DNA of 64,000 bases from Dethiobacter sp. (GTDB lineage Bacteria; Bacillota; Dethiobacteria; Dethiobacterales; Dethiobacteraceae). Shown here one piece after another: positions 1-64,000 of this stretch (position 1 is the first letter of the stretch; each line of letters opens with the position of its first letter). Position numbers and translations under genes: made by a program. Where the stretch lies: positions 1 to 64,000 of the forward strand of contig DYEY01000002.1 in NCBI GenBank assembly GCA_020725465.1, read 5' to 3'. The notes under the pieces were generated by a model. That model saw nothing but the letters and a program-made list of their open reading frames with translations. It made no database searches and was not told the DNA's origin.

Positions 1-86
1 CTGGAGGAAAATGAAAAGCCTCCAGGCCGAAAAGCGGCATGGAGACTAGCTTTCGAGTTTCCGAGAAAGTACATAACAAGAAAAGG

Positions 87-130
87 GAAAAAATTTACAC
101 CATGTAGACACTGTCCTACATGGTGTAAAT
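87..130 (-). terminator. Intrinsic terminator after the sigma-54 regulator
   Basis: A perfect 15-bp inverted repeat (93-107 with 116-130, 8-nt loop) lies just past the regulator stop codon. Read on the minus strand it is followed by a run of six or seven T. This is a textbook Rho-independent terminator that ends the regulator transcript. A separate 7-bp stem (1-25) at the window edge cannot be assigned. Confidence 0.9.
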
Positions 131-151
131 ACAGATGCCAAATTTTATAAC

Positions 152-2287
152 TTACAGGTTGTACTGTTTAATTTTCTTGTGCAACCAGGCCCGGCTAATA
201 CCAAGCTTTTCGGCTGCTTTGGTTTTATTCCACTTGCTGTCTTTGAGCGCACTAAGAATTAATTCTCTTTCCGCGGTATTTCTCTTCTCATGAAGCTTAT
301 CGGAAGCCGGGTTATTTCTGCTGCCTGCACCCGATCTAGCGAATAACTCGGGCAGGTCAGTTACTTCTATATATCTTTCATTGCAGAATGCCATGGCTCT
401 TTCCAGGGTATGCTTTAATTCTCTGACATTGCCTGGCCAATCGTACTCATTTAAAACCAGCAGGGCTTCTGGCGAAATGTCTATCACTCTTTTGTTCAAT
501 ATCTTATTATACTCGTCGATAAACTTCGCTATTAATAAAGGAATATCACCGTCTCTCTTCCGCAGGGGCGGTATGTTCAGTTCTATAACATTTATCCTGT
601 AGTAAAGATCTTCCCGAAAAGAACCGGCCTGTACCAGTTCTGACAGGTTCTTGTTTGTTGCCGCCAATATCCTTACGTCTGTTTCTTTTTGCTTTATACC
701 TCCCAATCTTTCATACCTTTTGTCCTGGATAACCCTAAGCAACTTTGCCTGCAACAACATTGGCATATCGCCTATTTCGTCCAGGAATATGGTCCCTTTA
801 TGCGCCAGTTCAAATTTGCCCGGCTTTCCTTGCTTCCTGGCCCCGGTGAACGCACCATCATCATACCCGAAAAGCTCTGATTCCAGAAGGCTTTCCGGAA
901 TAGCGGCACAGTTTACCGTAATAAACGGTCCGTAGCACCTGCTGCTGTTGGCGTGAATAGCCTGGGCAAACAATTCCTTACCGGTACCACTTTCTCCGTA
1001 TAAAATTATCGTAGAGTCAGTCCGGGCTGCCTTTTTAGCCAGCTCAATGGTTTTCTTCATCCATTGGTTCTGGGTTATAATGCTGTCAAAGCTCTTGCTC
1101 ATTTGCAGTTCGCATTTATAGTAAGAAATTTTATTGCTCATCAGTTCAATCTTCGCTGCCAGTTCTTTAATCTCATTTAGGTTACGGAACGAAATTTTTC
1201 CCACGGCACCGACAGATTTCTCATTTTTAAAAATGGGGATACAGGAAATAACGTAATTATTATCGTAATACTTGCTCACAATATTTCTAAGCGACCTTCC
1301 CGACACAGCCACATCATGGAGTTTGCAATCAGGCAGAAATTCTGTAATATGGTGCCCGATAATTTCTTGCCCGTTTTTGTTAATAAAATTGCTGAAAGCT
1401 TCGTTCACAAACCCAACAACGCCCCTGTCATCAACAACGACTATCCCGTCATAAGCCACATTTAAAACGGTTTCCAGCGTCTTGGACAGTTTCTTGTAAC
1501 TGTCAAGCTCTTCTGCGATACTTTCCAGGTCCTTTATTTCCTGTAAAACACTGATGGTGCCAATAATGGCGTCATGTTCAATAATACAGGCAACGTTGGC
1601 ATAATAAGGGTTTCCGCCTATTACTATTTTTTCCGCTACCGTTTTTTCACCTGTTTCAATAACCCTTGTAATTATGGCCCCCAGACTGGGTGCAATCCGG
1701 GTAATATCCAAATTGTCGACCTCATCAGATTTGCAGGAAAAAATACTCTCCGCCGATTTGTTTATTGATACAATTCGTCCGGATTTATTGGTTACCACAA
1801 TAGCATTATACATGGCATTATAAAGAGTGTTCATCTGCGCAAGAAGAATTTCTGACTTTTTGTAAAAAGCCATGATAGAGTCTACTTTGGTAAGGATACC
1901 TGTAACTTCACCGGCATCATTAGTTACTATGCCAAACCCGTAAGGGCTGGTAACAATGGCCTTGGTTAATTCTTTCATTGTTATATTTTCGTTAACGCAC
2001 CATACGTGGGGATTGTAAAAGCTGTCTATTTTGGCCGACATATCAATCCCCCTGGCCAGAGCGCTCAAAATATTATTCTTTGAAATAGCCCCAAGAGGTT
2101 TTTTATTTTTATCAACTACCACTAATGATTCTATTTTTTTCAGTTTATGTATTTTATTAACAGCGTCATATAAAGTACTACCGATCTCCAGGCAATGAGC
2201 ATTGGGAGTCATAAGATCTTTTAGCCTTAAATCCAGCGGCAGAGAAATATCATTTACCATCATTGTACTTTTTTCACTCACTGGCAC
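152..2287 (-). CDS. Sigma-54-dependent transcriptional activator (CBS-PAS-PAS-AAA-Fis HTH)
   Basis: Cytoplasmic enhancer-binding protein that would activate RNA polymerase with sigma-54. Visible domains, in order: a CBS pair (about 25-145), two PAS domains (about 150-255 and 270-370), a short coiled linker, and a sigma-54 AAA+ domain (about 405-640) with Walker A GESGTGKE, the sigma-54 contact loop GAFTGA and Walker B FLDEIGD. It ends in a C-terminal Fis-type helix-turn-helix (about 675-712). No receiver domain is present, so it probably senses a small ligand through CBS/PAS rather than a kinase. I prefer the GTG start at 2287, about 8 nt after an AAGGA; a GTG at 2296 lies almost on top of the SD. 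It sits downstream of the acyl-CoA operon on the same strand, which suggests control of that operon (inference). Confidence 0.93.
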   Translation of the reverse strand: MPVSEKSTMMVNDISLPLDLRLKDLMTPNAHCLEIGSTLYDAVNKIHKLKKIESLVVVDKNKKPLGAISKNNILSALARGIDMSAKIDSFYNPHVWCVNENITMKELTKAIVTSPYGFGIVTNDAGEVTGILTKVDSIMAFYKKSEILLAQMNTLYNAMYNAIVVTNKSGRIVSINKSAESIFSCKSDEVDNLDITRIAPSLGAIITRVIETGEKTVAEKIVIGGNPYYANVACIIEHDAIIGTISVLQEIKDLESIAEELDSYKKLSKTLETVLNVAYDGIVVVDDRGVVGFVNEAFSNFINKNGQEIIGHHITEFLPDCKLHDVAVSGRSLRNIVSKYYDNNYVISCIPIFKNEKSVGAVGKISFRNLNEIKELAAKIELMSNKISYYKCELQMSKSFDSIITQNQWMKKTIELAKKAARTDSTIILYGESGTGKELFAQAIHANSSRCYGPFITVNCAAIPESLLESELFGYDDGAFTGARKQGKPGKFELAHKGTIFLDEIGDMPMLLQAKLLRVIQDKRYERLGGIKQKETDVRILAATNKNLSELVQAGSFREDLYYRINVIELNIPPLRKRDGDIPLLIAKFIDEYNKILNKRVIDISPEALLVLNEYDWPGNVRELKHTLERAMAFCNERYIEVTDLPELFARSGAGSRNNPASDKLHEKRNTAERELILSALKDSKWNKTKAAEKLGISRAWLHKKIKQYNL

Positions 2288-2331
2288 TAAGACCACATCC
2301 TTTTATAAAATTTTACGAAAATTCTTATTTT

Positions 2332-2361
2332 AGTATATCAAATATGATTACAATTTGTAAA
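2332..2361 (-). promoter_or_regulatory. Candidate sigma-A promoter of the sigma-54 regulator
   Basis: Minus strand: TTTACA (2361-2356), 18-bp spacer, TATACT (2337-2332), in AT-rich DNA about 45-75 bp upstream of the regulator start. It is a reasonable housekeeping promoter match in the right place, seen by eye only. Confidence 0.5.
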
Positions 2362-2367
2362 GGTATA

Positions 2368-2384
2368 GTTTACAGCTAGTAAAC
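2368..2384. promoter_or_regulatory. Palindromic operator candidate GTTTAC-N5-GTAAAC
   Basis: A perfect 6-bp inverted repeat with a 5-bp centre lies 7 bp upstream of the candidate -35 box of the sigma-54 regulator. The position suits an autoregulatory or other repressor/activator site. The binding protein is unknown. Confidence 0.4.
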
Positions 2385-2736
2385 TGCCTGGCTTACGATT
2401 CTAAAGGGGACAATAGCATCTAAAACCATCACCTGCCACCCTATATCAAACCGTACGTGACCTAATAATGCATAAGGCTTACCACCCTATCAGACCAGGG
2501 ATGACCTTAGCTAGCGCGAGTTTATTCTATGGCCTACCGGCTGCCCTTACTGCGAGGCGGCCATGGTGAATTGAAATCGGCTACCGGGGCGGCGGCTGAG
2601 GAATCTAGACGGCGCCGTGGCGCCAAAGGCAACCGGGGCAACAGTTGTTGCCCCGGTTTATTTTTGTGTAGGGTTATCCAGTAACTGCCCTCAATATTTG
2701 GCTTACATCCTTACTGTGCTAGCCGCATTAACCAGC
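2385..2736. other. Intergenic stretch with no recognised gene; one strong stem-loop
   Basis: About 350 bp without a convincing gene. A perfect 12-bp stem with a 4-nt loop (2631-2658) is followed on the plus strand by TATTTTTG, so it is best read as a plus-strand terminator although no intact plus-strand gene precedes it. A short plus frame at 2515-2574 ends in CPYCEAAMVN and a stop, and could be the 3' scrap of a lost gene. CCACCCTAT occurs twice (2436-2444, 2482-2490). Confidence 0.45.
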
Positions 2737-3201
2737 TCACTTCGTTTGCTGGGTCAGGCCTGACCACAAATCTTTTTCCAGCAGAAACTGGGCCAGCAGC
2801 ATGGCGGCGCCGCCGGTTATCTTCAGGCAGGAACGAAGGTGCTCCTTGCTCTCAAAGTCGCCGCCGGGGTTTAAGACACGGCAGCAGGTGCCGCCGAATT
2901 TTTCGCTGAACCGGTCGTGCAGCTCTCCGGCCAATTGGTAAACATTGTCCAGTTTGCTCTCCAGGTTGTCGCGGCCGGCCAACATCCCCAGCACCATCTG
3001 GGAGCCGGCCAGGGCGCCGCAGGAACAGCCGGCACGGCCCATGCCGCCGCCGAAGACCGAGGCGAGGCGGGATACTTCAGGGCCGAATTTGCCGGGGAGG
3101 AGGTCTATAAAGGCGCGGAGTACCGCCTCCGCGCAGTTGTAACCCTGCTTAAAGTAGCCGCCGGCGGCGTTCCTGGCCTCCAGCGGCAGGTCTTGGCTCA
3201 T
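2737..3201 (-). CDS. C_GCAxxG_C_C family protein
   Basis: 154-residue cysteine-rich protein of the family named C_GCAxxG_C_C. Visible signatures: YNCAEAVL near the N-terminus, [12 protein letters not shown] in the middle, a TCC pair, and a late Cys in RSCLKITGG, followed by a hydrophobic C-terminal helix. The family's biochemical role is not established; conserved cysteines suggest metal or Fe-S binding or redox activity. Its start overlaps the stop of the mutase small-subunit gene by 4 nt (ATGA type), so it is translationally coupled and is the last gene of the acyl-CoA operon. Confidence 0.85.
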
Positions 3202-3626
3202 GATACGCCCTCCTTATGTGAGACTTTCTCCCGCATGGCCTCCCGGATCCAGTCGACGATTTCGGAGGTGGCGGTGCCCGGTGTGAAAATTGCGCTGGCA
3301 TTGCCGTTGCTGATCAGTTCCCGGATGTCCTCTTCGGGAATAATCCCGCCGCCTATAACCATGATGTCTCCGGCGCTGTTTTCCTTCAGCAGCTCGCAGA
3401 TGCGGGGGAATATGGTCATGTGGGCGCCGGACAGAATACTGAGGCCGATAATATCCACGTCTTCCTGTATGGCAGCCTCCACCACCTGTTCCGGGGTCTG
3501 GTGCAGTCCGGTATAGACCACTTCCATGCCGGCGTCGCGCAGAGCTCGGGCCACCACCTTGGCGCCCCGGTCATGGCCGTCAAGCCCCGGCTTGGCTACG
3601 AGGACACGTATTTTTCTTTCTCCCAT
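3198..3626 (-). CDS. icmB: Acyl-CoA mutase small (B12-binding) subunit, isobutyryl-CoA mutase type
   Basis: 142-residue cobalamin-binding subunit of a split coenzyme-B12 carbon-skeleton mutase. The DxHxxG motif is visible (D16-G-H18-D-R-G21); His18 would be the lower axial cobalt ligand. Later Rossmann-fold segments ([17 protein letters not shown]) carry the nucleotide tail of B12. It lies 15 nt downstream of the large-subunit gene and is coupled to the next gene by a 4-nt overlap. The subunit alone does not show substrate; the isobutyryl-CoA call comes from the large subunit. An automatic annotation would probably say methylmalonyl-CoA mutase C-terminal domain. Confidence 0.88.
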
Positions 3627-3641
3627 TAGGCTCCCTCCCTC

Positions 3642-5306
3642 CTAAAAAATCGGCTTTTCTTTGTAGGTACCGAAAACATCGCGGAAGACCTGGATGATTT
3701 CCCCTTCGGTGGCGTAGGCTCTGACGGCATCCAGAATCAACGGGATCAGGTTGTCCGGGCCGGAGGCGGCTTGGCGCAGGGCTTCCAGCCGGTTGGCGCA
3801 GACGATGTTGTCGCGGGTTTCCCGTACTTTGCGCACCCGGGCTTTCTGTTCTTCTTCTATCCGGGGGTCAATCTTAAGCAGTTCTATTCCCAGCTCCTCG
3901 TCGGTGACATATTCGTTGACGCCGACGATAATGCGCTCTTTTTTCTCGATTTCCTGCTGGTAGCGGTAGGCGGCGTCGGCGATTTCCTGCTGGAAGAAGC
4001 CGGCGTCGATGGCTGGCAGTACGCCGCCGAAGGCTTCGATGCGCTCGAAGTATTTCTCGCACTCTTCCTCCATCTGGTTGGTCAGGGCCTCAACGAAGTA
4101 GGAACCGGCCAGCGGGTCGATGGTGTTGGCCACGCCGGTTTCTTCGGCGATGATCTGCTGGGTGCGCAGGGCGATACGGACCGCTTTTTCCGTGGGCAGC
4201 GCCAGCACTTCGTCCATGGAGTTGGTGTGCAGCGACTGGGTGCCGCCCAGGACAGCCGCCAGCGCCTCGTAGGCAGTGCGGATGATGTTGTTTTCCGGCT
4301 GCTGGGCGGTAAGAGAGCAGCCGGCGGTCTGGGTATGGAAGCGCATCAGGAGGGAACGCTCATCTTTGGCGCCGTATTTCTCCTTCATGCGGCGCGCCCA
4401 GATCCTCCTGGCGGCCCGGTACTTGGCGATTTCCTCAAAGAAGTCCATATGGGAGTTGAAGAAAAAGGAAAGGCGGGGGGCGAAAGTATCCACGTCCAAG
4501 CCGGCTGCTATGCCCGCCTCCACGTAGGCGAAGCCGTCGGCCAGGGTAAAGGCCAGCTCCTGCACGGCGGTGGAACCGGCTTCCCGGATATGGTAGCCGG
4601 AAATGCTGACGGTGTTCCACTTGGGCACGTGCTGCGCGGCGAAGGCAAAAATGTCGGTGATGAGCCGGAGGGAGGGCTCGGGAGGGAAAATCCAGGACTT
4701 CTGGGCGATGTATTCTTTTAAGATGTCGTTTTGGATGGTGCCACCCAGTTTGTGGGGGGGCACTCCCTGTTTTTCAGCGGTGGCGATATATAGGCACCAG
4801 AGGACGGCTGCCGGAGCGTTGATGGTCATGGAGGTGGTTATCTTGTCCAGCGGAATCTGGCTGAAAAGTGTCTCCATGTCGTCCAGGGAATCGATGGCCA
4901 CGCCCACCCGTCCCACTTCGCCGAAAGCGCGGGGATGGTCTGAGTCGTAGCCCATGATGGTAGGCATGTCGAAAGCCACTGACAGGCCGGTCTGGCCCTG
5001 GCTGAGCAGGTAGCGGTAGCGTTCGTTGGATTCTTTGGCGGTGGCAAAGCCGGAAAACTGGCGCATGGTCCAGAGGCGGCCGCGGTACATGTTTTTCTGG
5101 ACGCCGCGGGTATATGGGTACGAACCGGGAAAGTTCAGGTCTTTCATATAGTCGAGATCACGGATGTCTTCGGGCGTGTACAGTGCTTTGACGGGAACCG
5201 AGGATACTGTCATGAACTTTTGCTGCCTGGCCGGAAGTTTTCCGACCTCTTCTTCCCATTCCTGTCTGGCCCGGCTGATCTCAGCCAAGCCGGAGTTTTG
5301 GCACAT
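3642..5306 (-). CDS. icmA: Acyl-CoA mutase large subunit with isobutyryl-CoA mutase active-site residues
   Basis: 554-residue TIM-barrel subunit of an adenosylcobalamin mutase. Family landmarks line up with Propionibacterium methylmalonyl-CoA mutase with a constant offset of 5: His239 in SGYH (His244), Thr190 (Thr195), Gln192 (Gln197). The two residues that hold the substrate carboxylate in methylmalonyl-CoA mutase are changed: Tyr89 is Phe84 (in MRQF) and Arg207 is Gln202 (in EYIAQK). Phe/Gln is the known signature of isobutyryl-CoA mutase, which interconverts isobutyryl-CoA and butyryl-CoA. The operon around it supplies every step from butyryl-CoA to acetyl-CoA, which fits. 2-Hydroxyisobutyryl-CoA mutase has Ile at the first position, so it is less likely. 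Confidence 0.88.
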
Positions 5307-5333
5307 GGTCTAACCCCCTTTTCAACTTCCTTT

Positions 5334-6296
5334 TCACTCTTTACACCGGTCCAGGTTAACCTGCCTCAGAATCTGCAGCGCGGCCGAATAGGGGTCTGTC
5401 TCGCGGCTCACAATCCGCGCCACCACATCGTCAAATTCCGGACTGCCGTGAACCTGCTCCCAGACGGTGCTCTTAATCCTGTATTCGATCAGATCCACCA
5501 CGTCCCGTCGCGTTCTTTCCTTGCGGAGCCTTTCCAGGTTGCCGCTTTCTTTCAGATATTCAGAGTGGCGCAGTATGGCGGCGTACATTTCGTCGGTCCC
5601 GCTGCCGTCAATGGTCACGGTGCGTACGATAGGCGGCCGCCAGGGCCTGGTTGCTCCACCGAGGTCCAGCATGATGTTGATTTCCGCCACAGTGCGGTCA
5701 GCACCGGGTAGGTCCGCCTTGTTCACCACGAACACGTCGGCAATTTCCATAATGCCCGCTTTGATGGTCTGCACGCTGTCGCCTCCGGCCGGTGTCAGCA
5801 CCACCAAGGTGGTGTCGGCATACTTGATGATGTCCACTTCCGACTGGCCCACTCCCACCGTTTCCACCACCACCACATCCTTACCGCTGGCATCCAGCAC
5901 CTGGATGGCATCCTTGGTGGCCCGGGAAAGGCCACCAAGGCTGCCGCGGGTACCCATGCTACGGATAAAAACATCTTTGTCCAGGGCGTGCTCCTGCATG
6001 CGGATCCGGTCGCCCAGTATGGCTCCACCGGTAAAGGGACTGGTGGGGTCAACCGCAATGACCCCCACCGTAAGACCCCGGCTGCGCAGTATGGAGAGCA
6101 GCCGGTCCACCAGCGAACTCTTGCCGGCGCCCGGAGCTCCGGTAATACCTATAACGTACGCTTTCCCCGTATGCGGGAAAAGAGCGCTCAGTATCCGGTG
6201 TTTGTCTTTGTCCTCGTTTTCAATCATGGAGATGGCCCTGGCCATCATGCGCCGGTCACCGGAGAGGACGCCGTCCACAATTCTCTGGTCCGCCAT
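5334..6296 (-). CDS. meaB: MeaB/ArgK family GTPase, mutase chaperone
   Basis: 320-residue G3E-type P-loop GTPase that protects and reactivates B12-dependent mutases and gates adenosylcobalamin delivery. P-loop GAPGAGKS at 53-60, a switch segment ETVGVGQSE, and the guanine-specificity motif NKAD are visible. The full family length is present. The gene lies 27 nt upstream of the mutase large subunit and 20 nt downstream of the adenosyltransferase gene, so cofactor maker, chaperone and enzyme are expressed together. Confidence 0.94.
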   Translation of the reverse strand: MADQRIVDGVLSGDRRMMARAISMIENEDKDKHRILSALFPHTGKAYVIGITGAPGAGKSSLVDRLLSILRSRGLTVGVIAVDPTSPFTGGAILGDRIRMQEHALDKDVFIRSMGTRGSLGGLSRATKDAIQVLDASGKDVVVVETVGVGQSEVDIIKYADTTLVVLTPAGGDSVQTIKAGIMEIADVFVVNKADLPGADRTVAEINIMLDLGGATRPWRPPIVRTVTIDGSGTDEMYAAILRHSEYLKESGNLERLRKERTRRDVVDLIEYRIKSTVWEQVHGSPEFDDVVARIVSRETDPYSAALQILRQVNLDRCKE

Positions 6297-6316
6297 GGAA
6301 CCACCTGCCGTTTCAC

Positions 6317-6847
6317 TTAGAATTCGATGCCAGGTCTCGCCTTCATACCGCTCTGGTAATGGTGCTTGATTTCTACGACTTCGCTGACCAGGTCGGCCGC
6401 CGCCACTATTTCCGGCGGGGCGTTGCGTCCGGTCAGCATTACATCTACCCGGGCAGGACGGCTGCTTAGCATTTCCAGCACTTCCCCGGTGGCGATCAGC
6501 CCGTAGTCCATGGCAAAGTTGATTTCATCAAAGATAACCAGGTCATACTGCCCGCTGTTTACAGCCTCTTTGCCCCGGGCAAAGACAGCGCGGGCGTCAT
6601 CCATATCTTCCTGTGTGAACTCACCACGCTTTGTGATGCGGCTTCTTTCCGACTGCACCACGGTGAAGGTGGGCAGATATTTCCTGATGGCCTTGATTTC
6701 ACCGTAATTGGGGTCACTTTTGCGAAACTGCACCATGAATACTTTCGCGCCATGGCCGATGGCCCGCAGAGCCAGACCCAGCGCTGCTGTGGTCTTGCCC
6801 TTGCCGTTGCCGGTGTTGACCATCACAAGGCCCTGCTTTGGTTCCAT
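6317..6847 (-). CDS. cobO: Cob(I)alamin adenosyltransferase, CobO/BtuR (CobA) family
   Basis: 176-residue ATP:corrinoid adenosyltransferase that makes the 5'-deoxyadenosyl form of B12 needed by the mutase. The family P-loop GNGKGKTTAA is near the N-terminus (about 13-22), with VIFDEINFA in the middle and the C-terminal EIKHHYQSGMKARPG typical of this family. Placement between the acyl-CoA dehydrogenases and meaB suggests the copy is dedicated to the mutase rather than to de novo B12 synthesis. Confidence 0.93.
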   Translation of the reverse strand: MEPKQGLVMVNTGNGKGKTTAALGLALRAIGHGAKVFMVQFRKSDPNYGEIKAIRKYLPTFTVVQSERSRITKRGEFTQEDMDDARAVFARGKEAVNSGQYDLVIFDEINFAMDYGLIATGEVLEMLSSRPARVDVMLTGRNAPPEIVAAADLVSEVVEIKHHYQSGMKARPGIEF

Positions 6848-6872
6848 GCTTAAACCACCTTTGGTACGATTG

Positions 6873-8009
6873 TTATTGTTTCAGGTAGCGGGAAATTACC
6901 AGGCGGTGAATTTCATTGGTGCCCTCATAGATCTGGGTAATCTTGGCATCACGCATCATACGTTCCACCGGGTATTCCCGGCTGTAGCCGTAACCGCCGA
7001 AAATCTGCACCGCGTTGGTGGTGATCTCCATGGCGGCATCAGAAGCGAAAAGTTTGGCCATAGCCGAGACCTTGCCATAGGGCAGGCCCTGTTGTTCAAA
7101 CCAGGCGGCCTGGTAGGTGAGCAGGCGGGCTGCTTCGATCTTGGTAGCCATGTCGGCCAGCATGAAGGATACCGCCTGGAAGTTAAAGATAGGCTGGCCG
7201 AACTGCTCCCGGGTCTGGGAATACTTCAGCGCCGCTTCCATGGCTCCCTGGGCGATGCCGGTGGCCTGGGCGGCGATGCCGTTGCGACCGCCATCCAGTG
7301 TGGTCATGGCGATTTTAAAGCCGTCCCCCTCGTTGCCGAGCAGGTTCTCTTTCGGCACTTTGCACTCTTCGAACACCAGCTCGCAGGTGCTGGCGCCACG
7401 GATACCCAGCTTGCGCTCGTGACCGCCGATTTTGAAACCGGGGAATTTGCTTTCCACGATGAAGGCACTGATGCCCTTGGTACCCTTGCTTTTGTCGGTC
7501 ATGGCAAAGACCACGAAAATCTCGCCGTCGCCGTTACTGATAAACATCTTGGAACCGTTGAGGTAGTAGTAGTCTCCTTCCAGGCGGGCGGTGGTGAGCA
7601 TGCGGGCGGCATCGGAGCCGGCGTTGGGCTCGGTAAGCCCGAAGCCTCCCAGGGCTGTCCCTTGGGCCAGCTGGGTCAGGTACTTCATTTTCTGGTCTTC
7701 GGTGCCGTATTTCCAGATCGGCCATGAGCAAAGGGAAATGTGGGCGGACAGGGTGACGCCCATGGAAGCGCAGACCCGGGACAACTCCTCCACGGCGATG
7801 ACGTATGCCAGGAAACCGGCTTCAGAACCGCCGTATTTTTCTTCCCAGGGCAGGCCGGTCAGACCCATTTCACCCATTTTGTCAAAAATACTGCGGTCAA
7901 AATACTCTTTCTCGTCCCGCTCCGCTGCGGTGGGCGCCACCTCTTTTTCAGCGAAGTCGCGTACTGTCTTTCTGATCATCTCCAGTTCCGGTGTGAGTTG
8001 GAAGTTCAT
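6873..8009 (-). CDS. Acyl-CoA dehydrogenase (short-chain, butyryl/isobutyryl-CoA type)
   Basis: 378-residue FAD flavoprotein oxidising a saturated acyl-CoA to the 2-enoyl-CoA. Typical segments: [10 protein letters not shown] (FAD/substrate loop), [16 protein letters not shown], and the C-terminal [10 protein letters not shown] holding the catalytic Glu. The start is the ATG at 8009, preceded by GGAGG; a TTG just before it is not needed. It is the second of two adjacent paralogues. In a butyrate/isobutyrate oxidiser one may act on butyryl-CoA and the other on a branched or related acyl-CoA, but specificity cannot be read from the sequence. No etfAB genes are nearby, so electrons must go to ETF encoded elsewhere. 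Confidence 0.92.
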
Positions 8010-8066
8010 CAATACTGCCTCCTTTTTTCGTTTTATTCTTATTTTGCCAACTCTTTTTGACAGGAA

Positions 8067-9212
8067 TTATAACCCTTTCTGCAGCGCCCTGGCGATAACC
8101 AGGCGCTGAATCTGGTTGGTTCCCTCGTAAATCTGGGTAACCTTGGCGTCACGGAAAAGTCGCTCCACCGGGTAGTCACGGATGTAGCCGTATCCCCCAA
8201 AGGCTTGGACCGCCTCGATGGCAGCGTACATGGCGGTGTCAGTAGCGTACATCTTGGCCATGGACGCCTGTTTACCGCAGGGAAGATTGTTTTGTTTCAG
8301 CCAGGCTGCCTGGTAAACCAAAAGCCGCGCCGCCTCGATGCGGGTAGCCATGTTGGCCAGCTTAAATGATACCGCCTGAAAGTCAAATACCGGCTGGCCG
8401 AACTGTTCCCGTTTCCTGGTGTACTTCAATGCTTCGTCCAGGGCCGCCTGGGCGATGCCCAGTCCCTGAGCGGCTATTCCGATGCGGCCGCCGTCAAGCA
8501 GGCTCATGGCGATCTTGAAACCTTCCCCTTCTTCACCGAGGCGCTGGCTGGCCGGTACCCGGCAGTCCTCAAAGATCAGCTCCGTGGTGATGTCGGCATT
8601 TAAGCCCATTTTTTTCTCCACGGCACCAACCCTGAAACCCGGGGTGTCTTTGTCCACCAGGAAGGCGGTGATGCCCCGGCTGCCCAGTTTCCTGTCCAGG
8701 GTGGCAAACACAGTGTAAACTTCGGCGTGGCCTCCGTTGCTGATAAAGATTTTGGAACCGTTCAGGACATATTCGTCCCCTTCACGCCTGGCGCTGGTGC
8801 GCAGGCTGGCGGCATCAGAGCCGGCGCCGGGTTCAGTCAGCGCGTAGGCGCCGATGTATTCGCCTCCCGCCAGTTTGGGCACGTATTTCCGGCGCTGCTC
8901 CTCGGTGCCGTACAGGTATATGGGGAAAGTACCAACGGAGGTATGGACGGCCAAAATCACGCCGGTGGAGGCGCAGGCCCGGGAAACTTCCTCCAGAAAC
9001 AGGATGTAAGTAAGAAAATCCTGACCTGCCCCGCCGTACTCCCTGGGGATGGGAATGCCCATAAAGCCCTGGGCTGCCATCTTCTTAATTATTTCAGCCG
9101 GAAACTGAGCTGTTTCATCGTAGTGGGCGGCGTACGGCGCTATTTCTTTTTCGGCGAATTCCCGGAAAAGCTTTTGGCTGGCAGCCTGCTCTGCGGTCAG
9201 TCTGAAATCCAT
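8067..9212 (-). CDS. Acyl-CoA dehydrogenase (short-chain), paralogue of the next gene
   Basis: 381-residue acyl-CoA dehydrogenase, closely similar along its length to the neighbour at 6873-8009. FAD loop LTEPGAGSDA, FISNGGHAEV, QAVSFKLANMA, and catalytic-Glu motif YEGTNQIQRL at the C-terminus are visible. The gene follows the crotonase gene by 9 nt. Tandem duplication with divergence suggests two substrate ranges or an isoenzyme pair in reversible butyrate oxidation. It acts in the cytoplasm with electron-transferring flavoprotein. Confidence 0.92.
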   Translation of the reverse strand: MDFRLTAEQAASQKLFREFAEKEIAPYAAHYDETAQFPAEIIKKMAAQGFMGIPIPREYGGAGQDFLTYILFLEEVSRACASTGVILAVHTSVGTFPIYLYGTEEQRRKYVPKLAGGEYIGAYALTEPGAGSDAASLRTSARREGDEYVLNGSKIFISNGGHAEVYTVFATLDRKLGSRGITAFLVDKDTPGFRVGAVEKKMGLNADITTELIFEDCRVPASQRLGEEGEGFKIAMSLLDGGRIGIAAQGLGIAQAALDEALKYTRKREQFGQPVFDFQAVSFKLANMATRIEAARLLVYQAAWLKQNNLPCGKQASMAKMYATDTAMYAAIEAVQAFGGYGYIRDYPVERLFRDAKVTQIYEGTNQIQRLVIARALQKGL

Positions 9213-9221
9213 TACGCCACC

Positions 9222-10004
9222 CTACTTTCCTTTAAATTCGGCTTTGCGCTTTTCCAGAAAGGCGCCCATTCCCTCTTTCTGGTCTTCGGTGGCAAAGGAG
9301 AGGCCAAAAACCTCCGCCTCGTAGGCCATACCGCGGGCGGCGTCCATCTCCAGGCCCTGGTTCACCGCCGACTTGGTAAGGCGGATGGCTACCGGGCCTT
9401 TGGAACCGATTTTCTCCGCCAGCGCTTTGGCGGCCGGCAGCAGCTCGGCGGCCGGGTAAACCTTGTTGACAAGGCCGATGCGGTAGGCCTCATCAGCACT
9501 GATCATGTCGCCGGTGTAGAGCAGTTCCTTGGCCCGGCCCTTGCCCACCAGGCGCGGCAGACGCTGGGTACCGGCAAATCCCGGCGGTACTCCCAGGTTA
9601 ACCTCCGGTTGACCGAACCTGGCGTTCTCCGAGGCCAGGCGGATATCACAGGCCATGGCCAGTTCACAGCCGCCGCCCAGGGCAAAGCCATTTACCGCGG
9701 CAATCACCGGCTGTGGCAGGTTCTCGATCTTATTTAAGACCGCCTGTCCCAGCAGGGCAAAGTTGCGGGCTTCCACCGGGTTTAAATCCTTCATGAAAGC
9801 GATGTCTGCGCCGGCCACAAAAGCTTTTTCACCGGCCCCGGTAATAATCACAGCGCTGAGCGACTTATCGGCGCCCAGCTCGTCAAAAGCCCGGTCCAGC
9901 TCTTTTAAGGTGTCAGCGTTGAGGGCGTTCAGCGCCTTGGGGCGGTTTACCGTAATAACCGCCACAGCCCCCTCCCGTTCCAGCAGGATGTTTTCGTAGG
10001 ACAT
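9222..10004 (-). CDS. crt: Enoyl-CoA hydratase/crotonase
   Basis: 260-residue crotonase-fold hydratase, converting crotonyl-CoA to 3-hydroxybutyryl-CoA. CoA-binding loop AFVAGADI and the oxyanion/catalytic region GFALGGGCELAMACD are clear; the second catalytic Glu is in FGQPEVNLGVPPGFAGTQRL. Length is normal. It is placed between the 3-hydroxyacyl-CoA dehydrogenase and acyl-CoA dehydrogenase genes, matching pathway order. Confidence 0.94.
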   Translation of the reverse strand: MSYENILLEREGAVAVITVNRPKALNALNADTLKELDRAFDELGADKSLSAVIITGAGEKAFVAGADIAFMKDLNPVEARNFALLGQAVLNKIENLPQPVIAAVNGFALGGGCELAMACDIRLASENARFGQPEVNLGVPPGFAGTQRLPRLVGKGRAKELLYTGDMISADEAYRIGLVNKVYPAAELLPAAKALAEKIGSKGPVAIRLTKSAVNQGLEMDAARGMAYEAEVFGLSFATEDQKEGMGAFLEKRKAEFKGK

Positions 10005-10038
10005 TTTGGTACACCTCTCAGTTTAATTTTCTTTGCCC

Positions 10039-10890
10039 TCAGGAGTAAGTGTAAAAACCTCTGCCGGATTTGCGCCCGAGCCAGCCCGCGGTCACATATT
10101 TCCTGAGAAGCGGGCAGGGCCGGTACTTGGAATCACGGAAGCCTTCGTACAGCACCTCCATGATGGCCAGGCAGGTATCCAGGCCGATAAGGTCTGCCAG
10201 GGCCAGCGGCCCCATGGGATGGTTCATGCCCAGCCTCATCACGGTATCAATGCCCTCCACGGTACCCACGCCTTCCATCAGGCAGTAAACCGCCTCGTTG
10301 ATCATGGGCAAAAGTATCCGGTTGGACACAAAACCGGGAAAGTCGTTGACCTCTACCGGCACCTTGTCCAGCTTTTTGGCCAGGTCTTCCACCACCCGGT
10401 AGGTCTCGTCATCGGTGGCGATGCCGCGGATAACCTCTACCAGTTTCATTACCGGCACCGGGTTCATGAAATGCATACCGATAACTTTGTTCGGCCGCCC
10501 GGTGGCGGCGGCAATCTGGGTTATGGGCAAAGACGAGGTATTGCTGGCCAGAATGGTGTGCGCGGGACAGATCCGGTCCAGTGCGGCAAAAGTCTCGTTT
10601 TTCAGTTTGGCGTCCTCGATGATGGCCTCAATAACCATATCGGCCGCCGCCCCGTCGTCCAGGGTCAGCGTGGTCTTAATCCGGCCTATCACGGCGTCCT
10701 TTTCTTCCGCCGTCATGCGGCCTTTTTCCACGTTCCGCTGCAGGTTCTTGTCGATAACCTTCATGCCCCGCTCAATAAAAGCGTCACTGATGTCACGCAA
10801 AATCACGCTGTAACCCGCCTGGGCGCAGACCTGGGCAATACCGCTGCCCATCTGTCCCGCCCCCAGTACCATGATGGTTTTAATTTCCAC
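10039..10890 (-). CDS. hbd: 3-Hydroxybutyryl-CoA dehydrogenase
   Basis: 283-residue NAD(P)-dependent dehydrogenase oxidising (S)-3-hydroxybutyryl-CoA to acetoacetyl-CoA. N-terminal Rossmann motif [13 protein letters not shown], catalytic [13 protein letters not shown], and the C-terminal dimerisation domain with [16 protein letters not shown] and a KSGRGFYTY end are seen. Typical family length. The start is 14 nt after the thiolase stop. Confidence 0.95.
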
Positions 10891-10903
10891 TCTTCTTCCT
10901 CCT

Positions 10904-12091
10904 TTACCGGTCTTCCAGCCGTACGATGGTGGCTTCGCCCTGGGCCGCCCCGCTGCAGATGGTGGCCAGGCCGTATTCCACGCCGCGCCGGCGCATTTCC
11001 GAAATCAAAGTCATAAGTATCCGGCCGCCGCTTGCTCCGATGGGATGCCCAATCGCCACCGCGCCGCCGTTTACGTTCACAACCTCAGGGTTCCAGCCGC
11101 CCAGACGGATGGAAGTCAGGGCCACGGCGGCGAAAGCTTCGTTGACTTCAATCAACCCCATCTGATCCGCTGTCAGACCGGCTTTGGCCAACGCCACCCT
11201 GGCCGCCAGAGCCGGCACAGTAGCTATATATGGCGGCGCCGCCGAGGCCGCTCCCTGGGAGACGATGCGGGCCAGCGGTCTTACTCCCAGTTCCGCCGCT
11301 TTCTCCCTGGACATCAGGACAAGGGCCGAGGCTCCGTCGGAGATGGGGGGAGCGTTACCTGCCGTCACGCTGGCTCCTTTCTTAAACACCGGAGGCAACT
11401 TGGCCAAAACCTCCAGCGTGGTGCCGCGGCGCACGCACTCATCGGTGTCAAACAAGACCGGGTCGCCCTTTTTCTGCGGAATGGCTACGGGAAATATTTC
11501 TTCCTTCAGGCGGCCGGCATCTATGGCCGCTGCCGCCAGCGTCTGGCTGCGCAGAGCCCACTCGTCCTGCTCCTGGCGCGTGATACCAAACTCCTCGGCA
11601 ACGTCACCGCCGTGGACACCCATGTGGACATCGTGCACCGCACACCACAGGCCGTCCCGGATCATGGCATCCACAACCTGCCCGTGGCCCATACGAAAGC
11701 CCGTCCGCGCCTTTTCCACCAGGTAAGGTGCCGCCGACATGTTTTCCATACCGCCGGCCACCACGATATCCGCCTCGCCACAGCGGATCATCATGTCCCC
11801 CAGGTTCACCGCCCGCAGGCTGGAGGCGCAGACTTTACCAATGGTGTCAGAGGGCACCTCCACCGGCAAACCGGCCCTTATGGTGGCCTGCCGCGACGGA
11901 ATCTGGCCGGCGCCGGCCTGTACCACCATGCCCATCAGGACGTAGTCCACCATCCCGCCTTCGATTTTGGCCCTGCTTAGCGCCTCTTTCACCGCCAGCG
12001 CGCCCAGTTCCACCGCCGGGATATCCTTAAGAGTGCCTAAAAAAGATCCGAATGGGGTCCTCGCGTAACTTACAATTACCGTCTCCGCCAT
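10904..12091 (-). CDS. thlA: Acetyl-CoA C-acetyltransferase (thiolase)
   Basis: 395-residue thiolase that splits acetoacetyl-CoA with CoA to two acetyl-CoA in the oxidative direction. Catalytic Cys is in [10 protein letters not shown] (about residue 89), the covering loop holds GGMENMS, and the C-terminal GHPIGASG and CSGAAQG motifs carry the catalytic His and second Cys. The start is placed at the ATG at 12091, preceded by AAAGAGGTGAG; an upstream ATG in the same frame lacks a ribosome binding site. It is the first gene of the acyl-CoA operon, so the operon promoter should lie in 12092-12400. Confidence 0.94.
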
Positions 12092-12241
12092 GAACTCACC
12101 TCTTTCTTTCCTGGTTTCTGAACCGCCCGTAAACACAAAAATACTCCGTAAAGGCAACTTTTACCTGCCTTGCGTCCGGAAAAATCTGAAAATTACAATT
12201 CGGGCAGGAAATATTCTAAAATAACGAATAGATAAAATTTT

Positions 12242-12335
12242 AGCAATATTCTGGACAGCTGATGCACTACAGAATAGCACCTTATGTCGCCATCTGATGC
12301 ATTAATACATAATTTCCTATGTATACCGGCATCAG
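12242..12335 (-). promoter_or_regulatory. Putative control region of the acyl-CoA operon: three heptamers spaced exactly 35 bp
   Basis: CTGATGC occurs at 12259-12265 and 12294-12300 and in reverse as GCATCAG at 12329-12335, with start-to-start spacing of 35 bp each. A 6-bp inverted repeat ATACAT-N8-ATGTAT (12305-12324) lies between the last two. Just downstream on the minus strand, TGTCCAG-N4-TTGC (12257-12242) has the spacing and the -12 half of a sigma-54 promoter, but its -24 half is poor because the GG is lost. A sigma-A reading TTGCTA-N17-TATTTT is also possible. Binding of the adjacent sigma-54 activator is only an inference. Confidence 0.35.
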
Positions 12336-12401
12336 GCATCTCTATTTTATATTTCGACCACCCGTAAAAAATTCCTGCCTGTAATTTATTAATTGAAATT
12401 G

Positions 12402-12433
12402 AAAAAGCGCGGCCGCTTCCGGCACAGCGCTTT
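12402..12433 (-). terminator. Intrinsic terminator of the purine operon
   Basis: On the minus strand a 7-bp stem AAAGCGC/GCGCTTT encloses a second GCCG/CGGC stem and ends in GCGCTTTTTC. It lies about 160 nt past the purD stop and upstream of the acyl-CoA operon, separating the two transcription units. Confidence 0.75.
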
Positions 12434-12548
12434 GGAACTCCTTAACCTCCTTAGTGTTTCACCGCCCAGCCAGCCGGTCACCTCCACCGGCAGCCTGTTA
12501 AACAATTTTTGACCGATATTATACAGGTAAATGTTTTCTGTAGAAAGA

Positions 12549-12594
12549 TGACAAAAGAACCGTCCCCGTGTCACCCCGTGTCAACCCTGTGTCA
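12549..12594. repeat. GACACGGGGACGG-type interspersed repeat at the end of purD
   Basis: Three near-identical direct repeats (CCCCGTGTCA twice, then ACCCTGTGTCA) run at 12564-12594, next to TGACAAAAGAACCGTCCCC. Read on the minus strand this gives TGACACGGGGACGG followed by TTCTTTTGTCA, a short sequence that I recall recurring between genes in many bacterial genomes. The last copy overlaps the purD stop codon. Function is unknown. Confidence 0.55.
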
Positions 12595-13863
12595 GGATTG
12601 GAGAGCGCGGTGGCCGATGTCGCGGCGATAATGGGCGCCTTGGAAGCGGATTTTGGCGACGGCGGCATAGGCCCGGTTAACGGCGGCGGCCAGGGTTTCG
12701 CCTCTGGCGGTAACGCTGAGGACGCGCCCGCCGGCGGTGACGATTTTACCGCCTTTCCTGGCGGTGCCGGCGTGGAAGACGTAGGTGCCCTCCACCGTGG
12801 CAGCTTCTTCCAGTCCTTCGATTATCCAGCCTTTTTCATATGTTCCGGGGTAACCGCCGGAGGCCATGACGACGCAGGCGGTATGATCGTCGCTCCAGCG
12901 CAGTTTCCGCTCCGACAGGTTGTTGTTGATTACATCCAGCATTACCTCCGCCAGGTCACTCTCCAGGCGCGGCAGGACCACCTGGCATTCCGGGTCGCCG
13001 AAGCGGGCGTTGTATTCCAGAACTTTGGGACCGTCTGCGGTGATCATAAGGCCGGCGTAGAGAACTCCCTTAAAAGTAATGCCCTCACGGCGCAGACCAG
13101 TGATGGTGGGATAAAGGATCTCTTTTTCCACCCGGGCCATAAGCTCCGGGGTTAGTACCGGAGCGGGAGAATAAGCACCCATGCCTCCGGTGTTGGGACC
13201 GGTGTCACCGTCATAGGCGGCCTTGTGATCCTGGGAGGAGACCATGGGTATAACCGCTTCGCCGTCGGTGAAAGCCAAGACCGAAACTTCTTCGCCATCC
13301 AGGAACTCTTCTATGATGACCCTGTCGCCGGCAGCGCCGAACTCCTTCTGTATCATGATGCGCTCCACCGCCTCCCGCGCTTCGGCCGGGGTGCGTGCTA
13401 CCACCACCCCTTTGCCGGCGGCCAGGCCGTCGGCTTTAACCACCACGGGGGGTGCCAGCTTATCAAGGTAGGCCAGGGCGGGTGCTGCTTCCTCAAAAGT
13501 GTGGCTGGCCGCCGTGGGTATGTTGTATTTCAGCATCAGTTTCTTGGCAAAGGCCTTGCTGCCCTCCAGCCGGGCCGCTTCTTTGTTTGGCCCAAAGGCC
13601 GGGATACCGGCGGCAGTCAGCTCATCCACCAGGCCAGCGGCAAGCGGGGCTTCCGGCCCCACCACCACCAGTTCCACTTCCTTCAGGATGGCCAGGCGTA
13701 CCAGGCCCGGTATATCCATGACGTCCACCTTGACACATTCGGCAGTCGCCTCTATGCCGGCGTTGCCCGGCGCACAGTAAATCTTATTGACACGGGGGCT
13801 TTGGCTCAGTTTCCAGCAGAGAGTGTGCTCGCGCCCGCCGCTGCCTACCACCAGTACGCGCAT
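12592..13863 (-). CDS. purD: Phosphoribosylamine-glycine ligase
   Basis: 423-residue ATP-grasp enzyme joining 5-phosphoribosylamine and glycine (GARS, second step of purine synthesis). N-terminal VVGSGGREHTLCWKL, ATP-grasp segments VVVKADGLAAGKGVVVA and EFLDGEEVSVLAF, and the C-terminal HAGTARKGGKIVTAGGRVL are characteristic. Last gene of the purine operon, 10 nt after purH. Confidence 0.97.
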   Translation of the reverse strand: MRVLVVGSGGREHTLCWKLSQSPRVNKIYCAPGNAGIEATAECVKVDVMDIPGLVRLAILKEVELVVVGPEAPLAAGLVDELTAAGIPAFGPNKEAARLEGSKAFAKKLMLKYNIPTAASHTFEEAAPALAYLDKLAPPVVVKADGLAAGKGVVVARTPAEAREAVERIMIQKEFGAAGDRVIIEEFLDGEEVSVLAFTDGEAVIPMVSSQDHKAAYDGDTGPNTGGMGAYSPAPVLTPELMARVEKEILYPTITGLRREGITFKGVLYAGLMITADGPKVLEYNARFGDPECQVVLPRLESDLAEVMLDVINNNLSERKLRWSDDHTACVVMASGGYPGTYEKGWIIEGLEEAATVEGTYVFHAGTARKGGKIVTAGGRVLSVTARGETLAAAVNRAYAAVAKIRFQGAHYRRDIGHRALQS

Positions 13864-13873
13864 CAGATCACCC

Positions 13874-15415
13874 CTAGTGCTTGAAGTAGCGGCGGCCGGT
13901 CATCATCATGGCGATGCCGTGCTCGTCGCAGGCCTGGGTAGATTCCTGGTCCTTAAGCGACCCGCCCGGCTGTACGATGGCTTTGACACCAGCCCTGGCC
14001 GCTTCATCCACGGTGTCACGGAAGGGAAAGAAAGCGTCAGAGCCAAGGACGCTGCCTTTGGCCCTGTCTCCGGCCTGGGCAATGGCGATGCGGGCGGCGC
14101 CTACCCGGTTCATCTGGCCGGCACCGATACCTACGGTGGCGCCGTCTTTGACCAGGACGATGGCGTTGGACTTGACATGCTTGACCACTTTCATGGCGAA
14201 AATCATGTCGGAGAGGGTTTTATCGTCGGCACGGGCCGTGGTGACGGCACCCCAGGCGGCGGAGGTCACCGGTTCGTTGTCCAGGGTCTGCAAAAGCAGG
14301 CCACCGGAGACCTTTTTAAAATCAAAGGTGGGGCGTTCCGCGGGCAGGGGCGCCTGCAGAACGCGCAGGTCCTTTTTCTCTTTGAGGATGGACAGGGCCT
14401 TTTCTTCAAAACCAGGGGCAATGATGACCTCCAGGAATATCTCGGCCATCTTGGCTGCGGTTTTGGCATCCAAAGTGCGGTTTACCGCCACGATGCCGCC
14501 AAAGATGGATACCGGGTCGGAGGCAAAAGCACGGGCGTAAGCGTCAAAGAGATCTTTACCCACCGCCACGCCGCAGGGGGTGGCGTGCTTGACGGCCACC
14601 GCAGCGGGCTGGTCGAATTCCTGCACCAGGTCCCAGGCGGCGTTTAAGTCATTTAAGTTGTTAAAGGAGAGTTCACGGCCATGGAGCTGGACAGCCCCGG
14701 CCAGGGTGCCGGGAGCGGGATTGGGTTCGCGGTAAAAGGCGGCCTGCTGCTGCGGGTTTTCACCGTAACGGAGTTCCTGAACCTTGGTGTAGGACAAAAC
14801 CAGCGTCCCGGGGAAGGTGGAGGCGCCATAGAGTTTCCGTTGCAGCCAGGAACTGATCATGGCATCGTATTCGGCGGTGTGGGAGAAAGCCTCCACGGCC
14901 AGGGCAAAACGGGTCTCGTCGCTGACCCGGCCGCTCTCTTTCAGCTCGGAGAGTACCTGGCTGTAGCGGGCGGGGTTAACCACCACGGTGACGTGGTTAA
15001 AGTTCTTGGCGGCAGCGCGCACCATGGTGGGGCCGCCGATGTCGATGTTCTCAACCGCCTCCTCCAGGGTAACGCCGGGTTTGGCCACCGTTTGGGCAAA
15101 AGGATAAAGGTTGACGCAGACCAGGTCGATGGCGCCGATACCGTGGGCTTCCAGCTGCAACCTGTGCTCTTCCAGGTCGCGGCGAGCCAGTATCCCGCCG
15201 TGGATTATGGGGTGCAGCGTTTTGACGCGACCGTCCAGTATCTCAGGAAAACCGGTAGCCTCGGAAACGCTTTTGACCGGCACCCCTGCTTCAGACAGTG
15301 CTTTCTTGGTGCCGCCGGTGGAAAGGATGGTGAAACCCAGTTCGGCAAGTCCTCTGCCGAAATCCACCAGGCCCGTTTTGTCCGAGACGCTGAGCAGAGC
15401 CAGTTTAGTCTTCAT
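13874..15415 (-). CDS. purH: Bifunctional AICAR formyltransferase / IMP cyclohydrolase
   Basis: 513-residue enzyme for the last two steps to IMP. The N-terminal MGS-like cyclohydrolase domain (about 1-190) has LLSVSDKTGL and STGGTKKAL; the C-terminal AICAR transformylase domain carries ELRYGENPQQQA, KHATPCGVA and SDAFFPFRD. I place the start at 15415, where the family sequence begins, overlapping the purN 3' end by 11 nt; a longer in-frame extension is just purN in another frame. Confidence 0.96.
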   Translation of the reverse strand: MKTKLALLSVSDKTGLVDFGRGLAELGFTILSTGGTKKALSEAGVPVKSVSEATGFPEILDGRVKTLHPIIHGGILARRDLEEHRLQLEAHGIGAIDLVCVNLYPFAQTVAKPGVTLEEAVENIDIGGPTMVRAAAKNFNHVTVVVNPARYSQVLSELKESGRVSDETRFALAVEAFSHTAEYDAMISSWLQRKLYGASTFPGTLVLSYTKVQELRYGENPQQQAAFYREPNPAPGTLAGAVQLHGRELSFNNLNDLNAAWDLVQEFDQPAAVAVKHATPCGVAVGKDLFDAYARAFASDPVSIFGGIVAVNRTLDAKTAAKMAEIFLEVIIAPGFEEKALSILKEKKDLRVLQAPLPAERPTFDFKKVSGGLLLQTLDNEPVTSAAWGAVTTARADDKTLSDMIFAMKVVKHVKSNAIVLVKDGATVGIGAGQMNRVGAARIAIAQAGDRAKGSVLGSDAFFPFRDTVDEAARAGVKAIVQPGGSLKDQESTQACDEHGIAMMMTGRRYFKH

Positions 15416-16016
15416 CGATGATACACCTTCTTCCTTTGATGGTGACTTTATCGTTAAGGACCAGATGGATGGCCCTGGGGTAGAGGCGGTGTTCCACGGC
15501 ATGGATGCGTTGGTGCAGGGTTTCCGTGGTATCGTTATCATAGACCGGGACAGCTTCCTGCAGGATAATGGGGCCGGTGTCCATGCCTTCGTCCACGAAA
15601 TGGACAGTACAGCCGGTGACTTTGACGCCGTAGTTTAGGGCGTCTTCCACCCCGCGCACACCCGGGAAGGAAGGGAGAAGCGCCGGGTGGATGTTCAGGA
15701 TGCGCTGGTGAAAGCAAAGCACGAAATAAGGGGTGAGCAGGCGCATAAATCCGGCCAGCACCACCAGGTCAATCTGGCGTTTTTCCAGGTATGTAACCAG
15801 GGCGCGGTCATACTCCTCCCGGGAAGAATACTTAAGGGCACTGAAGTGCAGGGCGGGTATGCCTTTTCCCCGGGCCCGCTCCAGAGCATAGGCGTTCTTG
15901 CGGTCGCTGATGACCAGGGATACCCGCCCCCCCCGGATGTCACCCCGCTCCACCGCTTCCATGATAGCCTGCAGGTTGCTGCCGCTGCCCGAGGCCAGGA
16001 CGGCAATGTTCTTCAT
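15405..16016 (-). CDS. purN: Phosphoribosylglycinamide formyltransferase
   Basis: 203-residue folate-dependent GAR transformylase. N-terminal [12 protein letters not shown], the folate/catalytic segment [15 protein letters not shown] with the catalytic Asn-His, and [14 protein letters not shown] with the catalytic Asp are visible. Overlaps purM by 4 nt and purH by 11 nt, showing tight translational coupling. Confidence 0.96.
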
Positions 16017-17056
16017 TTGCTCACCTCCCGGAAAGTAACTCCTTCACCTTTGACAACTTCGCCGATAACCGCGCTTTCCTGACTGGCGGCGCCAAGCAGC
16101 CGGATCGTTTTTTCTGCCTTCTCCGCCGGCACCACCAGGCAAAAGCCGATGCCCATATTGAATGTGCGGTACATTTCGTTCCTCTCCACCCGGCCCAGCT
16201 TACGGATTAGCTCAAAAACCGGCGGTACCGTCCAGGACGACGGGTCAAGACAGACACCAAAGCCCGCGGGCAGGCAGCGGGGCAGGTTTTCCAGGAGGCC
16301 TCCTCCGGTGATGTGGGCCATGCCGCACACGTCCACCACGGGGAGAAGGGACAGGACCGCGCGAACATAGATCTCGGTGGGGGTAAGCAGCTCCTCGCCA
16401 AGGGTTTTGCCCAGTTCCGGCACGTGCCTGTCCACCGCCCAGCCGGCCAGGTCGAAAAAGACGCGGCGGGCCAGGGAAAAGCCGTTGCTGTGCAGGCCGG
16501 AGGAAGGCAGACCGATAACGGCGTCCCCCTCCTTTATCCTGGCGCCGTCGATAAGGCGGGAGCGGTCGGCCACGCCCACGGCGAAGCCGGCCAGGTCGTA
16601 CTCGCCGTCCGGGTAGAAGCCGGGCATTTCCGCCGTCTCACCGCCAATCAGGGCGCAGCCGGCCAGCCGGCAGCCGGTGGCCACACCGCCCACAATTGCC
16701 GCCACCTTGGCGGGGTCCAGCCTGCCCACCGCCAGGTAGTCCAGGAAAAATAGCGGCTCGGCGCCCTGCACCAGGATATCGTTGACACACATGGCAACGG
16801 CGTCCTGGCCGACAGTATCGTGCTTGTCCATGAGGAAGGCGACTTTCAGCTTGGTGCCCACGCCATCGGCGCCGCTAACCAGCACCGGCTCGGGGTATTT
16901 TTTGGTGTCCAGCGCGAACAAGCCGCCAAAACCGCCGATATCACCAAGCACTTCGGGCCGGAAAGTGCTCCTGACATGGTGGCGTATCAGGCGCACCGCC
17001 TCATTGCCGGCGTCGATGTCCACACCGGCGTCTTTATACGTGGAGGCCACAGCCAT
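16013..17056 (-). CDS. purM: Phosphoribosylformylglycinamidine cyclo-ligase (AIR synthetase)
   Basis: 347-residue enzyme closing the imidazole ring. The family block [10 protein letters not shown] with the later [11 protein letters not shown] and [13 protein letters not shown] is clear. The start lies inside the 3' end of purF (23-nt overlap) and the stop overlaps purN by 4 nt. Confidence 0.96.
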
Positions 17057-18512
17057 CGCACCCCCCTTCTTCTCCGCTTTTTTCCAGGGCGTACTTGCCC
17101 GGTTGATGGTCGGCCTGGATCGGGTAGCAGCCGGAGAAGCAGGCGGTGCACATGCTTTCCGCAGGGAGACCCACCGCTTCCAGCATGCCCTGATGGCTCA
17201 GGTAACCCAGGGAGTCGGCGCCGATGCAGCGGGCGATTTCCGCCACGTTCAGGCGCGCGCCGATCAGCTCACTGGTGGTGGAAGTATCGATGCCGTAAAA
17301 ACAGGAGTGGGTGACCGGTGGCGAGCTGATCAGCACGTGGACCTCGCGGGCGCCGGCGTTGCGCAGCATCTCGACGATACGGGTGGAGGTGGTGCCGCGC
17401 ACGATAGAGTCGTCCACCATGATTACCCGCTTGCCGGACACAATCTGGCGGATGGGGTTCAGCTTCAGCTGCACACCCAGGGCCCTGATTTCCTGGGCGG
17501 GCTGAATGAAAGTGCGGCCGATGTAGCGGTTCTTGACAAAGCCCATCTCGTAGGGCAGCCCCAGTGCTTCGGCCACGCCGGAGGCAGCGGAAAGGGAGGA
17601 ATCAGGTACGCCAGTGACGATATCGGCAACAACCCGGTGTTCCGCGGCCAGGCGGCGGCCCAGGTTCTTGCGGGCCTGGTGGACGTTCCTGCCGTGCAGG
17701 TTGCTGTCCGGCCGGGCAAAATAGATAAATTCGAAGATGCAGAGGGCTTGGCTTTCCCCTTCACTGAAGCGGGAACTCCGGACACCACCTCTGTCTATAA
17801 CCACCATTTCCCCGGGTTCAACGTCCCGTTCAAACTCGGCGCCCACTGTATCAAAAGCACAGGTTTCCGAGGCAAACACATAGCCGTCCTTTACCTTGCC
17901 CAGGGAGAGGGGGCGGATTCCATGGGGGTCACGCATGGCAATCAGCCTGTCTCCGGTAAGGAGAACAAAGGTAAAAGCGCCGCGCAGGTTTTTTACCGCC
18001 TTGTACACCGCCTTCTCCGGGTCCGTTTCACCGGAACGGGCAATCAGGTGAGCGATTACCTCACTGTCAGTGGTGGTCTGGAAGATGGAGCCGCCCGCCT
18101 CCAGCTGGTGGCGCAGCTCGTGGCCGTTGACCAGGTTGCCGTTGTGAGCCACCGCCAGGTAGCCACTGTGGTAGCGGAATACCAGAGGTTGGGCGTTTAC
18201 CAGGTGGCTGGAGCCCATGGTGGAATAGCGGACATGGCCGACGGCGGCAAAGCCGTCCAGCTTCTGCTTCAGTTCACCCCGGCCGAAAACCTCGGACACC
18301 AGGCCCATACCCTTCTCCACTCTTATCTTTTTTCCGTCCGAAACGGCAATGCCGGCGCTTTCCTGGCCGCGGTGCTGCAGGGCGTACAGACCATAACAGG
18401 TCAGCTGTGCCACTGCGCCCCCCGGCATGAAGATACCAAATACCCCACACTCTTCCCTCGGCTTGTCGTCAGGGATATCTAGGCCATAAGACACGGTATT
18501 GCCCCCCGCCAT
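17034..18512 (-). CDS. purF: Amidophosphoribosyltransferase
   Basis: 492-residue first committed enzyme of purine synthesis, using PRPP and glutamine. The N-terminal propeptide (about 1-21) precedes the nucleophile Cys22 in EECGVFGIF, as in the Bacillus-type self-processed enzyme. The PRPP loop [11 protein letters not shown] and Cys residues [10 protein letters not shown] near the end, typical of the Fe-S cluster form, are visible. Overlaps purL by 34 nt and purM by 23 nt. As the PRPP-consuming step it links to the PRPP-type aptamer upstream of the operon. Confidence 0.96.
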
Positions 18513-20680
18513 TTTTTTGCCAGCTCCGGCACCGGCAGCCTGACTTTTTCGTTTCCGTCCACGGAGATAATAAGCTCTGTTCCTCCCGTCGTACCGATGG
18601 CGCGGGACGGCACACCGTATTCTCCGGCAAGGGCTAAAAGCTTCTCCGTATTTTCCGGTCTGGTGCTGATTATTACCCGGCCCTGGCTTTCACCAAACAG
18701 CAGGGAATCGGTGCGCAGCCCGCCGGTGGAAAGATTAACCGAGGCGCCCACCTCCTGGCCGATGCAGCACTCGGAAAGAGCCACCGCCAGCCCTCCTTCC
18801 GAAAGGTCGTGGGCCGAAACGGCCAGTCCCTCCCGGATGGCGGCCAGCACCGCCTGCTGCAGCGCCTTCTCCCTGGCCAGGTCCAGCGCAGGCGGTTTGC
18901 CCCGGGTTTCTCCGTACAGCACGTACAAATACTCACTGCCGCCCAGTTCGTCAAAGGTGTCGCCCAGCAAGATGATCCGGTCGCCCTCCTGCCTGAAGTC
19001 CTGGGTGCAGTGCCGCGTAACGTCTGAAAGCAGGCCCACCATTCCTACTGTGGGCGTGGGGAAAATGGCTTCGCCGTTGGTTTCGTTGTAGAAGGAGACG
19101 TTGCCGCCGATGACCGGGGTGCCAAAATAGCGGCAGGCCTCGCTCATCCCTTCCACGGCGCGCCTAAACTGCCAGAAAATCTCCGGTTTCTCAGGATTGC
19201 CGAAGTTCAGGTTATCGGTGACGGCCAGGGGCTCCGCGCCGCTGCAGGTGATATTCCGCGCCGCCTCGGCCACGGCGATCATACCGCCGATGTAGGGGTC
19301 AAGGTAGGTGTAGCGGGCGTTACAGTCGGTGGTCATGGCCAGGCCCTTGGCTGTGCCGCGGATGCGGATCACCGCCGCGTCGGAGCCGGGCAACACCACG
19401 GTACAGGTGCGCACCATGTGATCGTACTGGTGGTACACCCACTCTTTGCTGGCGATATTGGGGGAGCCAAGGAGCGCCAGCAGGGCACCCGCCGCGTCGG
19501 TGACATCAGGCAGACGGCTGAGGTCCAGCTCGGAAGTCTGTTTTATATATTCCGGTTCCTTAAAGGCCGGGCAGTAGACGGGGGCGTCCTCAGCCAGGCT
19601 GCGGGCCGGCACTTCCGCAGCCACTTCGCCTGCTTTGCGCACCCGGAGCATGCCGTCGCCGGTGACCTTCCCAATGGTGGTGGAGGGGACGCCCCAGCGC
19701 CTGAAAACAGCATGGACTTTCTCCTCTTTGTCCGGCGTCACCACCATCAGCATCCGTTCCTGAGACTCGGAAATCATTATCTCGTAGGCAGTCATTCCCT
19801 CCTCGCGGCAGGGGACCCGGTCCAGCTCGATTTCAAGGCCGGTGCCGCCGCGGCTGGCCATCTCCGAAGTGGCGCAGGTAAGCCCGGCGCCACCCAGGTC
19901 CTGGATACCTACGATGTCACCGTTTTCAATCAGTTCCAGGCATGCCTCCATCAGCAGTTTTTCCATGAAGGGATCGCCCACCTGGACGGCGGGACGTTTT
20001 TCCTCCGAGGCGTCGCTCAGCTCCTCCGAGGCGAAGGTGACGCCGTGCATACCATCCCGCCCGGTGCGGGCGCCGGCCAGTATTACGGGGTTGCCCACCC
20101 CGGTGGCACGGCCGCGCCGTATCTTGTCTGCCTCTATAATACCCACGCACATGGCGTTGACCAGGGGGTTGCCCTGGTAGCAAGGGTCAAAGTATACCTC
20201 CCCGGCCACAGTGGGAATACCGATGCAGTTGCCATAACCGGCGATGCCCGCCACCACGCCGCCGAAAAGGTAACGCACCTTGCGTTCGTTCAGGGTGCCG
20301 AAACGCAGAGAATTTAACAGCGCCACCGGCCGCGCGCCCATGGTGAAGATGTCGCGGATGATGCCGCCCACCCCGGTGGCCGCCCCCTGGTAGGGTTCGA
20401 TGGCCGACGGGTGGTTGTGGGATTCGATTTTAAAACAGACTGCCAGCCCGTCGCCAATGTCCACGATGCCGGCGTTTTCCCCCGGGCCCTGCAGCACGTT
20501 TTCCCCCTTGGTGGGAAACAGGCGTAGGACCTCTTTTGAGTTCTTGTAAGAGCAGTGCTCCGACCACATGACGCTGTACATACCCAGCTCCACGTAATTG
20601 GGGTCGCGCCCCAGTATGGCCACAATCATGTTGTACTCTTCGTCTTTTAAGCCCATGCCGCGCCAGACTTCCGGTTTCAT
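18479..20680 (-). CDS. purL: Phosphoribosylformylglycinamidine synthase, small-type PurL subunit
   Basis: 733-residue ATP-dependent synthetase subunit that works with PurS and PurQ to make FGAM. Duplicated AIRS-type halves are seen: [16 protein letters not shown] and [18 protein letters not shown] in the first, [12 protein letters not shown] and [13 protein letters not shown] in the second. Length is normal for the three-subunit Gram-positive/archaeal form. Overlaps purQ by 4 nt. Confidence 0.97.
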
Positions 20681-21375
20681 CGTAACCCCTCCCGGTACCT
20701 GACCAGCGACTCAAAGATAACCAGGCCGTCCTGTGAGCCCAGGATCCGCTCTACTGACCGCTCGGGGTGGGGCATCATGCCCAGGACGTTTTTATTTTCG
20801 TTGCACACTCCGGCGATATTGTAAAGCGAACCGTTGGGGTTGGCATCTTTTGTTACTTCACCACCCGCGGTGGCGTAACGAAAGACAATCTGGCCGTTTT
20901 GCTCCATGGCACGCAAGGTTTGGGCATCAGCGTAATAGTTGCCCTCACCGTGGGCGATGGGGATTTTGAGGACCCTGCCCGGTTCCACGGCTATGGTAAA
21001 GGGAGTGTTGCGATTTTCCACCACCAGGTTGGTGAACTGGCAGCGAAACTGCAGCCCGGTGTTGCGGTAGAGGGCACCCGGGAGCAACCCCACCTCCACC
21101 AGCACCTGGAACCCGTTGCAGATGCCAAATACCAGTCCTCCGGATGCGGCGAATTCCACCACCGACTTCATCACCGGCGAGAAACGGGCGATGGCGCCGC
21201 TGCGCAGGTAGTCGCCATAAGAAAAGCCGCCTGGCAGCACGATGCAGTCAAAGCCGGCCACCGATTCTTCCTGATGCCAGATATACTCCACCGGGTGCCG
21301 CAACACATCCCTGATTGCATGGTAGGCATCCAGGTCGCAGTTGGAGCCGGGAAAGACAACCACTCCGAACTTCAT
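20677..21375 (-). CDS. purQ: Phosphoribosylformylglycinamidine synthase, glutaminase subunit
   Basis: 232-residue class-I glutamine amidotransferase. The family N-terminus [13 protein letters not shown] begins at 21375, overlapping the purS stop by 4 nt; an upstream in-frame extension belongs to purS in another frame. The nucleophile Cys is in FGICNGFQ, and the catalytic His/Glu in MPHPERSVE near the C-terminus. It supplies ammonia to PurL through a PurS-bridged complex. Confidence 0.97.
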
Positions 21376-21626
21376 CGCTGAACCTCCGTCACCGTAAAGG
21401 TATAATCCTCGATAACCGTGTTGGCCAGCAGCCGCTCGCACATCTCCCTCACCTGCGCCCCGGCTGCTTCTTTATCTCCGCCGTCAATATCGACTTCCAG
21501 GTATTTCCCCACCCGTACACTCCTGACATTATCATAGCCCAGGGAGTGCAGCGCGCCCTCCACCGCCTGGCCCTGGGGGTCAAGCACGCTCTTCTTCAGC
21601 ATTATTTCTATCCGGGCCTTCCACAT
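21372..21626 (-). CDS. purS: Phosphoribosylformylglycinamidine synthase, PurS subunit
   Basis: 84-residue small subunit that bridges PurL and PurQ. Characteristic blocks [17 protein letters not shown] and [13 protein letters not shown] are present. The stop/start junction with purC shares one base (21626) and that with purQ shares four. Confidence 0.95.
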
Positions 21627-22339
21627 CAGCTCTTCCCTCCTGTCAGTCTGTCCAGCACCTCGGCGTAGGCCTCGCTGACACCGCCCAGGTCCCGGCGGAA
21701 ACGGTCTTTATCCATTTTCTCCCCGGTTTCGGCGTCCCAGAAACGGCAGGTATCCGGTGATATTTCATCACCCAGCAGCACCTCACCCTTAAAAAGGCCA
21801 AACTCCAGCTTGAAATCCACCAGGATAATGTTTTTCCCCCTCAGGTAACCGGACAGTATTTCATTGATGCGTAAGGAATCCTCCGCTATTTTCAACAACT
21901 GCCCCCTGTCGGCCAGGTTCAGGGCATAGATATGGTACTCGTTAATCATGGGGTCGCCCAAGGCGTCGTCCTTATAATAGTACTCCAGTACCGGCCGGGA
22001 AAGTGGCGTGCCTTCCGCAAGACCCAGGCGCCTGGACAGACTGCCGGCAGCTATGTTGCGCACCACCGTCTCCACCTTTATGATATCCAGCTTCTTTACC
22101 AGCATTTCAGTGTCGGACAGCTGCCGCACAAAGTGGCTGTCCACGCCACGGGAGGCCAGGAGCTGAAAGAAAAAAGAAGAAATCCTGTTGTTCAGCATAC
22201 CCTTTCTTTCAATCTGACCTTTCTTTTTGCCGTCAAAAGCGGTGGCATCGTCCTTGTATGCCACCACCAGCAGGTCCGGGTCAGCGGTGGCATAAATCCT
22301 TTTGGCTTTCCCTTCATAAAGAAACTGCTGCTTTTCCAT
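21626..22339 (-). CDS. purC: SAICAR synthetase
   Basis: 237-residue ligase joining CAIR and aspartate with ATP. Family blocks [12 protein letters not shown] at the N-terminus, [13 protein letters not shown] in the middle and LVDFKLEFG near the end are clear. Follows the unknown membrane-protein gene by 3 nt. Confidence 0.96.
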
Positions 22340-22342
22340 AAC

Positions 22343-22741
22343 TCACCCGCTCTTTCGTTTTCCGGATCTGTTTTTTTTGGCAGCAGCGCCTTTTTTGCCG
22401 GAGGTCTCTTTTTTGGCCGCTGCAGTCCGTTTCTTAACAGTGCCGCCCGGCTTTCTTTTCGTCGCCGGACCGAGCCGGAGGCGCAGATAGATACCGGCGG
22501 CGAATATCAACACCGCCATCACCAGGTAGAGGTAATCCGCCGCCCTGCCGGCCACCACTCCTCTCGCCTCCAGCAGCCGCACGAACAAAAAAGCGGCAGG
22601 AAAGGCGCAAAGCTGTGACCAGAGCAGATTTTTAAGTTCCCTGTCTTTGGTGTAGCGGCGGCAGAAATACCAGGATAAATAAAGGGCCAAAAGCGCGGGA
22701 ATAAGGGCCAGATAAATCCATACTTCGGGGCTTGTCGGCAT
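22343..22741 (-). CDS. Unknown membrane protein with Lys/Ala-rich tail, inside the purine operon
   Basis: 132-residue protein I do not recognise. It has an N-terminal membrane segment (about 7-27), hydrophobic stretches around 45-60 and 70-87, and then a basic low-complexity tail of about 40 residues rich in Lys, Ala, Gly and Thr, like histone H1-type tails. The tail would face the cytoplasm if the protein has three crossings. It fits between purB and purC with 0-3 nt gaps, so it is co-translated with purine enzymes. A role in anchoring nucleic acid or a purine complex at the membrane is only speculation. Confidence 0.7.
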   Translation of the reverse strand: MPTSPEVWIYLALIPALLALYLSWYFCRRYTKDRELKNLLWSQLCAFPAAFLFVRLLEARGVVAGRAADYLYLVMAVLIFAAGIYLRLRLGPATKRKPGGTVKKRTAAAKKETSGKKGAAAKKNRSGKRKSG

Positions 22742-24043
22742 TTAAATCCCCAGCCTCTCCATAATTTCATCCACTCTCTTCAGATGATAAGAAGGGTCAA
22801 AACACTCTTTCAGCCCGGCTTCGGTCAGGACAGCGATCACCCGTTCCTCCGCCCGCAAAAGGTCATAAAACTCCTGCTGCTCCTGCCAGGCCCGCATGGC
22901 GGAGCGCTGCACCAGGTCATACGCCTCCTCCCTTTTCATACCCTTCTCTATCAGGGCCAACAACACCCGCTGAGAAAAGGTAAGACCCAGCGTCAGCTCC
23001 ATGTTCCGTTTCATGTTCTCCGGGTAGACGTGCAGGTCGCGCACGATACGGGTCATACGGTGCAGCATGTAGTCCACCAGGATGGTGCTGTCGGGGATAA
23101 TCACCCGCTCCGCCGAAGAGTGAGAGATGTCCCTTTCGTGCCAGAGCGGTATGTTCTCCAGCGCCACCAGCGCGTTGGCCCGCACCACCCGCGAGAGGCC
23201 GGAGATCTGCTCGCAGCCGACCGGGTTACGCTTGTGCGGCATGGCGGAGGACCCTTTCTGTCCCGGGTAAAACGGCTCTTCCACCTCCCGGATTTCGGTC
23301 TTTTGCAGGCCCCTGATTTCGGTGGCCAGCTTGTCCAGGGTGCCGGCGGTAATGGCCAGGGCAGCCATGAACTCGGCATGCCGGTCCCGCTGCAGTATCT
23401 GGGTGGAAATGGGAGCCGGTGTCAGGCCCATCCTGGCACAGACGTACTTTTCTACGTAAGGGTCAATATTGGCATAGGTGCCAACCGCCCCGGAAAGCTT
23501 ACCGAAGCTGACGGTATCCCGCGCCTGTTCCAGCCGCCTGATGTTGCGTTCCATCTCCGCGGCAAACAGAGCAAACTTCAGCCCAAGCGTAATGGGTTCG
23601 GCGTGCACCCCGTGGGTCCGCCCCATCATCACCGTATACCTGTGCTCCCGCGCCCGTTCTTTCAGGACAGCGGTAAGTTCCCACGCCCCCTCCAGAATAA
23701 GGCCGGCGGCCTCCCGCATCAGCGCCGAGAGCGCTGTGTCCACCACGTCGGAGGAGGTGAGGCCGTAGTGGACGTACCTGGACTCCTCGCCCAGCGACTC
23801 GGCCACACAGCGCGTAAAAGCCACCACATCGTGCCTGGTTTCCTCTTCAATGCGGAGTATCCGCTCCACGGAAAAAGACGCCTTCTCCCGGATGGCGGCC
23901 ACCGCCTCCTTTGGTATGACACCCAGCTCTGCCCAGGCTTCACAGGCGTAGATCTCTATTTCCAGCCACTTTTTAAATTTGTTTTCCAGAGTCCAGACCG
24001 CCGCCATCTCCGGCCGGGCATACCGTTCTATCACGCCGTTCAC
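22742..24043 (-). CDS. purB: Adenylosuccinate lyase
   Basis: 433-residue fumarase-superfamily lyase acting twice in purine synthesis (SAICAR to AICAR, adenylosuccinate to AMP). The signature loop GSSAMPHKRNPV holds the catalytic Ser; GRTHGVHAEP and YGLTSSDVVDTA hold the His/substrate sites. The stop abuts the next gene with no spacing. Confidence 0.97.
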   Translation of the reverse strand: MNGVIERYARPEMAAVWTLENKFKKWLEIEIYACEAWAELGVIPKEAVAAIREKASFSVERILRIEEETRHDVVAFTRCVAESLGEESRYVHYGLTSSDVVDTALSALMREAAGLILEGAWELTAVLKERAREHRYTVMMGRTHGVHAEPITLGLKFALFAAEMERNIRRLEQARDTVSFGKLSGAVGTYANIDPYVEKYVCARMGLTPAPISTQILQRDRHAEFMAALAITAGTLDKLATEIRGLQKTEIREVEEPFYPGQKGSSAMPHKRNPVGCEQISGLSRVVRANALVALENIPLWHERDISHSSAERVIIPDSTILVDYMLHRMTRIVRDLHVYPENMKRNMELTLGLTFSQRVLLALIEKGMKREEAYDLVQRSAMRAWQEQQEFYDLLRAEERVIAVLTEAGLKECFDPSYHLKRVDEIMERLGI

Positions 24044-24052
24044 CTCATGCTT

Positions 24053-24586
24053 TTACGTTGCCGGCCAGTTTTCTTCCAGGTAAGCCTGCCAGCCAACCTG
24101 CTCCAGCCTAAGCGCTTTTTTCTCTACCAACTGTTTCAGCTCCTGCTTGTAACGTGACATTTTTTCCCTCAAATTATCATATGCCGTGCCCAATACCTGT
24201 ACCGCCAGCAATCCGGCGTTTCTGGCGCCGTTGACAGCCACGGTGGCGACCGGCACCCCGGGAGGCATCTGCACAATGGAGTAGAGGGAATCCACCCCAC
24301 CCAAGGATGCGGTCTGCACCGGCACCCCGATGACCGGCAGCTCGGTTATTGCCGCCACCATACCCGGCAGGTGGGCGGCACCACCGGCGCCGGCGATAAT
24401 CACCTTCAGCCCCCGCTCGGCTGCCGAGCGAGCGTAGTCATACAGGCGCTCTGGTGTACGGTGAGCGGAAACCACCGTCAGTTCACAGATCACGCCGAAT
24501 TCCTCCAGCACCGCGGCTGCCTCTTTCATCACCTTAAGGTCCGAGTCGCTCCCCATAATAATACCTACCAGCGGCCGTTCAGCCAT
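24053..24586 (-). CDS. purE: N5-CAIR mutase
   Basis: 177-residue class-I PurE. N-terminal [12 protein letters not shown] and [13 protein letters not shown] with the catalytic His, plus [11 protein letters not shown], are typical. Overlaps the purK 3' end by 8 nt, so the PurK/PurE two-step carboxylation is coupled. Confidence 0.97.
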
Positions 24587-25769
24587 TTCCCCCGCCTCCT
24601 GTATTATTCTGTGCGGTTACACGCAAAAAACGCGCCGCCATATCGGCAATACGGATTGCTTCATTCAGGTCCGGAGCCGTGACGGTAAAATGCCCCATCT
24701 TCCTTTGGGGCGCTGTCTGGAACTTGCCGTAGAAATGCAGGTGCAGGCCGGGCAGTCGCAGTGCTTCCGCACAGCCGGAGAGCACCGCCGGGCCGGTATG
24801 CCCTTCTTCTCCCAGCAGGTTCACCATCACCGCCGGGCAGCGCAGGGTGGTATCCCCAAGCGGCAGCCCGGTGATCACCCGGACCTGCTGCTCGAACTGG
24901 GATGTGGCGCAGGCTTCGATGGTGTAGTGACCGGAGTTGTGCGGGCGCGGCGCCACCTCATTCACCAGCACCTCACCGGCGGCGGTAACAAACATCTCCA
25001 CGCAGAAAACACCCACACCACCCAGTCTTTCCATCACCTGGCGCGCCGCTTCACAGGCCAGCTTTTGCACCGCCGCCGGCACCCTGGCCGGAACCACGCT
25101 TCGCCGCAATATACTCTCCCGGTGTTCGTTCTCCGCCAGCGGGTAGATCCTGATGTCCCCGTCCCCCCCGCGCGCCACCATCACCGACACCTCATGCGCA
25201 AAGGCGATAAACTTCTCTGCCATCAGGGCGCAGCCACCCAGTGACTGCAGGGCCGGAGCGATCTCTTCTTCCCCGCTCACCTCGCGGTTCCCTTTGCCGT
25301 CGTAACCGCCGCGGCAGGACTTCAACATGAAGGGGTACCCGAACTCCCGGCCCGCCTGTATTGCTTCTTCATGGCCACTTACAGGCAAAAACGGCGGCAC
25401 CGGGATGCCGGCCGCCCGCAGGGCCAGCTTCTGGGACAATTTGTCCTGGATGGTGCGCAGCAGGCCGGGTTTTGGTAAAACAGTATACCCCTCCGCCTCA
25501 AGGTCGATAAGGGCCTGGCTGTCAATATGCTCAAACTCATAGGTGGTCACGTCCGCCTTACGGACCAGGGAAAAAATGGCTTCACGGTCGTTAAAGTCGG
25601 CCACCACCTGGCTGTCCGCCACCTGGGCGGCCGGGCTACTCGGCGTGGGATCAAGGACGGTAACGTGAAACCCCAGCTGTTTGGCAGCCTGGGCCGTCAT
25701 CTTTCCCAGCTGGCCGCCTCCTACAATGGCGATACGATACGGCGGACATAACGGGATTTGGTCTCTCAT
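24579..25769 (-). CDS. purK: N5-carboxyaminoimidazole ribonucleotide synthase
   Basis: 396-residue ATP-grasp enzyme carboxylating AIR with bicarbonate and ATP. Rossmann start [15 protein letters not shown]-grasp [15 protein letters not shown] and [17 protein letters not shown] are diagnostic. The start at 25769 follows a G-rich ribosome binding site; a longer in-frame start would run through the hairpin after the permease gene and is less likely. Confidence 0.96.
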
Positions 25770-25789
25770 GCAAATACCCCCGGGGAGGA

Positions 25790-25813
25790 GGGGGGCCGCT
25801 GTTACGGCCCCCC
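25790..25813 (-). other. GC-rich stem-loop between permease gene and purK
   Basis: A 9-bp stem GGGGGGCCG/CGGCCCCCC with a 6-nt loop fills most of the 52-nt gap. No T-run follows on the minus strand, so it is more likely an mRNA stability or partial read-through element that sets permease-to-enzyme ratio than a full terminator. Confidence 0.5.
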
Positions 25814-25821
25814 TGAGTTGT

Positions 25822-27165
25822 TTAAAGCACAAAATGGGCAAGTGAAATGGCGGCCAGTATCCACATAAACCAGTGGATTTCTTTACCTTTGCCGGCTACT
25901 GCCTTCACCAGAGGGTAGGCCAGAAAACCGGCAGCGATACCGTGGGCTATGGAGAAAGCGAACGGCATCACGGCAATGGTGACAAAAGCCGGAAAGGCTT
26001 CGGTAAAGTCTTCGAAGTCAATGCCGGTGATGGCACCCATCATGAGCACGCCCACGATAACCAGGGCGGGAGCTGTTGCTTCTCCGGGGATGATGCCCGC
26101 CAGCGGAGTGAAGAAAAGAGCAAGCAGGAAAAGAATGCCGACCACGATGGAGGTAAGGCCGGTGCGGCCGCCCTCGGAGATGCCGGCGGTGGATTCAACG
26201 TATGTGGTTACGGTGCTTGTCCCGAGCACAGCGCCGCCCATGGTGCCGATGGCATCGGCAATCATAGCCTTCTTGACCTTGGGCAGGCGACCGTCCTTAT
26301 CCAGGTAGCCGGCGCGGGCACCGGTGCCGAGGAGTGTGCCCATGGTGTCAAAAAGGTCGACGAAAACCAGGGCAAAGATTACCATGAAACCGAGCTTCAG
26401 GGCGCCGCCAAAGTCCATGTGAAAAGCGATGGGGCCAAGACCGGCTGGTCTGCCGACAATATCCCCGATGCCGGTGGGGGCCTGGGTCACACCGGTGAAC
26501 AGGCCAATCACAGTGGTAATCAAAATACCAAGAAGAATGGCGCCTTTGACCCGCAATCCCATCAAAATAGCGGTAATAATCAGGCCGATGGCGGCCAGTC
26601 CCGGACCTTTTGATGTTAAGTCGCCAAGCTGCACCAGGGTGGCGGGACTGGCTACAATAATGCCCGCGTTCTTAAGCCCGATGAGGGCGATAAAGAGGCC
26701 GATACCGGCGGCAACAGCGCGCTTCAGGCTGACCGGCACCGCCCTGTCAATCTGGTCGATAAAACCAAAAACCGCCAAAAGCAGGAACACAACACCGGAA
26801 ATGAACACAGCGCCAAGGGCGGCCTGCCAGCCGAACTGGGGAGCCACCACGAATGCAAAGAAAGCGTTTAAGCCCATGCCCGAAGCCAGTGCAAAGGGAT
26901 AGTTGGTGAGCAACCCCATCAGGATGGTGGTCAGGGCCGCGGCTAGGATGGTGGCGGTAACCAGTGCGGCCACGTACGGGTCATTGAGCGAAGTAAATTC
27001 CAGGGCACCGTCAAACAGGGCACCGGCCTGGTTTATACCGCCCTGTTTCAGCAGGAAGGGGTTAACAAAAATAATATAGGCCATGGTCATAAAGGTGGTC
27101 AAACCGGCAATAATTTCTGTCTTGAAATCGGTGTTGTGTTCCTTCAGTTTAAAAAAGCTTTCCAT
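25822..27165 (-). CDS. pbuG: NCS2 family purine permease (guanine/hypoxanthine/adenine type)
   Basis: 447-residue membrane transporter of the AzgA/PbuG branch of NCS2. About 12-14 hydrophobic segments; family blocks EIIAGLTTFMTMAYIIFVNP at the N-terminus, ASGMGLNAFFA, FDTMGTLLGTG and TSTVTTYVESTAGI are visible. It should import guanine, hypoxanthine or adenine with protons. It is the first gene after the tandem guanine/PRPP-type riboswitch, and the purine biosynthesis genes follow after a 52-nt gap, so salvage and synthesis appear to share one control region. Confidence 0.93.
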   Translation of the reverse strand: MESFFKLKEHNTDFKTEIIAGLTTFMTMAYIIFVNPFLLKQGGINQAGALFDGALEFTSLNDPYVAALVTATILAAALTTILMGLLTNYPFALASGMGLNAFFAFVVAPQFGWQAALGAVFISGVVFLLLAVFGFIDQIDRAVPVSLKRAVAAGIGLFIALIGLKNAGIIVASPATLVQLGDLTSKGPGLAAIGLIITAILMGLRVKGAILLGILITTVIGLFTGVTQAPTGIGDIVGRPAGLGPIAFHMDFGGALKLGFMVIFALVFVDLFDTMGTLLGTGARAGYLDKDGRLPKVKKAMIADAIGTMGGAVLGTSTVTTYVESTAGISEGGRTGLTSIVVGILFLLALFFTPLAGIIPGEATAPALVIVGVLMMGAITGIDFEDFTEAFPAFVTIAVMPFAFSIAHGIAAGFLAYPLVKAVAGKGKEIHWFMWILAAISLAHFVL

Positions 27166-27322
27166 AAATTGTTACCTCCTTGCAGCGTTGAAGTCCAGAA
27201 CACCAGCTTTAAGATGAAGCGCCTTCCGGTTCTCTGCCATCACCCCCTTTAAAGGGCGCCTGTCCACCGTAAAACCTACGACAGGGCACACAAAATCAAG
27301 GCAACACCACAACACAGGCAAA

Positions 27323-27376
27323 CAAAAAGCCCGGACAGGTAGGTCAACCGAGTGAAACCTACCCGTCTGGGCTTTT
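27323..27376 (-). terminator. Terminator of the tandem riboswitch (expression platform)
   Basis: Minus strand: AAAAGCCC near 27376 pairs with GGGCTTTTT near 27325, with an inner AGGT/ACCT-rich stem and a loop, followed by TTTTTGTTTG. The loop contains CACTCGGT (27354-27347), which is complementary over 8 nt to ACCGAGTG in the upstream aptamer (27412-27405). That gives a choice between aptamer and terminator structure. Confidence 0.85.
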
Positions 27377-27450
27377 ATCCCTCCGGTGTAGCGTACGCCT
27401 GTGCCACTCGGTCCAGCCCCGCCTGAAAGCGGGCGGAACCCTAGGCACAC
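27355..27450 (-). promoter_or_regulatory. ykkC subtype-2 riboswitch aptamer, most likely PRPP-sensing
   Basis: Minus-strand sequence keeps the ykkC-family landmarks in order: CTAGGGTTCCG, a GC stem, GGACCGAGTGGCAC, then CCGGAGGGATAAAAGCCC. The outer stem TGTGCC/GGCACA is at 27449-27444 and 27405-27400. The guanidine-I class usually reads GGTCCGAGAG; the GAGTGGC form is what I recall for subtype 2 (ppGpp or PRPP). A guanine aptamer directly upstream and a purine permease/biosynthesis operon downstream match the known tandem guanine-PRPP switches. PRPP binding is expected to disfavour the terminator. ppGpp is the main alternative. Confidence 0.8.
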
Positions 27451-27455
27451 TTCCC

Positions 27456-27522
27456 CTCGTAGTCAGATAATTTACGGTTATCTGGTAGAGACTTTCAGGC
27501 CATATCCCTGAAGTTATACGAG
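27456..27522 (-). promoter_or_regulatory. Purine riboswitch aptamer, guanine type
   Basis: Minus strand shows the full three-way junction: P1 strands CTCGTA (27522 end) and TACGAG (27456 end), conserved ATATGGCCTGAAAGT and CTACC segments, CCGTAAA loop, and GACTACGAG at the end. The specificity base corresponding to position 74 is C (GAC rather than GAT), so guanine or hypoxanthine rather than adenine is the predicted ligand. It is separated by only about 5 nt from the ykkC-type aptamer. Confidence 0.95.
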
Positions 27523-27539
27523 TATATTCGGTTACATTC

Positions 27540-27568
27540 AGCGTAACAGATTCGACATTACCTGTCAA
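27540..27568 (-). promoter_or_regulatory. Candidate sigma-A promoter of the purine operon
   Basis: Minus strand TTGACA (27568-27563), 17-bp spacer, TACGCT (27545-27540). The -35 box is perfect and the -10 is weak. The predicted start falls about 10 nt upstream of the guanine aptamer, the expected place. It lies on the host side of the prophage junction, so the operon keeps its own promoter. Confidence 0.6.
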
Positions 27569-27598
27569 TATCTGAGGGTTATCACCCGGATGCCCTTC

Positions 27599-27631
27599 TT
27601 ATTCCCACTCGATAGTGGAAAATGTTTTCAT
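27599..27631 (-). pseudogene. guaA: Displaced 3' end of guaA at the prophage attachment site
   Basis: Minus strand reads a 10-codon frame MKTFSTIEWE plus TAA. TIEWE followed by stop is the nearly invariant C-terminus of GMP synthase (PPATIEWE or PPGTIEWE). Nothing of GMP synthase precedes it; phage sequence starts at once, and the phage gene at 27628-27951 ends on top of its ATG. The natural reading is that the prophage recombined into the 3' end of guaA, leaving this copy of the att core at its left end and guaA itself beyond the right edge. The 3' end of guaA is a known integration hotspot. Confidence 0.8.
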
Positions 27632-27951
27632 GTTATCTCACCCGATTTTTGCTCATTTTTATTATTTAAATTATCCCTATTATCATGGTTATTTCTCTTT
27701 CTGATTTTTTTTGGTACGTTTTCGGTACGCTCACCCCTGCGAGTCTCCTGCTCGTCCTCCAGCAGCCTTCCAAGGTGTTTAAGGTAGAAGGTTGCTGCTT
27801 CGTTATAGAAGTCCGAACGGGAGTATGCTCCGTCCTGCTGCTGGTCACGCTCTTCGGTGTATTCGTCGATGATATCCAGCGTATCGATGGGTGCGTGGAC
27901 GGTTATCGGCACCCTCCGCGATTTACCTTTTAGTGGTCGTCCATATGCCAT
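27628..27951 (-). CDS. Ribbon-helix-helix-like phage protein
   Basis: 107-residue protein. The segment RRVPITVHAPIDTLDIIDEY followed by AYSRSDFYNEAATFYLKHL resembles a ribbon-helix-helix DNA-binding fold (a beta strand, then two helices). The C-terminal third is highly charged and Asn/Arg/Lys-rich, probably disordered. Last gene at the left end of the prophage, with an AGGAG ribosome binding site. It might be a control or excision-related protein, but this is position-based inference. Confidence 0.6.
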   Translation of the reverse strand: MAYGRPLKGKSRRVPITVHAPIDTLDIIDEYTEERDQQQDGAYSRSDFYNEAATFYLKHLGRLLEDEQETRRGERTENVPKKIRKRNNHDNRDNLNNKNEQKSGEIT

Positions 27952-27974
27952 TCTATCTCTCCTCCCGTCCTTTT

Positions 27975-28238
27975 TTAACTATCGCTCAATGCATCAGCTA
28001 ACTCTGCTAAAACATCCCCGTGACAAGCTTTTGGCTTGCACCAACAACCAAGCACCTGGCCTTTTAGCTCTGGTAACGCTGCAAGTAATTCTGGTTGTGT
28101 CATAATCCAGCGGTGGTACTTTTCGATAACCTGTTCTCGTGTTCCGTCTCGGCCTATTGTAAAAGGGTTTCCCCATTTACTGGGCCTGCCAATATAGATG
28201 TCGTACTTCTCCCTTTTGCAATGAACAACTTTTGTCAT
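27975..28238 (-). CDS. DUF4326-type protein
   Basis: About 87 residues. Conserved features IGRPSKWGNPF near the N-terminus and LGCWCKPKACHGDVLAEL near the C-terminus are those of the DUF4326 domain, common in phages. Cys and His positions could bind a metal. The start is uncertain: ATG at 28238 overlaps the ADP-ribosylglycohydrolase stop (ATGA), ATG at 28244 lies closer to GAGAGG. Function unknown. Confidence 0.75.
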   Translation of the reverse strand: MTKVVHCKREKYDIYIGRPSKWGNPFTIGRDGTREQVIEKYHRWIMTQPELLAALPELKGQVLGCWCKPKACHGDVLAELADALSDS

Positions 28239-29185
28239 CGGCATTTCGCCTCTCTGTTCTTTACCGCTGAGTCCGCGAGTCTGTCGAGCTGCGTTCTGAT
28301 TGCTGGTGCGAGAGCATCCACCCATCGCTCCGGGATGCTGTTATATCCGTAGATGGCTCCTGCGAGCCCTCCGGTGATGGCCGCTATTGTGTCTGCATCG
28401 CCGCCGAGATTCGCTGCCTTTATAACAGCATCCTCGAATGTTCGGGTAGTGTAAAAGCAACTCAAAGCGCATTTGAAGCTATCGACGACGTATCCCGTTG
28501 GATTTAAAGCGCTGTCCTCATCCTCGGACAAAAGTTCCACTAGGTCATATTCGCTTCCCGCGAGCATCTCGGCTAATGGTTTTGATAAATCTTCATTAAT
28601 AACCGCTTCGGTTATTAAGTGTATCATTGTCGTGTATAAAAAACAAGCCTCTGTTGATTTTTCGTCCCAGTGGGTCATTCTGCCTATATCCACGGCCATG
28701 CGCGCTGCCGTCTCCTTATTGGTGTAATAAAGTCCTGGGTAAACTGTACGCATGAGCGCTCCATTTCCGCCGCTACGTCCTCTATTTGCCTTCGCGGTAT
28801 CTCTGGCCGCCCTGTGCCATTCGTCCTTACTGGTGGCTCCCTGGTGGCTCCTTGAAGCTATTCTTGCTATGCTGCTCCCGCAGGTTCCTCCTATGTCTTT
28901 TGGGCCGCTTTTCATCCATTTTACGAACCGGCGCCCAATAGCAGGGAACGGGTACCCTGGCTTCTCTACGATGCCCTCCGCGACCGCGAGCGTCATTTGG
29001 GTGTCGTCGGTGATTTCGCCTGGCTCAACGTTCAGCCATCCGCCGCCTATCATGTCGGTTACCTGCCCGTGTTGCTCCTTTATCCGATCTGCGCTCATAA
29101 ATTCCAGCGGGGCACCCAGTGCATCCCCGATTGCCACGCCGTATAATGCTCCGGCGATTCTGTTCTTTAGCTCGTCTCTATTCAT
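28235..29185 (-). CDS. ADP-ribosylglycohydrolase family protein (DraG-like)
   Basis: 316-residue protein that would remove ADP-ribose from a modified target (protein or nucleic acid). Family motifs: GVAIGDALGAPLEF, EITDDTQMTLA with acidic metal ligands, GNGALMR, and GGDADTIAAITGGLAGAIYG near the end carrying the second metal-ligand set. The start at 29185 follows GGAGGGAAAAC; a longer frame without a ribosome binding site is rejected. It is an accessory gene at the prophage left end, coupled to DUF4326. A counter-defence or host-modification role is inference. Confidence 0.88.
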   Translation of the reverse strand: MNRDELKNRIAGALYGVAIGDALGAPLEFMSADRIKEQHGQVTDMIGGGWLNVEPGEITDDTQMTLAVAEGIVEKPGYPFPAIGRRFVKWMKSGPKDIGGTCGSSIARIASRSHQGATSKDEWHRAARDTAKANRGRSGGNGALMRTVYPGLYYTNKETAARMAVDIGRMTHWDEKSTEACFLYTTMIHLITEAVINEDLSKPLAEMLAGSEYDLVELLSEDEDSALNPTGYVVDSFKCALSCFYTTRTFEDAVIKAANLGGDADTIAAITGGLAGAIYGYNSIPERWVDALAPAIRTQLDRLADSAVKNREAKCR

Positions 29186-29625
29186 TGTTTTCCCTCCTTC
29201 TTCGCCCGAAGCTCGGCGATCTTGTTTTGCCATTCCTCTGACTGCTCCTGGCGGCGCTGCTTCTCCTCGTCGCTCATCAACTCGTATTCGAGGTCGTTTC
29301 TTGTACGACACACCTCTTTCAATATGGAGCACAATTCGTCCAGTGCTATCTTTTCCTTGGTCGGAAGCTCCGCTTTCTCTTTGGCTCCACGCAAGCGGTC
29401 TATGAGTCGATCTTTTTCCTCCTCGGTTATGAAATCCCAGCCGTATGCGTCCTGTATCTCCTGTTCCGTCTTGTACTCCATGAGTTCCATCTCTCTGGCT
29501 TCCTGCTGCTGATTCTTTTTGCTCACCACCTTGGCGATTTGGTCTCTAAGTCCTACGAGTTTTTTCTCCAGGTAGATGTAAGCGTCAAGCTCCAGCTTTG
29601 TGGCTTTGCGTACCTCCTGATTCAT
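29182..29625 (-). CDS. Hypothetical phage protein, coiled-coil
   Basis: 147-residue acidic/basic, mostly helical protein with long heptad-like stretches and many Glu, Lys and Arg. Start chosen at 29625 (MNQEV), 8 nt after GAGGAGG. The stop overlaps the next start by 4 nt. No domain recognised. Part of the left-end block of small genes read from the promoter near 31471. Confidence 0.65.
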   Translation of the reverse strand: MNQEVRKATKLELDAYIYLEKKLVGLRDQIAKVVSKKNQQQEAREMELMEYKTEQEIQDAYGWDFITEEEKDRLIDRLRGAKEKAELPTKEKIALDELCSILKEVCRTRNDLEYELMSDEEKQRRQEQSEEWQNKIAELRAKKEGKQ

Positions 29626-29639
29626 TTCACTGCCTCCTC

Positions 29640-29852
29640 TCAAAAATTCAGGCTTTCGTTCCCGTGTTCCTTCTGGTACCGATACCAGTTCAGCATGGTT
29701 ATGAAGTCGCCGGGGCTTATTATGGTCGAGCTTCTCTCCTCTCGCTTACCGTCCTTCTCCGGCTCGTATACCGCGACGTAAACCGGCCCGTCGTCCCTCG
29801 CCTGGAACACTTCCATTGTGCCGTTGTTGTTGACGTTGAATTTCATCTTCAT
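29640..29852 (-). CDS. Small hypothetical phage protein
   Basis: 70 residues, beginning MKMKFNVNNNGTMEVF and ending near YRYQKEHGNESLNF. Predicted strand-rich N-terminus and a helical C-terminus. Not recognised. Located in the same tightly packed series of small genes. Confidence 0.6.
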   Translation of the reverse strand: MKMKFNVNNNGTMEVFQARDDGPVYVAVYEPEKDGKREERSSTIISPGDFITMLNWYRYQKEHGNESLNF

Positions 29853-29864
29853 GGCTACTCCCCC

Positions 29865-30017
29865 TCAAAAATTGCGATAGGTCTGCTCTGCCTCTTCCTC
29901 GGTGTGGAAGTCCATCTGTTCGTTCATGAGGGCTTCCAGCACCTTGATGATATCGTGGTCGAGCCCGGCCTGTTTGGCCGCTCTTATCATGTATCCGATT
30001 GCTGCTGCGTTAGTCAT
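29865..30017 (-). CDS. Small hypothetical phage protein (50 residues)
   Basis: Found by reading the minus strand between its neighbours: ATG at 30017, stop TGA at 29867-29865, product MTNAAAIGYMIRAAKQAGLD... ending TYRNF. Helical and acidic towards the C-terminus, with repeated EE pairs. An AATAGGTGACA precedes it, a moderate ribosome binding site. It fills the gap between 29852 and 30033 in the same orientation. Confidence 0.55.
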   Translation of the reverse strand: MTNAAAIGYMIRAAKQAGLDHDIIKVLEALMNEQMDFHTEEEAEQTYRNF

Positions 30018-30032
30018 TGTCACCTATTCCTC

Positions 30033-30353
30033 CTATCTCTTGTAAACGGTATAGACCATTTCATCCGTCCCTGTAGTTCTCCTCTCATACTCTTCGGCAG
30101 TCATTGGGATTATACCAAGCTGGGCGCTCTTGATGCTGCCGTCTTGGTTGTAGCTCTTTGTGGCATAAACCACACGGTCAGCGCCGGTTTCTTGCTGCAC
30201 CCTGATAGCCTCTTTATTGAACTGCTTTTTTGCTTCTTCGAATTCGGTCATTGTCAAATGTCTGCACATTGGACTGTCGGGGAATCGAACCCATATCATT
30301 CGGCCATGCGCAAGGTCTTCCTGGTGCCGTTCATCAATGCTTTTCATGGTCAC
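30033..30353 (-). CDS. Hypothetical phage protein
   Basis: 106 residues; GAGGAGTGACC ribosome binding site ahead of ATG. Contains MIWVRFPDSPMCRHLTMTEFEEAKKQF, then a strand-rich segment. Not recognised as a known family. It follows a structured intergenic region. Confidence 0.6.
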   Translation of the reverse strand: MTMKSIDERHQEDLAHGRMIWVRFPDSPMCRHLTMTEFEEAKKQFNKEAIRVQQETGADRVVYATKSYNQDGSIKSAQLGIIPMTAEEYERRTTGTDEMVYTVYKR

Positions 30354-30400
30354 TCCTCCTCGTTCTTGGTTTATCTACTTGGTTATCAAAGAACAATTTA

Positions 30401-30492
30401 TATAAAAGGGGCGCCATCTTCCCCCCTCTGGCGGCGGGTTCCCGCGACCATCCCGGCATATGCCGGTAGGTTTCGGCCTGGCCCCTCCAGGC
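30401..30492 (-). other. Hairpin-dense intergenic segment with terminator-like end
   Basis: Within 92 bp, read on the minus strand: GCCTGG-N5-CCAGGC (30492-30476), the perfect palindrome CCGGCATATGCCGG (30466-30453), GCGGG-N2-CCCGC (30445-30434), then GGGG-N11-CCCC followed by TTTTATAT (to 30401). It could be an attenuator or a small structured RNA between two phage genes. Confidence 0.45.
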
Positions 30493-30498
30493 TCTCAT

Positions 30499-30741
30499 TC
30501 AGGCGGGGAGTTGTATATATTCTCCAGTGTCAAAGTCGAACTCAAAAACTCCTTCTAAGACTTCAATCGGGCCGCCATATGCATTACCGAGATTTCCTTC
30601 TACTATTTGAGCCTTGCAAACTTCAATCGTGGCAAGTTTCAATCCGTCAGTTCTGATGCCTTCCTCTGCTGCTTCGGCTGCGGAGATTGTTCCGCCGTCA
30701 TAAGATTCCAGGGAGTAAACCTTTGTTGCGTCAATTGACAT
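30499..30741 (-). CDS. Small hypothetical phage protein
   Basis: 80 residues, very acidic (pattern AAEAAEEGIRTD and EVLEGVFEFDFDTGEY). The first 20 residues could form a strand-turn-helix. Not recognised. Acidic small phage proteins are sometimes DNA mimics or inhibitors, but nothing specific supports that here. Confidence 0.6.
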   Translation of the reverse strand: MSIDATKVYSLESYDGGTISAAEAAEEGIRTDGLKLATIEVCKAQIVEGNLGNAYGGPIEVLEGVFEFDFDTGEYIQLPA

Positions 30742-30836
30742 TTCGTATGACCATCCTTTCCTGTGTTTTGCCTGCTCCTGGTTGGTTATCCACCCGCGCC
30801 GCGTGGAGGCGGCAGGCTATGCGGGCACCGGCGGCC

Positions 30837-31247
30837 TTATCCTGCCGCCGTCATGTAATCGTAAAGTTTGGCTTTCAGTATGGTAATCTCCAGCTTGGCC
30901 GCCTTCAGTTTTTCCTTCAGGTCGTCTATCTCGTATGCGTACTTTTGGGCTCTTTCGCTGGTCTCTTCCAGGGCTTTTGTGGTGCCCTGATGAGCGCTCC
31001 GTACACCTTCCAACTCCGCCTTGACTGCGGCAAGTTCCTTCTTGGCTCTATTCTCGTTCTCGTCGGCCTTGATGGCCCGGTCGATGTATTCCTGTGTGGT
31101 GATGCCCCAGTCGTTCTCGATGTTCTGTTCGGCCAGCTCGAAAGCTCCGGCGAAGGCTGCGGCCAGGTAGCTGTTTTCGCCGAGTTCGGCGACCATCTGC
31201 TTGATTTTCTCCAAAGTCTTGCGTTCCTGTTCCTTCGTGGCTATCAT
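30837..31247 (-). CDS. Hypothetical phage coiled-coil protein
   Basis: 136 residues, almost wholly helical; the second half (about 65-130) is a long coiled coil with regular leucines (LKEKLKAAKLEITILKAKL). Translationally coupled to the upstream gene by a 4-nt overlap. No catalytic motif seen. Confidence 0.6.
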   Translation of the reverse strand: MIATKEQERKTLEKIKQMVAELGENSYLAAAFAGAFELAEQNIENDWGITTQEYIDRAIKADENENRAKKELAAVKAELEGVRSAHQGTTKALEETSERAQKYAYEIDDLKEKLKAAKLEITILKAKLYDYMTAAG

Positions 31248-31438
31248 TGCTGTGCCTCCTTCTTGGCTATCCAGTTTTCCTTCGCTTGCCTGCAGGCTTC
31301 CAGGGTGGGTTTAACGCAGGAGAACAATTCTCCATCTGTGTGCCGGTAGTCGTATTGAACTGCCGTCTTCCTGGTGATGTTGCTCTTGAAGGTTTCATAC
31401 TGCTCTTGGCCGTTGGCCAGGTTTCTTGGATTTAACAT
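31244..31438 (-). CDS. Small hypothetical phage protein, first gene of the left block
   Basis: 64 residues starting MLNPRNLANGQEQYETFKSN. ATG at 31438 is 7 nt after AGGAGG; an upstream TTG in the same frame lies in the 5' leader palindrome and is rejected. It follows a strong promoter and is coupled to the coiled-coil gene. Confidence 0.6.
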   Translation of the reverse strand: MLNPRNLANGQEQYETFKSNITRKTAVQYDYRHTDGELFSCVKPTLEACRQAKENWIAKKEAQQ

Positions 31439-31452
31439 TATACTTCCTCCTG

Positions 31453-31500
31453 TTCTCAATTTCTGAGAATATTATAAACCACCATTGGTATATAAGTCAA
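31453..31500 (-). promoter_or_regulatory. Strong sigma-A promoter with an inverted-repeat operator
   Basis: Minus strand TTGACT (31500-31495), 18-bp spacer, perfect TATAAT (31476-31471). Directly downstream, over the expected transcription start, lies TTCTCA-N5-TGAGAA (31469-31453), a 6-bp inverted repeat that could bind a repressor. This should drive the block 31438 down to 27628 independently of the late operon, whose terminator lies just upstream. Confidence 0.7.
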
Positions 31501-31543
31501 GAAAAAAGACCACCCAAATACCAGCAAAGTATAAGGGTGGTCT
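31501..31543 (-). terminator. Intrinsic terminator of the phage late operon
   Basis: A 9-bp stem AGACCACCC/GGGTGGTCT (31507-31515 with 31535-31543), 19-nt loop, is followed on the minus strand by TTTTTTC. It lies just after the holin gene and separates the structural/lysis transcript from the left accessory block. Confidence 0.9.
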
Positions 31544-31566
31544 CGTGTCATATTTACCAAATCTCG

Positions 31567-31995
31567 TTATTCTACCGCGGTGCTTTCAACAGCAGGGGTA
31601 GCAAGGGTGAACGCCTTTTGTTCTTTGACGGTCTGCTCTATCTTGGTTTCCAGCCATACCGTAATATCCCCATATAGGTCGACAATTAGCTGCTTTGCGT
31701 CTTCCGTCAGCAGCGAAAGCGCGACATCCTTGGCCTTATTAAATGCCGTCTTCTGTGCTGCCTCGTCAAATTTCCCCTGGGCCTTGAGTGTATCGACGTA
31801 AGTCTGAGCCGTGTATGTTACGGCCTGGAGAACCGCGTCCGTCGCCTCCTGGAGATATCTCCTGACAATCTCGTTATCAATGGCCGTGCTTGTCTGGTCT
31901 GCCTTTGCCTTAAGGTATTTTACCAGATAACCTACTAAAACCGGGATTGCCGGTATAACCACTACCTGAATCAGGGTTGTAAGAATTTCTTTCAT
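31567..31995 (-). CDS. Phage holin, LLH family
   Basis: 142 residues. One N-terminal membrane helix (about 5-25, ILTTLIQVVVIPAIPVLVGYL) is followed by a long helical domain with the segment YLQEATDAVLQAVTYTAQTYVD and KAKDVALSLLTEDAKQLIVD, as in LLH-type holins of Gram-positive phages. Expected to form membrane lesions that release the amidase. Last gene of the late operon, 20 nt after the endolysin gene. Confidence 0.8.
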   Translation of the reverse strand: MKEILTTLIQVVVIPAIPVLVGYLVKYLKAKADQTSTAIDNEIVRRYLQEATDAVLQAVTYTAQTYVDTLKAQGKFDEAAQKTAFNKAKDVALSLLTEDAKQLIVDLYGDITVWLETKIEQTVKEQKAFTLATPAVESTAVE

Positions 31996-32015
31996 GAATC
32001 TCTCCTCCTTAACTT

Positions 32016-33035
32016 TTATACGAGCGTGACATCGCTGGTATTTACCCAGCTGAGAATCTCTTTGAGCAGCACTTTTCCGTCGCCGAGCTGCTGTACGGTA
32101 TAGGTGTCGTCTTTTACCCAGTCAGGGATTGCTTGGCCGGTGCTATACCTGGTAGCATTGCTCTTAATCTTAACTTTGCTGCCGACCGTTATGGACGTAG
32201 CAGCTGGTTCTGCGACGACAGCCGAGCCTCCCTGGGTGGTGATGAAGGTATCGAAGCCGTCAGCCTTGAGCCTTGCGGCCATATTGTCCGCATTTGCTTT
32301 CTGGGAATAGGCTCCTACTTGCACTTTGTAGAGGTTGCCGACCTGTACGAGCATGGTGTCGTATCCTTTTGCCTTAAGGTCTGCCAGTGTCTTTTCTGCG
32401 TTGGCTTTTGCGCCATAAGCGCCCACTTGTACCCTATAAAGAGATGTACCTGTCGTAGAGCCTCCTGAAGCCCCGGCAGAAGAGCCGGTACCTTTCAAGG
32501 CTGCAATGATGGCGTCAAATTGAAATTCGGAGCCTGGGCAGTTCGGTTTAGTAATTGGGTTTATCTGATAATGCCCGACAATATGCTCGCGATCTATCGG
32601 GATTTCCACGCCATAAATGCGTTTTACCTCGCTGCGGATGTACTTTATCAATTCAATTGTTGCTGAAAGCTGCGCATCGGTAAGCCTCCCTTTTGTCTTG
32701 GCCCATACGCCTTCGTGCTCAATGCTCACCGTATAGTAGTTGGCATTGGTCTTGCGTTCTCTCACCACAGCAAGGGTGCTTTTCCCGTAGTATACACTTG
32801 AACCAACGTCGGTACTGGTGCCGTTGCACCACGCTCCATCCGTGAGCTGGACGAGCTGTGCCACCCTGCCGTCCTGGGCGACCACGAAATGGGCAGATGC
32901 CTGGGCTTGAGGGTTGCAAAGCCAGCTCACCGCGCCATCATAACTACCTTCGGTAATATGGCACACAATCATGTCCGGTTTCCAGCCTTTGCGCCCATCG
33001 TATTTGTTCGGTGATGGCCTTTGCGTGATATTCAT
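32016..33035 (-). CDS. Endolysin: N-acetylmuramoyl-L-alanine amidase with SPOR repeats and SH3-like C-terminus
   Basis: 339-residue cell-wall hydrolase. N-terminal Amidase_2 domain (about 1-170) with zinc-ligand His in VCHITEGSYDG and EHIVGHYQINP, and the Cys in PNCPGSEF. Two tandem SPOR-like repeats follow (about 200-275; YRVQVGAY and YKVQVGAY), expected to bind glycan. The C-terminal 55 residues (SNATRY...IPDWV...YTVQQ...VLLKE) form a small SH3-like module also found in the tail hub protein of this phage. No signal peptide, so export depends on the holin. Confidence 0.92.
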   Translation of the reverse strand: MNITQRPSPNKYDGRKGWKPDMIVCHITEGSYDGAVSWLCNPQAQASAHFVVAQDGRVAQLVQLTDGAWCNGTSTDVGSSVYYGKSTLAVVRERKTNANYYTVSIEHEGVWAKTKGRLTDAQLSATIELIKYIRSEVKRIYGVEIPIDREHIVGHYQINPITKPNCPGSEFQFDAIIAALKGTGSSAGASGGSTTGTSLYRVQVGAYGAKANAEKTLADLKAKGYDTMLVQVGNLYKVQVGAYSQKANADNMAARLKADGFDTFITTQGGSAVVAEPAATSITVGSKVKIKSNATRYSTGQAIPDWVKDDTYTVQQLGDGKVLLKEILSWVNTSDVTLV

Positions 33036-33055
33036 GGATTATCTCTCCTTTCAGG

Positions 33056-33349
33056 TCAGGCACTTTGTCCTTGTCCTCCGGTGTAATTATCTATGGAGTC
33101 GATGTCGGCTCCATATAATTTCTTGAGCTTGATTTGATTCTCAACTTTGGCCTTGTTAAAGTAAAAGCCGGTTGCAGTGGCAAGCTCCGTAAACACTGCA
33201 GGGATTAAATAAGCGAGTGGAGAAAGGTCGCTGGTCTTCCATATCATCACACATGAAAAAACGGCTACCGCTGTGGTTGCCGTCGAAACGCCAATAAGGA
33301 TTAATTTGGAAAACTCAACCTTCCTTTTACGAGTCCTCATACTGTTCAT
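33056..33349 (-). CDS. Small phage membrane protein, possible second holin
   Basis: 97 residues with two hydrophobic helices (about 15-35 and 42-62), a basic N-terminus and a hydrophilic C-terminus. The two-TM plan and the position beside the endolysin fit a holin or antiholin, but no specific family motif is evident. Confidence 0.55.
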   Translation of the reverse strand: MNSMRTRKRKVEFSKLILIGVSTATTAVAVFSCVMIWKTSDLSPLAYLIPAVFTELATATGFYFNKAKVENQIKLKKLYGADIDSIDNYTGGQGQSA

Positions 33350-33361
33350 TGTTTTTCACCT

Positions 33362-33682
33362 CTAATACAGATTCTTCACCCCCTGCTCGGTCATGAAGTC
33401 TTTTTGTTCGTGCTTGACTTTCTGCGCGTATTCCAGGGCCGCGCTCATCTCGCCGTTGCACTTTCCGTCGCGGATTGCGTGAGCTGTAGCTTCTCCCAGG
33501 GCAATTGCGGCGCCGACGCTCCGAATGAGCAGGATTTGGTTTTTCTCTCGCGCCCTGTCCAATTCATCCCGCTTTTCGTCGCGCTTGGTTATGTTTCGCT
33601 GAATCGCCCAAAAGCAGAGTCCCGTCACAGCGCTTGGCACGCCCATGAAGGCCAGGACTGTTATAATGTCAAATTGCATCAA
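33362..33682 (-). CDS. Phage protein with one membrane anchor and a helical tail
   Basis: 106 residues. N-terminal hydrophobic segment (about 5-27) followed by a charged helical region (KRDEKRDELDRAREK). Sits 12 nt before the next lysis-region gene. Could be a spanin-like or holin-accessory protein in a Gram-positive setting; not recognised. Confidence 0.5.
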   Translation of the reverse strand: MMQFDIITVLAFMGVPSAVTGLCFWAIQRNITKRDEKRDELDRAREKNQILLIRSVGAAIALGEATAHAIRDGKCNGEMSAALEYAQKVKHEQKDFMTEQGVKNLY

Positions 33683-33737
33683 TATCTGTTCACCTCTTTT
33701 CTTCTGCAGGCGGTTCTGGCGGAATAGAGACTGCCGC

Positions 33738-33902
33738 CTATTGAGCTAAATCTGGCCTCATATTGTACACTTCTTCCAAGATGGCCTGCCTATCCTCTTC
33801 GGGGTAGGCCAGCACCAGTTCTTGCGGCGTCCCGAGGCCCATGTCATGTTTGGTGATGAGTGCTCTTGCGATTACCCTCACAACATAGGGTGCATAAATC
33901 AT
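33738..33902 (-). CDS. Small hypothetical phage protein (54 residues)
   Basis: Read from the minus strand: ATG at 33902, TAG at 33740-33738. Product begins MIYAPYVVRVIARALI and ends YNMRPDLAQ. The start overlaps the upstream stop (TAATG), which supports translation. By position it resembles the tiny XkdX-type genes after tail-fibre genes in PBSX-like phages, but the sequence match is not clear. Confidence 0.6.
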   Translation of the reverse strand: MIYAPYVVRVIARALITKHDMGLGTPQELVLAYPEEDRQAILEEVYNMRPDLAQ

Positions 33903-34093
33903 TACGCTCCACCTCCCGCTATTTGATCAGCAAATGCAAGCTCTAAATCCTGCAATCTTATCTGTAGCTCTACGTTTACAGCTACTTGGTCAGCCAATGC
34001 GAGTTCCAGGTCTTGAATACGCTTATTTTTTTCCTCCTCGCGTTGCCTGGCTGCCCGTAATGCAGCCAGGTCTGATTTAGCAATTGCTTCCAT
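33902..34093 (-). CDS. Small coiled-coil phage protein with an internal repeat
   Basis: 63 residues from ATG 34093, which follows TGGAGGTGGTATGT. The longer frame would overlap the tail-fibre gene and is rejected. The segment QDLELALADQ is repeated as QDLELAFADQ 23 residues later, forming a coiled coil. Directly downstream of the diversified tail fibre, it might be a fibre chaperone or oligomerisation partner (inference). Confidence 0.6.
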   Translation of the reverse strand: MEAIAKSDLAALRAARQREEEKNKRIQDLELALADQVAVNVELQIRLQDLELAFADQIAGGGA

Positions 34094-34109
34094 ACATACC
34101 ACCTCCAGT

Positions 34110-37010
34110 TTAGTCAAATGCAATGCCAACGCCCAGCACCTCAATGGTGCCCAACGTGTCATTGGCCCATATTGTAACGCGGATATCTAAGCCCCATTTA
34201 TTCGCTGACTTGTTTTTGTTTGTTAATTCGGCATATTTACGCGCCAAGTATGCAGCTGTGATATCCTCCCAAACAGGGAATGGGTCAAAAGCGTTGTTGC
34301 TGGCCTCAACTTTGAGAACGGCTGGGTTTGCCCCATCTTTAGCGATAGTGTGGTAACCAAAAACTAACACCCGTTCAACTTCCGCCGTGGTCTCAATTGG
34401 TGTCTTGAGCCGTAACTGTAGCACGTTACCCGCTCTGATAGTTCGTGGTAACGTCCACTCGCCGTAGTTCCCTGTTGTATCACGGGCAGCCATGCGCCAA
34501 TAATAACTTTGGTTCTGCTGCAATGGCTCACGCAGCAAATGTCGCACTCTTTCTGTTCCTGCTGGGGTTCCTACGGTCGGCATAGGCATCCAGTTAGCAC
34601 CATCGTATATTTCCCATCCTGCGATAGCGTCTGCAGTTCCAGCGCCATATTGCTGTCCAGGTATAAACTCAGCTGGTAGAAACTCGCCTTTAACCAGCAT
34701 AAAAGCATCGCAGTGGAAGGTTGCGCCAATTACAGATGAAGTTAATACTGCTAAACGCAATTTCGCGCAGTCCTGGCCTGTGCGAGCAAACACGGATAAG
34801 GTCTGCCAAGAGGTTCCGTCCAAGGTAATCGGGTCACTGCCGGTGGACCGCAAATAGTTGCCGTTGCTGTCCAGTTCCTCGATTGCCAGGCGAATATATC
34901 CGGCACCTTTTACCTTTACTTGAGCCGCATAACTCTTCCCACCTAATACGTCTACCGGGCTTAATTCCACACCTTCATTGGCGGTTGTCCCAGATGTGGT
35001 CACCTGTAGGCTGGCAGCTCCTTCGTAGAACTGGGCGGTGGATCTGGCGATAGTTGCCCCTCTGCCGGCAAAACCTGTCGTGTCAGCTTCCACACCGGCC
35101 TGATTTGCCGTCAACAGGTTTTTGGTGCTGGTTTCCAGGTCAGCAACGATGTTGGCAAAGTTTACGTCCCTGGCAATCTGCAGCCTAAAGTGCTGGGGAT
35201 CGCCTTCAGGGTCGGTGCCCACGCCCGCCATAAATACCGGTTGTAGCGGCACCCTGGCAGTATGGACTGGCGCAATTGCCGACATTGCACTCGGGCTCAG
35301 ATTGTGGGCGATGGTAAAGATACCGCTAACCGCGAAAGGGCCGTCCACCTTCCCGTCGTTAGCCTTGACATAGATGCGGTAGTTTGTCCCCTCCGGCACC
35401 ACAGTTGTATCCCAGGCCAGCATTAAAGCCGTTACACCGGTGGCAACGGGAAGCAGTGTCGCTCCTTCATCCGCCGAGTAAAAGACGGAATAAGTCAGGG
35501 TATCCCCGTCCGGGTCGGTAGCCTCTGTCCACTCGATAGTCACATTGCCGACCACCGTAGAACCAGCTATCGGCGAAACGATGGCTCCAGGTGCGCTTGG
35601 AACGGCATTTACCTTTGTGAATGTATATGTCCTGGTGCTTTTGTTGCCGAAGCTATCCGTAGCCTCGATGGTTATGGTGTGCATCTGGTTGAGCGCCAGA
35701 TTGCCCCATGTCGTGAGGTCAATAATAAATTCTAAATCAGTATTTTGCGGCGCTCCGGTTAAAGTCTCTACCACGTTTCCGTTAATCTTTTCCACTACAT
35801 CTACCGCGTCCCCATCGGGGTCAGACACCTGGTATACAATGCTGAATGGCCCGCTCTTATCTCCTAAGTTCTGGTCTGATCCAGAAATCAGAGGAGCAGA
35901 ATTCAGATTTACAAAGCAGGCGCGAAAACCGTAGTTGGTGCCGGCGCCGCCATACGCGTTGCTGAAGTCAGCAAGCCCGGCGTCGCCGTTGCTATAGCCG
36001 CCACCCCGGACGAAAACAGGGCCGCTCGAGTACGGAAAGAGCGAGCCCGCAGCGCTTCCAGCCCAGTTCAGCCAGCTAGTTGTTCCGGAGTAAGAGGTGG
36101 ACGTTTCGTTTAGCAGCATACCATCAGAAAGCCCCGCCGCCGCTGTATAGTTGGCAGACTGAGTATCGCCTGACCCCATGGGGAATACATCCTTATACTT
36201 GGCGTCTGCATTGACAAGTGACTGGCAGTAGGTGGTCAGGTTACTATTCCCGTTGTTGACATAGGAAGCCACATATTGCCAGCCGCAGCCGACCATGTCA
36301 AATACACCGGTGGGATTACCGGTGGTTGATGTCTCGCCGGAAGTGTCTAGTGAACCAGTGGCATTCACGGTTCCATTGGTGGTATATCCGGTATGGTATC
36401 CGCTATCGCCATTAATCTTTGGGCGGCCCTGCCCTACTGCATAAGCCAAAAGTGCAATGGCCCCCCATTCGGAATTCTTTAACATGTGGCTGTCTAAGCC
36501 TGTGGCTATAGTAGCCACATTGTTCTTAAGACTCAGGCACTGATTGTGGATGTCATTTACCGCTATGCTTCGCCACGACACCTTATCCGGCAAAGAACCA
36601 GGAATGCCACCATTGGCAACATCACTATATGCTTGGTATTTCATCACCCAGATACCCGGCAGCTCGACAGTTCCAAATTTGAACCCTGGATGCTTTTTGC
36701 ATACCCGGCTGTCTATGGAAGTGGTATCGTCTGTAGTGCCGCTGCTAAAACGGATTTTTACCTCTGGGTCGTCGGCAAACTGTATAGCCCGATAGGTAAA
36801 CCGGGGAATCCATACCCAAAGATTGCCTTTGGTATCCTTGGCGTTAGCCCAACGTTTAGGGGCTATGCCATTAACGGTGTTGATCGGGTCATAATTATAT
36901 TGCCATCCGGCCAAGGTGGTGTTTTGGAACGTCTGGCCGGACACGTGGTTAACCGGAGTCCATCCGGCTGGCAGCACTGGCGCATTTGCTACTCCTGAAA
37001 CTAAAGCCAT
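34110..37010 (-). CDS. Diversity-generating retroelement target: tail-fibre protein with C-type-lectin/FGE-like domain
   Basis: 966-residue receptor-binding candidate. Residues about 40-370 resemble the formylglycine-generating-enzyme/C-type lectin fold used by retroelement targets (WVWIPRFTYRAI, HMLKNSEWGAIALLAYAV, GVFDMVGCGWQYVAS). They end in the variable segment (residues about 319-366) closing with the family signature NYGFRACF. After it come Ig/FnIII-like modules (about 375-590; SDPDGD and TDPDGD motifs), a beta-sandwich resembling a carbohydrate-binding module (about 630-760), and another sandwich to the end. AAGGAGGG ribosome binding site. The variable region is internal rather than C-terminal, which is unusual. 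Confidence 0.92.
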   Translation of the reverse strand: MALVSGVANAPVLPAGWTPVNHVSGQTFQNTTLAGWQYNYDPINTVNGIAPKRWANAKDTKGNLWVWIPRFTYRAIQFADDPEVKIRFSSGTTDDTTSIDSRVCKKHPGFKFGTVELPGIWVMKYQAYSDVANGGIPGSLPDKVSWRSIAVNDIHNQCLSLKNNVATIATGLDSHMLKNSEWGAIALLAYAVGQGRPKINGDSGYHTGYTTNGTVNATGSLDTSGETSTTGNPTGVFDMVGCGWQYVASYVNNGNSNLTTYCQSLVNADAKYKDVFPMGSGDTQSANYTAAAGLSDGMLLNETSTSYSGTTSWLNWAGSAAGSLFPYSSGPVFVRGGGYSNGDAGLADFSNAYGGAGTNYGFRACFVNLNSAPLISGSDQNLGDKSGPFSIVYQVSDPDGDAVDVVEKINGNVVETLTGAPQNTDLEFIIDLTTWGNLALNQMHTITIEATDSFGNKSTRTYTFTKVNAVPSAPGAIVSPIAGSTVVGNVTIEWTEATDPDGDTLTYSVFYSADEGATLLPVATGVTALMLAWDTTVVPEGTNYRIYVKANDGKVDGPFAVSGIFTIAHNLSPSAMSAIAPVHTARVPLQPVFMAGVGTDPEGDPQHFRLQIARDVNFANIVADLETSTKNLLTANQAGVEADTTGFAGRGATIARSTAQFYEGAASLQVTTSGTTANEGVELSPVDVLGGKSYAAQVKVKGAGYIRLAIEELDSNGNYLRSTGSDPITLDGTSWQTLSVFARTGQDCAKLRLAVLTSSVIGATFHCDAFMLVKGEFLPAEFIPGQQYGAGTADAIAGWEIYDGANWMPMPTVGTPAGTERVRHLLREPLQQNQSYYWRMAARDTTGNYGEWTLPRTIRAGNVLQLRLKTPIETTAEVERVLVFGYHTIAKDGANPAVLKVEASNNAFDPFPVWEDITAAYLARKYAELTNKNKSANKWGLDIRVTIWANDTLGTIEVLGVGIAFD
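35869..35892. other. Hairpin just downstream of the variable repeat
   Basis: TTCTGG-TCTGAT-CCAGAA-ATCAGA contains two overlapping perfect 6-bp inverted repeats: TTCTGG/CCAGAA (35869-35886) and TCTGAT/ATCAGA (35875-35892). It starts 22 bp past the end of the variable repeat in the coding direction. Retrohoming in phage BPP-1 needs a stem-loop in this place, so this is a candidate equivalent. Confidence 0.5.
35915..36054 (-). repeat. DGR variable repeat (VR)
   Basis: 140-bp block in the tail-fibre gene aligning without gaps to the template repeat at 37181-37320. By hand I count 20 mismatches; 19 are at template adenines (coding strand) and one is T to G (TAC to GAC). The constant 3' part codes for GFRACF and would serve as initiation of mutagenic homing. 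Template Asn (AAC) codons have become Gly, Ser, Asp, Ala, Tyr or Thr. Confidence 0.97.
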
Positions 37011-37180
37011 TATTATCCCTCCTTATTTGCTTAAATAATGAGAGAAGGACATCGTTCAACTTGTTACTAGATGCCCTTCTCGGCTTGTGTTTTTACCCTG
37101 AAAGGGAAGGAATAGGGCTCCTTTGGTCTGGTGGCTCTGTGTAAAGGTTCGTAAACCTCTACAATCACGCTAATAACCAG
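37011..37180 (-). other. Spacer between template repeat and target gene, with stem-loop
   Basis: No gene. On the minus strand this follows the template repeat. It contains an imperfect stem-loop AGAAGG..CATC / GATG..CCTTCT (about 37043-37081) and a small CCCT/AGGG hairpin near 37097-37107. In BPP-1 the RNA just 3' of the template repeat primes and positions cDNA synthesis, so this could be the equivalent spacer RNA. It also holds the ribosome binding site of the target gene. Confidence 0.5.
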
Positions 37181-37320
37181 AGCAGGCGCGAAAACCGTTG
37201 TTGGTGTTGGCGTTGCCATTCGTGTTGTTGAAGTAAGCAAGCCCGGCGTTGCTGTTGCTATAGTTGCCACCCCGGACGAAAACAGGGTTGCTCGAGTACG
37301 GAAAGTTCGAGTTCGCAGCT
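37181..37320 (-). repeat. DGR template repeat (TR)
   Basis: Non-coding donor copy of the variable repeat, between the reverse transcriptase gene and the target gene. On the minus strand it is rich in AAC codons (13 Asn codons when read in the target frame), the typical design that lets adenine mutation reach many residues without making stops. I count 35 adenines in 140 nt, 19 of which differ in the current variable repeat. A short minus-strand frame crossing it is not a gene. Confidence 0.97.
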
Positions 37321-37342
37321 GCAGCCTTATCCCTAAATTCTT

Positions 37343-38362
37343 CTATTTTGTGAAGGTGAACTGGTTAAGTATCTTATGGATTAGCCAGTAGCTGTCTGCA
37401 TGCCTGGCATATCCCATCCAGCTCACCAAAACCCGCCTTATGTCTTCGGCATCCATCTCACCTGCCTTATATTTTTCCTGAAACTTTCGCAGCTTCCGCT
37501 TGATGCGACGCTTACTTTCCGTCCGTATCTTCATATGAGTGGGCCAGATCTTGTAACCACAAAAATTAACCCCGTTTTTAGCGGGGAATACCTGTGACTT
37601 GTGATTAAGTTCCAGCCTTAACTCACTCTTCAGGAAGGCCCTAATTTCATCAAAAACATGCTTTGCAGTTGCCTTGTCTGGCAAGACCATCACAAAGTCG
37701 TCCATATATCGAACGTACATTTTCACCAGTAGCTGGTGTTTCACGAACATATCTAGCTGGTGCAAATATACATTCGCAAACCACTGCGAAGTGTAGGAAC
37801 CAACCGGGATTCCTGGGTTTTCAGTGCTATCCAGGATTACTTTAGTAAGCCATAGCACTTTATGGTCTGTTATCTTCCGAGCGATGATGTTGTAGAGAAT
37901 ATCGTGGTCAATGCTGAAAAAGTAACTCTTAATGTCGCCCTTCAGTATATATGGTTCATCCCATATCCGATTGGTTCGCTTCAAATACTCCTGGACTCGA
38001 TAGGCAGCCCGGTGCATGCCTTTGCCTTCCAAACAAGCATAAGAATCAAAGATGAAAGTTGGGCCGAATACTGGTTTGATGAAGTTCCCTACATACCACT
38101 GGTGTACCACCCGGTCACGGTATGGTGCTGCCTTAATCAGCCGCTGCTTTGGCTCATATATGGTAAATTCCCGATATTCCCCTGGCCGATATGTTCCTGC
38201 CCTCAATTCCCGGGCCAGAGTCAGCAAGTTGCCTTCCAAATCCATCTCAAACTGAATAACTTCGGCAGTAAACCGCTTGCCTTTCCTGCCCTTGTGGTGC
38301 GCCGCCAAGAACGATGAAAATGTTAAAGCTGGCTCAAATAGATTTTTATATGTCTTGGCCAA
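37343..38362 (-). CDS. DGR reverse transcriptase
   Basis: 339-residue reverse transcriptase. Catalytic YMDD at 219-222 in YVRYMDDFVMVL; the retroelement-type motif 4 VGSYTSQ at 187-193 (retroelement enzymes have SQ where group II intron enzymes have QGxxxSP). No maturase, X or endonuclease domain follows, so it is not a group II intron enzyme. It would copy template-repeat RNA with adenine-specific errors. Its start overlaps the avd stop by 17 nt. Gene order avd, rt, template, target differs from the BPP-1 order. Confidence 0.96.
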   Translation of the reverse strand: MAKTYKNLFEPALTFSSFLAAHHKGRKGKRFTAEVIQFEMDLEGNLLTLARELRAGTYRPGEYREFTIYEPKQRLIKAAPYRDRVVHQWYVGNFIKPVFGPTFIFDSYACLEGKGMHRAAYRVQEYLKRTNRIWDEPYILKGDIKSYFFSIDHDILYNIIARKITDHKVLWLTKVILDSTENPGIPVGSYTSQWFANVYLHQLDMFVKHQLLVKMYVRYMDDFVMVLPDKATAKHVFDEIRAFLKSELRLELNHKSQVFPAKNGVNFCGYKIWPTHMKIRTESKRRIKRKLRKFQEKYKAGEMDAEDIRRVLVSWMGYARHADSYWLIHKILNQFTFTK

Positions 38363-38717
38363 CGGTGGACTTTATCCAGCCGCCGAGAATGCGGCCGATT
38401 TCATCGAGGCGACGCGACCACTCCATATAGTTCTGGTTTGAAATGTATCGGTTTTTATGAGCCATGCGAACCAATACCTTCTGAAGCTGTATCTCTGCAT
38501 CAATGGCATTAAGCATGTCGACCCGCACCTGCCGGTTGTTATATACCTTGTTAGCCCGTAGGATGTACTTAAGGACGGTATACATGCTGTCTTTGATATG
38601 TGCCGCCATGACAAATCTTTCAGACTTGGGGAATTTCCGTAGCAGGTTGTACGCATACTCGATGAGGTCGACATATTTTTGATAAATTAGCAGGTCTTGC
38701 TGCTTTGTCTGTGGCAA
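38346..38717 (-). CDS. avd: DGR accessory variability determinant (Avd-like four-helix bundle)
   Basis: 123-residue, basic, all-helical protein of the Avd/S23 rRNA-intervening-protein family. Seen: YQKYVDLIEYAYNLLRKFPKSERF at the N-terminus, KDSMYTVLKYILRANKVYN, and MEWSRRLDEIGRILGGWIKS at the end, typical of these bundles. Avd forms a pentameric barrel that binds the reverse transcriptase and template RNA. Directly upstream of and overlapping the reverse transcriptase gene. Confidence 0.92.
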   Translation of the reverse strand: MPQTKQQDLLIYQKYVDLIEYAYNLLRKFPKSERFVMAAHIKDSMYTVLKYILRANKVYNNRQVRVDMLNAIDAEIQLQKVLVRMAHKNRYISNQNYMEWSRRLDEIGRILGGWIKSTVGQDI

Positions 38718-38736
38718 ACTAACACCTCCTCGCTAT

Positions 38737-39069
38737 CTATGGCAGCACAACCTTTTTATTGGCCGCATCGTATGCTCCAGAAATGATGTTAATATCGTTT
38801 GTATCCCGAAAGGTAATCCAATACATGTTTTCTGCGAGACCGTAAGTTCGTGCATGGCCGTCAAACTCGTAGCGCATCCGCATATCGAGCGCATCTGTCA
38901 TCAAAGAGACGGTACGGCTCAGAGAAGCCTCGGAAGCTTCATGTGCCTCTGCAATTCCGCGCTCCATGTTATTTAGCTTGGTTGCGCTGACCGGTGTCCC
39001 TTGCTGAATTACTTCGCCAGTAATCGGATCAACAATGTGGTCTCGCCATTCAGTAGGAATATATGGCAT
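38737..39069 (-). CDS. Phage tail/baseplate-associated protein
   Basis: 110 residues. N-terminus YIPTEWRDHIVDPITGEVIQQGTPVSATKLNNMERGIAEAH is a pattern seen at the start of many Gram-positive phage fibre or fibre-adaptor proteins. Likely links fibre to baseplate. One-base overlap with the preceding gene's stop. Confidence 0.65.
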   Translation of the reverse strand: MPYIPTEWRDHIVDPITGEVIQQGTPVSATKLNNMERGIAEAHEASEASLSRTVSLMTDALDMRMRYEFDGHARTYGLAENMYWITFRDTNDINIISGAYDAANKKVVLP

Positions 39070-39368
39070 TAGCTTTCCACCTCCTGTATGCTGACTTCAA
39101 AGGCAACCAGCAATCCTTTGTCCTCGTTTTTTGTTATGTTTTCCGGCTTGGTTAAAATCACATTGCCTCCTTCGTCAAGGATTTGAAAATCAGTAAAAGT
39201 GCCTATATCTTCATCGGTTAAATATAGATAAACCCGAACCGAATTCCCGCTGTACTCTTTGCGAAAAATAGGGACTTTTACTTGCTGTCCATCCTTGATA
39301 TAAGCTCCTTGGACAAGTAATGTGGAAACTTTATTGGCTATCTGGGTCATGCCATAGGGTGATATCAT
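39069..39368 (-). CDS. Phage tail-region protein
   Basis: 99-residue, strand-rich protein following the XkdU-like gene (4-nt overlap). Begins MISPYGMTQIANKVSTLLVQGAY. Not assigned to a known family, but position between baseplate and fibre genes suggests a baseplate wedge or adaptor component. Confidence 0.6.
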   Translation of the reverse strand: MISPYGMTQIANKVSTLLVQGAYIKDGQQVKVPIFRKEYSGNSVRVYLYLTDEDIGTFTDFQILDEGGNVILTKPENITKNEDKGLLVAFEVSIQEVES

Positions 39369-40051
39369 GCTAGCTCACCTCCTGCATAAAATGTTCCGCA
39401 CAATGGGTATGAAACCATCCTGTAGTATACCTGCGGCTTAACCCCGACCCATAACCGTAGTAAGCGGCCACTCCGCCGTTCATCATCACTGGTATGGAAG
39501 GTACCGCATAATGGGTACTCAAAACTAAACCTCCGGCCACTCGTTCTGATATGGAATGAAGCATTCCCTTTAAAGAGGATGACAAACGAAAGATGGGATT
39601 GTTTCGCAGTCATTACCGCCTTGACCAGTTCCTTATAATCCACATTGCTTTCTCCTGGGAAAATGGAAATATAAAAGACGTAAGCCTCATTTTGCTCGGT
39701 CACTTCTGCCGAGCGTCCCGTTACATCTTGCACAATCTGTTCCATTTTAGCGGGGTTCATCGGCCCGCGTCTACCCCGTTTGGCTATTACCTGTCGTCTA
39801 CGTTCTTCAATGGTGAGGTTTTCATCTGAAGCAATGTGATATCTTTGTTCCCAGTAAACGATGCCCCATGTTGCTGTTTCGGGGAAGGCTTGCAGCCGCA
39901 GTTCCTCAAAGAACTGCCACGCCTGTTCCATCTCTATCCCCATGACCTGGTAAAGCCATTTTGCGACGTAGGATTTGTCATAAATCGGGGAGACTGTCCT
40001 CATCATTCTTTTGGCAGACTGGCTTGTTGGGAATTGTTCCAAATCAATCAT
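39365..40051 (-). CDS. Baseplate wedge protein, XkdU/DUF2313 (YmfQ) type
   Basis: 228 residues. The segment EEQAWQFFEELRLQ-like helix and GIVYWEQRYHIASDENLTIEERRRQVIAKRGRRGPM is the hallmark of the XkdU/YmfQ family of contractile-tail baseplate proteins. C-terminus carries a duplicated YPLCGTF motif. Shares one base with the baseplate J gene. Confidence 0.85.
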   Translation of the reverse strand: MIDLEQFPTSQSAKRMMRTVSPIYDKSYVAKWLYQVMGIEMEQAWQFFEELRLQAFPETATWGIVYWEQRYHIASDENLTIEERRRQVIAKRGRRGPMNPAKMEQIVQDVTGRSAEVTEQNEAYVFYISIFPGESNVDYKELVKAVMTAKQSHLSFVILFKGNASFHIRTSGRRFSFEYPLCGTFHTSDDERRSGRLLRLWVGVKPQVYYRMVSYPLCGTFYAGGELA

Positions 40052-41196
40052 TAAATCCCTCCTCCGCCTGTCGGGTCGACGATGCCCGTTACTGGGTATT
40101 CGTCTTCCGCCAAATTAATGTTGACGGCTGCTCCGTTTATTGTGAGTCCTGAGAAGTCCTTCACGCCGCTGGTTTCGGTCAAAATGGACGCTATTTTGTT
40201 GTAACGCACCACTTTTTCCTTCTTTGCCTCGATATAATACGTTTGAAGTCCTGCTTTGAATCGCTCCAGAACTGTCGCCTGTGTCTCTCCCGTCTCGATT
40301 TCGAGCAGGAAGACATAATCTATTCCTTTCGCTGTAGGTGCTTCCACAGTCACTGTGGCGCCTATGGGAGCCTTTCGCTTCTGACGGTCGGAAGGGGAGA
40401 CTATATTTCCATAAACCGCCTCAATAATCGCGGCATTGGCCGGCTGTCCATTGGCATCGAGTACAATAACCTTTACCGTTCCAGGGCCATTCCATTCTGG
40501 TACTACCAGTGCTGTGCCTACCCCCGGCACTTCCTTTGCCCATCGGACATAGTCGGCATCGTTGCCTACAAAGCTCTCCTCGCTGTCCGCGTCAGCTTCG
40601 TCTATTCTAATTCGGAGTTCATCGTCGCTTTCTATCTCGGTTCCGCCGGTTATCTGCTCCACGTTGGTTATGCTTGTAATGCCTTCTATCGGCTTTACCA
40701 TGATTTTTACGGCTCCCGCCGACACGTTGCCTCCAGTTCCTGGCACGACGGCGGTCACCTGAACTTCTACTGTGCCGGTTTCGCCAATGGTATACCGCTC
40801 TGTTGTCTGGTATTCGATAGCGGGAGTATCGTCTTTGGCCAGCGCCGCAAATTTAAAGCCTGACGGGATATCTGTGCCAGGCGTGCCGGTGATCAGTAGC
40901 GTTCCTGATGCTGCGTTGGCTGGTTTCCTCGTTAAGCCTTTCCCTTTTGCATGGTAATCCAGCCATTCGTTATATGCCCACATGGGAAACATGATTTTAA
41001 GGGTTTCCTGGAGGTGAAACTCCAGCATTTCGGCCTTTTCGAGCGCCGTTGGCTTCGTAAAATCCCATGGAAATCCGCCCTCAGTATCATCTATGTCCGG
41101 CGGCAGCATGTCCATCATGCGCTTATGAATTGTTTCGGCGTCCTGTCCTTCGAGAAAGCTTGGAGCCTTAAATTCAGGTATCGACAAATCTTCCAC
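40051..41196 (-). CDS. Baseplate J-like protein (XkdT)
   Basis: 381-residue baseplate wedge protein. Family features: GGFPWDFTKPTALEKAEML, TGTPGTDIPSGFKFAA, GGTEIESDDELRIRI and the central PGVGTALVVPEWNGPGTVKV block. Assembles with XkdU and XkdS homologues into the baseplate. Confidence 0.92.
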   Translation of the reverse strand: MEDLSIPEFKAPSFLEGQDAETIHKRMMDMLPPDIDDTEGGFPWDFTKPTALEKAEMLEFHLQETLKIMFPMWAYNEWLDYHAKGKGLTRKPANAASGTLLITGTPGTDIPSGFKFAALAKDDTPAIEYQTTERYTIGETGTVEVQVTAVVPGTGGNVSAGAVKIMVKPIEGITSITNVEQITGGTEIESDDELRIRIDEADADSEESFVGNDADYVRWAKEVPGVGTALVVPEWNGPGTVKVIVLDANGQPANAAIIEAVYGNIVSPSDRQKRKAPIGATVTVEAPTAKGIDYVFLLEIETGETQATVLERFKAGLQTYYIEAKKEKVVRYNKIASILTETSGVKDFSGLTINGAAVNINLAEDEYPVTGIVDPTGGGGI

Positions 41197-41200
41197 CTCC

Positions 41201-41650
41201 TTACGTCTGTAAAATCACATCGATATGCTGCTCCTCCCACTCCTTGCCCTTAACAACAAACTCGCAGTGCAGGCCGTCGCTGTCCCATGTAAATTCAAAA
41301 CCCCGGACGTATTCTGTCCTGGGGTTTACCATGAGCGCTTCCGTTATGGTGCGTTCCAGTGCCGATTCTATTGCTTCCTTGTCTCCTTGTTTGAAGGCAT
41401 CGTAAAGCTCCACGCCGGTATCGCTGCTATACGAGAGAAAAGCGAGCCGCTCGGTCTGCACGGTTTTTATGCACCATTGCCTCCAGGCTTCCCGCCCGTC
41501 GGTAAGAACCATCTTGTTGGCACCGTCTCGCTTAAAATCGCCCAGTTCGTAGTCGAAGTAGACGCTGGGTTTATACTTTTGCTCCTCGGCTGGAGTTGGG
41601 GTTGGTATTTCTGGAACATCAAAGACAGGAAATAATGTTTTTTCTGCCAT
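41201..41650 (-). CDS. XkdS-like (DUF2634) baseplate protein
   Basis: 149 residues; SVYFDYELGDF, DGREAWRQWCIKTVQTERLAFLSYSSDTGVEL is the DUF2634 pattern (gp25-like lysozyme-related wedge in PBSX-type tails). Follows the DUF2577 gene by 4 nt. Confidence 0.88.
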   Translation of the reverse strand: MAEKTLFPVFDVPEIPTPTPAEEQKYKPSVYFDYELGDFKRDGANKMVLTDGREAWRQWCIKTVQTERLAFLSYSSDTGVELYDAFKQGDKEAIESALERTITEALMVNPRTEYVRGFEFTWDSDGLHCEFVVKGKEWEEQHIDVILQT

Positions 41651-41654
41651 ACGG

Positions 41655-42086
41655 TTATCCTCCTATCTTTGTCGCCGGTAATACGATGTCAATTACCACG
41701 GCATCATTCTGCACCCATGCCACCAGAACGCGGTCTCCCGGCTTTAACCACCGCATTTTTTCCGGTATGAGCACGTCGTGCTCATGATTTTCCCCTATTC
41801 CTATGTGGGTATATCCTGGCTCTGGATAAGGGTCGCTATAAACGTCGTGGCTTCCATCTGTTGCAGTTGCTGTGAGCTTGCTGCCTGTTTCTCCAAGGGT
41901 CAGCTGCCTGCATACCATGTAATCCGTTTTCGGGATAGGTATGGGGTAGGTATTGGTCAGCAGACTATAGTCGCTCTTGATGGTGCCGAAATCAAGCACA
42001 AGAGGCGAGGCATTGCTCGCATCTATGCGCTGCTGTAAAACCTTGCCGAGCTTGTTCAATCCGGGGTTGCCTGATGATGGGTTCAT
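41655..42086 (-). CDS. DUF2577 tail/baseplate protein
   Basis: 143 residues with LDFGTIKSDYSLLTNTYPIPIPKTDYMVCRQL and HEHDVLIPEKMRWLKPGDRVLVAWV, the DUF2577 (XkdR-region) family pattern. OB-like fold expected; a component near the hub/spike of contractile tails. Confidence 0.85.
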   Translation of the reverse strand: MNPSSGNPGLNKLGKVLQQRIDASNASPLVLDFGTIKSDYSLLTNTYPIPIPKTDYMVCRQLTLGETGSKLTATATDGSHDVYSDPYPEPGYTHIGIGENHEHDVLIPEKMRWLKPGDRVLVAWVQNDAVVIDIVLPATKIGG

Positions 42087-42098
42087 GTCCTCGCCTCC

Positions 42099-43292
42099 TT
42101 ATACTTTCGTTAAGATTTCCTTGTCCGTCCAGGTGTTGATGCCTACCACCTGGTCGCCGCCCTTTTTGCTGATTTTTTTGCCGAGCAGCACGCACACCTT
42201 GCCGCCCTTTGTGACGGTTTTGCCATTTGAGGTAATTTGGGTGATGACGTGCTGATAATCTGTTATTACCCAGCTCGGTATCTTGCTGCCGCCTGGGTAG
42301 TAGTGCGTTGCGCTTGAAACAAATTCGACCACATCGCCCACTCTTAAGTCTCCGCTCGTCGCAGCTGTTTCAGAATCCCCGCTAGAACTGGTGCTGGTTC
42401 CACTTACCGCACTCACTGGCTCCAGTTCCATTGTCATGCTTCGGTTTGTCGCGTCGTGCCGCACCGCTTTGGCGTAATAATAGCCGTTCAGCGTTCCTGC
42501 CTTGACGTGTATCTTATCTCCCTTGCGGATGCTGGGAACATCAGGGCTTTCCAGCACGTTTAACCGAGTCGGGCTGCCATGCTCATCGAGAATTTCCTGC
42601 GCTGCTGCCTTTGCGGTTGCCAGTGAGTCATCCTCTTGGCGGTTATGTATCCGCTGTCGGATGCCATACTCAGTCAAGCCGTCCAGCACAGCTTCTATGG
42701 GTTGGCGTCCCTCACTGTCCTCTTTGCCGACCACTTTAACCCTGGTCACCAGATCTGCTGTGCTGATTTTATCCCGCACCAGCGTGGCATTGGTATCTTC
42801 GTCAAAGTGGTAAATGGTTTTATTGCTTCCCTTTGGGAGAACGCTTACCTTGCCCTTTGAGGCCCGGATGATACTCTTGGCTCCGCCCTTTTTGGCTGCA
42901 TCGTCCAAAAGCTGCAGGAGAATGTCGCTCAAAAACTCGTTTTTGAACATGGTCTTTGCATGTGCTACGTCAGGGCCTTCGTACTTGTCCACCGGTATTC
43001 CCCAGTCGGAGAATATCCCGGTAATTGCTGCCTTCGTGCCCGTACCTGCAGGGTAATACCGGTTATCCTGGCTGCCCTGTAGGTTGAAAAGCTCATCATA
43101 GGCGATTACGTCAAAACTGGTCGCGCTGCTTCCTTTCAGTTCCGGCTCCCAGTCGATAATGGTGCCCCTTGCGACCTCTTCCGTTCCGCCGCCCCATTCC
43201 GCTATCACAACCACGATGCACCCTGGTTTGGCAAGGCTGGAGAGGCGAGAGCCATCGTATATGGCATTGTGCAAGGTAACCCCAATCCTCAT
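42099..43292 (-). CDS. Tail hub protein, XkdQ-like, with C-terminal SH3-like module
   Basis: At least 397 residues from the first ATG (43292). Related to XkdQ/gpD-type hub proteins (LHNAIYDGSRLSSLAKPGCIV, DWGIPVDKYEGPDV, RKGDKIHVKAGTLNGYYYAKAVRHD). The last about 90 residues (SATHYYPGGSKIPSWV..) form a module also seen at the endolysin C-terminus. The same frame stays open for 39 codons upstream (to ATA at 43409) and encodes IDISKLKYKLILVTASGKQ, the usual family N-terminus, 12 nt after AGGAGG. No ATG, GTG or TTG starts it there. Confidence 0.85.
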   Translation of the reverse strand: MRIGVTLHNAIYDGSRLSSLAKPGCIVVVIAEWGGGTEEVARGTIIDWEPELKGSSATSFDVIAYDELFNLQGSQDNRYYPAGTGTKAAITGIFSDWGIPVDKYEGPDVAHAKTMFKNEFLSDILLQLLDDAAKKGGAKSIIRASKGKVSVLPKGSNKTIYHFDEDTNATLVRDKISTADLVTRVKVVGKEDSEGRQPIEAVLDGLTEYGIRQRIHNRQEDDSLATAKAAAQEILDEHGSPTRLNVLESPDVPSIRKGDKIHVKAGTLNGYYYAKAVRHDATNRSMTMELEPVSAVSGTSTSSSGDSETAATSGDLRVGDVVEFVSSATHYYPGGSKIPSWVITDYQHVITQITSNGKTVTKGGKVCVLLGKKISKKGGDQVVGINTWTDKEILTKV

Positions 43293-43425
43293 TGCTAGTT
43301 CTCCGTCCCCTTCTTCCCAGCCGATGTCCTCAGCTGCCTCTGAAACGTCCAGTTGCTTGCCGGAGGCGGTTACGAGGATTAATTTGTATTTTAGTTTGCT
43401 GATGTCTATCGTAGCTGCTCACCTC

Positions 43426-44088
43426 CTAGCTCGGCAGGGTCAAAACCTGGCCCGCATAGATGAGGTTCGGGTTCTTAATTTTGTCTTTGTTCAGGTTGTA
43501 AATCTCCATATAACGATTTCCTGCTCCCAGGTGTTTTTGCGCTATCACCCAGAGAGTGTCGCCGGATACCACGGTATGTGTCTTTGCGGCGGCTGCAGCT
43601 GCCGGTGGCCTACTGCTGGCGCTATTGGTATTGGTCACCGTGCTGGGTTTGATGTTGAGTTCGCTTACGGTGTAGACCGTTACCTGTTTGGCCTCGACAA
43701 AGGAGATATCGTACTCATAGTCACCGTTCCCTCCCTTGGCTTCGGCGGTATAACTGTCCAGGTAGACATCGTGGTTTATTGGCGTTTCCGTCACCATGAG
43801 CCTTAGCTTGGTTCCGGCCTTTCGCCATCTCTCCCAGATATTCAGGATTTCGTTTGGGTTGCGCCAATGCCGCGATTTTACGAAACTGGCGCCCTTTCGG
43901 TTTTTGCCGGGGAGGGTTCCGCTCCACGAAAAAGTCAGTAATTCTGTACCTTTTGGAAGCTTGACCTCCCCGACGTTGATAATGTCATAGGTTTGAAACT
44001 TGGCATTTCCCTTTTTGCTGGTCTTTTCGGGGAGCATAGAGAGCGCCATCCTTGCTCCAGTTTCAATCTCGGTAATATAAACGTCCAT
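43426..44088 (-). CDS. LysM-domain tail protein (XkdP-like)
   Basis: 220 residues. N-terminal domain typical of XkdP (MDVYITEIETGARMALSMLPE, SWSGTLPGKNR), a middle linker rich in Ala/Ser/Thr, and a C-terminal LysM motif (about 165-219; VVSGDTLWVIAQKHLG and NPNLIYAGQVLTLP). Probably a tail-tip chaperone or peptidoglycan-contacting baseplate protein. Follows the tape measure gene directly. Confidence 0.9.
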   Translation of the reverse strand: MDVYITEIETGARMALSMLPEKTSKKGNAKFQTYDIINVGEVKLPKGTELLTFSWSGTLPGKNRKGASFVKSRHWRNPNEILNIWERWRKAGTKLRLMVTETPINHDVYLDSYTAEAKGGNGDYEYDISFVEAKQVTVYTVSELNIKPSTVTNTNSASSRPPAAAAAAKTHTVVSGDTLWVIAQKHLGAGNRYMEIYNLNKDKIKNPNLIYAGQVLTLPS

Positions 44089-47000
44089 TTACGCTCTTGC
44101 CCCTCCCTTCACCGGCATATTTGCGAAAATGCGGGCCAGCCGTTCCGCGAGCTCGTCGCCGATATCGTCGGCCATCTCCCGGATGTAGGCTTTTAGTACG
44201 GCCAGGATTTTGTTCTCGTCGGTATCGCCTCCGCCTTCAATTGTGAATGTCGGGCTTGCGGAAACCTCCACCTTGACCGAGATGCTCTGTACTCCTCGTC
44301 CTGCCGGGGTTGCCGTTGGAATACCCGCTGGCTCTTCCCCCACAATGCCTCCTTCGTCGTATGCCTGGACACCGAGCATTTCACCGGCTCTTTGCCAGAG
44401 GTCTATGCCCCGGCTTCTCTTGCTTGGGCTTAATGGAATGATGCCCTCGGCTCCGTCCTCGGCCACAATACCCATATGCGGTTTCGTCATGATGCCGCCC
44501 CATGCATGTTTCGCAACATTGGAGCCGCCGCTTGAACCAGCTTCATATCCGGCTGAAAAACTGGATTTTACCTTGTCCCAGATATTGCTTGCCCAATCCC
44601 TGAAGCTGCCGAACCACCCAGTAACACTGTCCTTTAATGCCTTTGCATATTCCGGTATTTTTTCGGTCACAAAGGTGCTCACGCTGCTCCACAGGTCAGT
44701 GAAAAACTCAGGAACTTTTTGTGTAAAGAACTCGTTTGCTTTGTTGAAAGCCCCCGTCGCCCATGTAGGTAAGGTCTCCGTGAAAAATCCATACACGGAA
44801 TTCCACAGATTAGTGAAAAACGTCGGGACTGAAACGGTGAAGAAGTTTACCGCCGTGTTGTATGCCCCGTTCGCCCAGGTGGGGATTGTCTCGGTGAGAA
44901 AGTTCCCTACAGCTGTCCATAAGTCGTTCCATCCCTGCGGGAGCGTTACGGTGAAAAACTTCCCAATCGAACCGGTCGCATAGCCTATGGCATAAGGTAT
45001 CTGCTCTGTCACGAAGTTTGGTATTGTTTCTGTGAAAAATCCACTGATGGATTCTCCCGCCTTTGTCCCAAACTCGGAAATTGCAGTCTTTACTTTTCCT
45101 CCCATTGAAGCTATTGCGTCTTTCTGGTCATACAGCCACTCGGTGAATGCTTCTCCACCTATGGCACCTCCAATGCCGCCAACAATGCCACCGACAGCGG
45201 TTCCGATTGGCCCGCCTCCAAGGGTGCCAACCAAAGCCCCGGCTCCAGCTCCAGCGCCTATGGCGCCTAACCAGCTTCCTACTTCCCCGGCAGCTTCTCT
45301 TCCTCTGTTTTCTGGCGCTGCAGAAGCAACAACCGCTCCGCTCGCTGTCAAACCAAGAAGCGTACCCAATACAGGTATTCCCTTGATGCCTTTTCCTGCA
45401 GCTTTGCTCCCTGCTTTTAAGACATCATCGCCGCTTTTACCGAACCATCCTGCAATTTTACTGAATATGCCCGTCTTGCCGGCCACATCCCCTGCTTTGT
45501 CCGCTACTTTAGCTGCGTTTGCGACGTCCTTTGCGACAACAAACCCTTCTCTCGCGTTTGCGTAGTCTATCGCTTTAAGATTTTTCAAGTTTACCATGTC
45601 GTCAAGGTGCGACGCCGCCTTTTTAACATCAACTCGGCCTTTTGCTACCGCTTTCTCGGCGGCCTTAATCTTTCCGGACAATCCTTTGGGTATATCGTCC
45701 CCGAATTTGGCCGCTTCTTTTTTCAGCTCCTTCAGCAATCTCGCACTCTTTTCAAGGTCTGCCTGTTTAGCAGCCTTTAATGCTTCTGCGGTCTTTACGG
45801 CTTTCTCTGCCTCTTTCGAAGCGTTTGCAGCCGCCCTAAATGATTCTGCCGCATCCTTCAGGTTTTTGGTTGTTTTCGCTATATCAGCAACATCATCAGC
45901 GGCTCCCGCAGCTGCACCGGCGACCTTGGCTGCATCTGCTGCAGCATCTGCGGCTTTTGCACCTTTGAACAATCCCTTGCCAAAGTTATAAATGCCTTTG
46001 CCGCCTTTGAAAATCGTGCCTATGCCTTTGGCTCCCTTGACTCCCAAAATGGTTAATAGTATTGCGGATATCCAGCTGGTTGAGCTTGCTTCTTTTCCGC
46101 CTGGCAGCAGGGTTCCGGCGTCTTTGAAGACGCCTTTTATCGCATCCAGGAGCGCTTTTCCAACCTTTTCTCCGTCGAAACCTTTTTGAAACCCTTCGGC
46201 AAATGAGGCGCCGATGCTTGTTCCGTCGGCCACTGCACTTTTTGTATCAACACCGAGCAAGGCAAGAACTCCAAAGGTGATGGCGCTTCCTATCCCTTCG
46301 CCGATTTTGCTCGCTTTGTCCGCCAGCCATGCTTTACCGGTTGAGTTCCACCATTCAGAAAACGGCTCTGCGATGATTTTTTCCCAGGCAATCTTCATTT
46401 TTTCCCCGAAGGTCTGCGCATCCTGCCACTCCTGGGAGTTGGTCATCTTCTTGATGGATTCCTGGAGGTCTTCCACCTTTGACATCACCCATTTGCTGAT
46501 GTTTGCGCCGGCCTTCCTCCATGCTTCACCCCAAGCGGTCACGGTGTCCTGGTTTTCATCGAGCCATGTCGTGATTTTCTCAAGTCCTGGTTTGACACCG
46601 TCCCATAATCCTTGCCCCCAGGGCCGTAGAAGGCCGTTCTTAAGTGTGTCGCTTATGGTGGATATCATGCCTTTTGCCGTCTTTGATTGGTTCTGCATCA
46701 TGCCGCCAAAGCGCTTATCCATGCCTCGTAATAGAGCATCAATAACCTTGGATGCCTCGATGCTTTGGTTACCGATATTAGCTATTTGCTCCCCGGTTAG
46801 GCCGAGCTCTTCCTGAAGTATCTCGTTGGCTGGCACGCCGAGCTCTTGAAGTTGCAGAAGCTCTTCCGCTTGGGCTCGCCCTTTCGCTTTCATTTGCCCG
46901 AGGGCTCTTGTGATTCTGTCGATTCCTTCTGCTCCTGCCCCTAATCCGCTGGCTGTATCTCCTATGGTTGTCAGTATGTCAAGTACGTTCTCCGCTTGGA

Positions 47001-47532
47001 AACCAAAGGCAATAAGCAGTTTGCTGCTGTTAATCAGTTCCGGGAATTCAAAAGGCGTTTTATTCGCAAAAGCGGAGGCGTCTTTCAGGAACTTCTCTGC
47101 CCTTTCAGCGCTTTTGAGCATGGTTTCAAAGGCTATTTGTGTCTGCTCGAAGTCACCGGCGATATCCATTGGTTTATAAACGCCCGCAAATAGCCCGGTG
47201 GCTCCAAGTATGGCGCCCTCGATAGAAGTCGCAAAGTTCCATATGGCCCTGAGAGGTGCCGTCGCCAAGTCAACCACTTTCATGGTGAAGCTGTAAGTCC
47301 TGCCCGCTATGCTGCGTGCTTTCGCAGAGACTGTGCCTATAATGCCAGACGCTCTATCCAAGGCACTAAGAACGACCTGGTATTTGGTTCTATTCATTTC
47401 CTCCAGGCGTTCCTGCGTCTTTTGGTTCGCCCTGTCAAAAGCGTTTACCTTACGCGTGGCCTGGGAGACTCCAGGCTCTGTATTATCCCTGACGTTTATG
47501 GGAATTTCAATCCGAAATGTTTCTGCCGCCAT
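44089..47532 (-). CDS. Tail tape measure protein
   Basis: 1147-residue tape measure protein (XkdO-like). N-terminal conserved domain (about 60-300; MKVVDLATAPL, ETQIAFETMLKSAERAEKFL), an Ala/Lys-rich coiled-coil centre (about 515-660), Gly-rich hydrophobic stretch (about 720-800), then a run of about 20-40-residue W/F/P repeats (FFT..P.FF..LW) at about 850-1000, and a C-terminus with AWGGIMTKPHMGIVAEDG. At about 0.15 nm per residue the tail would be near 170 nm (family rule, inference). Start overlaps the frameshift-product stop (TAATG). Confidence 0.94.
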   Translation of the reverse strand: MAAETFRIEIPINVRDNTEPGVSQATRKVNAFDRANQKTQERLEEMNRTKYQVVLSALDRASGIIGTVSAKARSIAGRTYSFTMKVVDLATAPLRAIWNFATSIEGAILGATGLFAGVYKPMDIAGDFEQTQIAFETMLKSAERAEKFLKDASAFANKTPFEFPELINSSKLLIAFGFQAENVLDILTTIGDTASGLGAGAEGIDRITRALGQMKAKGRAQAEELLQLQELGVPANEILQEELGLTGEQIANIGNQSIEASKVIDALLRGMDKRFGGMMQNQSKTAKGMISTISDTLKNGLLRPWGQGLWDGVKPGLEKITTWLDENQDTVTAWGEAWRKAGANISKWVMSKVEDLQESIKKMTNSQEWQDAQTFGEKMKIAWEKIIAEPFSEWWNSTGKAWLADKASKIGEGIGSAITFGVLALLGVDTKSAVADGTSIGASFAEGFQKGFDGEKVGKALLDAIKGVFKDAGTLLPGGKEASSTSWISAILLTILGVKGAKGIGTIFKGGKGIYNFGKGLFKGAKAADAAADAAKVAGAAAGAADDVADIAKTTKNLKDAAESFRAAANASKEAEKAVKTAEALKAAKQADLEKSARLLKELKKEAAKFGDDIPKGLSGKIKAAEKAVAKGRVDVKKAASHLDDMVNLKNLKAIDYANAREGFVVAKDVANAAKVADKAGDVAGKTGIFSKIAGWFGKSGDDVLKAGSKAAGKGIKGIPVLGTLLGLTASGAVVASAAPENRGREAAGEVGSWLGAIGAGAGAGALVGTLGGGPIGTAVGGIVGGIGGAIGGEAFTEWLYDQKDAIASMGGKVKTAISEFGTKAGESISGFFTETIPNFVTEQIPYAIGYATGSIGKFFTVTLPQGWNDLWTAVGNFLTETIPTWANGAYNTAVNFFTVSVPTFFTNLWNSVYGFFTETLPTWATGAFNKANEFFTQKVPEFFTDLWSSVSTFVTEKIPEYAKALKDSVTGWFGSFRDWASNIWDKVKSSFSAGYEAGSSGGSNVAKHAWGGIMTKPHMGIVAEDGAEGIIPLSPSKRSRGIDLWQRAGEMLGVQAYDEGGIVGEEPAGIPTATPAGRGVQSISVKVEVSASPTFTIEGGGDTDENKILAVLKAYIREMADDIGDELAERLARIFANMPVKGGARA

Positions 47533-47702
47533 TAGTTCTCCTCCCTTCCGTCGGCTTCAGCTTCAAGCTGCACGCGCATGGAGGCCAACATAAAGGCTCG
47601 TACCCCTGGCGATTTTGCCATAAACTCGTCCGGGGGGAGCCCTATCCGCTGGAAAATGTGATGCATCAGCGTGGCTCGCCCCCCGGCCTCAATTAGTTTT
47701 TT
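47532..47702 (-). CDS. Tail assembly chaperone frameshift extension (GT-like)
   Basis: Second-frame reading entered by a -1 frameshift at 47696-47702. It adds 54 residues, from LIEAGGRATL through HHIFQRIGLPPDEF and MAKSPGVRAFMLASM to EADGREEN, ending at TAA 47534-47532. The pattern is that of GT-type extensions of tail chaperones. It has no ribosome binding site of its own. The fusion with 47693-48202 would be 223 residues; both forms chaperone the tape measure protein during tail assembly. Confidence 0.85.
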   Translation of the reverse strand, partial: KKLIEAGGRATLMHHIFQRIGLPPDEFMAKSPGVRAFMLASMRVQLEAEADGREEN

Positions 47703-48202
47703 GCTACTTCCTCCATAGTGGTGGAGTATCCGCTGATTTTATCGATTAGTTCGAGCACGGCATCCTTCTCTCCAGCGAGCAGGATTTTATCCACCAGGTC
47801 GATGCCATTTAAGACGTTGAGCGCTTTCCATGCGTCCTTGTTGTCCCAGACCTTCGCCCTGTCCTCATCGATAGTCGCCTGATAAATGAGGGCACTGCGG
47901 TACCTCACGCTGTCGGTATGTTCCGGGAATTTGATTCCAAGTTGCTTGTTGCGGACATATTTGGTGTTCTTGTCCTTGCATTGGTGGTACTCTTCCTCGC
48001 TCAAAGGTCGAATGCGGAAGGTAAAGAGTACGACGCCGTTTCTTGCAATCTCCACGGGGTGAATGTTCTCCTCCTCGGTCTTGAAGGCAGCGGCGGTTAG
48101 CAAGCCTTTGAGAATGTCGGTCTCATATGTCCGAAGTTGCGCCTTGTTCTCCTCTTCGGTCATTTCGATTTCCTCTATCTGGTTAGTCTTTTTGGTGTCC
48201 AT
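47693..48202 (-). CDS. Tail assembly chaperone (XkdN-like, G protein)
   Basis: 169-residue unshifted product. Features RNGVVLFTFRIRPLSEEEYHQCKDKNTK and VRYRSALIYQATIDED are typical of XkdN/tail chaperones. AAGGAGG ribosome binding site. It ends in GTAGCAAAAAAC-TAA, where the stop directly follows a slippery heptamer, so a fraction of ribosomes should continue into the -1 frame. Confidence 0.92.
   Translation of the reverse strand: MDTKKTNQIEEIEMTEEENKAQLRTYETDILKGLLTAAAFKTEEENIHPVEIARNGVVLFTFRIRPLSEEEYHQCKDKNTKYVRNKQLGIKFPEHTDSVRYRSALIYQATIDEDRAKVWDNKDAWKALNVLNGIDLVDKILLAGEKDAVLELIDKISGYSTTMEEVAKN
47696..47702 (-). promoter_or_regulatory. Programmed -1 frameshift site A-AAA-AAC
   Basis: Perfect X-XXY-YYZ heptamer in the zero frame GCA AAA AAC, followed at once by TAA. 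The downstream RNA is GC-rich (GAGGCCGGGGGGCGAGCC) and may form a stimulatory structure. The site is in the position conserved among tailed phages between the two chaperone frames just upstream of the tape measure gene. Confidence 0.9.
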
Positions 48203-48276
48203 GGTTATCCTCCTTAAATTAAATTAGGCCGCCCCGGCCATACAGAGCGGCCTTCGGTATCTGGTTTCTTACCCAT

Positions 48277-48732
48277 TTAGGCAGTAAGCAGGCTCTGAAG
48301 CTCCGGCGGGTCGTTTACAAAAAGGCTCCACGCCCTCTTGATGATATCGCCCACAGAAAGGTTCTGCAGGTCGATGGTACCGGAAGGCACGCATTGTCTG
48401 TAAATCATCCGCTGCTCGCTGCCGTTGCGCCCTTTGACCACACCCTGGAAATTCCATGACGGCATTACGCCGGTTTTGAAGGCATCGAAGAGCTCAGAAA
48501 TGAAGCTCTCGTCTTCGATTACCGTTTCAGTGAAGGTAAGCGTTACGCCGTAAGACTGAAAAACTTCATGCTCCTGTGCATCGCCCAAGGGTTGGTATTT
48601 GGCATTGGTTACGTTGACCTGGGTCTGAAAGGTTTCGACCGTCGCCAGCATGACGCCCTTGTCGTTATAAAGAGCACCATCCTTGCCGGTCAGCACCTTG
48701 CGGGTGTCTATCGGGCCTCTTGTATTAAGCAT
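48277..48732 (-). CDS. Phage tail tube protein (XkdM-like)
   Basis: 151-residue inner tube protein of a contractile tail. NVTNAKYQPLGDAQEHEVFQSYGVTLTFTETVI and the C-terminal block on FQGVVKGRNGSEQRMIYRQCVPSGTIDLQNL match the XkdM/DUF2001 family. Between sheath and chaperone genes, the conserved order. Confidence 0.9.
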   Translation of the reverse strand: MLNTRGPIDTRKVLTGKDGALYNDKGVMLATVETFQTQVNVTNAKYQPLGDAQEHEVFQSYGVTLTFTETVIEDESFISELFDAFKTGVMPSWNFQGVVKGRNGSEQRMIYRQCVPSGTIDLQNLSVGDIIKRAWSLFVNDPPELQSLLTA

Positions 48733-48748
48733 GCTTCATCCTCCTCTC

Positions 48749-50167
48749 TTAAGACTCCGGCGAAAATCTGAACTTAAACGTCAGGTATGCCTTCTCGATG
48801 CTGTCGATGTCATCGACGGCAATAATGAACCAGGCGCTGTCGCCTGCAGGCGGGTTGTTTGTGTCCTCGTAGATGATACCGCCGGGCAGCAGCTTTTTCT
48901 CGCCAATCATGGCATTAATAACGCCCTGTGCTGCTGCCATGAACGTCGCTCTGCCGTCGCTGTCGTTGTTGATTTTGCCGATGAGCGGGTCGGTGGTTGC
49001 TACGATTCTGTCCATCAACTCGAACCTGGTTTTGGTTCTGCGGATTTTCTTCCATCCGGCGTCTTGGTTGCCGCTGGGGGTTATCAGGGTGTTGATGGCA
49101 CTTTCAATCCAGATCTGGTCGTTGGCGTTGACTGAAAGCACGAGACATCCTTTAGTAAGCGCCTTCTCGATTTGGCTGTTTGTGAGCGGCTCTGCGAGGC
49201 TCACCAAACCACTGACCACGGTATGGGTCAGGCTGGTGTTGGAGGCTACAGCCGCAATCATGCCACCGATGCGTGCCGCCAGCTTATAGCCATCGTAGAG
49301 ATTACCACTCGCGTCATAGGCGCTGTTCAGTACATAGTGCATTTTCTCATCATTGAACGCTGCAGCGTTACTCATACGGGTGTCGAGGTCGACAGTCTTC
49401 GGCTCGGACACGCACGCCATCGGCATGGCGCCGGCAAGATAGATTCTCTGGATGAAAGCCTGAACAAGCGCGTGAACGGCAACGTCCACGGTATCTACAC
49501 AAAGGACGTTCCACTTGCCTGCTTCCAACACATCCAGCGCGGTACTGTACTGCGCAGTTGCCACATCCGGGTTGGTGCCTGCTGTCATGGCAGACTGGGC
49601 TGCCGCCTTTATGACCTTGCTGCCGTCAGCCACCTTTGTGGCAGCGAAATTCTTGCTGTTTGCGAATGCTGCGACAAGTGCCGCCGGTTCTCCAATTCCG
49701 GCTACTCCTTTAGTAAACTCCACCTTTTCAAACTCAGTTGTGCCTTCGTAGATGATGCACTCACGCTTTTCTGTGTTGGTGAGGCTGTCCCTGATGGTTA
49801 CATTGAACGCCCTGTCGCCGGGGTATTTTGCGGTAATGGTCACCACGTCCACCAGGTTGGTGTCATCCTTCAGCGAGATGGTTGTGGGCGTACCGCCGGT
49901 ACCTGCGCGAACGGCTTTCACCTTGCTGCAGCCGCCAGTGAACATCTCGGTGATGGTATCGACGGTTAAGGCGGAACCGAACGCAGGGGCCACGGCGTTT
50001 GCTCCATCAAGCTCCACGAGCTGGTTAAGCGGCCCCCAATTGGCCTTGATGATTGCGGCACCAATTCCATTGACGGCGCCGGCCAGGGAAACGCCGCCAG
50101 CATTCTCATATCTGGTGTAAACACCGGGGCGGGTTTTGGTTTCCCCAATTGTAAAAATCCCTGCCAT
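48749..50167 (-). CDS. Phage tail sheath protein (XkdK-like)
   Basis: 472-residue contractile sheath. N-terminus TRPGVYTRYENAGG is the sheath signature; C-terminal part includes DSAWFIIAVDDIDSIEKAYLTFKFRF, the interlocking domain. Its presence proves a contractile (myovirus-type) tail. Start overlaps nothing; one base separates it from the preceding stop. Confidence 0.95.
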   Translation of the reverse strand: MAGIFTIGETKTRPGVYTRYENAGGVSLAGAVNGIGAAIIKANWGPLNQLVELDGANAVAPAFGSALTVDTITEMFTGGCSKVKAVRAGTGGTPTTISLKDDTNLVDVVTITAKYPGDRAFNVTIRDSLTNTEKRECIIYEGTTEFEKVEFTKGVAGIGEPAALVAAFANSKNFAATKVADGSKVIKAAAQSAMTAGTNPDVATAQYSTALDVLEAGKWNVLCVDTVDVAVHALVQAFIQRIYLAGAMPMACVSEPKTVDLDTRMSNAAAFNDEKMHYVLNSAYDASGNLYDGYKLAARIGGMIAAVASNTSLTHTVVSGLVSLAEPLTNSQIEKALTKGCLVLSVNANDQIWIESAINTLITPSGNQDAGWKKIRRTKTRFELMDRIVATTDPLIGKINNDSDGRATFMAAAQGVINAMIGEKKLLPGGIIYEDTNNPPAGDSAWFIIAVDDIDSIEKAYLTFKFRFSPES

Positions 50168-50168
50168 T

Positions 50169-50381
50169 TCACTTGACCTCCTTTGTCATAAATTTTGTCA
50201 CGATATCATTTGCCTTCGTTTTTGTGGCTTTTTCGACGCCTGCCACGCGGAAGGCTGCAATTACGCATTCAGGCTTGGTTTTAAACACGGTCTCGGCGGC
50301 CTCCGCCAGCTCTTGCACCGTGTATTCCGCCTCCTGGATTGTCGTTTCCTGAGAGGGGTTTTTCTCTGTGCTTTTGCTCAT
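50169..50381 (-). CDS. Small phage protein upstream of the sheath
   Basis: 70 residues; helical, with YTVQELAEAAETVFKTKPECVIAAF and VEKATKTKANDIVTKF, a helix-loop-helix seen in small proteins preceding sheath genes in PBSX-like clusters. Likely an assembly cofactor. AGGAGGCAGTTTCT ribosome binding site. Confidence 0.65.
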   Translation of the reverse strand: MSKSTEKNPSQETTIQEAEYTVQELAEAAETVFKTKPECVIAAFRVAGVEKATKTKANDIVTKFMTKEVK

Positions 50382-50394
50382 AGAAACTGCCTCC

Positions 50395-51264
50395 TTAATT
50401 GATATTTGGCTCAGTCAGGGCGTGGGCATACTTCGGCCTGCGAAGTATGCCAAACTGAACGCTCAGTCGCAGTTGTCCGGTTGTCAAATAATCAACCGCG
50501 CTGTCTGCCTTGATATTCTTCAAAAACATAGGGGAAGTATCCAGCATGGCGACCTCGCCCATGGACGCCAGCGTGTCCACAAGGTATTTCAGACATTGCA
50601 GCCGCGCTGCTGTTGTCGGTGCGAAAATGTGACCGGCTATGCTCGCATTCATCCATACCACTGTGTTGGTTTCGCGCGCCACCTCCAGGCTTGCCAGGCG
50701 GAAATAAAACGCAGGCCGGCCAGCTTCTGCGGTGAAAAAGTTCGCTATGGCATCGGTTCCAATCACAACGGCCCGTGGTTCCCATTCCTTGATAAAGTGG
50801 TTCATTGCCAGCACTGGGTCTGGGTCGGTCGTTTCTTGGCTCGGGAACGCCAGCACGTCAAATAAAACTGTGATACCGATTACCTGGCTGCCTTTTTGTG
50901 TGGCTCTTTCTTCCCAGCTATCAGAACGTATCCACACCAAGCAGTATGGCGGTTGTTCCGTTGGCTGCATAAAAACATCGCAGAGCGCGCTTCGTACTTC
51001 AGGCTCTATTTCCTCTGGCGGCACCCCTGCTTCATTGCACCAAATATTGAGGGTCATCAGCCCTGACGCTTGCCTTTCCGGGTTTGCCTGCATATCCACA
51101 ATGTAGTCCACTCGCGGGTACTGCTTTTTGCTCTTCCAGCCGTCGGCCTGGTCGCCTGGTGCTGCTTGGTAAAAGACCGCTGGAGCCTCACCGAACCGCG
51201 CCAGCTTCTCGGTCAGTGTTGCCCTGGTGGTGAGCCGGGTATAAATCAAATCCTCCAGTGTCAT
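50395..51264 (-). CDS. Tail completion/terminator-type protein
   Basis: 289 residues. The N-terminal half (LEDLIYTRLTTRATLTEKLARF ... YPRVDYIVDMQANPERQASG) resembles tail-terminator proteins that cap the tail tube; the C-terminal half has a separate alpha/beta domain. Fits between neck proteins and sheath. It may combine two smaller neck proteins of PBSX. Confidence 0.65.
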   Translation of the reverse strand: MTLEDLIYTRLTTRATLTEKLARFGEAPAVFYQAAPGDQADGWKSKKQYPRVDYIVDMQANPERQASGLMTLNIWCNEAGVPPEEIEPEVRSALCDVFMQPTEQPPYCLVWIRSDSWEERATQKGSQVIGITVLFDVLAFPSQETTDPDPVLAMNHFIKEWEPRAVVIGTDAIANFFTAEAGRPAFYFRLASLEVARETNTVVWMNASIAGHIFAPTTAARLQCLKYLVDTLASMGEVAMLDTSPMFLKNIKADSAVDYLTTGQLRLSVQFGILRRPKYAHALTEPNIN

Positions 51265-51536
51265 ACCATCACGCCCTCGGCGTTAATTGTCACCAGGTCT
51301 GCCGACCATTTAACTGCCCATTTGCCAGCCGATACCTCACTCGCCAAAATGGTGAAGTAATTCGTCACATTCCCCAGCCCAGGCAAAAACAAAACGGTCA
51401 GCTTATCTTCGCTCACCGCTGTTACGAGGCCGTTTATGGCTTCAGTCCAGGTATGGTATTGCGCCCTGATTAGGTCGCCTTTGTGTATGCTGCTGGCATC
51501 AAACACTTTTTCGATGTTGTCTATGATTAACGGCAT
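51261..51536 (-). CDS. Small neck-region protein
   Basis: 91 residues, strand-rich (NGLVTAVSEDKLTVLFLPGLGNVTNYFTI). Overlaps the next start by 4 nt. Position between the gp10-like and tail-terminator genes suggests a head-tail connector accessory. Not recognised by motif. Confidence 0.6.
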   Translation of the reverse strand: MPLIIDNIEKVFDASSIHKGDLIRAQYHTWTEAINGLVTAVSEDKLTVLFLPGLGNVTNYFTILASEVSAGKWAVKWSADLVTINAEGVMV

Positions 51537-51552
51537 GGCTTCCCTCCTTCCG

Positions 51553-52041
51553 TTATTTGTTCAGGTACGGCTCGCTGTAAATGGCTTTAATCTTTGGCTT
51601 TGCCGCCTCGATGATTGGTTCCTCGATAGGACGCGGCTTGATTGTCAGGTGGTATTTTTTTGTTTTCACCGTCCCATCCTTCTTTTTTGAGGTCTTTTCC
51701 ACTTCCCCGTCGAACCCTTCATCAAGAATCGGCGCATATTTCACGTCGGTTGTAATTGCTGGCTTCACGGTCAGGTTTTTACCTACCTCTTCCGATGCCG
51801 TTCTCTCTCTCCAGCTTAAGCGTAGATTACCGCTGCGCACCGCTGGCGGTTCTCCCGGCGCCGATGCTGTATATTTGCCGCTTGAGAATGGCCGCCTATA
51901 AGTGCGCCCGGAGCGCTGCCCCCGCAGAACATTAAGCGCTGAATTTCGGAGCTCGTTGGCGGCCCTGAAGGCCCTCGATTTCGCCTCGTATGTCACTTGC
52001 TCGACCAGCTTCTCAATTTCTGGCTTAATGTTCATTGCCAT
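51553..52041 (-). CDS. HK97 gp10-like head-tail/minor tail protein
   Basis: 162 residues from ATG 52041 after GGAGGAACGGTACG; a longer frame overlapping the adaptor gene is rejected. Features EKLVEQVTYEAKSRAFRAANELRN, SAPGEPPAVRSGNLRLS and APILDEGFDG are typical of gp10-like tail-completion proteins. Confidence 0.82.
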   Translation of the reverse strand: MAMNIKPEIEKLVEQVTYEAKSRAFRAANELRNSALNVLRGQRSGRTYRRPFSSGKYTASAPGEPPAVRSGNLRLSWRERTASEEVGKNLTVKPAITTDVKYAPILDEGFDGEVEKTSKKKDGTVKTKKYHLTIKPRPIEEPIIEAAKPKIKAIYSEPYLNK

Positions 52042-52369
52042 CGTACCGTTCCTCCACATAATAAATCGTCCACAAGCCGAGAGCTCCCGGCTCATCCACT
52101 CCCTGAATGAAGAATATCCTATCTCCAAGAATTAACCGGTCTTCTGCCTCAGCCTGCGGACGTCCTTTCTGGGTAATGGTATGGCTTATCGGGTGCTGCA
52201 ACTGTCGCCACCGCTCCTTCTCCTGCGGTTTGGCCTCCGCCAGAACCGCTTTGATGCGCTCCCCGGTTGTGCCGTCGTACTCACTTCGAGCTCTGCCGCG
52301 CGTGCTCAGAGACGCCCCTTTTTTCTCGACGAAAAAGTCTTTAAAGAGGTTACCTGGTCTAAGGTACAT
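52025..52369 (-). CDS. Head-tail adaptor protein
   Basis: 114 residues, beta-barrel head-tail joining type (YLRPGNLFKDFFVEKKGASLSTRGRAR ... ITQKGRPQAEAEDRL). The family seals the capsid-connector to the tail. Overlaps the following gp10-like gene by 17 nt. Confidence 0.78.
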   Translation of the reverse strand: MYLRPGNLFKDFFVEKKGASLSTRGRARSEYDGTTGERIKAVLAEAKPQEKERWRQLQHPISHTITQKGRPQAEAEDRLILGDRIFFIQGVDEPGALGLWTIYYVEERYDGNEH

Positions 52370-52370
52370 C

Positions 52371-52790
52371 TTAGCCGCCTCCTTCCTTGCGGTCAGCCGC
52401 TGGATTATCCATCATCCCGGCGTAGAAGTAAGGGCTGCCGCCAATTGCCGCAGGATTGGCGCTCGGCGCGGCGAAGTTGCCAACGCTTGCCTTGAGTTCC
52501 TCGTACATTGCTCTCCATGCCTCTGCGCGCCCCTGTAGCCCCAAGGAAAGCGGCCCGACGTCGGTATCCACTTCATAAGAAAAGCGCCGGCACAAGCTCT
52601 CTACCAGCGCCAGCTTGGCTTTCTTCCATCGGCTGGGATAAAGCGCAAGCACGGCGTTGATTTCCTCGTCTGTGAGAGCGGCGGTTTCCGCGCCTCCTTC
52701 GACCATCGTGTCTCCAAGCTCGAACCGCATCCTGTCCTTGCCCTTTTCGCTGATTTTGCTTGGGTCATATGTGTAGGTCTTTTCGGCCAT
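52371..52790 (-). CDS. Head-tail connector protein (YqbG-like)
   Basis: 139 residues; helical with LTDEEINAVLALYPSRWKKAKLALVESLCRRFSYEVDTDVGPLSLGLQGRAEAWRAMYEEL, the usual connector pattern (deep helical, follows the capsid genes). Shares one base with the previous gene's stop. Confidence 0.75.
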   Translation of the reverse strand: MAEKTYTYDPSKISEKGKDRMRFELGDTMVEGGAETAALTDEEINAVLALYPSRWKKAKLALVESLCRRFSYEVDTDVGPLSLGLQGRAEAWRAMYEELKASVGNFAAPSANPAAIGGSPYFYAGMMDNPAADRKEGGG

Positions 52791-53239
52791 TACGCATCAC
52801 CCTGGCTTTCGTCCTCCGTGCCGCCCTTCATTGCCTCTACCTTTTCCCTGATTGCCGTCTTGACGGTTTTTCTCGTGTCCAGTACGTCAATCAAAATAAG
52901 GGTTTCCTCCTTATCAATCGCCCCCACAGTCTTCGCGGCTTCCTCCGCGCTGAGCTGCATGGTGGTGATTGCCGCCACAATGTCCTCCGGCGCCATATTA
53001 AGCTCCAGTACGCCGTCTTTTGTTGTAATTGGCACAATAATGTTTTGCGGTGCCGGCGGCTCGTTTTGGGTGCCTGCAGGCGTTTCTGTGGCGGTTTCTA
53101 CGGTAGCGTGGGAAATATATCCCTGTTTGATTAAGGCTCGCTCGCGGCTCGGCAGAACGGCTTCAAAAGGAATAGCGTCGCCTTTGTTGTAGGCGACGCC
53201 TCCCAATGTACACGCTTTCGTGCAAATATAACCGTTCAT
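52790..53239 (-). CDS. Phage head-region hypothetical protein
   Basis: 149 residues. N-terminal small domain MNGYICTKACTLGGVAYNKGD with two Cys (KGDAIPFEAVLPSRERALIKQGYI), a Pro/Thr-rich linker, and a helical C-terminus (DIVAAITTMQLSAEEAAKTVGAI). Located between capsid and connector genes; perhaps a head-completion or decoration protein. Confidence 0.6.
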   Translation of the reverse strand: MNGYICTKACTLGGVAYNKGDAIPFEAVLPSRERALIKQGYISHATVETATETPAGTQNEPPAPQNIIVPITTKDGVLELNMAPEDIVAAITTMQLSAEEAAKTVGAIDKEETLILIDVLDTRKTVKTAIREKVEAMKGGTEDESQGDA

Positions 53240-53251
53240 CCCCGTTCCTCC

Positions 53252-54277
53252 TTATACGCATTCCTTGAAGAAGATTGCGAGGTCGTCAGCGGTCTTTTTC
53301 ATGTCGGTGCTCATTAAGCCCTCGACAAATTCGGCATGGGTGCCTTTTTCGCCCTCGAACTGGTCAAGCGCGACGTACTGACCGTTGCCCAGCATATCCC
53401 AGGTGAAAATATACCCGGCGCTCGGCTCGTCAATGGCCGGGGTATTGGTCGCATAGCAGAGCAGGGCGCTGTTAGTGTCGCAGATAAACTGCATATCTTC
53501 CTGCCCAATGCCGCCTGCATTATAGGTACTCTCCAGAACCTTGATTTGTTCAATCTGGAGGATTGCCGCCAGAGCAGCCACAGTTACGACGGCGGGATTT
53601 GCCGTGGAACCGGTATACTTCACACGCTCGATGATGTCGGGGTGATTTTTCAGCGCAATGAAGGCATTCGCACCAAGAGCCAGCCTGTTGGGCTTGCGGC
53701 GTCCCTGCTGCTTGATTTCTTTCATGCGCTCATCGAAGAAGTTCACGGGGTCAAAGTTGGCGTCGCTGAATTTCAGGAATTGCTTTCCTGCAGGATTAGC
53801 TGCCACTCCTGTCCATTCGTTAGCCCACACGCCCGCTTTGAAGAATTTTTGAGCAAATATAATGTCGAGGTGAAGTTTTAACTGCTCGGTAACAAACCGC
53901 ACCTTTGCACGCCTGGGGTCTGCCACTCCGGGAGCGCGATTGCGCTGGTAGTTCAAGGCTTCGATTGAATCAATACCGACGATAACCTGGTCTACCTCGC
54001 ACTTATAGGTATTGTCGGTCTGCCCCATCAGCGCAGGAGGAACCTTTCCGAACGCAGGCTTGCGGCTCACGTTGTCACGGGCCAGGTCTGCCTTGCTGAA
54101 TGTGTAGTAATAGCTGGAGCTCAAGCCTACGGGGCAAATCGGGAAAATGGCCGGCGCCACAAAGTCGCTTTCCTCCGCAAAATAGGCCATGCTCATATTG
54201 GTCAGGTAGTTATTAGGTCTCCAGCCCTTTGCAATTTCTACCTGGAGGTTGGAAACACTTGTTCCTTTACCACTCAT
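53252..54277 (-). CDS. Major capsid protein
   Basis: 341-residue capsid protein of the HK97-fold type found in PBSX-like and related phages. AYFAEESDFVAPAIFPICPVGLSS, KADLARDNVSRKPAFGKVPP, and a late IFTWDMLGNGQYVALDQF match major capsid proteins of the E-type/XkdG group. Directly downstream of the decoration protein and scaffold genes. Confidence 0.88.
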   Translation of the reverse strand: MSGKGTSVSNLQVEIAKGWRPNNYLTNMSMAYFAEESDFVAPAIFPICPVGLSSSYYYTFSKADLARDNVSRKPAFGKVPPALMGQTDNTYKCEVDQVIVGIDSIEALNYQRNRAPGVADPRRAKVRFVTEQLKLHLDIIFAQKFFKAGVWANEWTGVAANPAGKQFLKFSDANFDPVNFFDERMKEIKQQGRRKPNRLALGANAFIALKNHPDIIERVKYTGSTANPAVVTVAALAAILQIEQIKVLESTYNAGGIGQEDMQFICDTNSALLCYATNTPAIDEPSAGYIFTWDMLGNGQYVALDQFEGEKGTHAEFVEGLMSTDMKKTADDLAIFFKECV

Positions 54278-54302
54278 TGTCTGTTATCTCCTTTCGTTTA
54301 GA

Positions 54303-54695
54303 TTAAGCAGGCTTGTAGCCAGCCTTGACGATCTGAACTTTGATGATTTGGTCGGCTGCGGTGGCTTTTTCAAGCGCTATTGCCGTGATGAAATTTCCGA
54401 CCGCTGCCGTTATGGCCTTGCCGTTGGCATCGGGGGTGAGTTCGTCCCCAAAAGCTACGGCTGCGCCAACCTTCCAGAGGCCAATATCCTTGACCTGGAC
54501 GGTTACGTCTTCACCGGCGGCCACAGCATCAGGCGTGGTCGGCAGCAAGAGGCCAAGGGCATTATTGCCGGCTCCTGCCAGCACAATGCCGCCGTTCGCA
54601 TCGAACTTTGCGGCGAGAAAAGCTCCGCCATTAATGGCAGCGGTCGCTTTACCGACAATGGTCGGGGTGTCGTTGATTCCTGTGCTTAAATACAT
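54303..54695 (-). CDS. Capsid decoration/cement protein
   Basis: 130-residue Ala/Gly-rich strand protein (GKATAAINGGAFLAAKFDANGGIVLAGAGNNALG, VKDIGLWKVGAAVAFGDELTPDANGKA) of the DUF2190-like head decoration type. Between scaffold and major capsid genes. Confidence 0.78.
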   Translation of the reverse strand: MYLSTGINDTPTIVGKATAAINGGAFLAAKFDANGGIVLAGAGNNALGLLLPTTPDAVAAGEDVTVQVKDIGLWKVGAAVAFGDELTPDANGKAITAAVGNFITAIALEKATAADQIIKVQIVKAGYKPA

Positions 54696-54707
54696 TGTCG
54701 CTCCTCC

Positions 54708-55937
54708 TTATCTCTTATTCTCGTACTCATGTACGAGTTCAGGGTGCTGTTCGCACGCCTTGTCGATTGCCTGTGCCCTGGTGAGAGTCGGCATTGACTT
54801 CATGATTTCATCGGCATGCTTCTCAATGGCGGCCCATGCATCAGTTGCTCCGTTGCCTTTTTTGCCAATTTCGGAGAAAAGGCCGGACTTTTCAACCGCC
54901 GCCACACTGGCATCCAGAATGGTAATCATCTGGTTGTAGGCTTCGCCGCCTGCGGCCTTGAGGCTTTTAAACAAAGGCACGAGTTCCTCCGGCTTCTTGC
55001 CGATAATCTCGTACTTCTTTGCGACCTCGGTCAGTTCGCGGTCTTCCAGCGCGTTCGCTGTCTTGCGAAGGCTTTCAAGTTCTGCACGGATTGCAGGGTG
55101 CAGTCCCTTGTAAATGTCCTCGCCTTCTCCGGCGGGTTGCTGTCCGGCTGCCGATGCTGCCGGGTTACCTGCGCCCTTATTCACGTCTGAAGGTGCAGGG
55201 TCATTTGCGGGTTCGTCCTGAATGCCTGCCTTCTTCTCGATTGCTTCGAGGGTGGCGAGCTCTTCAGGGGTCAGCTTGCTCTTATCAATTTTCATGTCTT
55301 CGCTAGCTCCTTTCGTTGTTTTAGGTTTTTTGGGCTTGCAGCCCTCATCGACGGGTTCGTCTGCTTTGGCTATGATGGCGTCCAGCTTCGCTTTCGCGGT
55401 CTTTATGTCTTCCAGTCTTGCAGGGGTAATGGGTCGCTCCGCCTTATTGATTTTGTTAGCGATTTTCCCCTGCGCCCAGGTCGGGATTAATGCCTTAACG
55501 GCTTCGCCGAACTCATTCAGGCTCTGTTCCATGAGGCCCGGTTTGTCTTCCTCTGCCACCTCATCGTCGCAAATAATAGAGCAAAGGCTCTCTTCGAGCG
55601 CATAGCACACGTCCCAGATTTCACTGGTTACCCGCCTGCGCTTTTGCTCGTCCATCTTCTCGTCGAATGTGGCAGCTTCATAGCCTTTGGCTATTTCCTC
55701 AATGGCCTGGCCTATCTGTTCGTCTCCCAATCCCAGGGCTTTAGCAATCGCCGTGAAAAACTTCTTGATGACGCCCTCGGTCTTATCACCTCCCTTCGCG
55801 GCAGGTGAGGATTCGGCGGGCTTCGCTGCTGGCGCTCCCTCTTTATTCTTAAAAAGCAGGATGTTTGCTTCTGGGTTAGCTCCAGCATCCACAAAGTCCA
55901 CCTTCGTGATTTTCAGGTCTTTCAGCTTGGATGGCAT
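54708..55937 (-). CDS. XkdF C-terminal-like and scaffolding protein, possible nested start
   Basis: 409 residues. N-terminus LKDLKITKVDFVDAGANPEANI resembles the second half of XkdF; the rest is helical and acidic, typical of scaffold. An in-frame ATG at 55295 (residue 215, MKIDKSKLTPEEL) follows AAAGGAGC by about 10 nt and starts a coiled, scaffold-like segment. A nested scaffold product, as in lambda C/Nu3, is plausible. Confidence 0.75.
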   Translation of the reverse strand: MPSKLKDLKITKVDFVDAGANPEANILLFKNKEGAPAAKPAESSPAAKGGDKTEGVIKKFFTAIAKALGLGDEQIGQAIEEIAKGYEAATFDEKMDEQKRRRVTSEIWDVCYALEESLCSIICDDEVAEEDKPGLMEQSLNEFGEAVKALIPTWAQGKIANKINKAERPITPARLEDIKTAKAKLDAIIAKADEPVDEGCKPKKPKTTKGASEDMKIDKSKLTPEELATLEAIEKKAGIQDEPANDPAPSDVNKGAGNPAASAAGQQPAGEGEDIYKGLHPAIRAELESLRKTANALEDRELTEVAKKYEIIGKKPEELVPLFKSLKAAGGEAYNQMITILDASVAAVEKSGLFSEIGKKGNGATDAWAAIEKHADEIMKSMPTLTRAQAIDKACEQHPELVHEYENKR

Positions 55938-56021
55938 GCTGCGTCATTCCTCCTTTCTGTTTTGATGTATAAAACAGAAAAGCGCCGATTACTCGACGCC
56001 TCCTGGTTTACCCATATGCGC

Positions 56022-56495
56022 TTATTCCTCTGGGACTTCCTCCCTGATAGCTTCCCCCTCGATGCTGAACATCGAATAGGTACCGTCCTTAACCTTGTCC
56101 CAAACATCAGGGTCTGTCACTTTGAAGCCTATCCACCAGCCTTCCGGCAGCGTTCCATCTGGAATGCCGAGGGCCGTCATCTTCTGTTTAGTAAAGACCA
56201 TGCTCTCGATGAGGACGGCGCAGCCGCCGCGTTCATGCATCTCGCCGCCTTCGCGGTAGAGCTCCACGAAACTGTAAGCTGCCTGTTCCAGCTCCTCCGG
56301 GTCTATCATGTCGTCATGGTAGTCTTCTATTTGCTTTCCGCCGGCAGTTACCGCCACATTGGCCCATCCAAACGCCAGCATCTTATCATCGTCTGACTTC
56401 TGGATTTTAAAGCGGCCTTTCAGTACGCCAGAGGTCTGCTGCTTCTGTTCGGGTTGCCTTGCCGGGAGCCCGACCAGGTCGCTGAACCTGACCAT
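56022..56495 (-). CDS. XkdF-like putative prohead serine protease
   Basis: 157 residues from ATG 56495, after AGGAGGTTGATACC. Family blocks: FGWANVAVTAGGKQIEDYHDDMIDPEELE, YREGGEMHERG, GIPDGTLPEGWWIGFKVTDPDVWDKVKDGTYSMFSIEGEA. It is the protease half of XkdF on its own, with the remainder encoded by the next gene. Expected to cleave scaffold during prohead maturation. Confidence 0.87.
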   Translation of the reverse strand: MVRFSDLVGLPARQPEQKQQTSGVLKGRFKIQKSDDDKMLAFGWANVAVTAGGKQIEDYHDDMIDPEELEQAAYSFVELYREGGEMHERGGCAVLIESMVFTKQKMTALGIPDGTLPEGWWIGFKVTDPDVWDKVKDGTYSMFSIEGEAIREEVPEE

Positions 56496-56543
56496 GGTAT
56501 CAACCTCCTTTGCAAAGTAAAAAGCGGTGCTCATGCACCGCCC

Positions 56544-56879
56544 TTAAATCTTGAACTCCCTCCGGTACCACTCGTGGAGGTCGTCCGTCGTTTTTATTTT
56601 GGTCGCCAGCGCTTCTCCGCCCTCGACCAGCTTGTAATGCTTGCGCTTGAACTCCTCAATCGTCAATACCTTGAAGCGCCACTCTCCGGGTATCGCTCCG
56701 GCGGACGTGAATGTGAAGCCATCCTCAGTTTCCGCTGTCACTTTGCCCTCGATTTCATGGCCTCTGTTGGTATCAAAAAATCGGAGGTTCCCATTGTGCA
56801 TATGAACGTCCAGCGCCATGCCTGTGAATTCCTTCTCGTCAGGCAATCTAAAAACGTACACAGCCCGTCTGTTTATCAT
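56544..56879 (-). CDS. Hypothetical phage protein
   Basis: 111 residues, strand-rich N-terminal half (YVFRLPDEKEFTGMALDVHMHNGNLRFFDTNRGHEIEGKV) and helical C-terminal half. Overlaps the giant upstream gene's stop by 4 nt (ATGA), so it is coupled to it. It could be an immunity or chaperone partner for the fused effector domains; this is inference only. Confidence 0.6.
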   Translation of the reverse strand: MINRRAVYVFRLPDEKEFTGMALDVHMHNGNLRFFDTNRGHEIEGKVTAETEDGFTFTSAGAIPGEWRFKVLTIEEFKRKHYKLVEGGEALATKIKTTDDLHEWYRREFKI

Positions 56880-59800
56880 ATCGTCGTTCCCACCTTTACA
56901 AAATCCTCTATCGGTATGCCATTGACTGAGGTAATATGCGCATCTTTGAACTTCTGCAGGAGCTCGGCTCGCAGGGAGCTATCCTGACAAGATATGCCGA
57001 TAAAGCTCTCTTTTGCTATGCCCTGCCTGAACATAATCTCATTGCCGAATCGATAACTGTCGCTCATTGCCTTGATGAATTCCACCGGGGAAAGGCGACG
57101 CGCCATTGTGCTGGCTTCTGTGCTGCCGAATTCGTCGCCGGTATGCGCGTACCAGTCGGTGCGCTGCATCTCCTTCGGGTCTATTAGAATGCGGTACCGC
57201 TCGCCTCTGTAGCAATCATCAAAACGTACACGCCCTTTGGTCTTAACGCCTATCTTGGTAAATACGTTATCGCTGCCGCCGGTCTTGAAGTCGCTCACCG
57301 GGCTGGCACCTGTGCGTCTCATTCCCGCCCGGAAACGGTTGTTGTTGGAAATAAGACCTGGGCTTTGAATGATTTTGACTATGTCATCGCCGTCCGGCAC
57401 ACCAGTCCAAATGTACCGCAGTCCCGCTTTCTCATATGCCGCCTGAATGCCCTCCTCCACATAAGTGGCGTACCCGTCAAAGACTTTTATCATTTTCATT
57501 TTCCCTACTCGGCTGGGGTCAATACCTTCCTGCTTTAATATTATATCCAATTTTAGGGATAATTGCTCTGGTGTTAGTCCGTCGAGTTCCTGGATGCGGC
57601 GCGGGGCGTTCTGCCAAACAAGGCGCATCTTTTTGAAGGTGTTCTCCGCGTCAGGTGTTGGGTTGATTAGAAGGTCGTCCAGTTCCAGCCGTTTGAGCAT
57701 ATTGCGCATATTGGCGGCGTCCGCTGCCCCGTCTGTGCTTACCGGTGTCCTCACGCGGAAAAAACCGCGCCATCCGTTGTATTGCCTGCTCTGCCCATCA
57801 ATGTAAAGCTCGAAGGTAGTATGTCCATCAGTTACTGTAATGCTGCGGATAGACGTACCGAGGTCGGCCTTGGTAGTCGAAGAGAACAATTTCTTTACAT
57901 CGTCTGCCGCTTCGAAGGTGAGTTCTCCGATTTCGCCGGTCGATTTCATCTTGTCCCAGGTCTTTGACCAGGTGTTGTAACTCAATTTGCCGGATACTTC
58001 ATAAACCTCCTGGCCGCCGATATTCATTCGCCGCGCTGAGAGGTTTAAGCCTTCAAGGCTGCCTTTGTCACTGGGAACTGGAACGCCCAGCTTCTTTTCC
58101 GGGATTACCGACAAGTCACTGAACATCTTTTCTGCCGGTATTACATCTTTTGGCATGGCTGCCTTCGGCGCTTTAGCCGCTGTTTTCCTGGCCGCCTCAT
58201 TGGCCGCCAGTCTGTCACGTACTTGAGCGCTCATTTCCGGCGCCTTGGCCGGGTCGGATATGCTGGTTATCAGCTGGTTCTTGTTCATGTTGTTGTAGTA
58301 GGGGATTTGCTTTTGCTTTGCCAGCTGCTTGAGCTCCGCTGTGCTCATCTTCTTTAAGGTGGCCGGGCTATGGGTGACTGCTGAGAGTGGCTGCTGCATA
58401 TGTTCCGCTGCCTCGTCCGCCCAGATGAAGGATTGCTTTTTGCCGGTGCGTTCAGTCAGAAGGTCGCTGTAAAACTCGCGGTATGTTTCGCGTAGACTGT
58501 GCTTCCTCTCCACTATCTGGTCGAGCAGTTCCTCCGTCGCCTTGCCCTTGCCATGGAGTTGCTCTGCATAGTCCCTGAAAATTTCGCGGTACTGGCTGTC
58601 GGAAATGGCCTCCACGCGCTTGATGTAGGTCAAGGTGTCCTGCAGGTCAAGGTCGATTTCACCCTTCGCAAAGCGCCGGAAAAGCGTGTTATAAATCGGT
58701 TCCGTTTCGCCATATGTAGCGTTTGGGTGATAGGTATAGCTCATCTTCTGGGAGCCTATCTGGTTGATATACCTGAATGATTGTTCTTTGTCTAAGCCTA
58801 TCAACCGTCCCGCATCATCCATGACGAAATTGCCGCCGTGGCTATCGAAGTTTGCCAGAAGCCAGTCCGTCACATGCTCTCTTTGAAGCTGGGGCGCTGC
58901 TCCCTGCGGCAGCTGGTCTGTGGTATATTGCCAATGTTTCAGGTCGGTCGCATCGTCGATGTGGTGTATCTGCTTCTGGAAGGCTCCAAACTTCCCGCCA
59001 AGGTTGCCGGTTCCAACCGGCACCGCCGTGTCTGGGTCGACAATGCTCTGTACCTTATAACCCGCTTCCTGGACGTATGCCCTGAAAGGTTCCGGGGTGC
59101 CGCTTTTAGTCTGCGCCGGTTTGAACAGCCATTCTTGCCCGTTGGCGTCCTTGTATGAATGCATCTCTCCGGTTCCTCCCAGGCTCGCCTTTCCGTTGTA
59201 GGTCATACCCTCCGGCATCTTAACGGGCTGCGGGATTGTCGGTGTCGGCGGTTCCTCCGGCTCCGGTACCGCTATCTGGTCTTCACTGCTCCACGCCTCT
59301 ATTGTCTCATCCTCCGGCTTCACGGGATACTTCGGAGGCTCCACTTCCTCGTAGAGAACTGCGCACCGACAGCGCGGGTGAGCCGGTGGGGTTTGCTTTT
59401 GTCCGCTATACAGAGGCTGGCCCTTAAAATCGAAATCGGCATCCATCTCAATCATGACACCATCCAAGGCGCCGCAAATCGGGCACACAGCCTCATCCGC
59501 TGCGGTACTCCATGTCTTTTTTACCTTGCCGATAAGGTTTTGCTCCTGGGCCTGCTTCATGCCTTCGTGTGCACCTTTGTTGTAAGCAAACGCCATTTCT
59601 GTGGTTGCAATATTGAAGGCCCTTTGTCGGTGCTGTTTGGCTGCGTACTTCATGGCCGCTTCCTGCGCCTTTGCTGCTGCCGTAGTCTCCTTCATGCCAG
59701 GGTTGTTCTTTAGGAGACTGGCCTTAACATGGCTGTAATAGTTGGCATTGGCCTTTGCCTGGATTTTATTCAGCCCAATGGTTGGACGGATTACCCTGGA

Positions 59801-60283
59801 CAGCTCGTCAACCGTAAAAGCTCCACTGAAAGAACGGTCAAGCATGGCCGCGATTGCCTCTTGTTGCTCATCTGCAATCGCCGTTACCCATTGTGCTCCA
59901 TGCTGGTCTATCCACTTGCGCACCTCTGCGCTCATAGAGTCGAAAAAATAATCAGGGTGCTTGGCTATGAGCTCGGCATTCGCCGCTTCCATCGCCTCAA
60001 TCCATAGCGGCTTCAGCTTCTCATTGACAAAATTAGCGTAGTCATTCTGCCACGCTTGGATTGTCTTCACATCAATGTAGCCCCTTTGGATTGCCTCCAT
60101 CAGCTCCTTATAGGTTATAGCCTGCTGCTGGTCGTCCCACAGGCGCGCGAGGAAATAGACCGGTTCCGGCTCGGCTGCGTTCAGGTAACTATTGAGCTTG
60201 TCCAGTACGTTTTGGGCAGCCGCGCTCTTCTTTTTTGCTTTGTAGATGAGACGCGGCTTTGCCTTGCATATCCTGAAACTCAT
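56876..60283 (-). CDS. Giant MuF-type minor head protein fused to a kinase-like domain and unknown C-terminus
   Basis: 1135 residues, several times longer than a plain MuF/SPP1 gp7 protein. Residues about 1-330 are the head-morphogenesis domain, with the zinc motif CPICG and PAHPRCRC at its end. About 355-590 resembles a PI3/4-kinase or HipA-like fold: SLGGTGEMHSYKD nucleotide loop, NFDSHGGNF catalytic loop and LIGLDKEQS metal site. Then SAP-like helices (about 620-650; ATLKKMSTAELKQLAKQKQI), a linker, and about 400 residues I do not recognise. MuF proteins enter the capsid and can carry effectors delivered into the host. Confidence 0.85.
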   Translation of the reverse strand: MSFRICKAKPRLIYKAKKKSAAAQNVLDKLNSYLNAAEPEPVYFLARLWDDQQQAITYKELMEAIQRGYIDVKTIQAWQNDYANFVNEKLKPLWIEAMEAANAELIAKHPDYFFDSMSAEVRKWIDQHGAQWVTAIADEQQEAIAAMLDRSFSGAFTVDELSRVIRPTIGLNKIQAKANANYYSHVKASLLKNNPGMKETTAAAKAQEAAMKYAAKQHRQRAFNIATTEMAFAYNKGAHEGMKQAQEQNLIGKVKKTWSTAADEAVCPICGALDGVMIEMDADFDFKGQPLYSGQKQTPPAHPRCRCAVLYEEVEPPKYPVKPEDETIEAWSSEDQIAVPEPEEPPTPTIPQPVKMPEGMTYNGKASLGGTGEMHSYKDANGQEWLFKPAQTKSGTPEPFRAYVQEAGYKVQSIVDPDTAVPVGTGNLGGKFGAFQKQIHHIDDATDLKHWQYTTDQLPQGAAPQLQREHVTDWLLANFDSHGGNFVMDDAGRLIGLDKEQSFRYINQIGSQKMSYTYHPNATYGETEPIYNTLFRRFAKGEIDLDLQDTLTYIKRVEAISDSQYREIFRDYAEQLHGKGKATEELLDQIVERKHSLRETYREFYSDLLTERTGKKQSFIWADEAAEHMQQPLSAVTHSPATLKKMSTAELKQLAKQKQIPYYNNMNKNQLITSISDPAKAPEMSAQVRDRLAANEAARKTAAKAPKAAMPKDVIPAEKMFSDLSVIPEKKLGVPVPSDKGSLEGLNLSARRMNIGGQEVYEVSGKLSYNTWSKTWDKMKSTGEIGELTFEAADDVKKLFSSTTKADLGTSIRSITVTDGHTTFELYIDGQSRQYNGWRGFFRVRTPVSTDGAADAANMRNMLKRLELDDLLINPTPDAENTFKKMRLVWQNAPRRIQELDGLTPEQLSLKLDIILKQEGIDPSRVGKMKMIKVFDGYATYVEEGIQAAYEKAGLRYIWTGVPDGDDIVKIIQSPGLISNNNRFRAGMRRTGASPVSDFKTGGSDNVFTKIGVKTKGRVRFDDCYRGERYRILIDPKEMQRTDWYAHTGDEFGSTEASTMARRLSPVEFIKAMSDSYRFGNEIMFRQGIAKESFIGISCQDSSLRAELLQKFKDAHITSVNGIPIEDFVKVGTTI

Positions 60284-61677
60284 TCATCATCCCTCCCCAG
60301 CCGCTTTTTAGCCTTTTGTACAGCTTCGTCATCGTCCTCCGGTGGCTCCAGATCGGCCTGGTCGGTTTTTTGTCTGGGGTTGGCCTTTCGCCTTTGGCGT
60401 GTCTGGCGTGGTTGGGGTGCTGTATCATCGTCCAAACGCTCCGGTAATCCTGCCACCTCGCGCACATAGTCTTCTATGCCATCATCTGGTATCAAAATAC
60501 CCACGCCGGTCATGTCCTTGATGTAGGCCGCCAGCGCCTGAATGTCCGCGCTCTCAATATCACCGTGCTCCAGGGTGGGATAATCGGTTATGCCGCTGAA
60601 ATGATCACCGTTAAGGTCTATCAATGTCGGTATTGCCTGGTTGTTGAAAACCTCGCAGATAATATCGAGGTAAGCGCCTACAGCCATTGAGAATAATTCG
60701 GTCTTGTCGCTGCTCAAGGCAAAGCTGCCCACTTGCTGGTGCCCAAGCAGTACGAAGTCTGCAAGGACAGTCATGGCTATTCGGGTATCGTATCGCTCGA
60801 TGATGGCGTTGGTATCGAACTGGCGCCGGCCACCGGTGCTCAATAGCTGTAGCTCCCAGCCTGCCGGGAGGCTCAAGCCTTCCATGCTGTCGCGGCGGAT
60901 GTTCTGGACGATTTTTTCTGTCAGCAGGCGAATGGCGGTCATGTCCGGGTCGTCCTCGTCCCAGATGTTCATTCCTTCCGGTGCCTTCAAAACAGGAAAG
61001 CCGGCCAGGTCGCGCTCGATGCCTATTCCCTCTATCTCTTGAATGCGGCGCTTGAAATACCAGCTCCGGTATGCGTTGCGGAGGATGCTTCTCCCTTCAG
61101 GGTTGCCCTTGCGGCTCTTCGTCCTGAAAAGCAGCAGCTTTTCAATTGGTATTTGGATTATCTCAAAAGTGGGTGGCGGCATCTGTGCCATTCCCAGAAG
61201 GTTGTCATTATCATCATATAACCACTCCCAGAGAGTATCCTGCGCCCTGATGGGTAACTTTTGCCACCCTATCAATCCATCGGTGTACTTACTCTTTAGT
61301 CGCGGGTCGCTGTTCCTGCCTAAGCGCCGCTTGTAGACCAGTTCGTGAGCACTCCAACCAAAAGTTAAAAACGACAGGATTTCAGAGACGGTATCCGTCC
61401 ATGTGTCGCTCATGTCGTCCATGCAGCTATAAATAAAGTCCGCTGCTTCTTGGTCTTTGACTGTGGAGCCTCCCGGCTGCACGCTCCAGCTTGCCTGTCT
61501 GATAAGCATTTCTATGGCGTAAAGGATGGCGCCGATAACATCGTCGTTCTCGCTCATCTCCTTATACACCTCAATGCCTTTGCGCCCCTGGAGGTCTTTC
61601 AGGAATTCCTCATAAAAAAAGCCACCGTACCTTTTTTGCCCCAGGCGGCCAATCTCTTTTAAGCTATTGCTTGCCAC
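60280..61677 (-). CDS. Phage portal protein
   Basis: 465 residues from a GTG start (61677), preceded by GGAGGAAAAAAC. Features MLIRQASWSVQPGG, WKKL/PIRAQDTLWEW, the segment RSILRNAYRSWYFKRRIQEIEGIGIERDLAGFPVL and later ALSSDKTELFSMAVGAYLDIICEVFN match portal proteins of DUF935-like/Gram-positive phages. The extreme C-terminus is acidic and basic low complexity. Overlaps the MuF-fusion gene by 4 nt. Confidence 0.88.
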   Translation of the reverse strand: MASNSLKEIGRLGQKRYGGFFYEEFLKDLQGRKGIEVYKEMSENDDVIGAILYAIEMLIRQASWSVQPGGSTVKDQEAADFIYSCMDDMSDTWTDTVSEILSFLTFGWSAHELVYKRRLGRNSDPRLKSKYTDGLIGWQKLPIRAQDTLWEWLYDDNDNLLGMAQMPPPTFEIIQIPIEKLLLFRTKSRKGNPEGRSILRNAYRSWYFKRRIQEIEGIGIERDLAGFPVLKAPEGMNIWDEDDPDMTAIRLLTEKIVQNIRRDSMEGLSLPAGWELQLLSTGGRRQFDTNAIIERYDTRIAMTVLADFVLLGHQQVGSFALSSDKTELFSMAVGAYLDIICEVFNNQAIPTLIDLNGDHFSGITDYPTLEHGDIESADIQALAAYIKDMTGVGILIPDDGIEDYVREVAGLPERLDDDTAPQPRQTRQRRKANPRQKTDQADLEPPEDDDEAVQKAKKRLGRDDE

Positions 61678-61710
61678 GTTTTTTCCTCCTTTCCGTGCGA
61701 TTTTTTATAT

Positions 61711-61760
61711 AAAAACAGCGCTCGGTTAGGAAGCCTGGCGCTGTTACACAAAACAGCGCC
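61711..61760 (-). promoter_or_regulatory. Overlapping hairpins ahead of the portal gene, attenuator-like
   Basis: Three related arms lie in a row on the minus strand: GGCGCTGTT (61760-61752), AACAGCGCC (61745-61737) and GCGCTGTT (61721-61714) followed by TTT. The middle arm can pair with the first (loop 6 nt) or with the third (loop 15 nt); the second choice makes a terminator-like hairpin. The mutually exclusive pairing is the logic of an attenuator. Confidence 0.45.
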
Positions 61761-61840
61761 ATAGACGTGGCTACTCTTAGAGTAATCACATCTCAGCGTG
61801 TGCAGATTATGCGATAAATTTGTTTACCGTCTCCTTCCGG

Positions 61841-62074
61841 TTAAACAAACATAAAGCCTACAATGCGGACGTTCGGGTTTGTCTTGAGCCTGAACTCCTC
61901 GTCGTAGGCAGTGTTGTAATACTCAATTTTTGATGGTATTAGCGCAGTGTTTGTGATAACTTCGACGGCCCCGGTAGGCAATTGAACGGCGGCAATCAGC
62001 ATTTTGGCTGTCGCTCCTTTTTCTTCCGCCTCCTGCAGAAAGCGCGCTCTTAGCTGGTATGCTTTATTGTCCAT
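61841..62074 (-). CDS. Small hypothetical phage protein
   Basis: 77 residues: helical N-terminus (AYQLRARFLQEAEEKGATAKMLIAAV) and strand-rich C-terminus (RIVGFMFV at the end). Lies between terminase and portal; GAGAGGAGAATTCACTA ribosome binding site. Not recognised. Confidence 0.65.
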   Translation of the reverse strand: MDNKAYQLRARFLQEAEEKGATAKMLIAAVQLPTGAVEVITNTALIPSKIEYYNTAYDEEFRLKTNPNVRIVGFMFV

Positions 62075-62145
62075 TAGTGAATTCTCCTCTCTATATTTTT
62101 ATCCTAACCCCTCCCCCGCTCTCTTTCGGCGTAGACGGTGATAGG

Positions 62146-62187
62146 TAATAGGGTACCAGTAATAGGGTACCAGTAATAGGGTACCAG
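62146..62187. repeat. Three perfect 14-bp tandem repeats
   Basis: TAATAGGGTACCAG occurs three times without gap, each containing a GGTACC palindrome. Located in the spacer between the terminase large-subunit gene and the 77-residue gene. See the adjacent 11-bp array. Confidence 0.9.
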
Positions 62188-62209
62188 CAGGGCTAGTATA
62201 GTTACTTGC

Positions 62210-62253
62210 CCGATGTTTGTCTGATACGTGTCCGATGCTTGTATGATGCTTTA
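62210..62253. repeat. Four degenerate 11-bp tandem repeats after the terminase gene
   Basis: On the minus strand, four 11-mers close to ACAAGCATCGG run end to end, stopping 2 bp before the terminase stop codon region. An 11-bp period is about one helical turn, so a protein binding one DNA face could bind every copy. Confidence 0.7.
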
Positions 62254-62255
62254 TG

Positions 62256-63749
62256 TCATTTCTTCCAATAGCTACTCTTTGTAAGCCCGCTGCTCTTTGG
62301 TGGGCCGGTCATGCTTGGTTTGTCCATGAGGTATAAAATCCCTTGCACCAGCGCGTCCACGGTATCTTTGTATGTGCCCTTCGGAAATATCAAAAGGTCA
62401 TTGATTAAATCATGCACCCATGGGTGTGTCGCTGGGTCTGGGAAGTGGATGTTTCCCGCCTCAAAGTAAGGCGTCACGCTCATGGCGCGCTCCTCTTTGC
62501 TGCCTTTCGGGTTGAATTCCACCATGCCTGGGATTGATTTCTTTAAGTGTGAAACGATGGCCGGGCCATTGGCTTTGTTCTCGATTACTTTTGCTCTCGC
62601 CTTCGGCCATTTGCCGGTGAGTGTTCGGACTGCTGCTACACTCTCTGTGAATTCCATCTTGTCGTTCACTAAGTCGTGGATATAAATATCAGCTCCGCTC
62701 CTACCCATAATGAGACCGGCGCACTTGGCACTCCCATCGCTTTTGGTGAACGGCATATCCCAGGTCTGTATAAGCATGGTCTGGTGTGGTGCCTGTGTGA
62801 AAAAGCTCCCCAACCATTCCCGCTTGAAGATGATACCTTCTGCCGGTGCCGGTGTCTGCTGGAACTGGCCGGCGTATTGGACGCTTCCCATTGCTTTTTT
62901 GAGGTCAGCCAGCGCTTTTTTGCTAAACCTTTCCGGGTTTAGGAGGTCGCCCTCTTCCCGGATGATTTGCTTCCCGGAGATAGGGAAGTGAATAACGGTT
63001 CGCTCTTCTGCCTCTGCTGGCAGGCATAGGTGATGGTACCCGAGCTGCTCTGATAGAACGTATCCCGTCAGGTCGTTTTCATGGAGCCGCTGCATGATGA
63101 TTATTATTGCGCCCTTCTCCGGGTCGTTGAGCCTGGTCTGCAACGTGTTCTTAAAGAACGCTATAGATGCTTCTCTCTCGGTGGCACTGTTGGCCATGAG
63201 AGGGTTCTGCGGGTCGTCGACGATTATAATGTCGCCGCCCTCACCAGTTAAGCTACCGCCGGTACTGGTGCTATACATCATGCCGTGGTAATTGTTTTTG
63301 AACTCGTTCTGCCTGTCCACATCGTCCTTAATCTTGAACCGGTCGCCCCAGTTTGATTGGTACCACGGGCTTTTAATAATATCCCTGCAGAGGACGTTGT
63401 GCTTTCGGCTCAAATTATCGCTATACGAGACCTTAATAAAACGCTTCTCCGGCTTCTTTATCCATGACCAGGCAGGGAAACATACAGTTGTCTGTATTGA
63501 CTTCATGTGCCGAGGCGGGATGTTGATAATAAGCCTCAAAATCTCGCTGTTATCCACCGCTTGAAGGTACTCGCTGATTAAGTCAATGTGCCAGTTCTCT
63601 ACATACTTCGTGCCTGGTTCGATTACCCTCCACGCTTGTTTGATGAACTCTGAAAGATGGCGCTCCGCCTTTTCTTTCCGTAGCGCCTCTTGCAGAGCCT
63701 CAATATCAAACGCCGGGCTCTGTATGTAGTTTTTCCAGTAGCTGTTCAA
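62256..63749 (-). CDS. terL: Terminase large subunit
   Basis: 497-residue packaging motor. ATPase: Walker A variant PPRHMKS (about 75), Walker B DIIIVDDPQ (about 170) and the coupling segment RLHENDLTG. Nuclease: QTWDMPF with a metal-binding Asp and later acidic residues. Strand-spanning overlap with the small-subunit 3' end of 44 nt. Drives DNA into proheads through the portal. Confidence 0.94.
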   Translation of the reverse strand: MNSYWKNYIQSPAFDIEALQEALRKEKAERHLSEFIKQAWRVIEPGTKYVENWHIDLISEYLQAVDNSEILRLIINIPPRHMKSIQTTVCFPAWSWIKKPEKRFIKVSYSDNLSRKHNVLCRDIIKSPWYQSNWGDRFKIKDDVDRQNEFKNNYHGMMYSTSTGGSLTGEGGDIIIVDDPQNPLMANSATEREASIAFFKNTLQTRLNDPEKGAIIIIMQRLHENDLTGYVLSEQLGYHHLCLPAEAEERTVIHFPISGKQIIREEGDLLNPERFSKKALADLKKAMGSVQYAGQFQQTPAPAEGIIFKREWLGSFFTQAPHQTMLIQTWDMPFTKSDGSAKCAGLIMGRSGADIYIHDLVNDKMEFTESVAAVRTLTGKWPKARAKVIENKANGPAIVSHLKKSIPGMVEFNPKGSKEERAMSVTPYFEAGNIHFPDPATHPWVHDLINDLLIFPKGTYKDTVDALVQGILYLMDKPSMTGPPKSSGLTKSSYWKK

Positions 63750-64000
63750 GCTCCACGAGCTCCTCGTCCGATAAGCTCGAAAGGTTTATATCTCCTGTGT
63801 TTTTGACTTTGACCTCGCCCTGGTGCGTTATCTTCGCCTCTCCGCTTATCTTCGTATTCTCGGTGGATTCACCACGGCTCAAACGCTCAATTTTGACGCC
63901 GACATCGACCAGGCGCACGATGTCGGCTGCTGTGATTTCCTCCTCTGGCATAGTCAGCAGTCTTTTGGCCGCCTTTTTTAGCATTTGTGAGGCCAGCAGT
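63706..64000 (-). CDS. terS: Terminase small subunit, C-terminal part (runs off the window)
   Basis: The frame stays open to the window edge; upstream of an internal ATG at 63984 it continues LLASQMLKK, so the gene begins beyond 64000. Visible: AAKRLLTMPEEEITAADIVRLVDVGVKIERLSRGES, the usual small-terminase C-terminal helix with VKIERLSRG, then an acidic tail. Provides DNA recognition for the large subunit. Confidence 0.8.
   Translation of the reverse strand, partial: LLASQMLKKAAKRLLTMPEEEITAADIVRLVDVGVKIERLSRGESTENTKISGEAKITHQGEVKVKNTGDINLSSLSDEELVELEQLLEKLHTEPGV

Follow-up and report, generated by a model that had tools for sequence, protein, structure and literature searches.

A phage diversity-generating retroelement with a mid-gene variable repeat in a long tentaclin-like target and a candidate cis element within the coding sequence

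Among the described diversity-generating retroelements (DGRs), the tentaclins of phages come closest to the locus analyzed here. In the tentaclin report nd12 and FP_Mushu are the founding members and the anchor consensus covers the last ~100 residues (PMC10743442), and nd4/nd12 and FP_Mushu/FP_Brigit have an N-terminal variable C-lec domain, an internal variable repeat (VR), Ig-like domains and a C-terminal anchor (PMC10743442, PMC5883640); the internal VR and the anchor recur here, together with a probable C-lec-like head and probable Ig-like sequence. Reads of FP_Mushu are more variable at VR than elsewhere (PMC5883640). Tentaclins have been interpreted as receptor-binding proteins on the one hand and as a Hoc-like decoration of the capsid on the other. 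For phage BPP-1, Guo et al. 2011 reported that homing requires a hairpin just downstream of VR, and in phage DGRs such a hairpin or cruciform has ‘nearly always’ a GC-rich stem of 7–10 bp and a GRNA loop (PMC3240598). Roux et al. 2021 proposed that VR is almost always C-terminal because cis elements outside the coding sequence are required (PMC8144416).

In the window, i.e. the whole stretch of 64,000 nucleotides that was analyzed, the original prediction had placed a complete DGR in a contractile-tailed prophage. An ORF and repeat check bore out its coordinates for avd, the reverse transcriptase (RT), the template repeat (TR), the target and VR, and completeness agrees with the Avd families, the homology of the RT to BPP-1 brt and the RT tree. 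The order on the minus strand is avd, RT, TR and target (Table 1). This earlier account was right about the parts and the adenine bias but had missed the internal position of VR, the RT-14 spacer and the low synonymous variation past VR. The cassette lies among genes for terminase, portal, major head protein, scaffold, sheath, tube, tape measure, baseplate, endolysin, holin and amidase. As sheath, tube and baseplate (baseplate J and P2 I-like genes are present) and other phage genes surround it, the phage is contractile-tailed, just as predicted. The left 29 kb of the window is taken up by purine and acyl-CoA genes, and we therefore regard the phage as integrated; the prophage claim holds on the left, where the module abuts a bacterial purine operon, but on the right the contig runs out while still in phage DNA, and neither an integrase nor an attachment site was detected. 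There is no tRNA within the 64-kb window which might provide an attachment site, and the 69-kb contig does not reach as far as the right phage end or any integrase. The same cassette is present in a prophage of Desulfotomaculum copahuensis LMa1 (L011), in the IMG/VR contigs L004–L006 and L037, and in the MAG contig L012. L011 is the closest prophage relative, and by it the host may be called Desulfotomaculum-like.

Table 1: Parts of the DGR and positions within the window.
Feature	Positions	Strand	Description
avd (accessory variability determinant)	38346–38717	minus	123 aa, TTG start as annotated
DGR reverse transcriptase	37343–38362	minus	339 aa, motifs YMDD and VGSYTSQ
TR core	37182–37319	minus	138 bp, 34 adenines
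Structured spacer RNA 3' of TR	37041–37182	minus	Rfam RT-14 (RF02921)
Target gene, tentaclin-like	34110–37010	minus	open frame, 966 aa
N-terminal C-lec-like domain of target	35910–37010	minus	residues 1–367, VR at domain end
VR core	35916–36053	minus	residues 320–365 of target
Putative coding-embedded target element	35875–35927	minus	IMH end of VR and 38 nt past TR/VR homology
Inverted repeat TCTGAT-TTCTGG-ATCAGA	35875–35892	minus	6-bp stem, 6-nt loop
C-terminal anchor domain of target	34110–34424	minus	residues ~863–966 and stop

The repeat search returned TR (37178–37319) and VR (35912–36053) as the longest direct repeat, which the program aligned without gaps at 86% identity. Compared base by base in the predicted 140-bp frame, the two repeats have no gaps and 20 differences, 19 of them at TR adenines with TAC>GAC as the exception, exactly as had been claimed. 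We prefer the 138-bp core, in which 18 of the 19 differences fall on the 34 template adenines (hypergeometric P = 2.3e-12). Just outside the core there is a C/T difference (codon 366, TCT/TTT), and because all four TR/VR pairs that extend to this base share it, it is a fixed, IMH*/IMH-like difference between the ends of TR and VR and not a mutation event. The IMH in VR versus the IMH* in TR (TTTCGCGCCTGC TTTG versus TCTG) is identical at four loci. Neither a further TR copy nor a second VR was found elsewhere in the 2.9-Mb genome.

VR lies in the middle of the target gene and not at its C-terminus. Every relative whose sequence extends to VR has it in an internal position, and the target length of 966 aa recurs in L011 and L037. 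VR is followed by about 600 residues of Ig-, Fn3- and carbohydrate-binding-like sequence with the anchor motif at their end. The profile of the N-terminal domain weakly matches PDB 5vf4 (E 0.0016), the crystal structure of the DGR variable protein TaqVP with a C-lec fold, and hhalign gave 98% against phage DGR targets with a C-terminal VR; on this weak profile match and the hhalign result we call the head C-lec-like, with low AlphaFold pLDDT values for the full target (29.5) and the N-terminal domain (30.6). No match was obtained between the head profile and the heads of nd12 and Mushu. A Clostridia MAG (L015) encodes a pseudopilin-like target in which the same domain is located at the C-terminus with VR at the very end, and therefore the same head occurs both in terminal and in internal position. 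Similarity to the Ig domains of nd12 and FP_Mushu and to PDB 31he (E 9.7e-7) extends over residues 366–478, and Pfam matches to fn3 and cadherin-like domains in the target stayed below cut-off. The C-terminus shows 42% identity to the Hoc-like C-terminus of FP_Mushu, with the anchor motif KVE..NN.FD..P.WED.T being common to the target, FP_Mushu and nd12 (nd12_tgt1) and the anchor also to Emery gp25. Because the anchor, the Ig match and the gene order and VR variation of FP_Mushu tie the target to the tentaclins, its internal VR is an already known trait of this class.

The target may serve in receptor binding. It could also be a Hoc-like decoration of the capsid or particle that sticks virions to surfaces instead of a tail receptor-binding protein, and we consider this a tentative possibility that deserves attention, as the PHROG family ‘Hoc-like head decoration’ matches residues 367–467, the homologue from FP_Mushu is annotated in this way and residues 639–755 give a weak match to a carbohydrate-binding domain just under cut-off. 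However, the target gene directly follows baseplate J and tail I-like genes and precedes amidase and holin genes, and 31he, which the Ig domain matches as well, is a solved tail fiber protein.

For the coding sequence around and behind VR we compared synonymous differences codon by codon in five genes of this family, from the present locus, L011, L006, L037 and L012. Codons 362–379 show 10 synonymous differences out of 180 (6%) versus 44% gene-wide, which makes them the lowest 18-codon window, and none of 1000 permutations was as low. For codons 367–378, which lie wholly past the TR/VR homology, the count is 4 out of 120, the lowest of 632 windows. The block of low variation comprises 53 nt at and past the 3' end of VR and closes with an inverted repeat (Table 1), which is found in all five sequences and is the sole conserved one in 974 codons (stem of 5 or more, loop of 3–8). 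Twelve nd12-like genes also have a sole conserved inverted repeat, TGGTAT-CTG-ATACCA (11/12), right after VR. Synonymous variation after VR is low in these genes and in Mushu-like genes too, both being gut tentaclin families, with a weaker constraint (10 of 506 and 1 of 502 windows as low, respectively); no conserved inverted repeat was found after VR in Mushu-like genes, even with looser settings.

From these data the inverted repeat is a candidate for the retrohoming hairpin or cruciform. A GRNA-type hairpin with a GC-rich stem of 7–10 bp was not found after VR, the stem being 6 bp long and AT-rich with TTCTGG as loop, and since the source presents this type as common (‘nearly always’) we did not take it as DGR-defining. 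Because VR sits mid-gene, the cis element would be part of the coding sequence, and IMH and inverted repeat together would then form a retrohoming element written in codons. We hold this functional reading with moderate confidence, because stem and loop are off-type and only about three independent lineages (present locus/L011, L006/L037 and L012) stand behind it. The low synonymous variation might instead have a cause unrelated to retrohoming, be it a recent recombination event, the codon usage where two domains meet or a further signal that overlaps the gene. We think this rather unlikely; the small number of lineages, the identity of the present locus and L011 well beyond the block and the weaker constraint in the nd12 and Mushu families would fit it, but where lineages begin to diverge right behind the inverted repeat, the block stops together with that repeat, and it is located outside the TR/VR homology so that copying from TR cannot homogenize it. 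Furthermore, the sole conserved inverted repeats of the present family and of the nd12 genes directly follow VR.

Returning to the element written in codons, we are inclined to think that in DGRs with a mid-gene VR the cis element is embedded in the coding sequence and under synonymous selection, so that a C-terminal VR would not be mechanistically required. We found no description of an internal VR with a coding hairpin in the literature searched. With VR about 600 residues away from the end and a cis element that is apparently written in codons, the explanation of Roux et al. becomes directly testable, and an internal VR with an embedded cis element is also relevant for engineering DGRs onto internal sites.

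The original prediction also held that the element has been active, and indeed the near-confinement of the TR/VR differences to adenines makes past retrohoming clear. For the present phage, with one VR state in this genome, the data speak for past activity; recent, allele-like variation of VR appears to be supplied by the related contigs. There, differences at adenines make up 20/20 of all TR/VR differences in L006, 14/15 in L012, 10/10 in L005 and 12/12 in L037, for which VR was compared with the TR of the near-identical L005. Pooled, these four comparisons give 56 of 57 differences at template adenines, or 74 of 76 including the present locus. Between the metagenome contigs L005 and L037, 20 differences were counted in 1238 bp: 13 fall within a 76-nt piece of VR, all at TR adenines (13/13), and the other 7 are spread over about 1162 positions outside VR (0.6%). 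Contig L004, which is 100% identical to L005, stops exactly at the start of VR, and L005 stops inside VR. Such contig ends fit a disagreement of reads in the assembly, but repeats alone can also break assemblies. An exception is L011, with only 10 of 27 TR/VR differences at adenines. Its TR has 26 adenines (34 here) and partly resembles the TR of L006, and because of this loss of adenines and the partial likeness it has probably been replaced or has drifted.

One might ask whether the present DGR is a complete but idle relic, with a VR that was rewritten earlier and is now fixed in this prophage. The single VR state in this one genome, a stop inside the RT frame of L012 and the drift between TR and VR of L011 at non-adenine sites would point in this direction, but none of RT, Avd, TR, spacer RNA and target is damaged in the present element, VR alleles differ between the near-identical contigs L005 and L037, and L004, identical to L005, ends exactly where VR starts. 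We therefore regard an idle relic as improbable. Chance or an ordinary repeat is ruled out by the adenine bias, with the TR–TR comparisons among relatives, which show no such bias, as control.

The RT matches phrog_1423 (4.9e-132) and carries VGSYTSQ, which fits the motif (I/V/L)GxxxSQ of the DGR clade. Its best solved relative is PDB 8ub7 (E 8.6e-64), which we take to be the BPP-1 brt–Avd–RNA complex; among group II intron RTs the best match has an E-value of 1.2e-21. In the RT tree a branch with 100/100 support separates DGR RTs, including BPP-1 brt, from YxDD RTs of related genomes. Both the present RT and brt lie on its DGR side, and therefore a group II intron or retron RT, the outcome that had been named beforehand as speaking against a DGR, is excluded by the tree as well as by the scores. 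The RT is single copy, with no second one in the 2.9-Mb genome. Avd scores 102 bits against NCBIfam NF033474 (cut-off 80) and matches Pfam bAvd (PF22296, 3.2e-30) and phrog_3206 (7e-38); by sequence it gave no match in the PDB.

The 142 bases after TR match Rfam RT-14 over the full length of the covariance model with 78.3 bits (gathering threshold 48.1). Behind TR, RT-14 was also found in L011, L006, L012 and L005, and in Bacillus phage BalMu-1 it adjoins TR directly; in FP_Mushu the RNA behind TR is RT-9. In five RT-14 sequences, 14 of 51 predicted pairs show compensatory changes. In BPP-1 the spacer at the same place recruits the RT–Avd complex and primes cDNA synthesis (PMC12875486), and by analogy RT-14 may be the part of the TR-RNA that binds RT–Avd and primes the cDNA. 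The location of RT-14, and of RT-9 in Mushu-like phages, beside the TR of a DGR suggests a likely role for both RNA families.

Taken together, a phage DGR with a mid-gene VR in a long tentaclin and a putative coding-embedded cis element is very probably the best overall explanation. Its parts can be read from the sequences, and so can the adenine bias, the variation of alleles among relatives, the structure of the spacer RNA and the synonymous constraint. In the proposed mechanism, RT and Avd would bind a transcript that comprises TR together with the RT-14 spacer RNA, and a cDNA, presumably primed in the spacer, would be made on TR, with random bases being inserted opposite template adenines. 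This cDNA would replace VR within the target gene, and up to about 20 residues could change on the ligand-binding side of the C-lec-like domain. IMH and the downstream inverted repeat, preserved at synonymous sites of the coding sequence, would mark the target for rewriting. In the resulting protein, a variable head at the N-terminus would be followed by an Ig/Fn3/carbohydrate-binding-like stalk and, at the C-terminus, by an anchor to the virion.

Compared to known systems, the locus resembles Bordetella phage BPP-1 in avd, RT, adenine-specific TR/VR differences, a structured spacer after TR, a target that is probably of C-lec type and a phage tail context. In BPP-1, however, VR occupies the 3' end of mtd instead of a mid-gene position, the hairpin lies 4 bp past VR beside the stop codon, whereas the inverted repeat here is inside the coding sequence, and the order is mtd-avd-TR-brt instead of avd-RT-TR-target. 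Bacillus phage BalMu-1 has RT-14 directly after TR, a related RT and a C-lec-type target, but its VR is at the C-terminus of a 319-aa target and its TR precedes the RT. Much closer is the prophage of D. copahuensis LMa1 with the same cassette, 93% identity in the RT and 92% in its target, differing in the adenine content of its TR and in many TR/VR mismatches at non-adenine sites. The gene order of FP_Mushu matches the present locus through the cassette, but TR, which follows the RT here, precedes it in nd12 and Mushu. Phage tentaclins are reported with 313–649 aa (one 830) (PMC10743442, PMC5883640), compared to 966 aa for the present target, which differs from the tentaclins of nd12 and Mushu in an extra Fn3- and carbohydrate-binding-like region and in a head without detectable sequence similarity to theirs. 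The DGR type itself is already known and the locus adds one more example to it; new are the size of the target, its carbohydrate-binding-like insert and the occurrence in an environmental Firmicute as host.

In the prophage of Desulfotomaculum copahuensis LMa1 (L011), which carries the same cassette as the window, we found 17 non-adenine differences between template repeat (TR) and variable repeat (VR), and only 26 adenines in the TR. Because the 5' half of this TR resembles the TR of L006, a related IMG/VR contig, the sequences suggest that the L011 TR has been replaced or has drifted. The reverse transcriptase (RT) of the related MAG contig L012 contains an in-frame stop, due to either decay or an assembly error, and despite this stop 14 of the 15 differences in its VR are still located at adenine sites.

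Some ORFs of the left phage-host junction region of the window had no family match, and the exact prophage edge was not found. In L016, a fusion gene adjoins the phage at its terminase end.

Other diversity-generating retroelements (DGRs) were also observed. L067, from another genome (G012) in the same bacterial family, carries a second, unrelated one. The target of the Clostridia MAG DGR (L015), 596 aa long, combines a prepilin-like N-terminus with a C-lec domain at its C-terminus, and this domain is related to the window target.

Positions of the features discussed
Locus	Position	Feature
Window	27975-31349	Phage-host junction on the left side, with ADP-ribosylglycohydrolase, DUF4326 and the ORFs that match no family
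L011	9044-9186 and 10315-10456	TR and VR
L012	4-1020	RT
L016	355-1932	phrog_498, ParB-like/DNA methyltransferase fusion
L067	4224-4527	DGR; C-terminal VR, TSQ motif in RT
L007	3307-5329	One TR, two tandem target genes each with own VR
L008	3314-5323	As L007
L015	10209-10704	DGR; RT on one strand, TR and VR on the opposite strand
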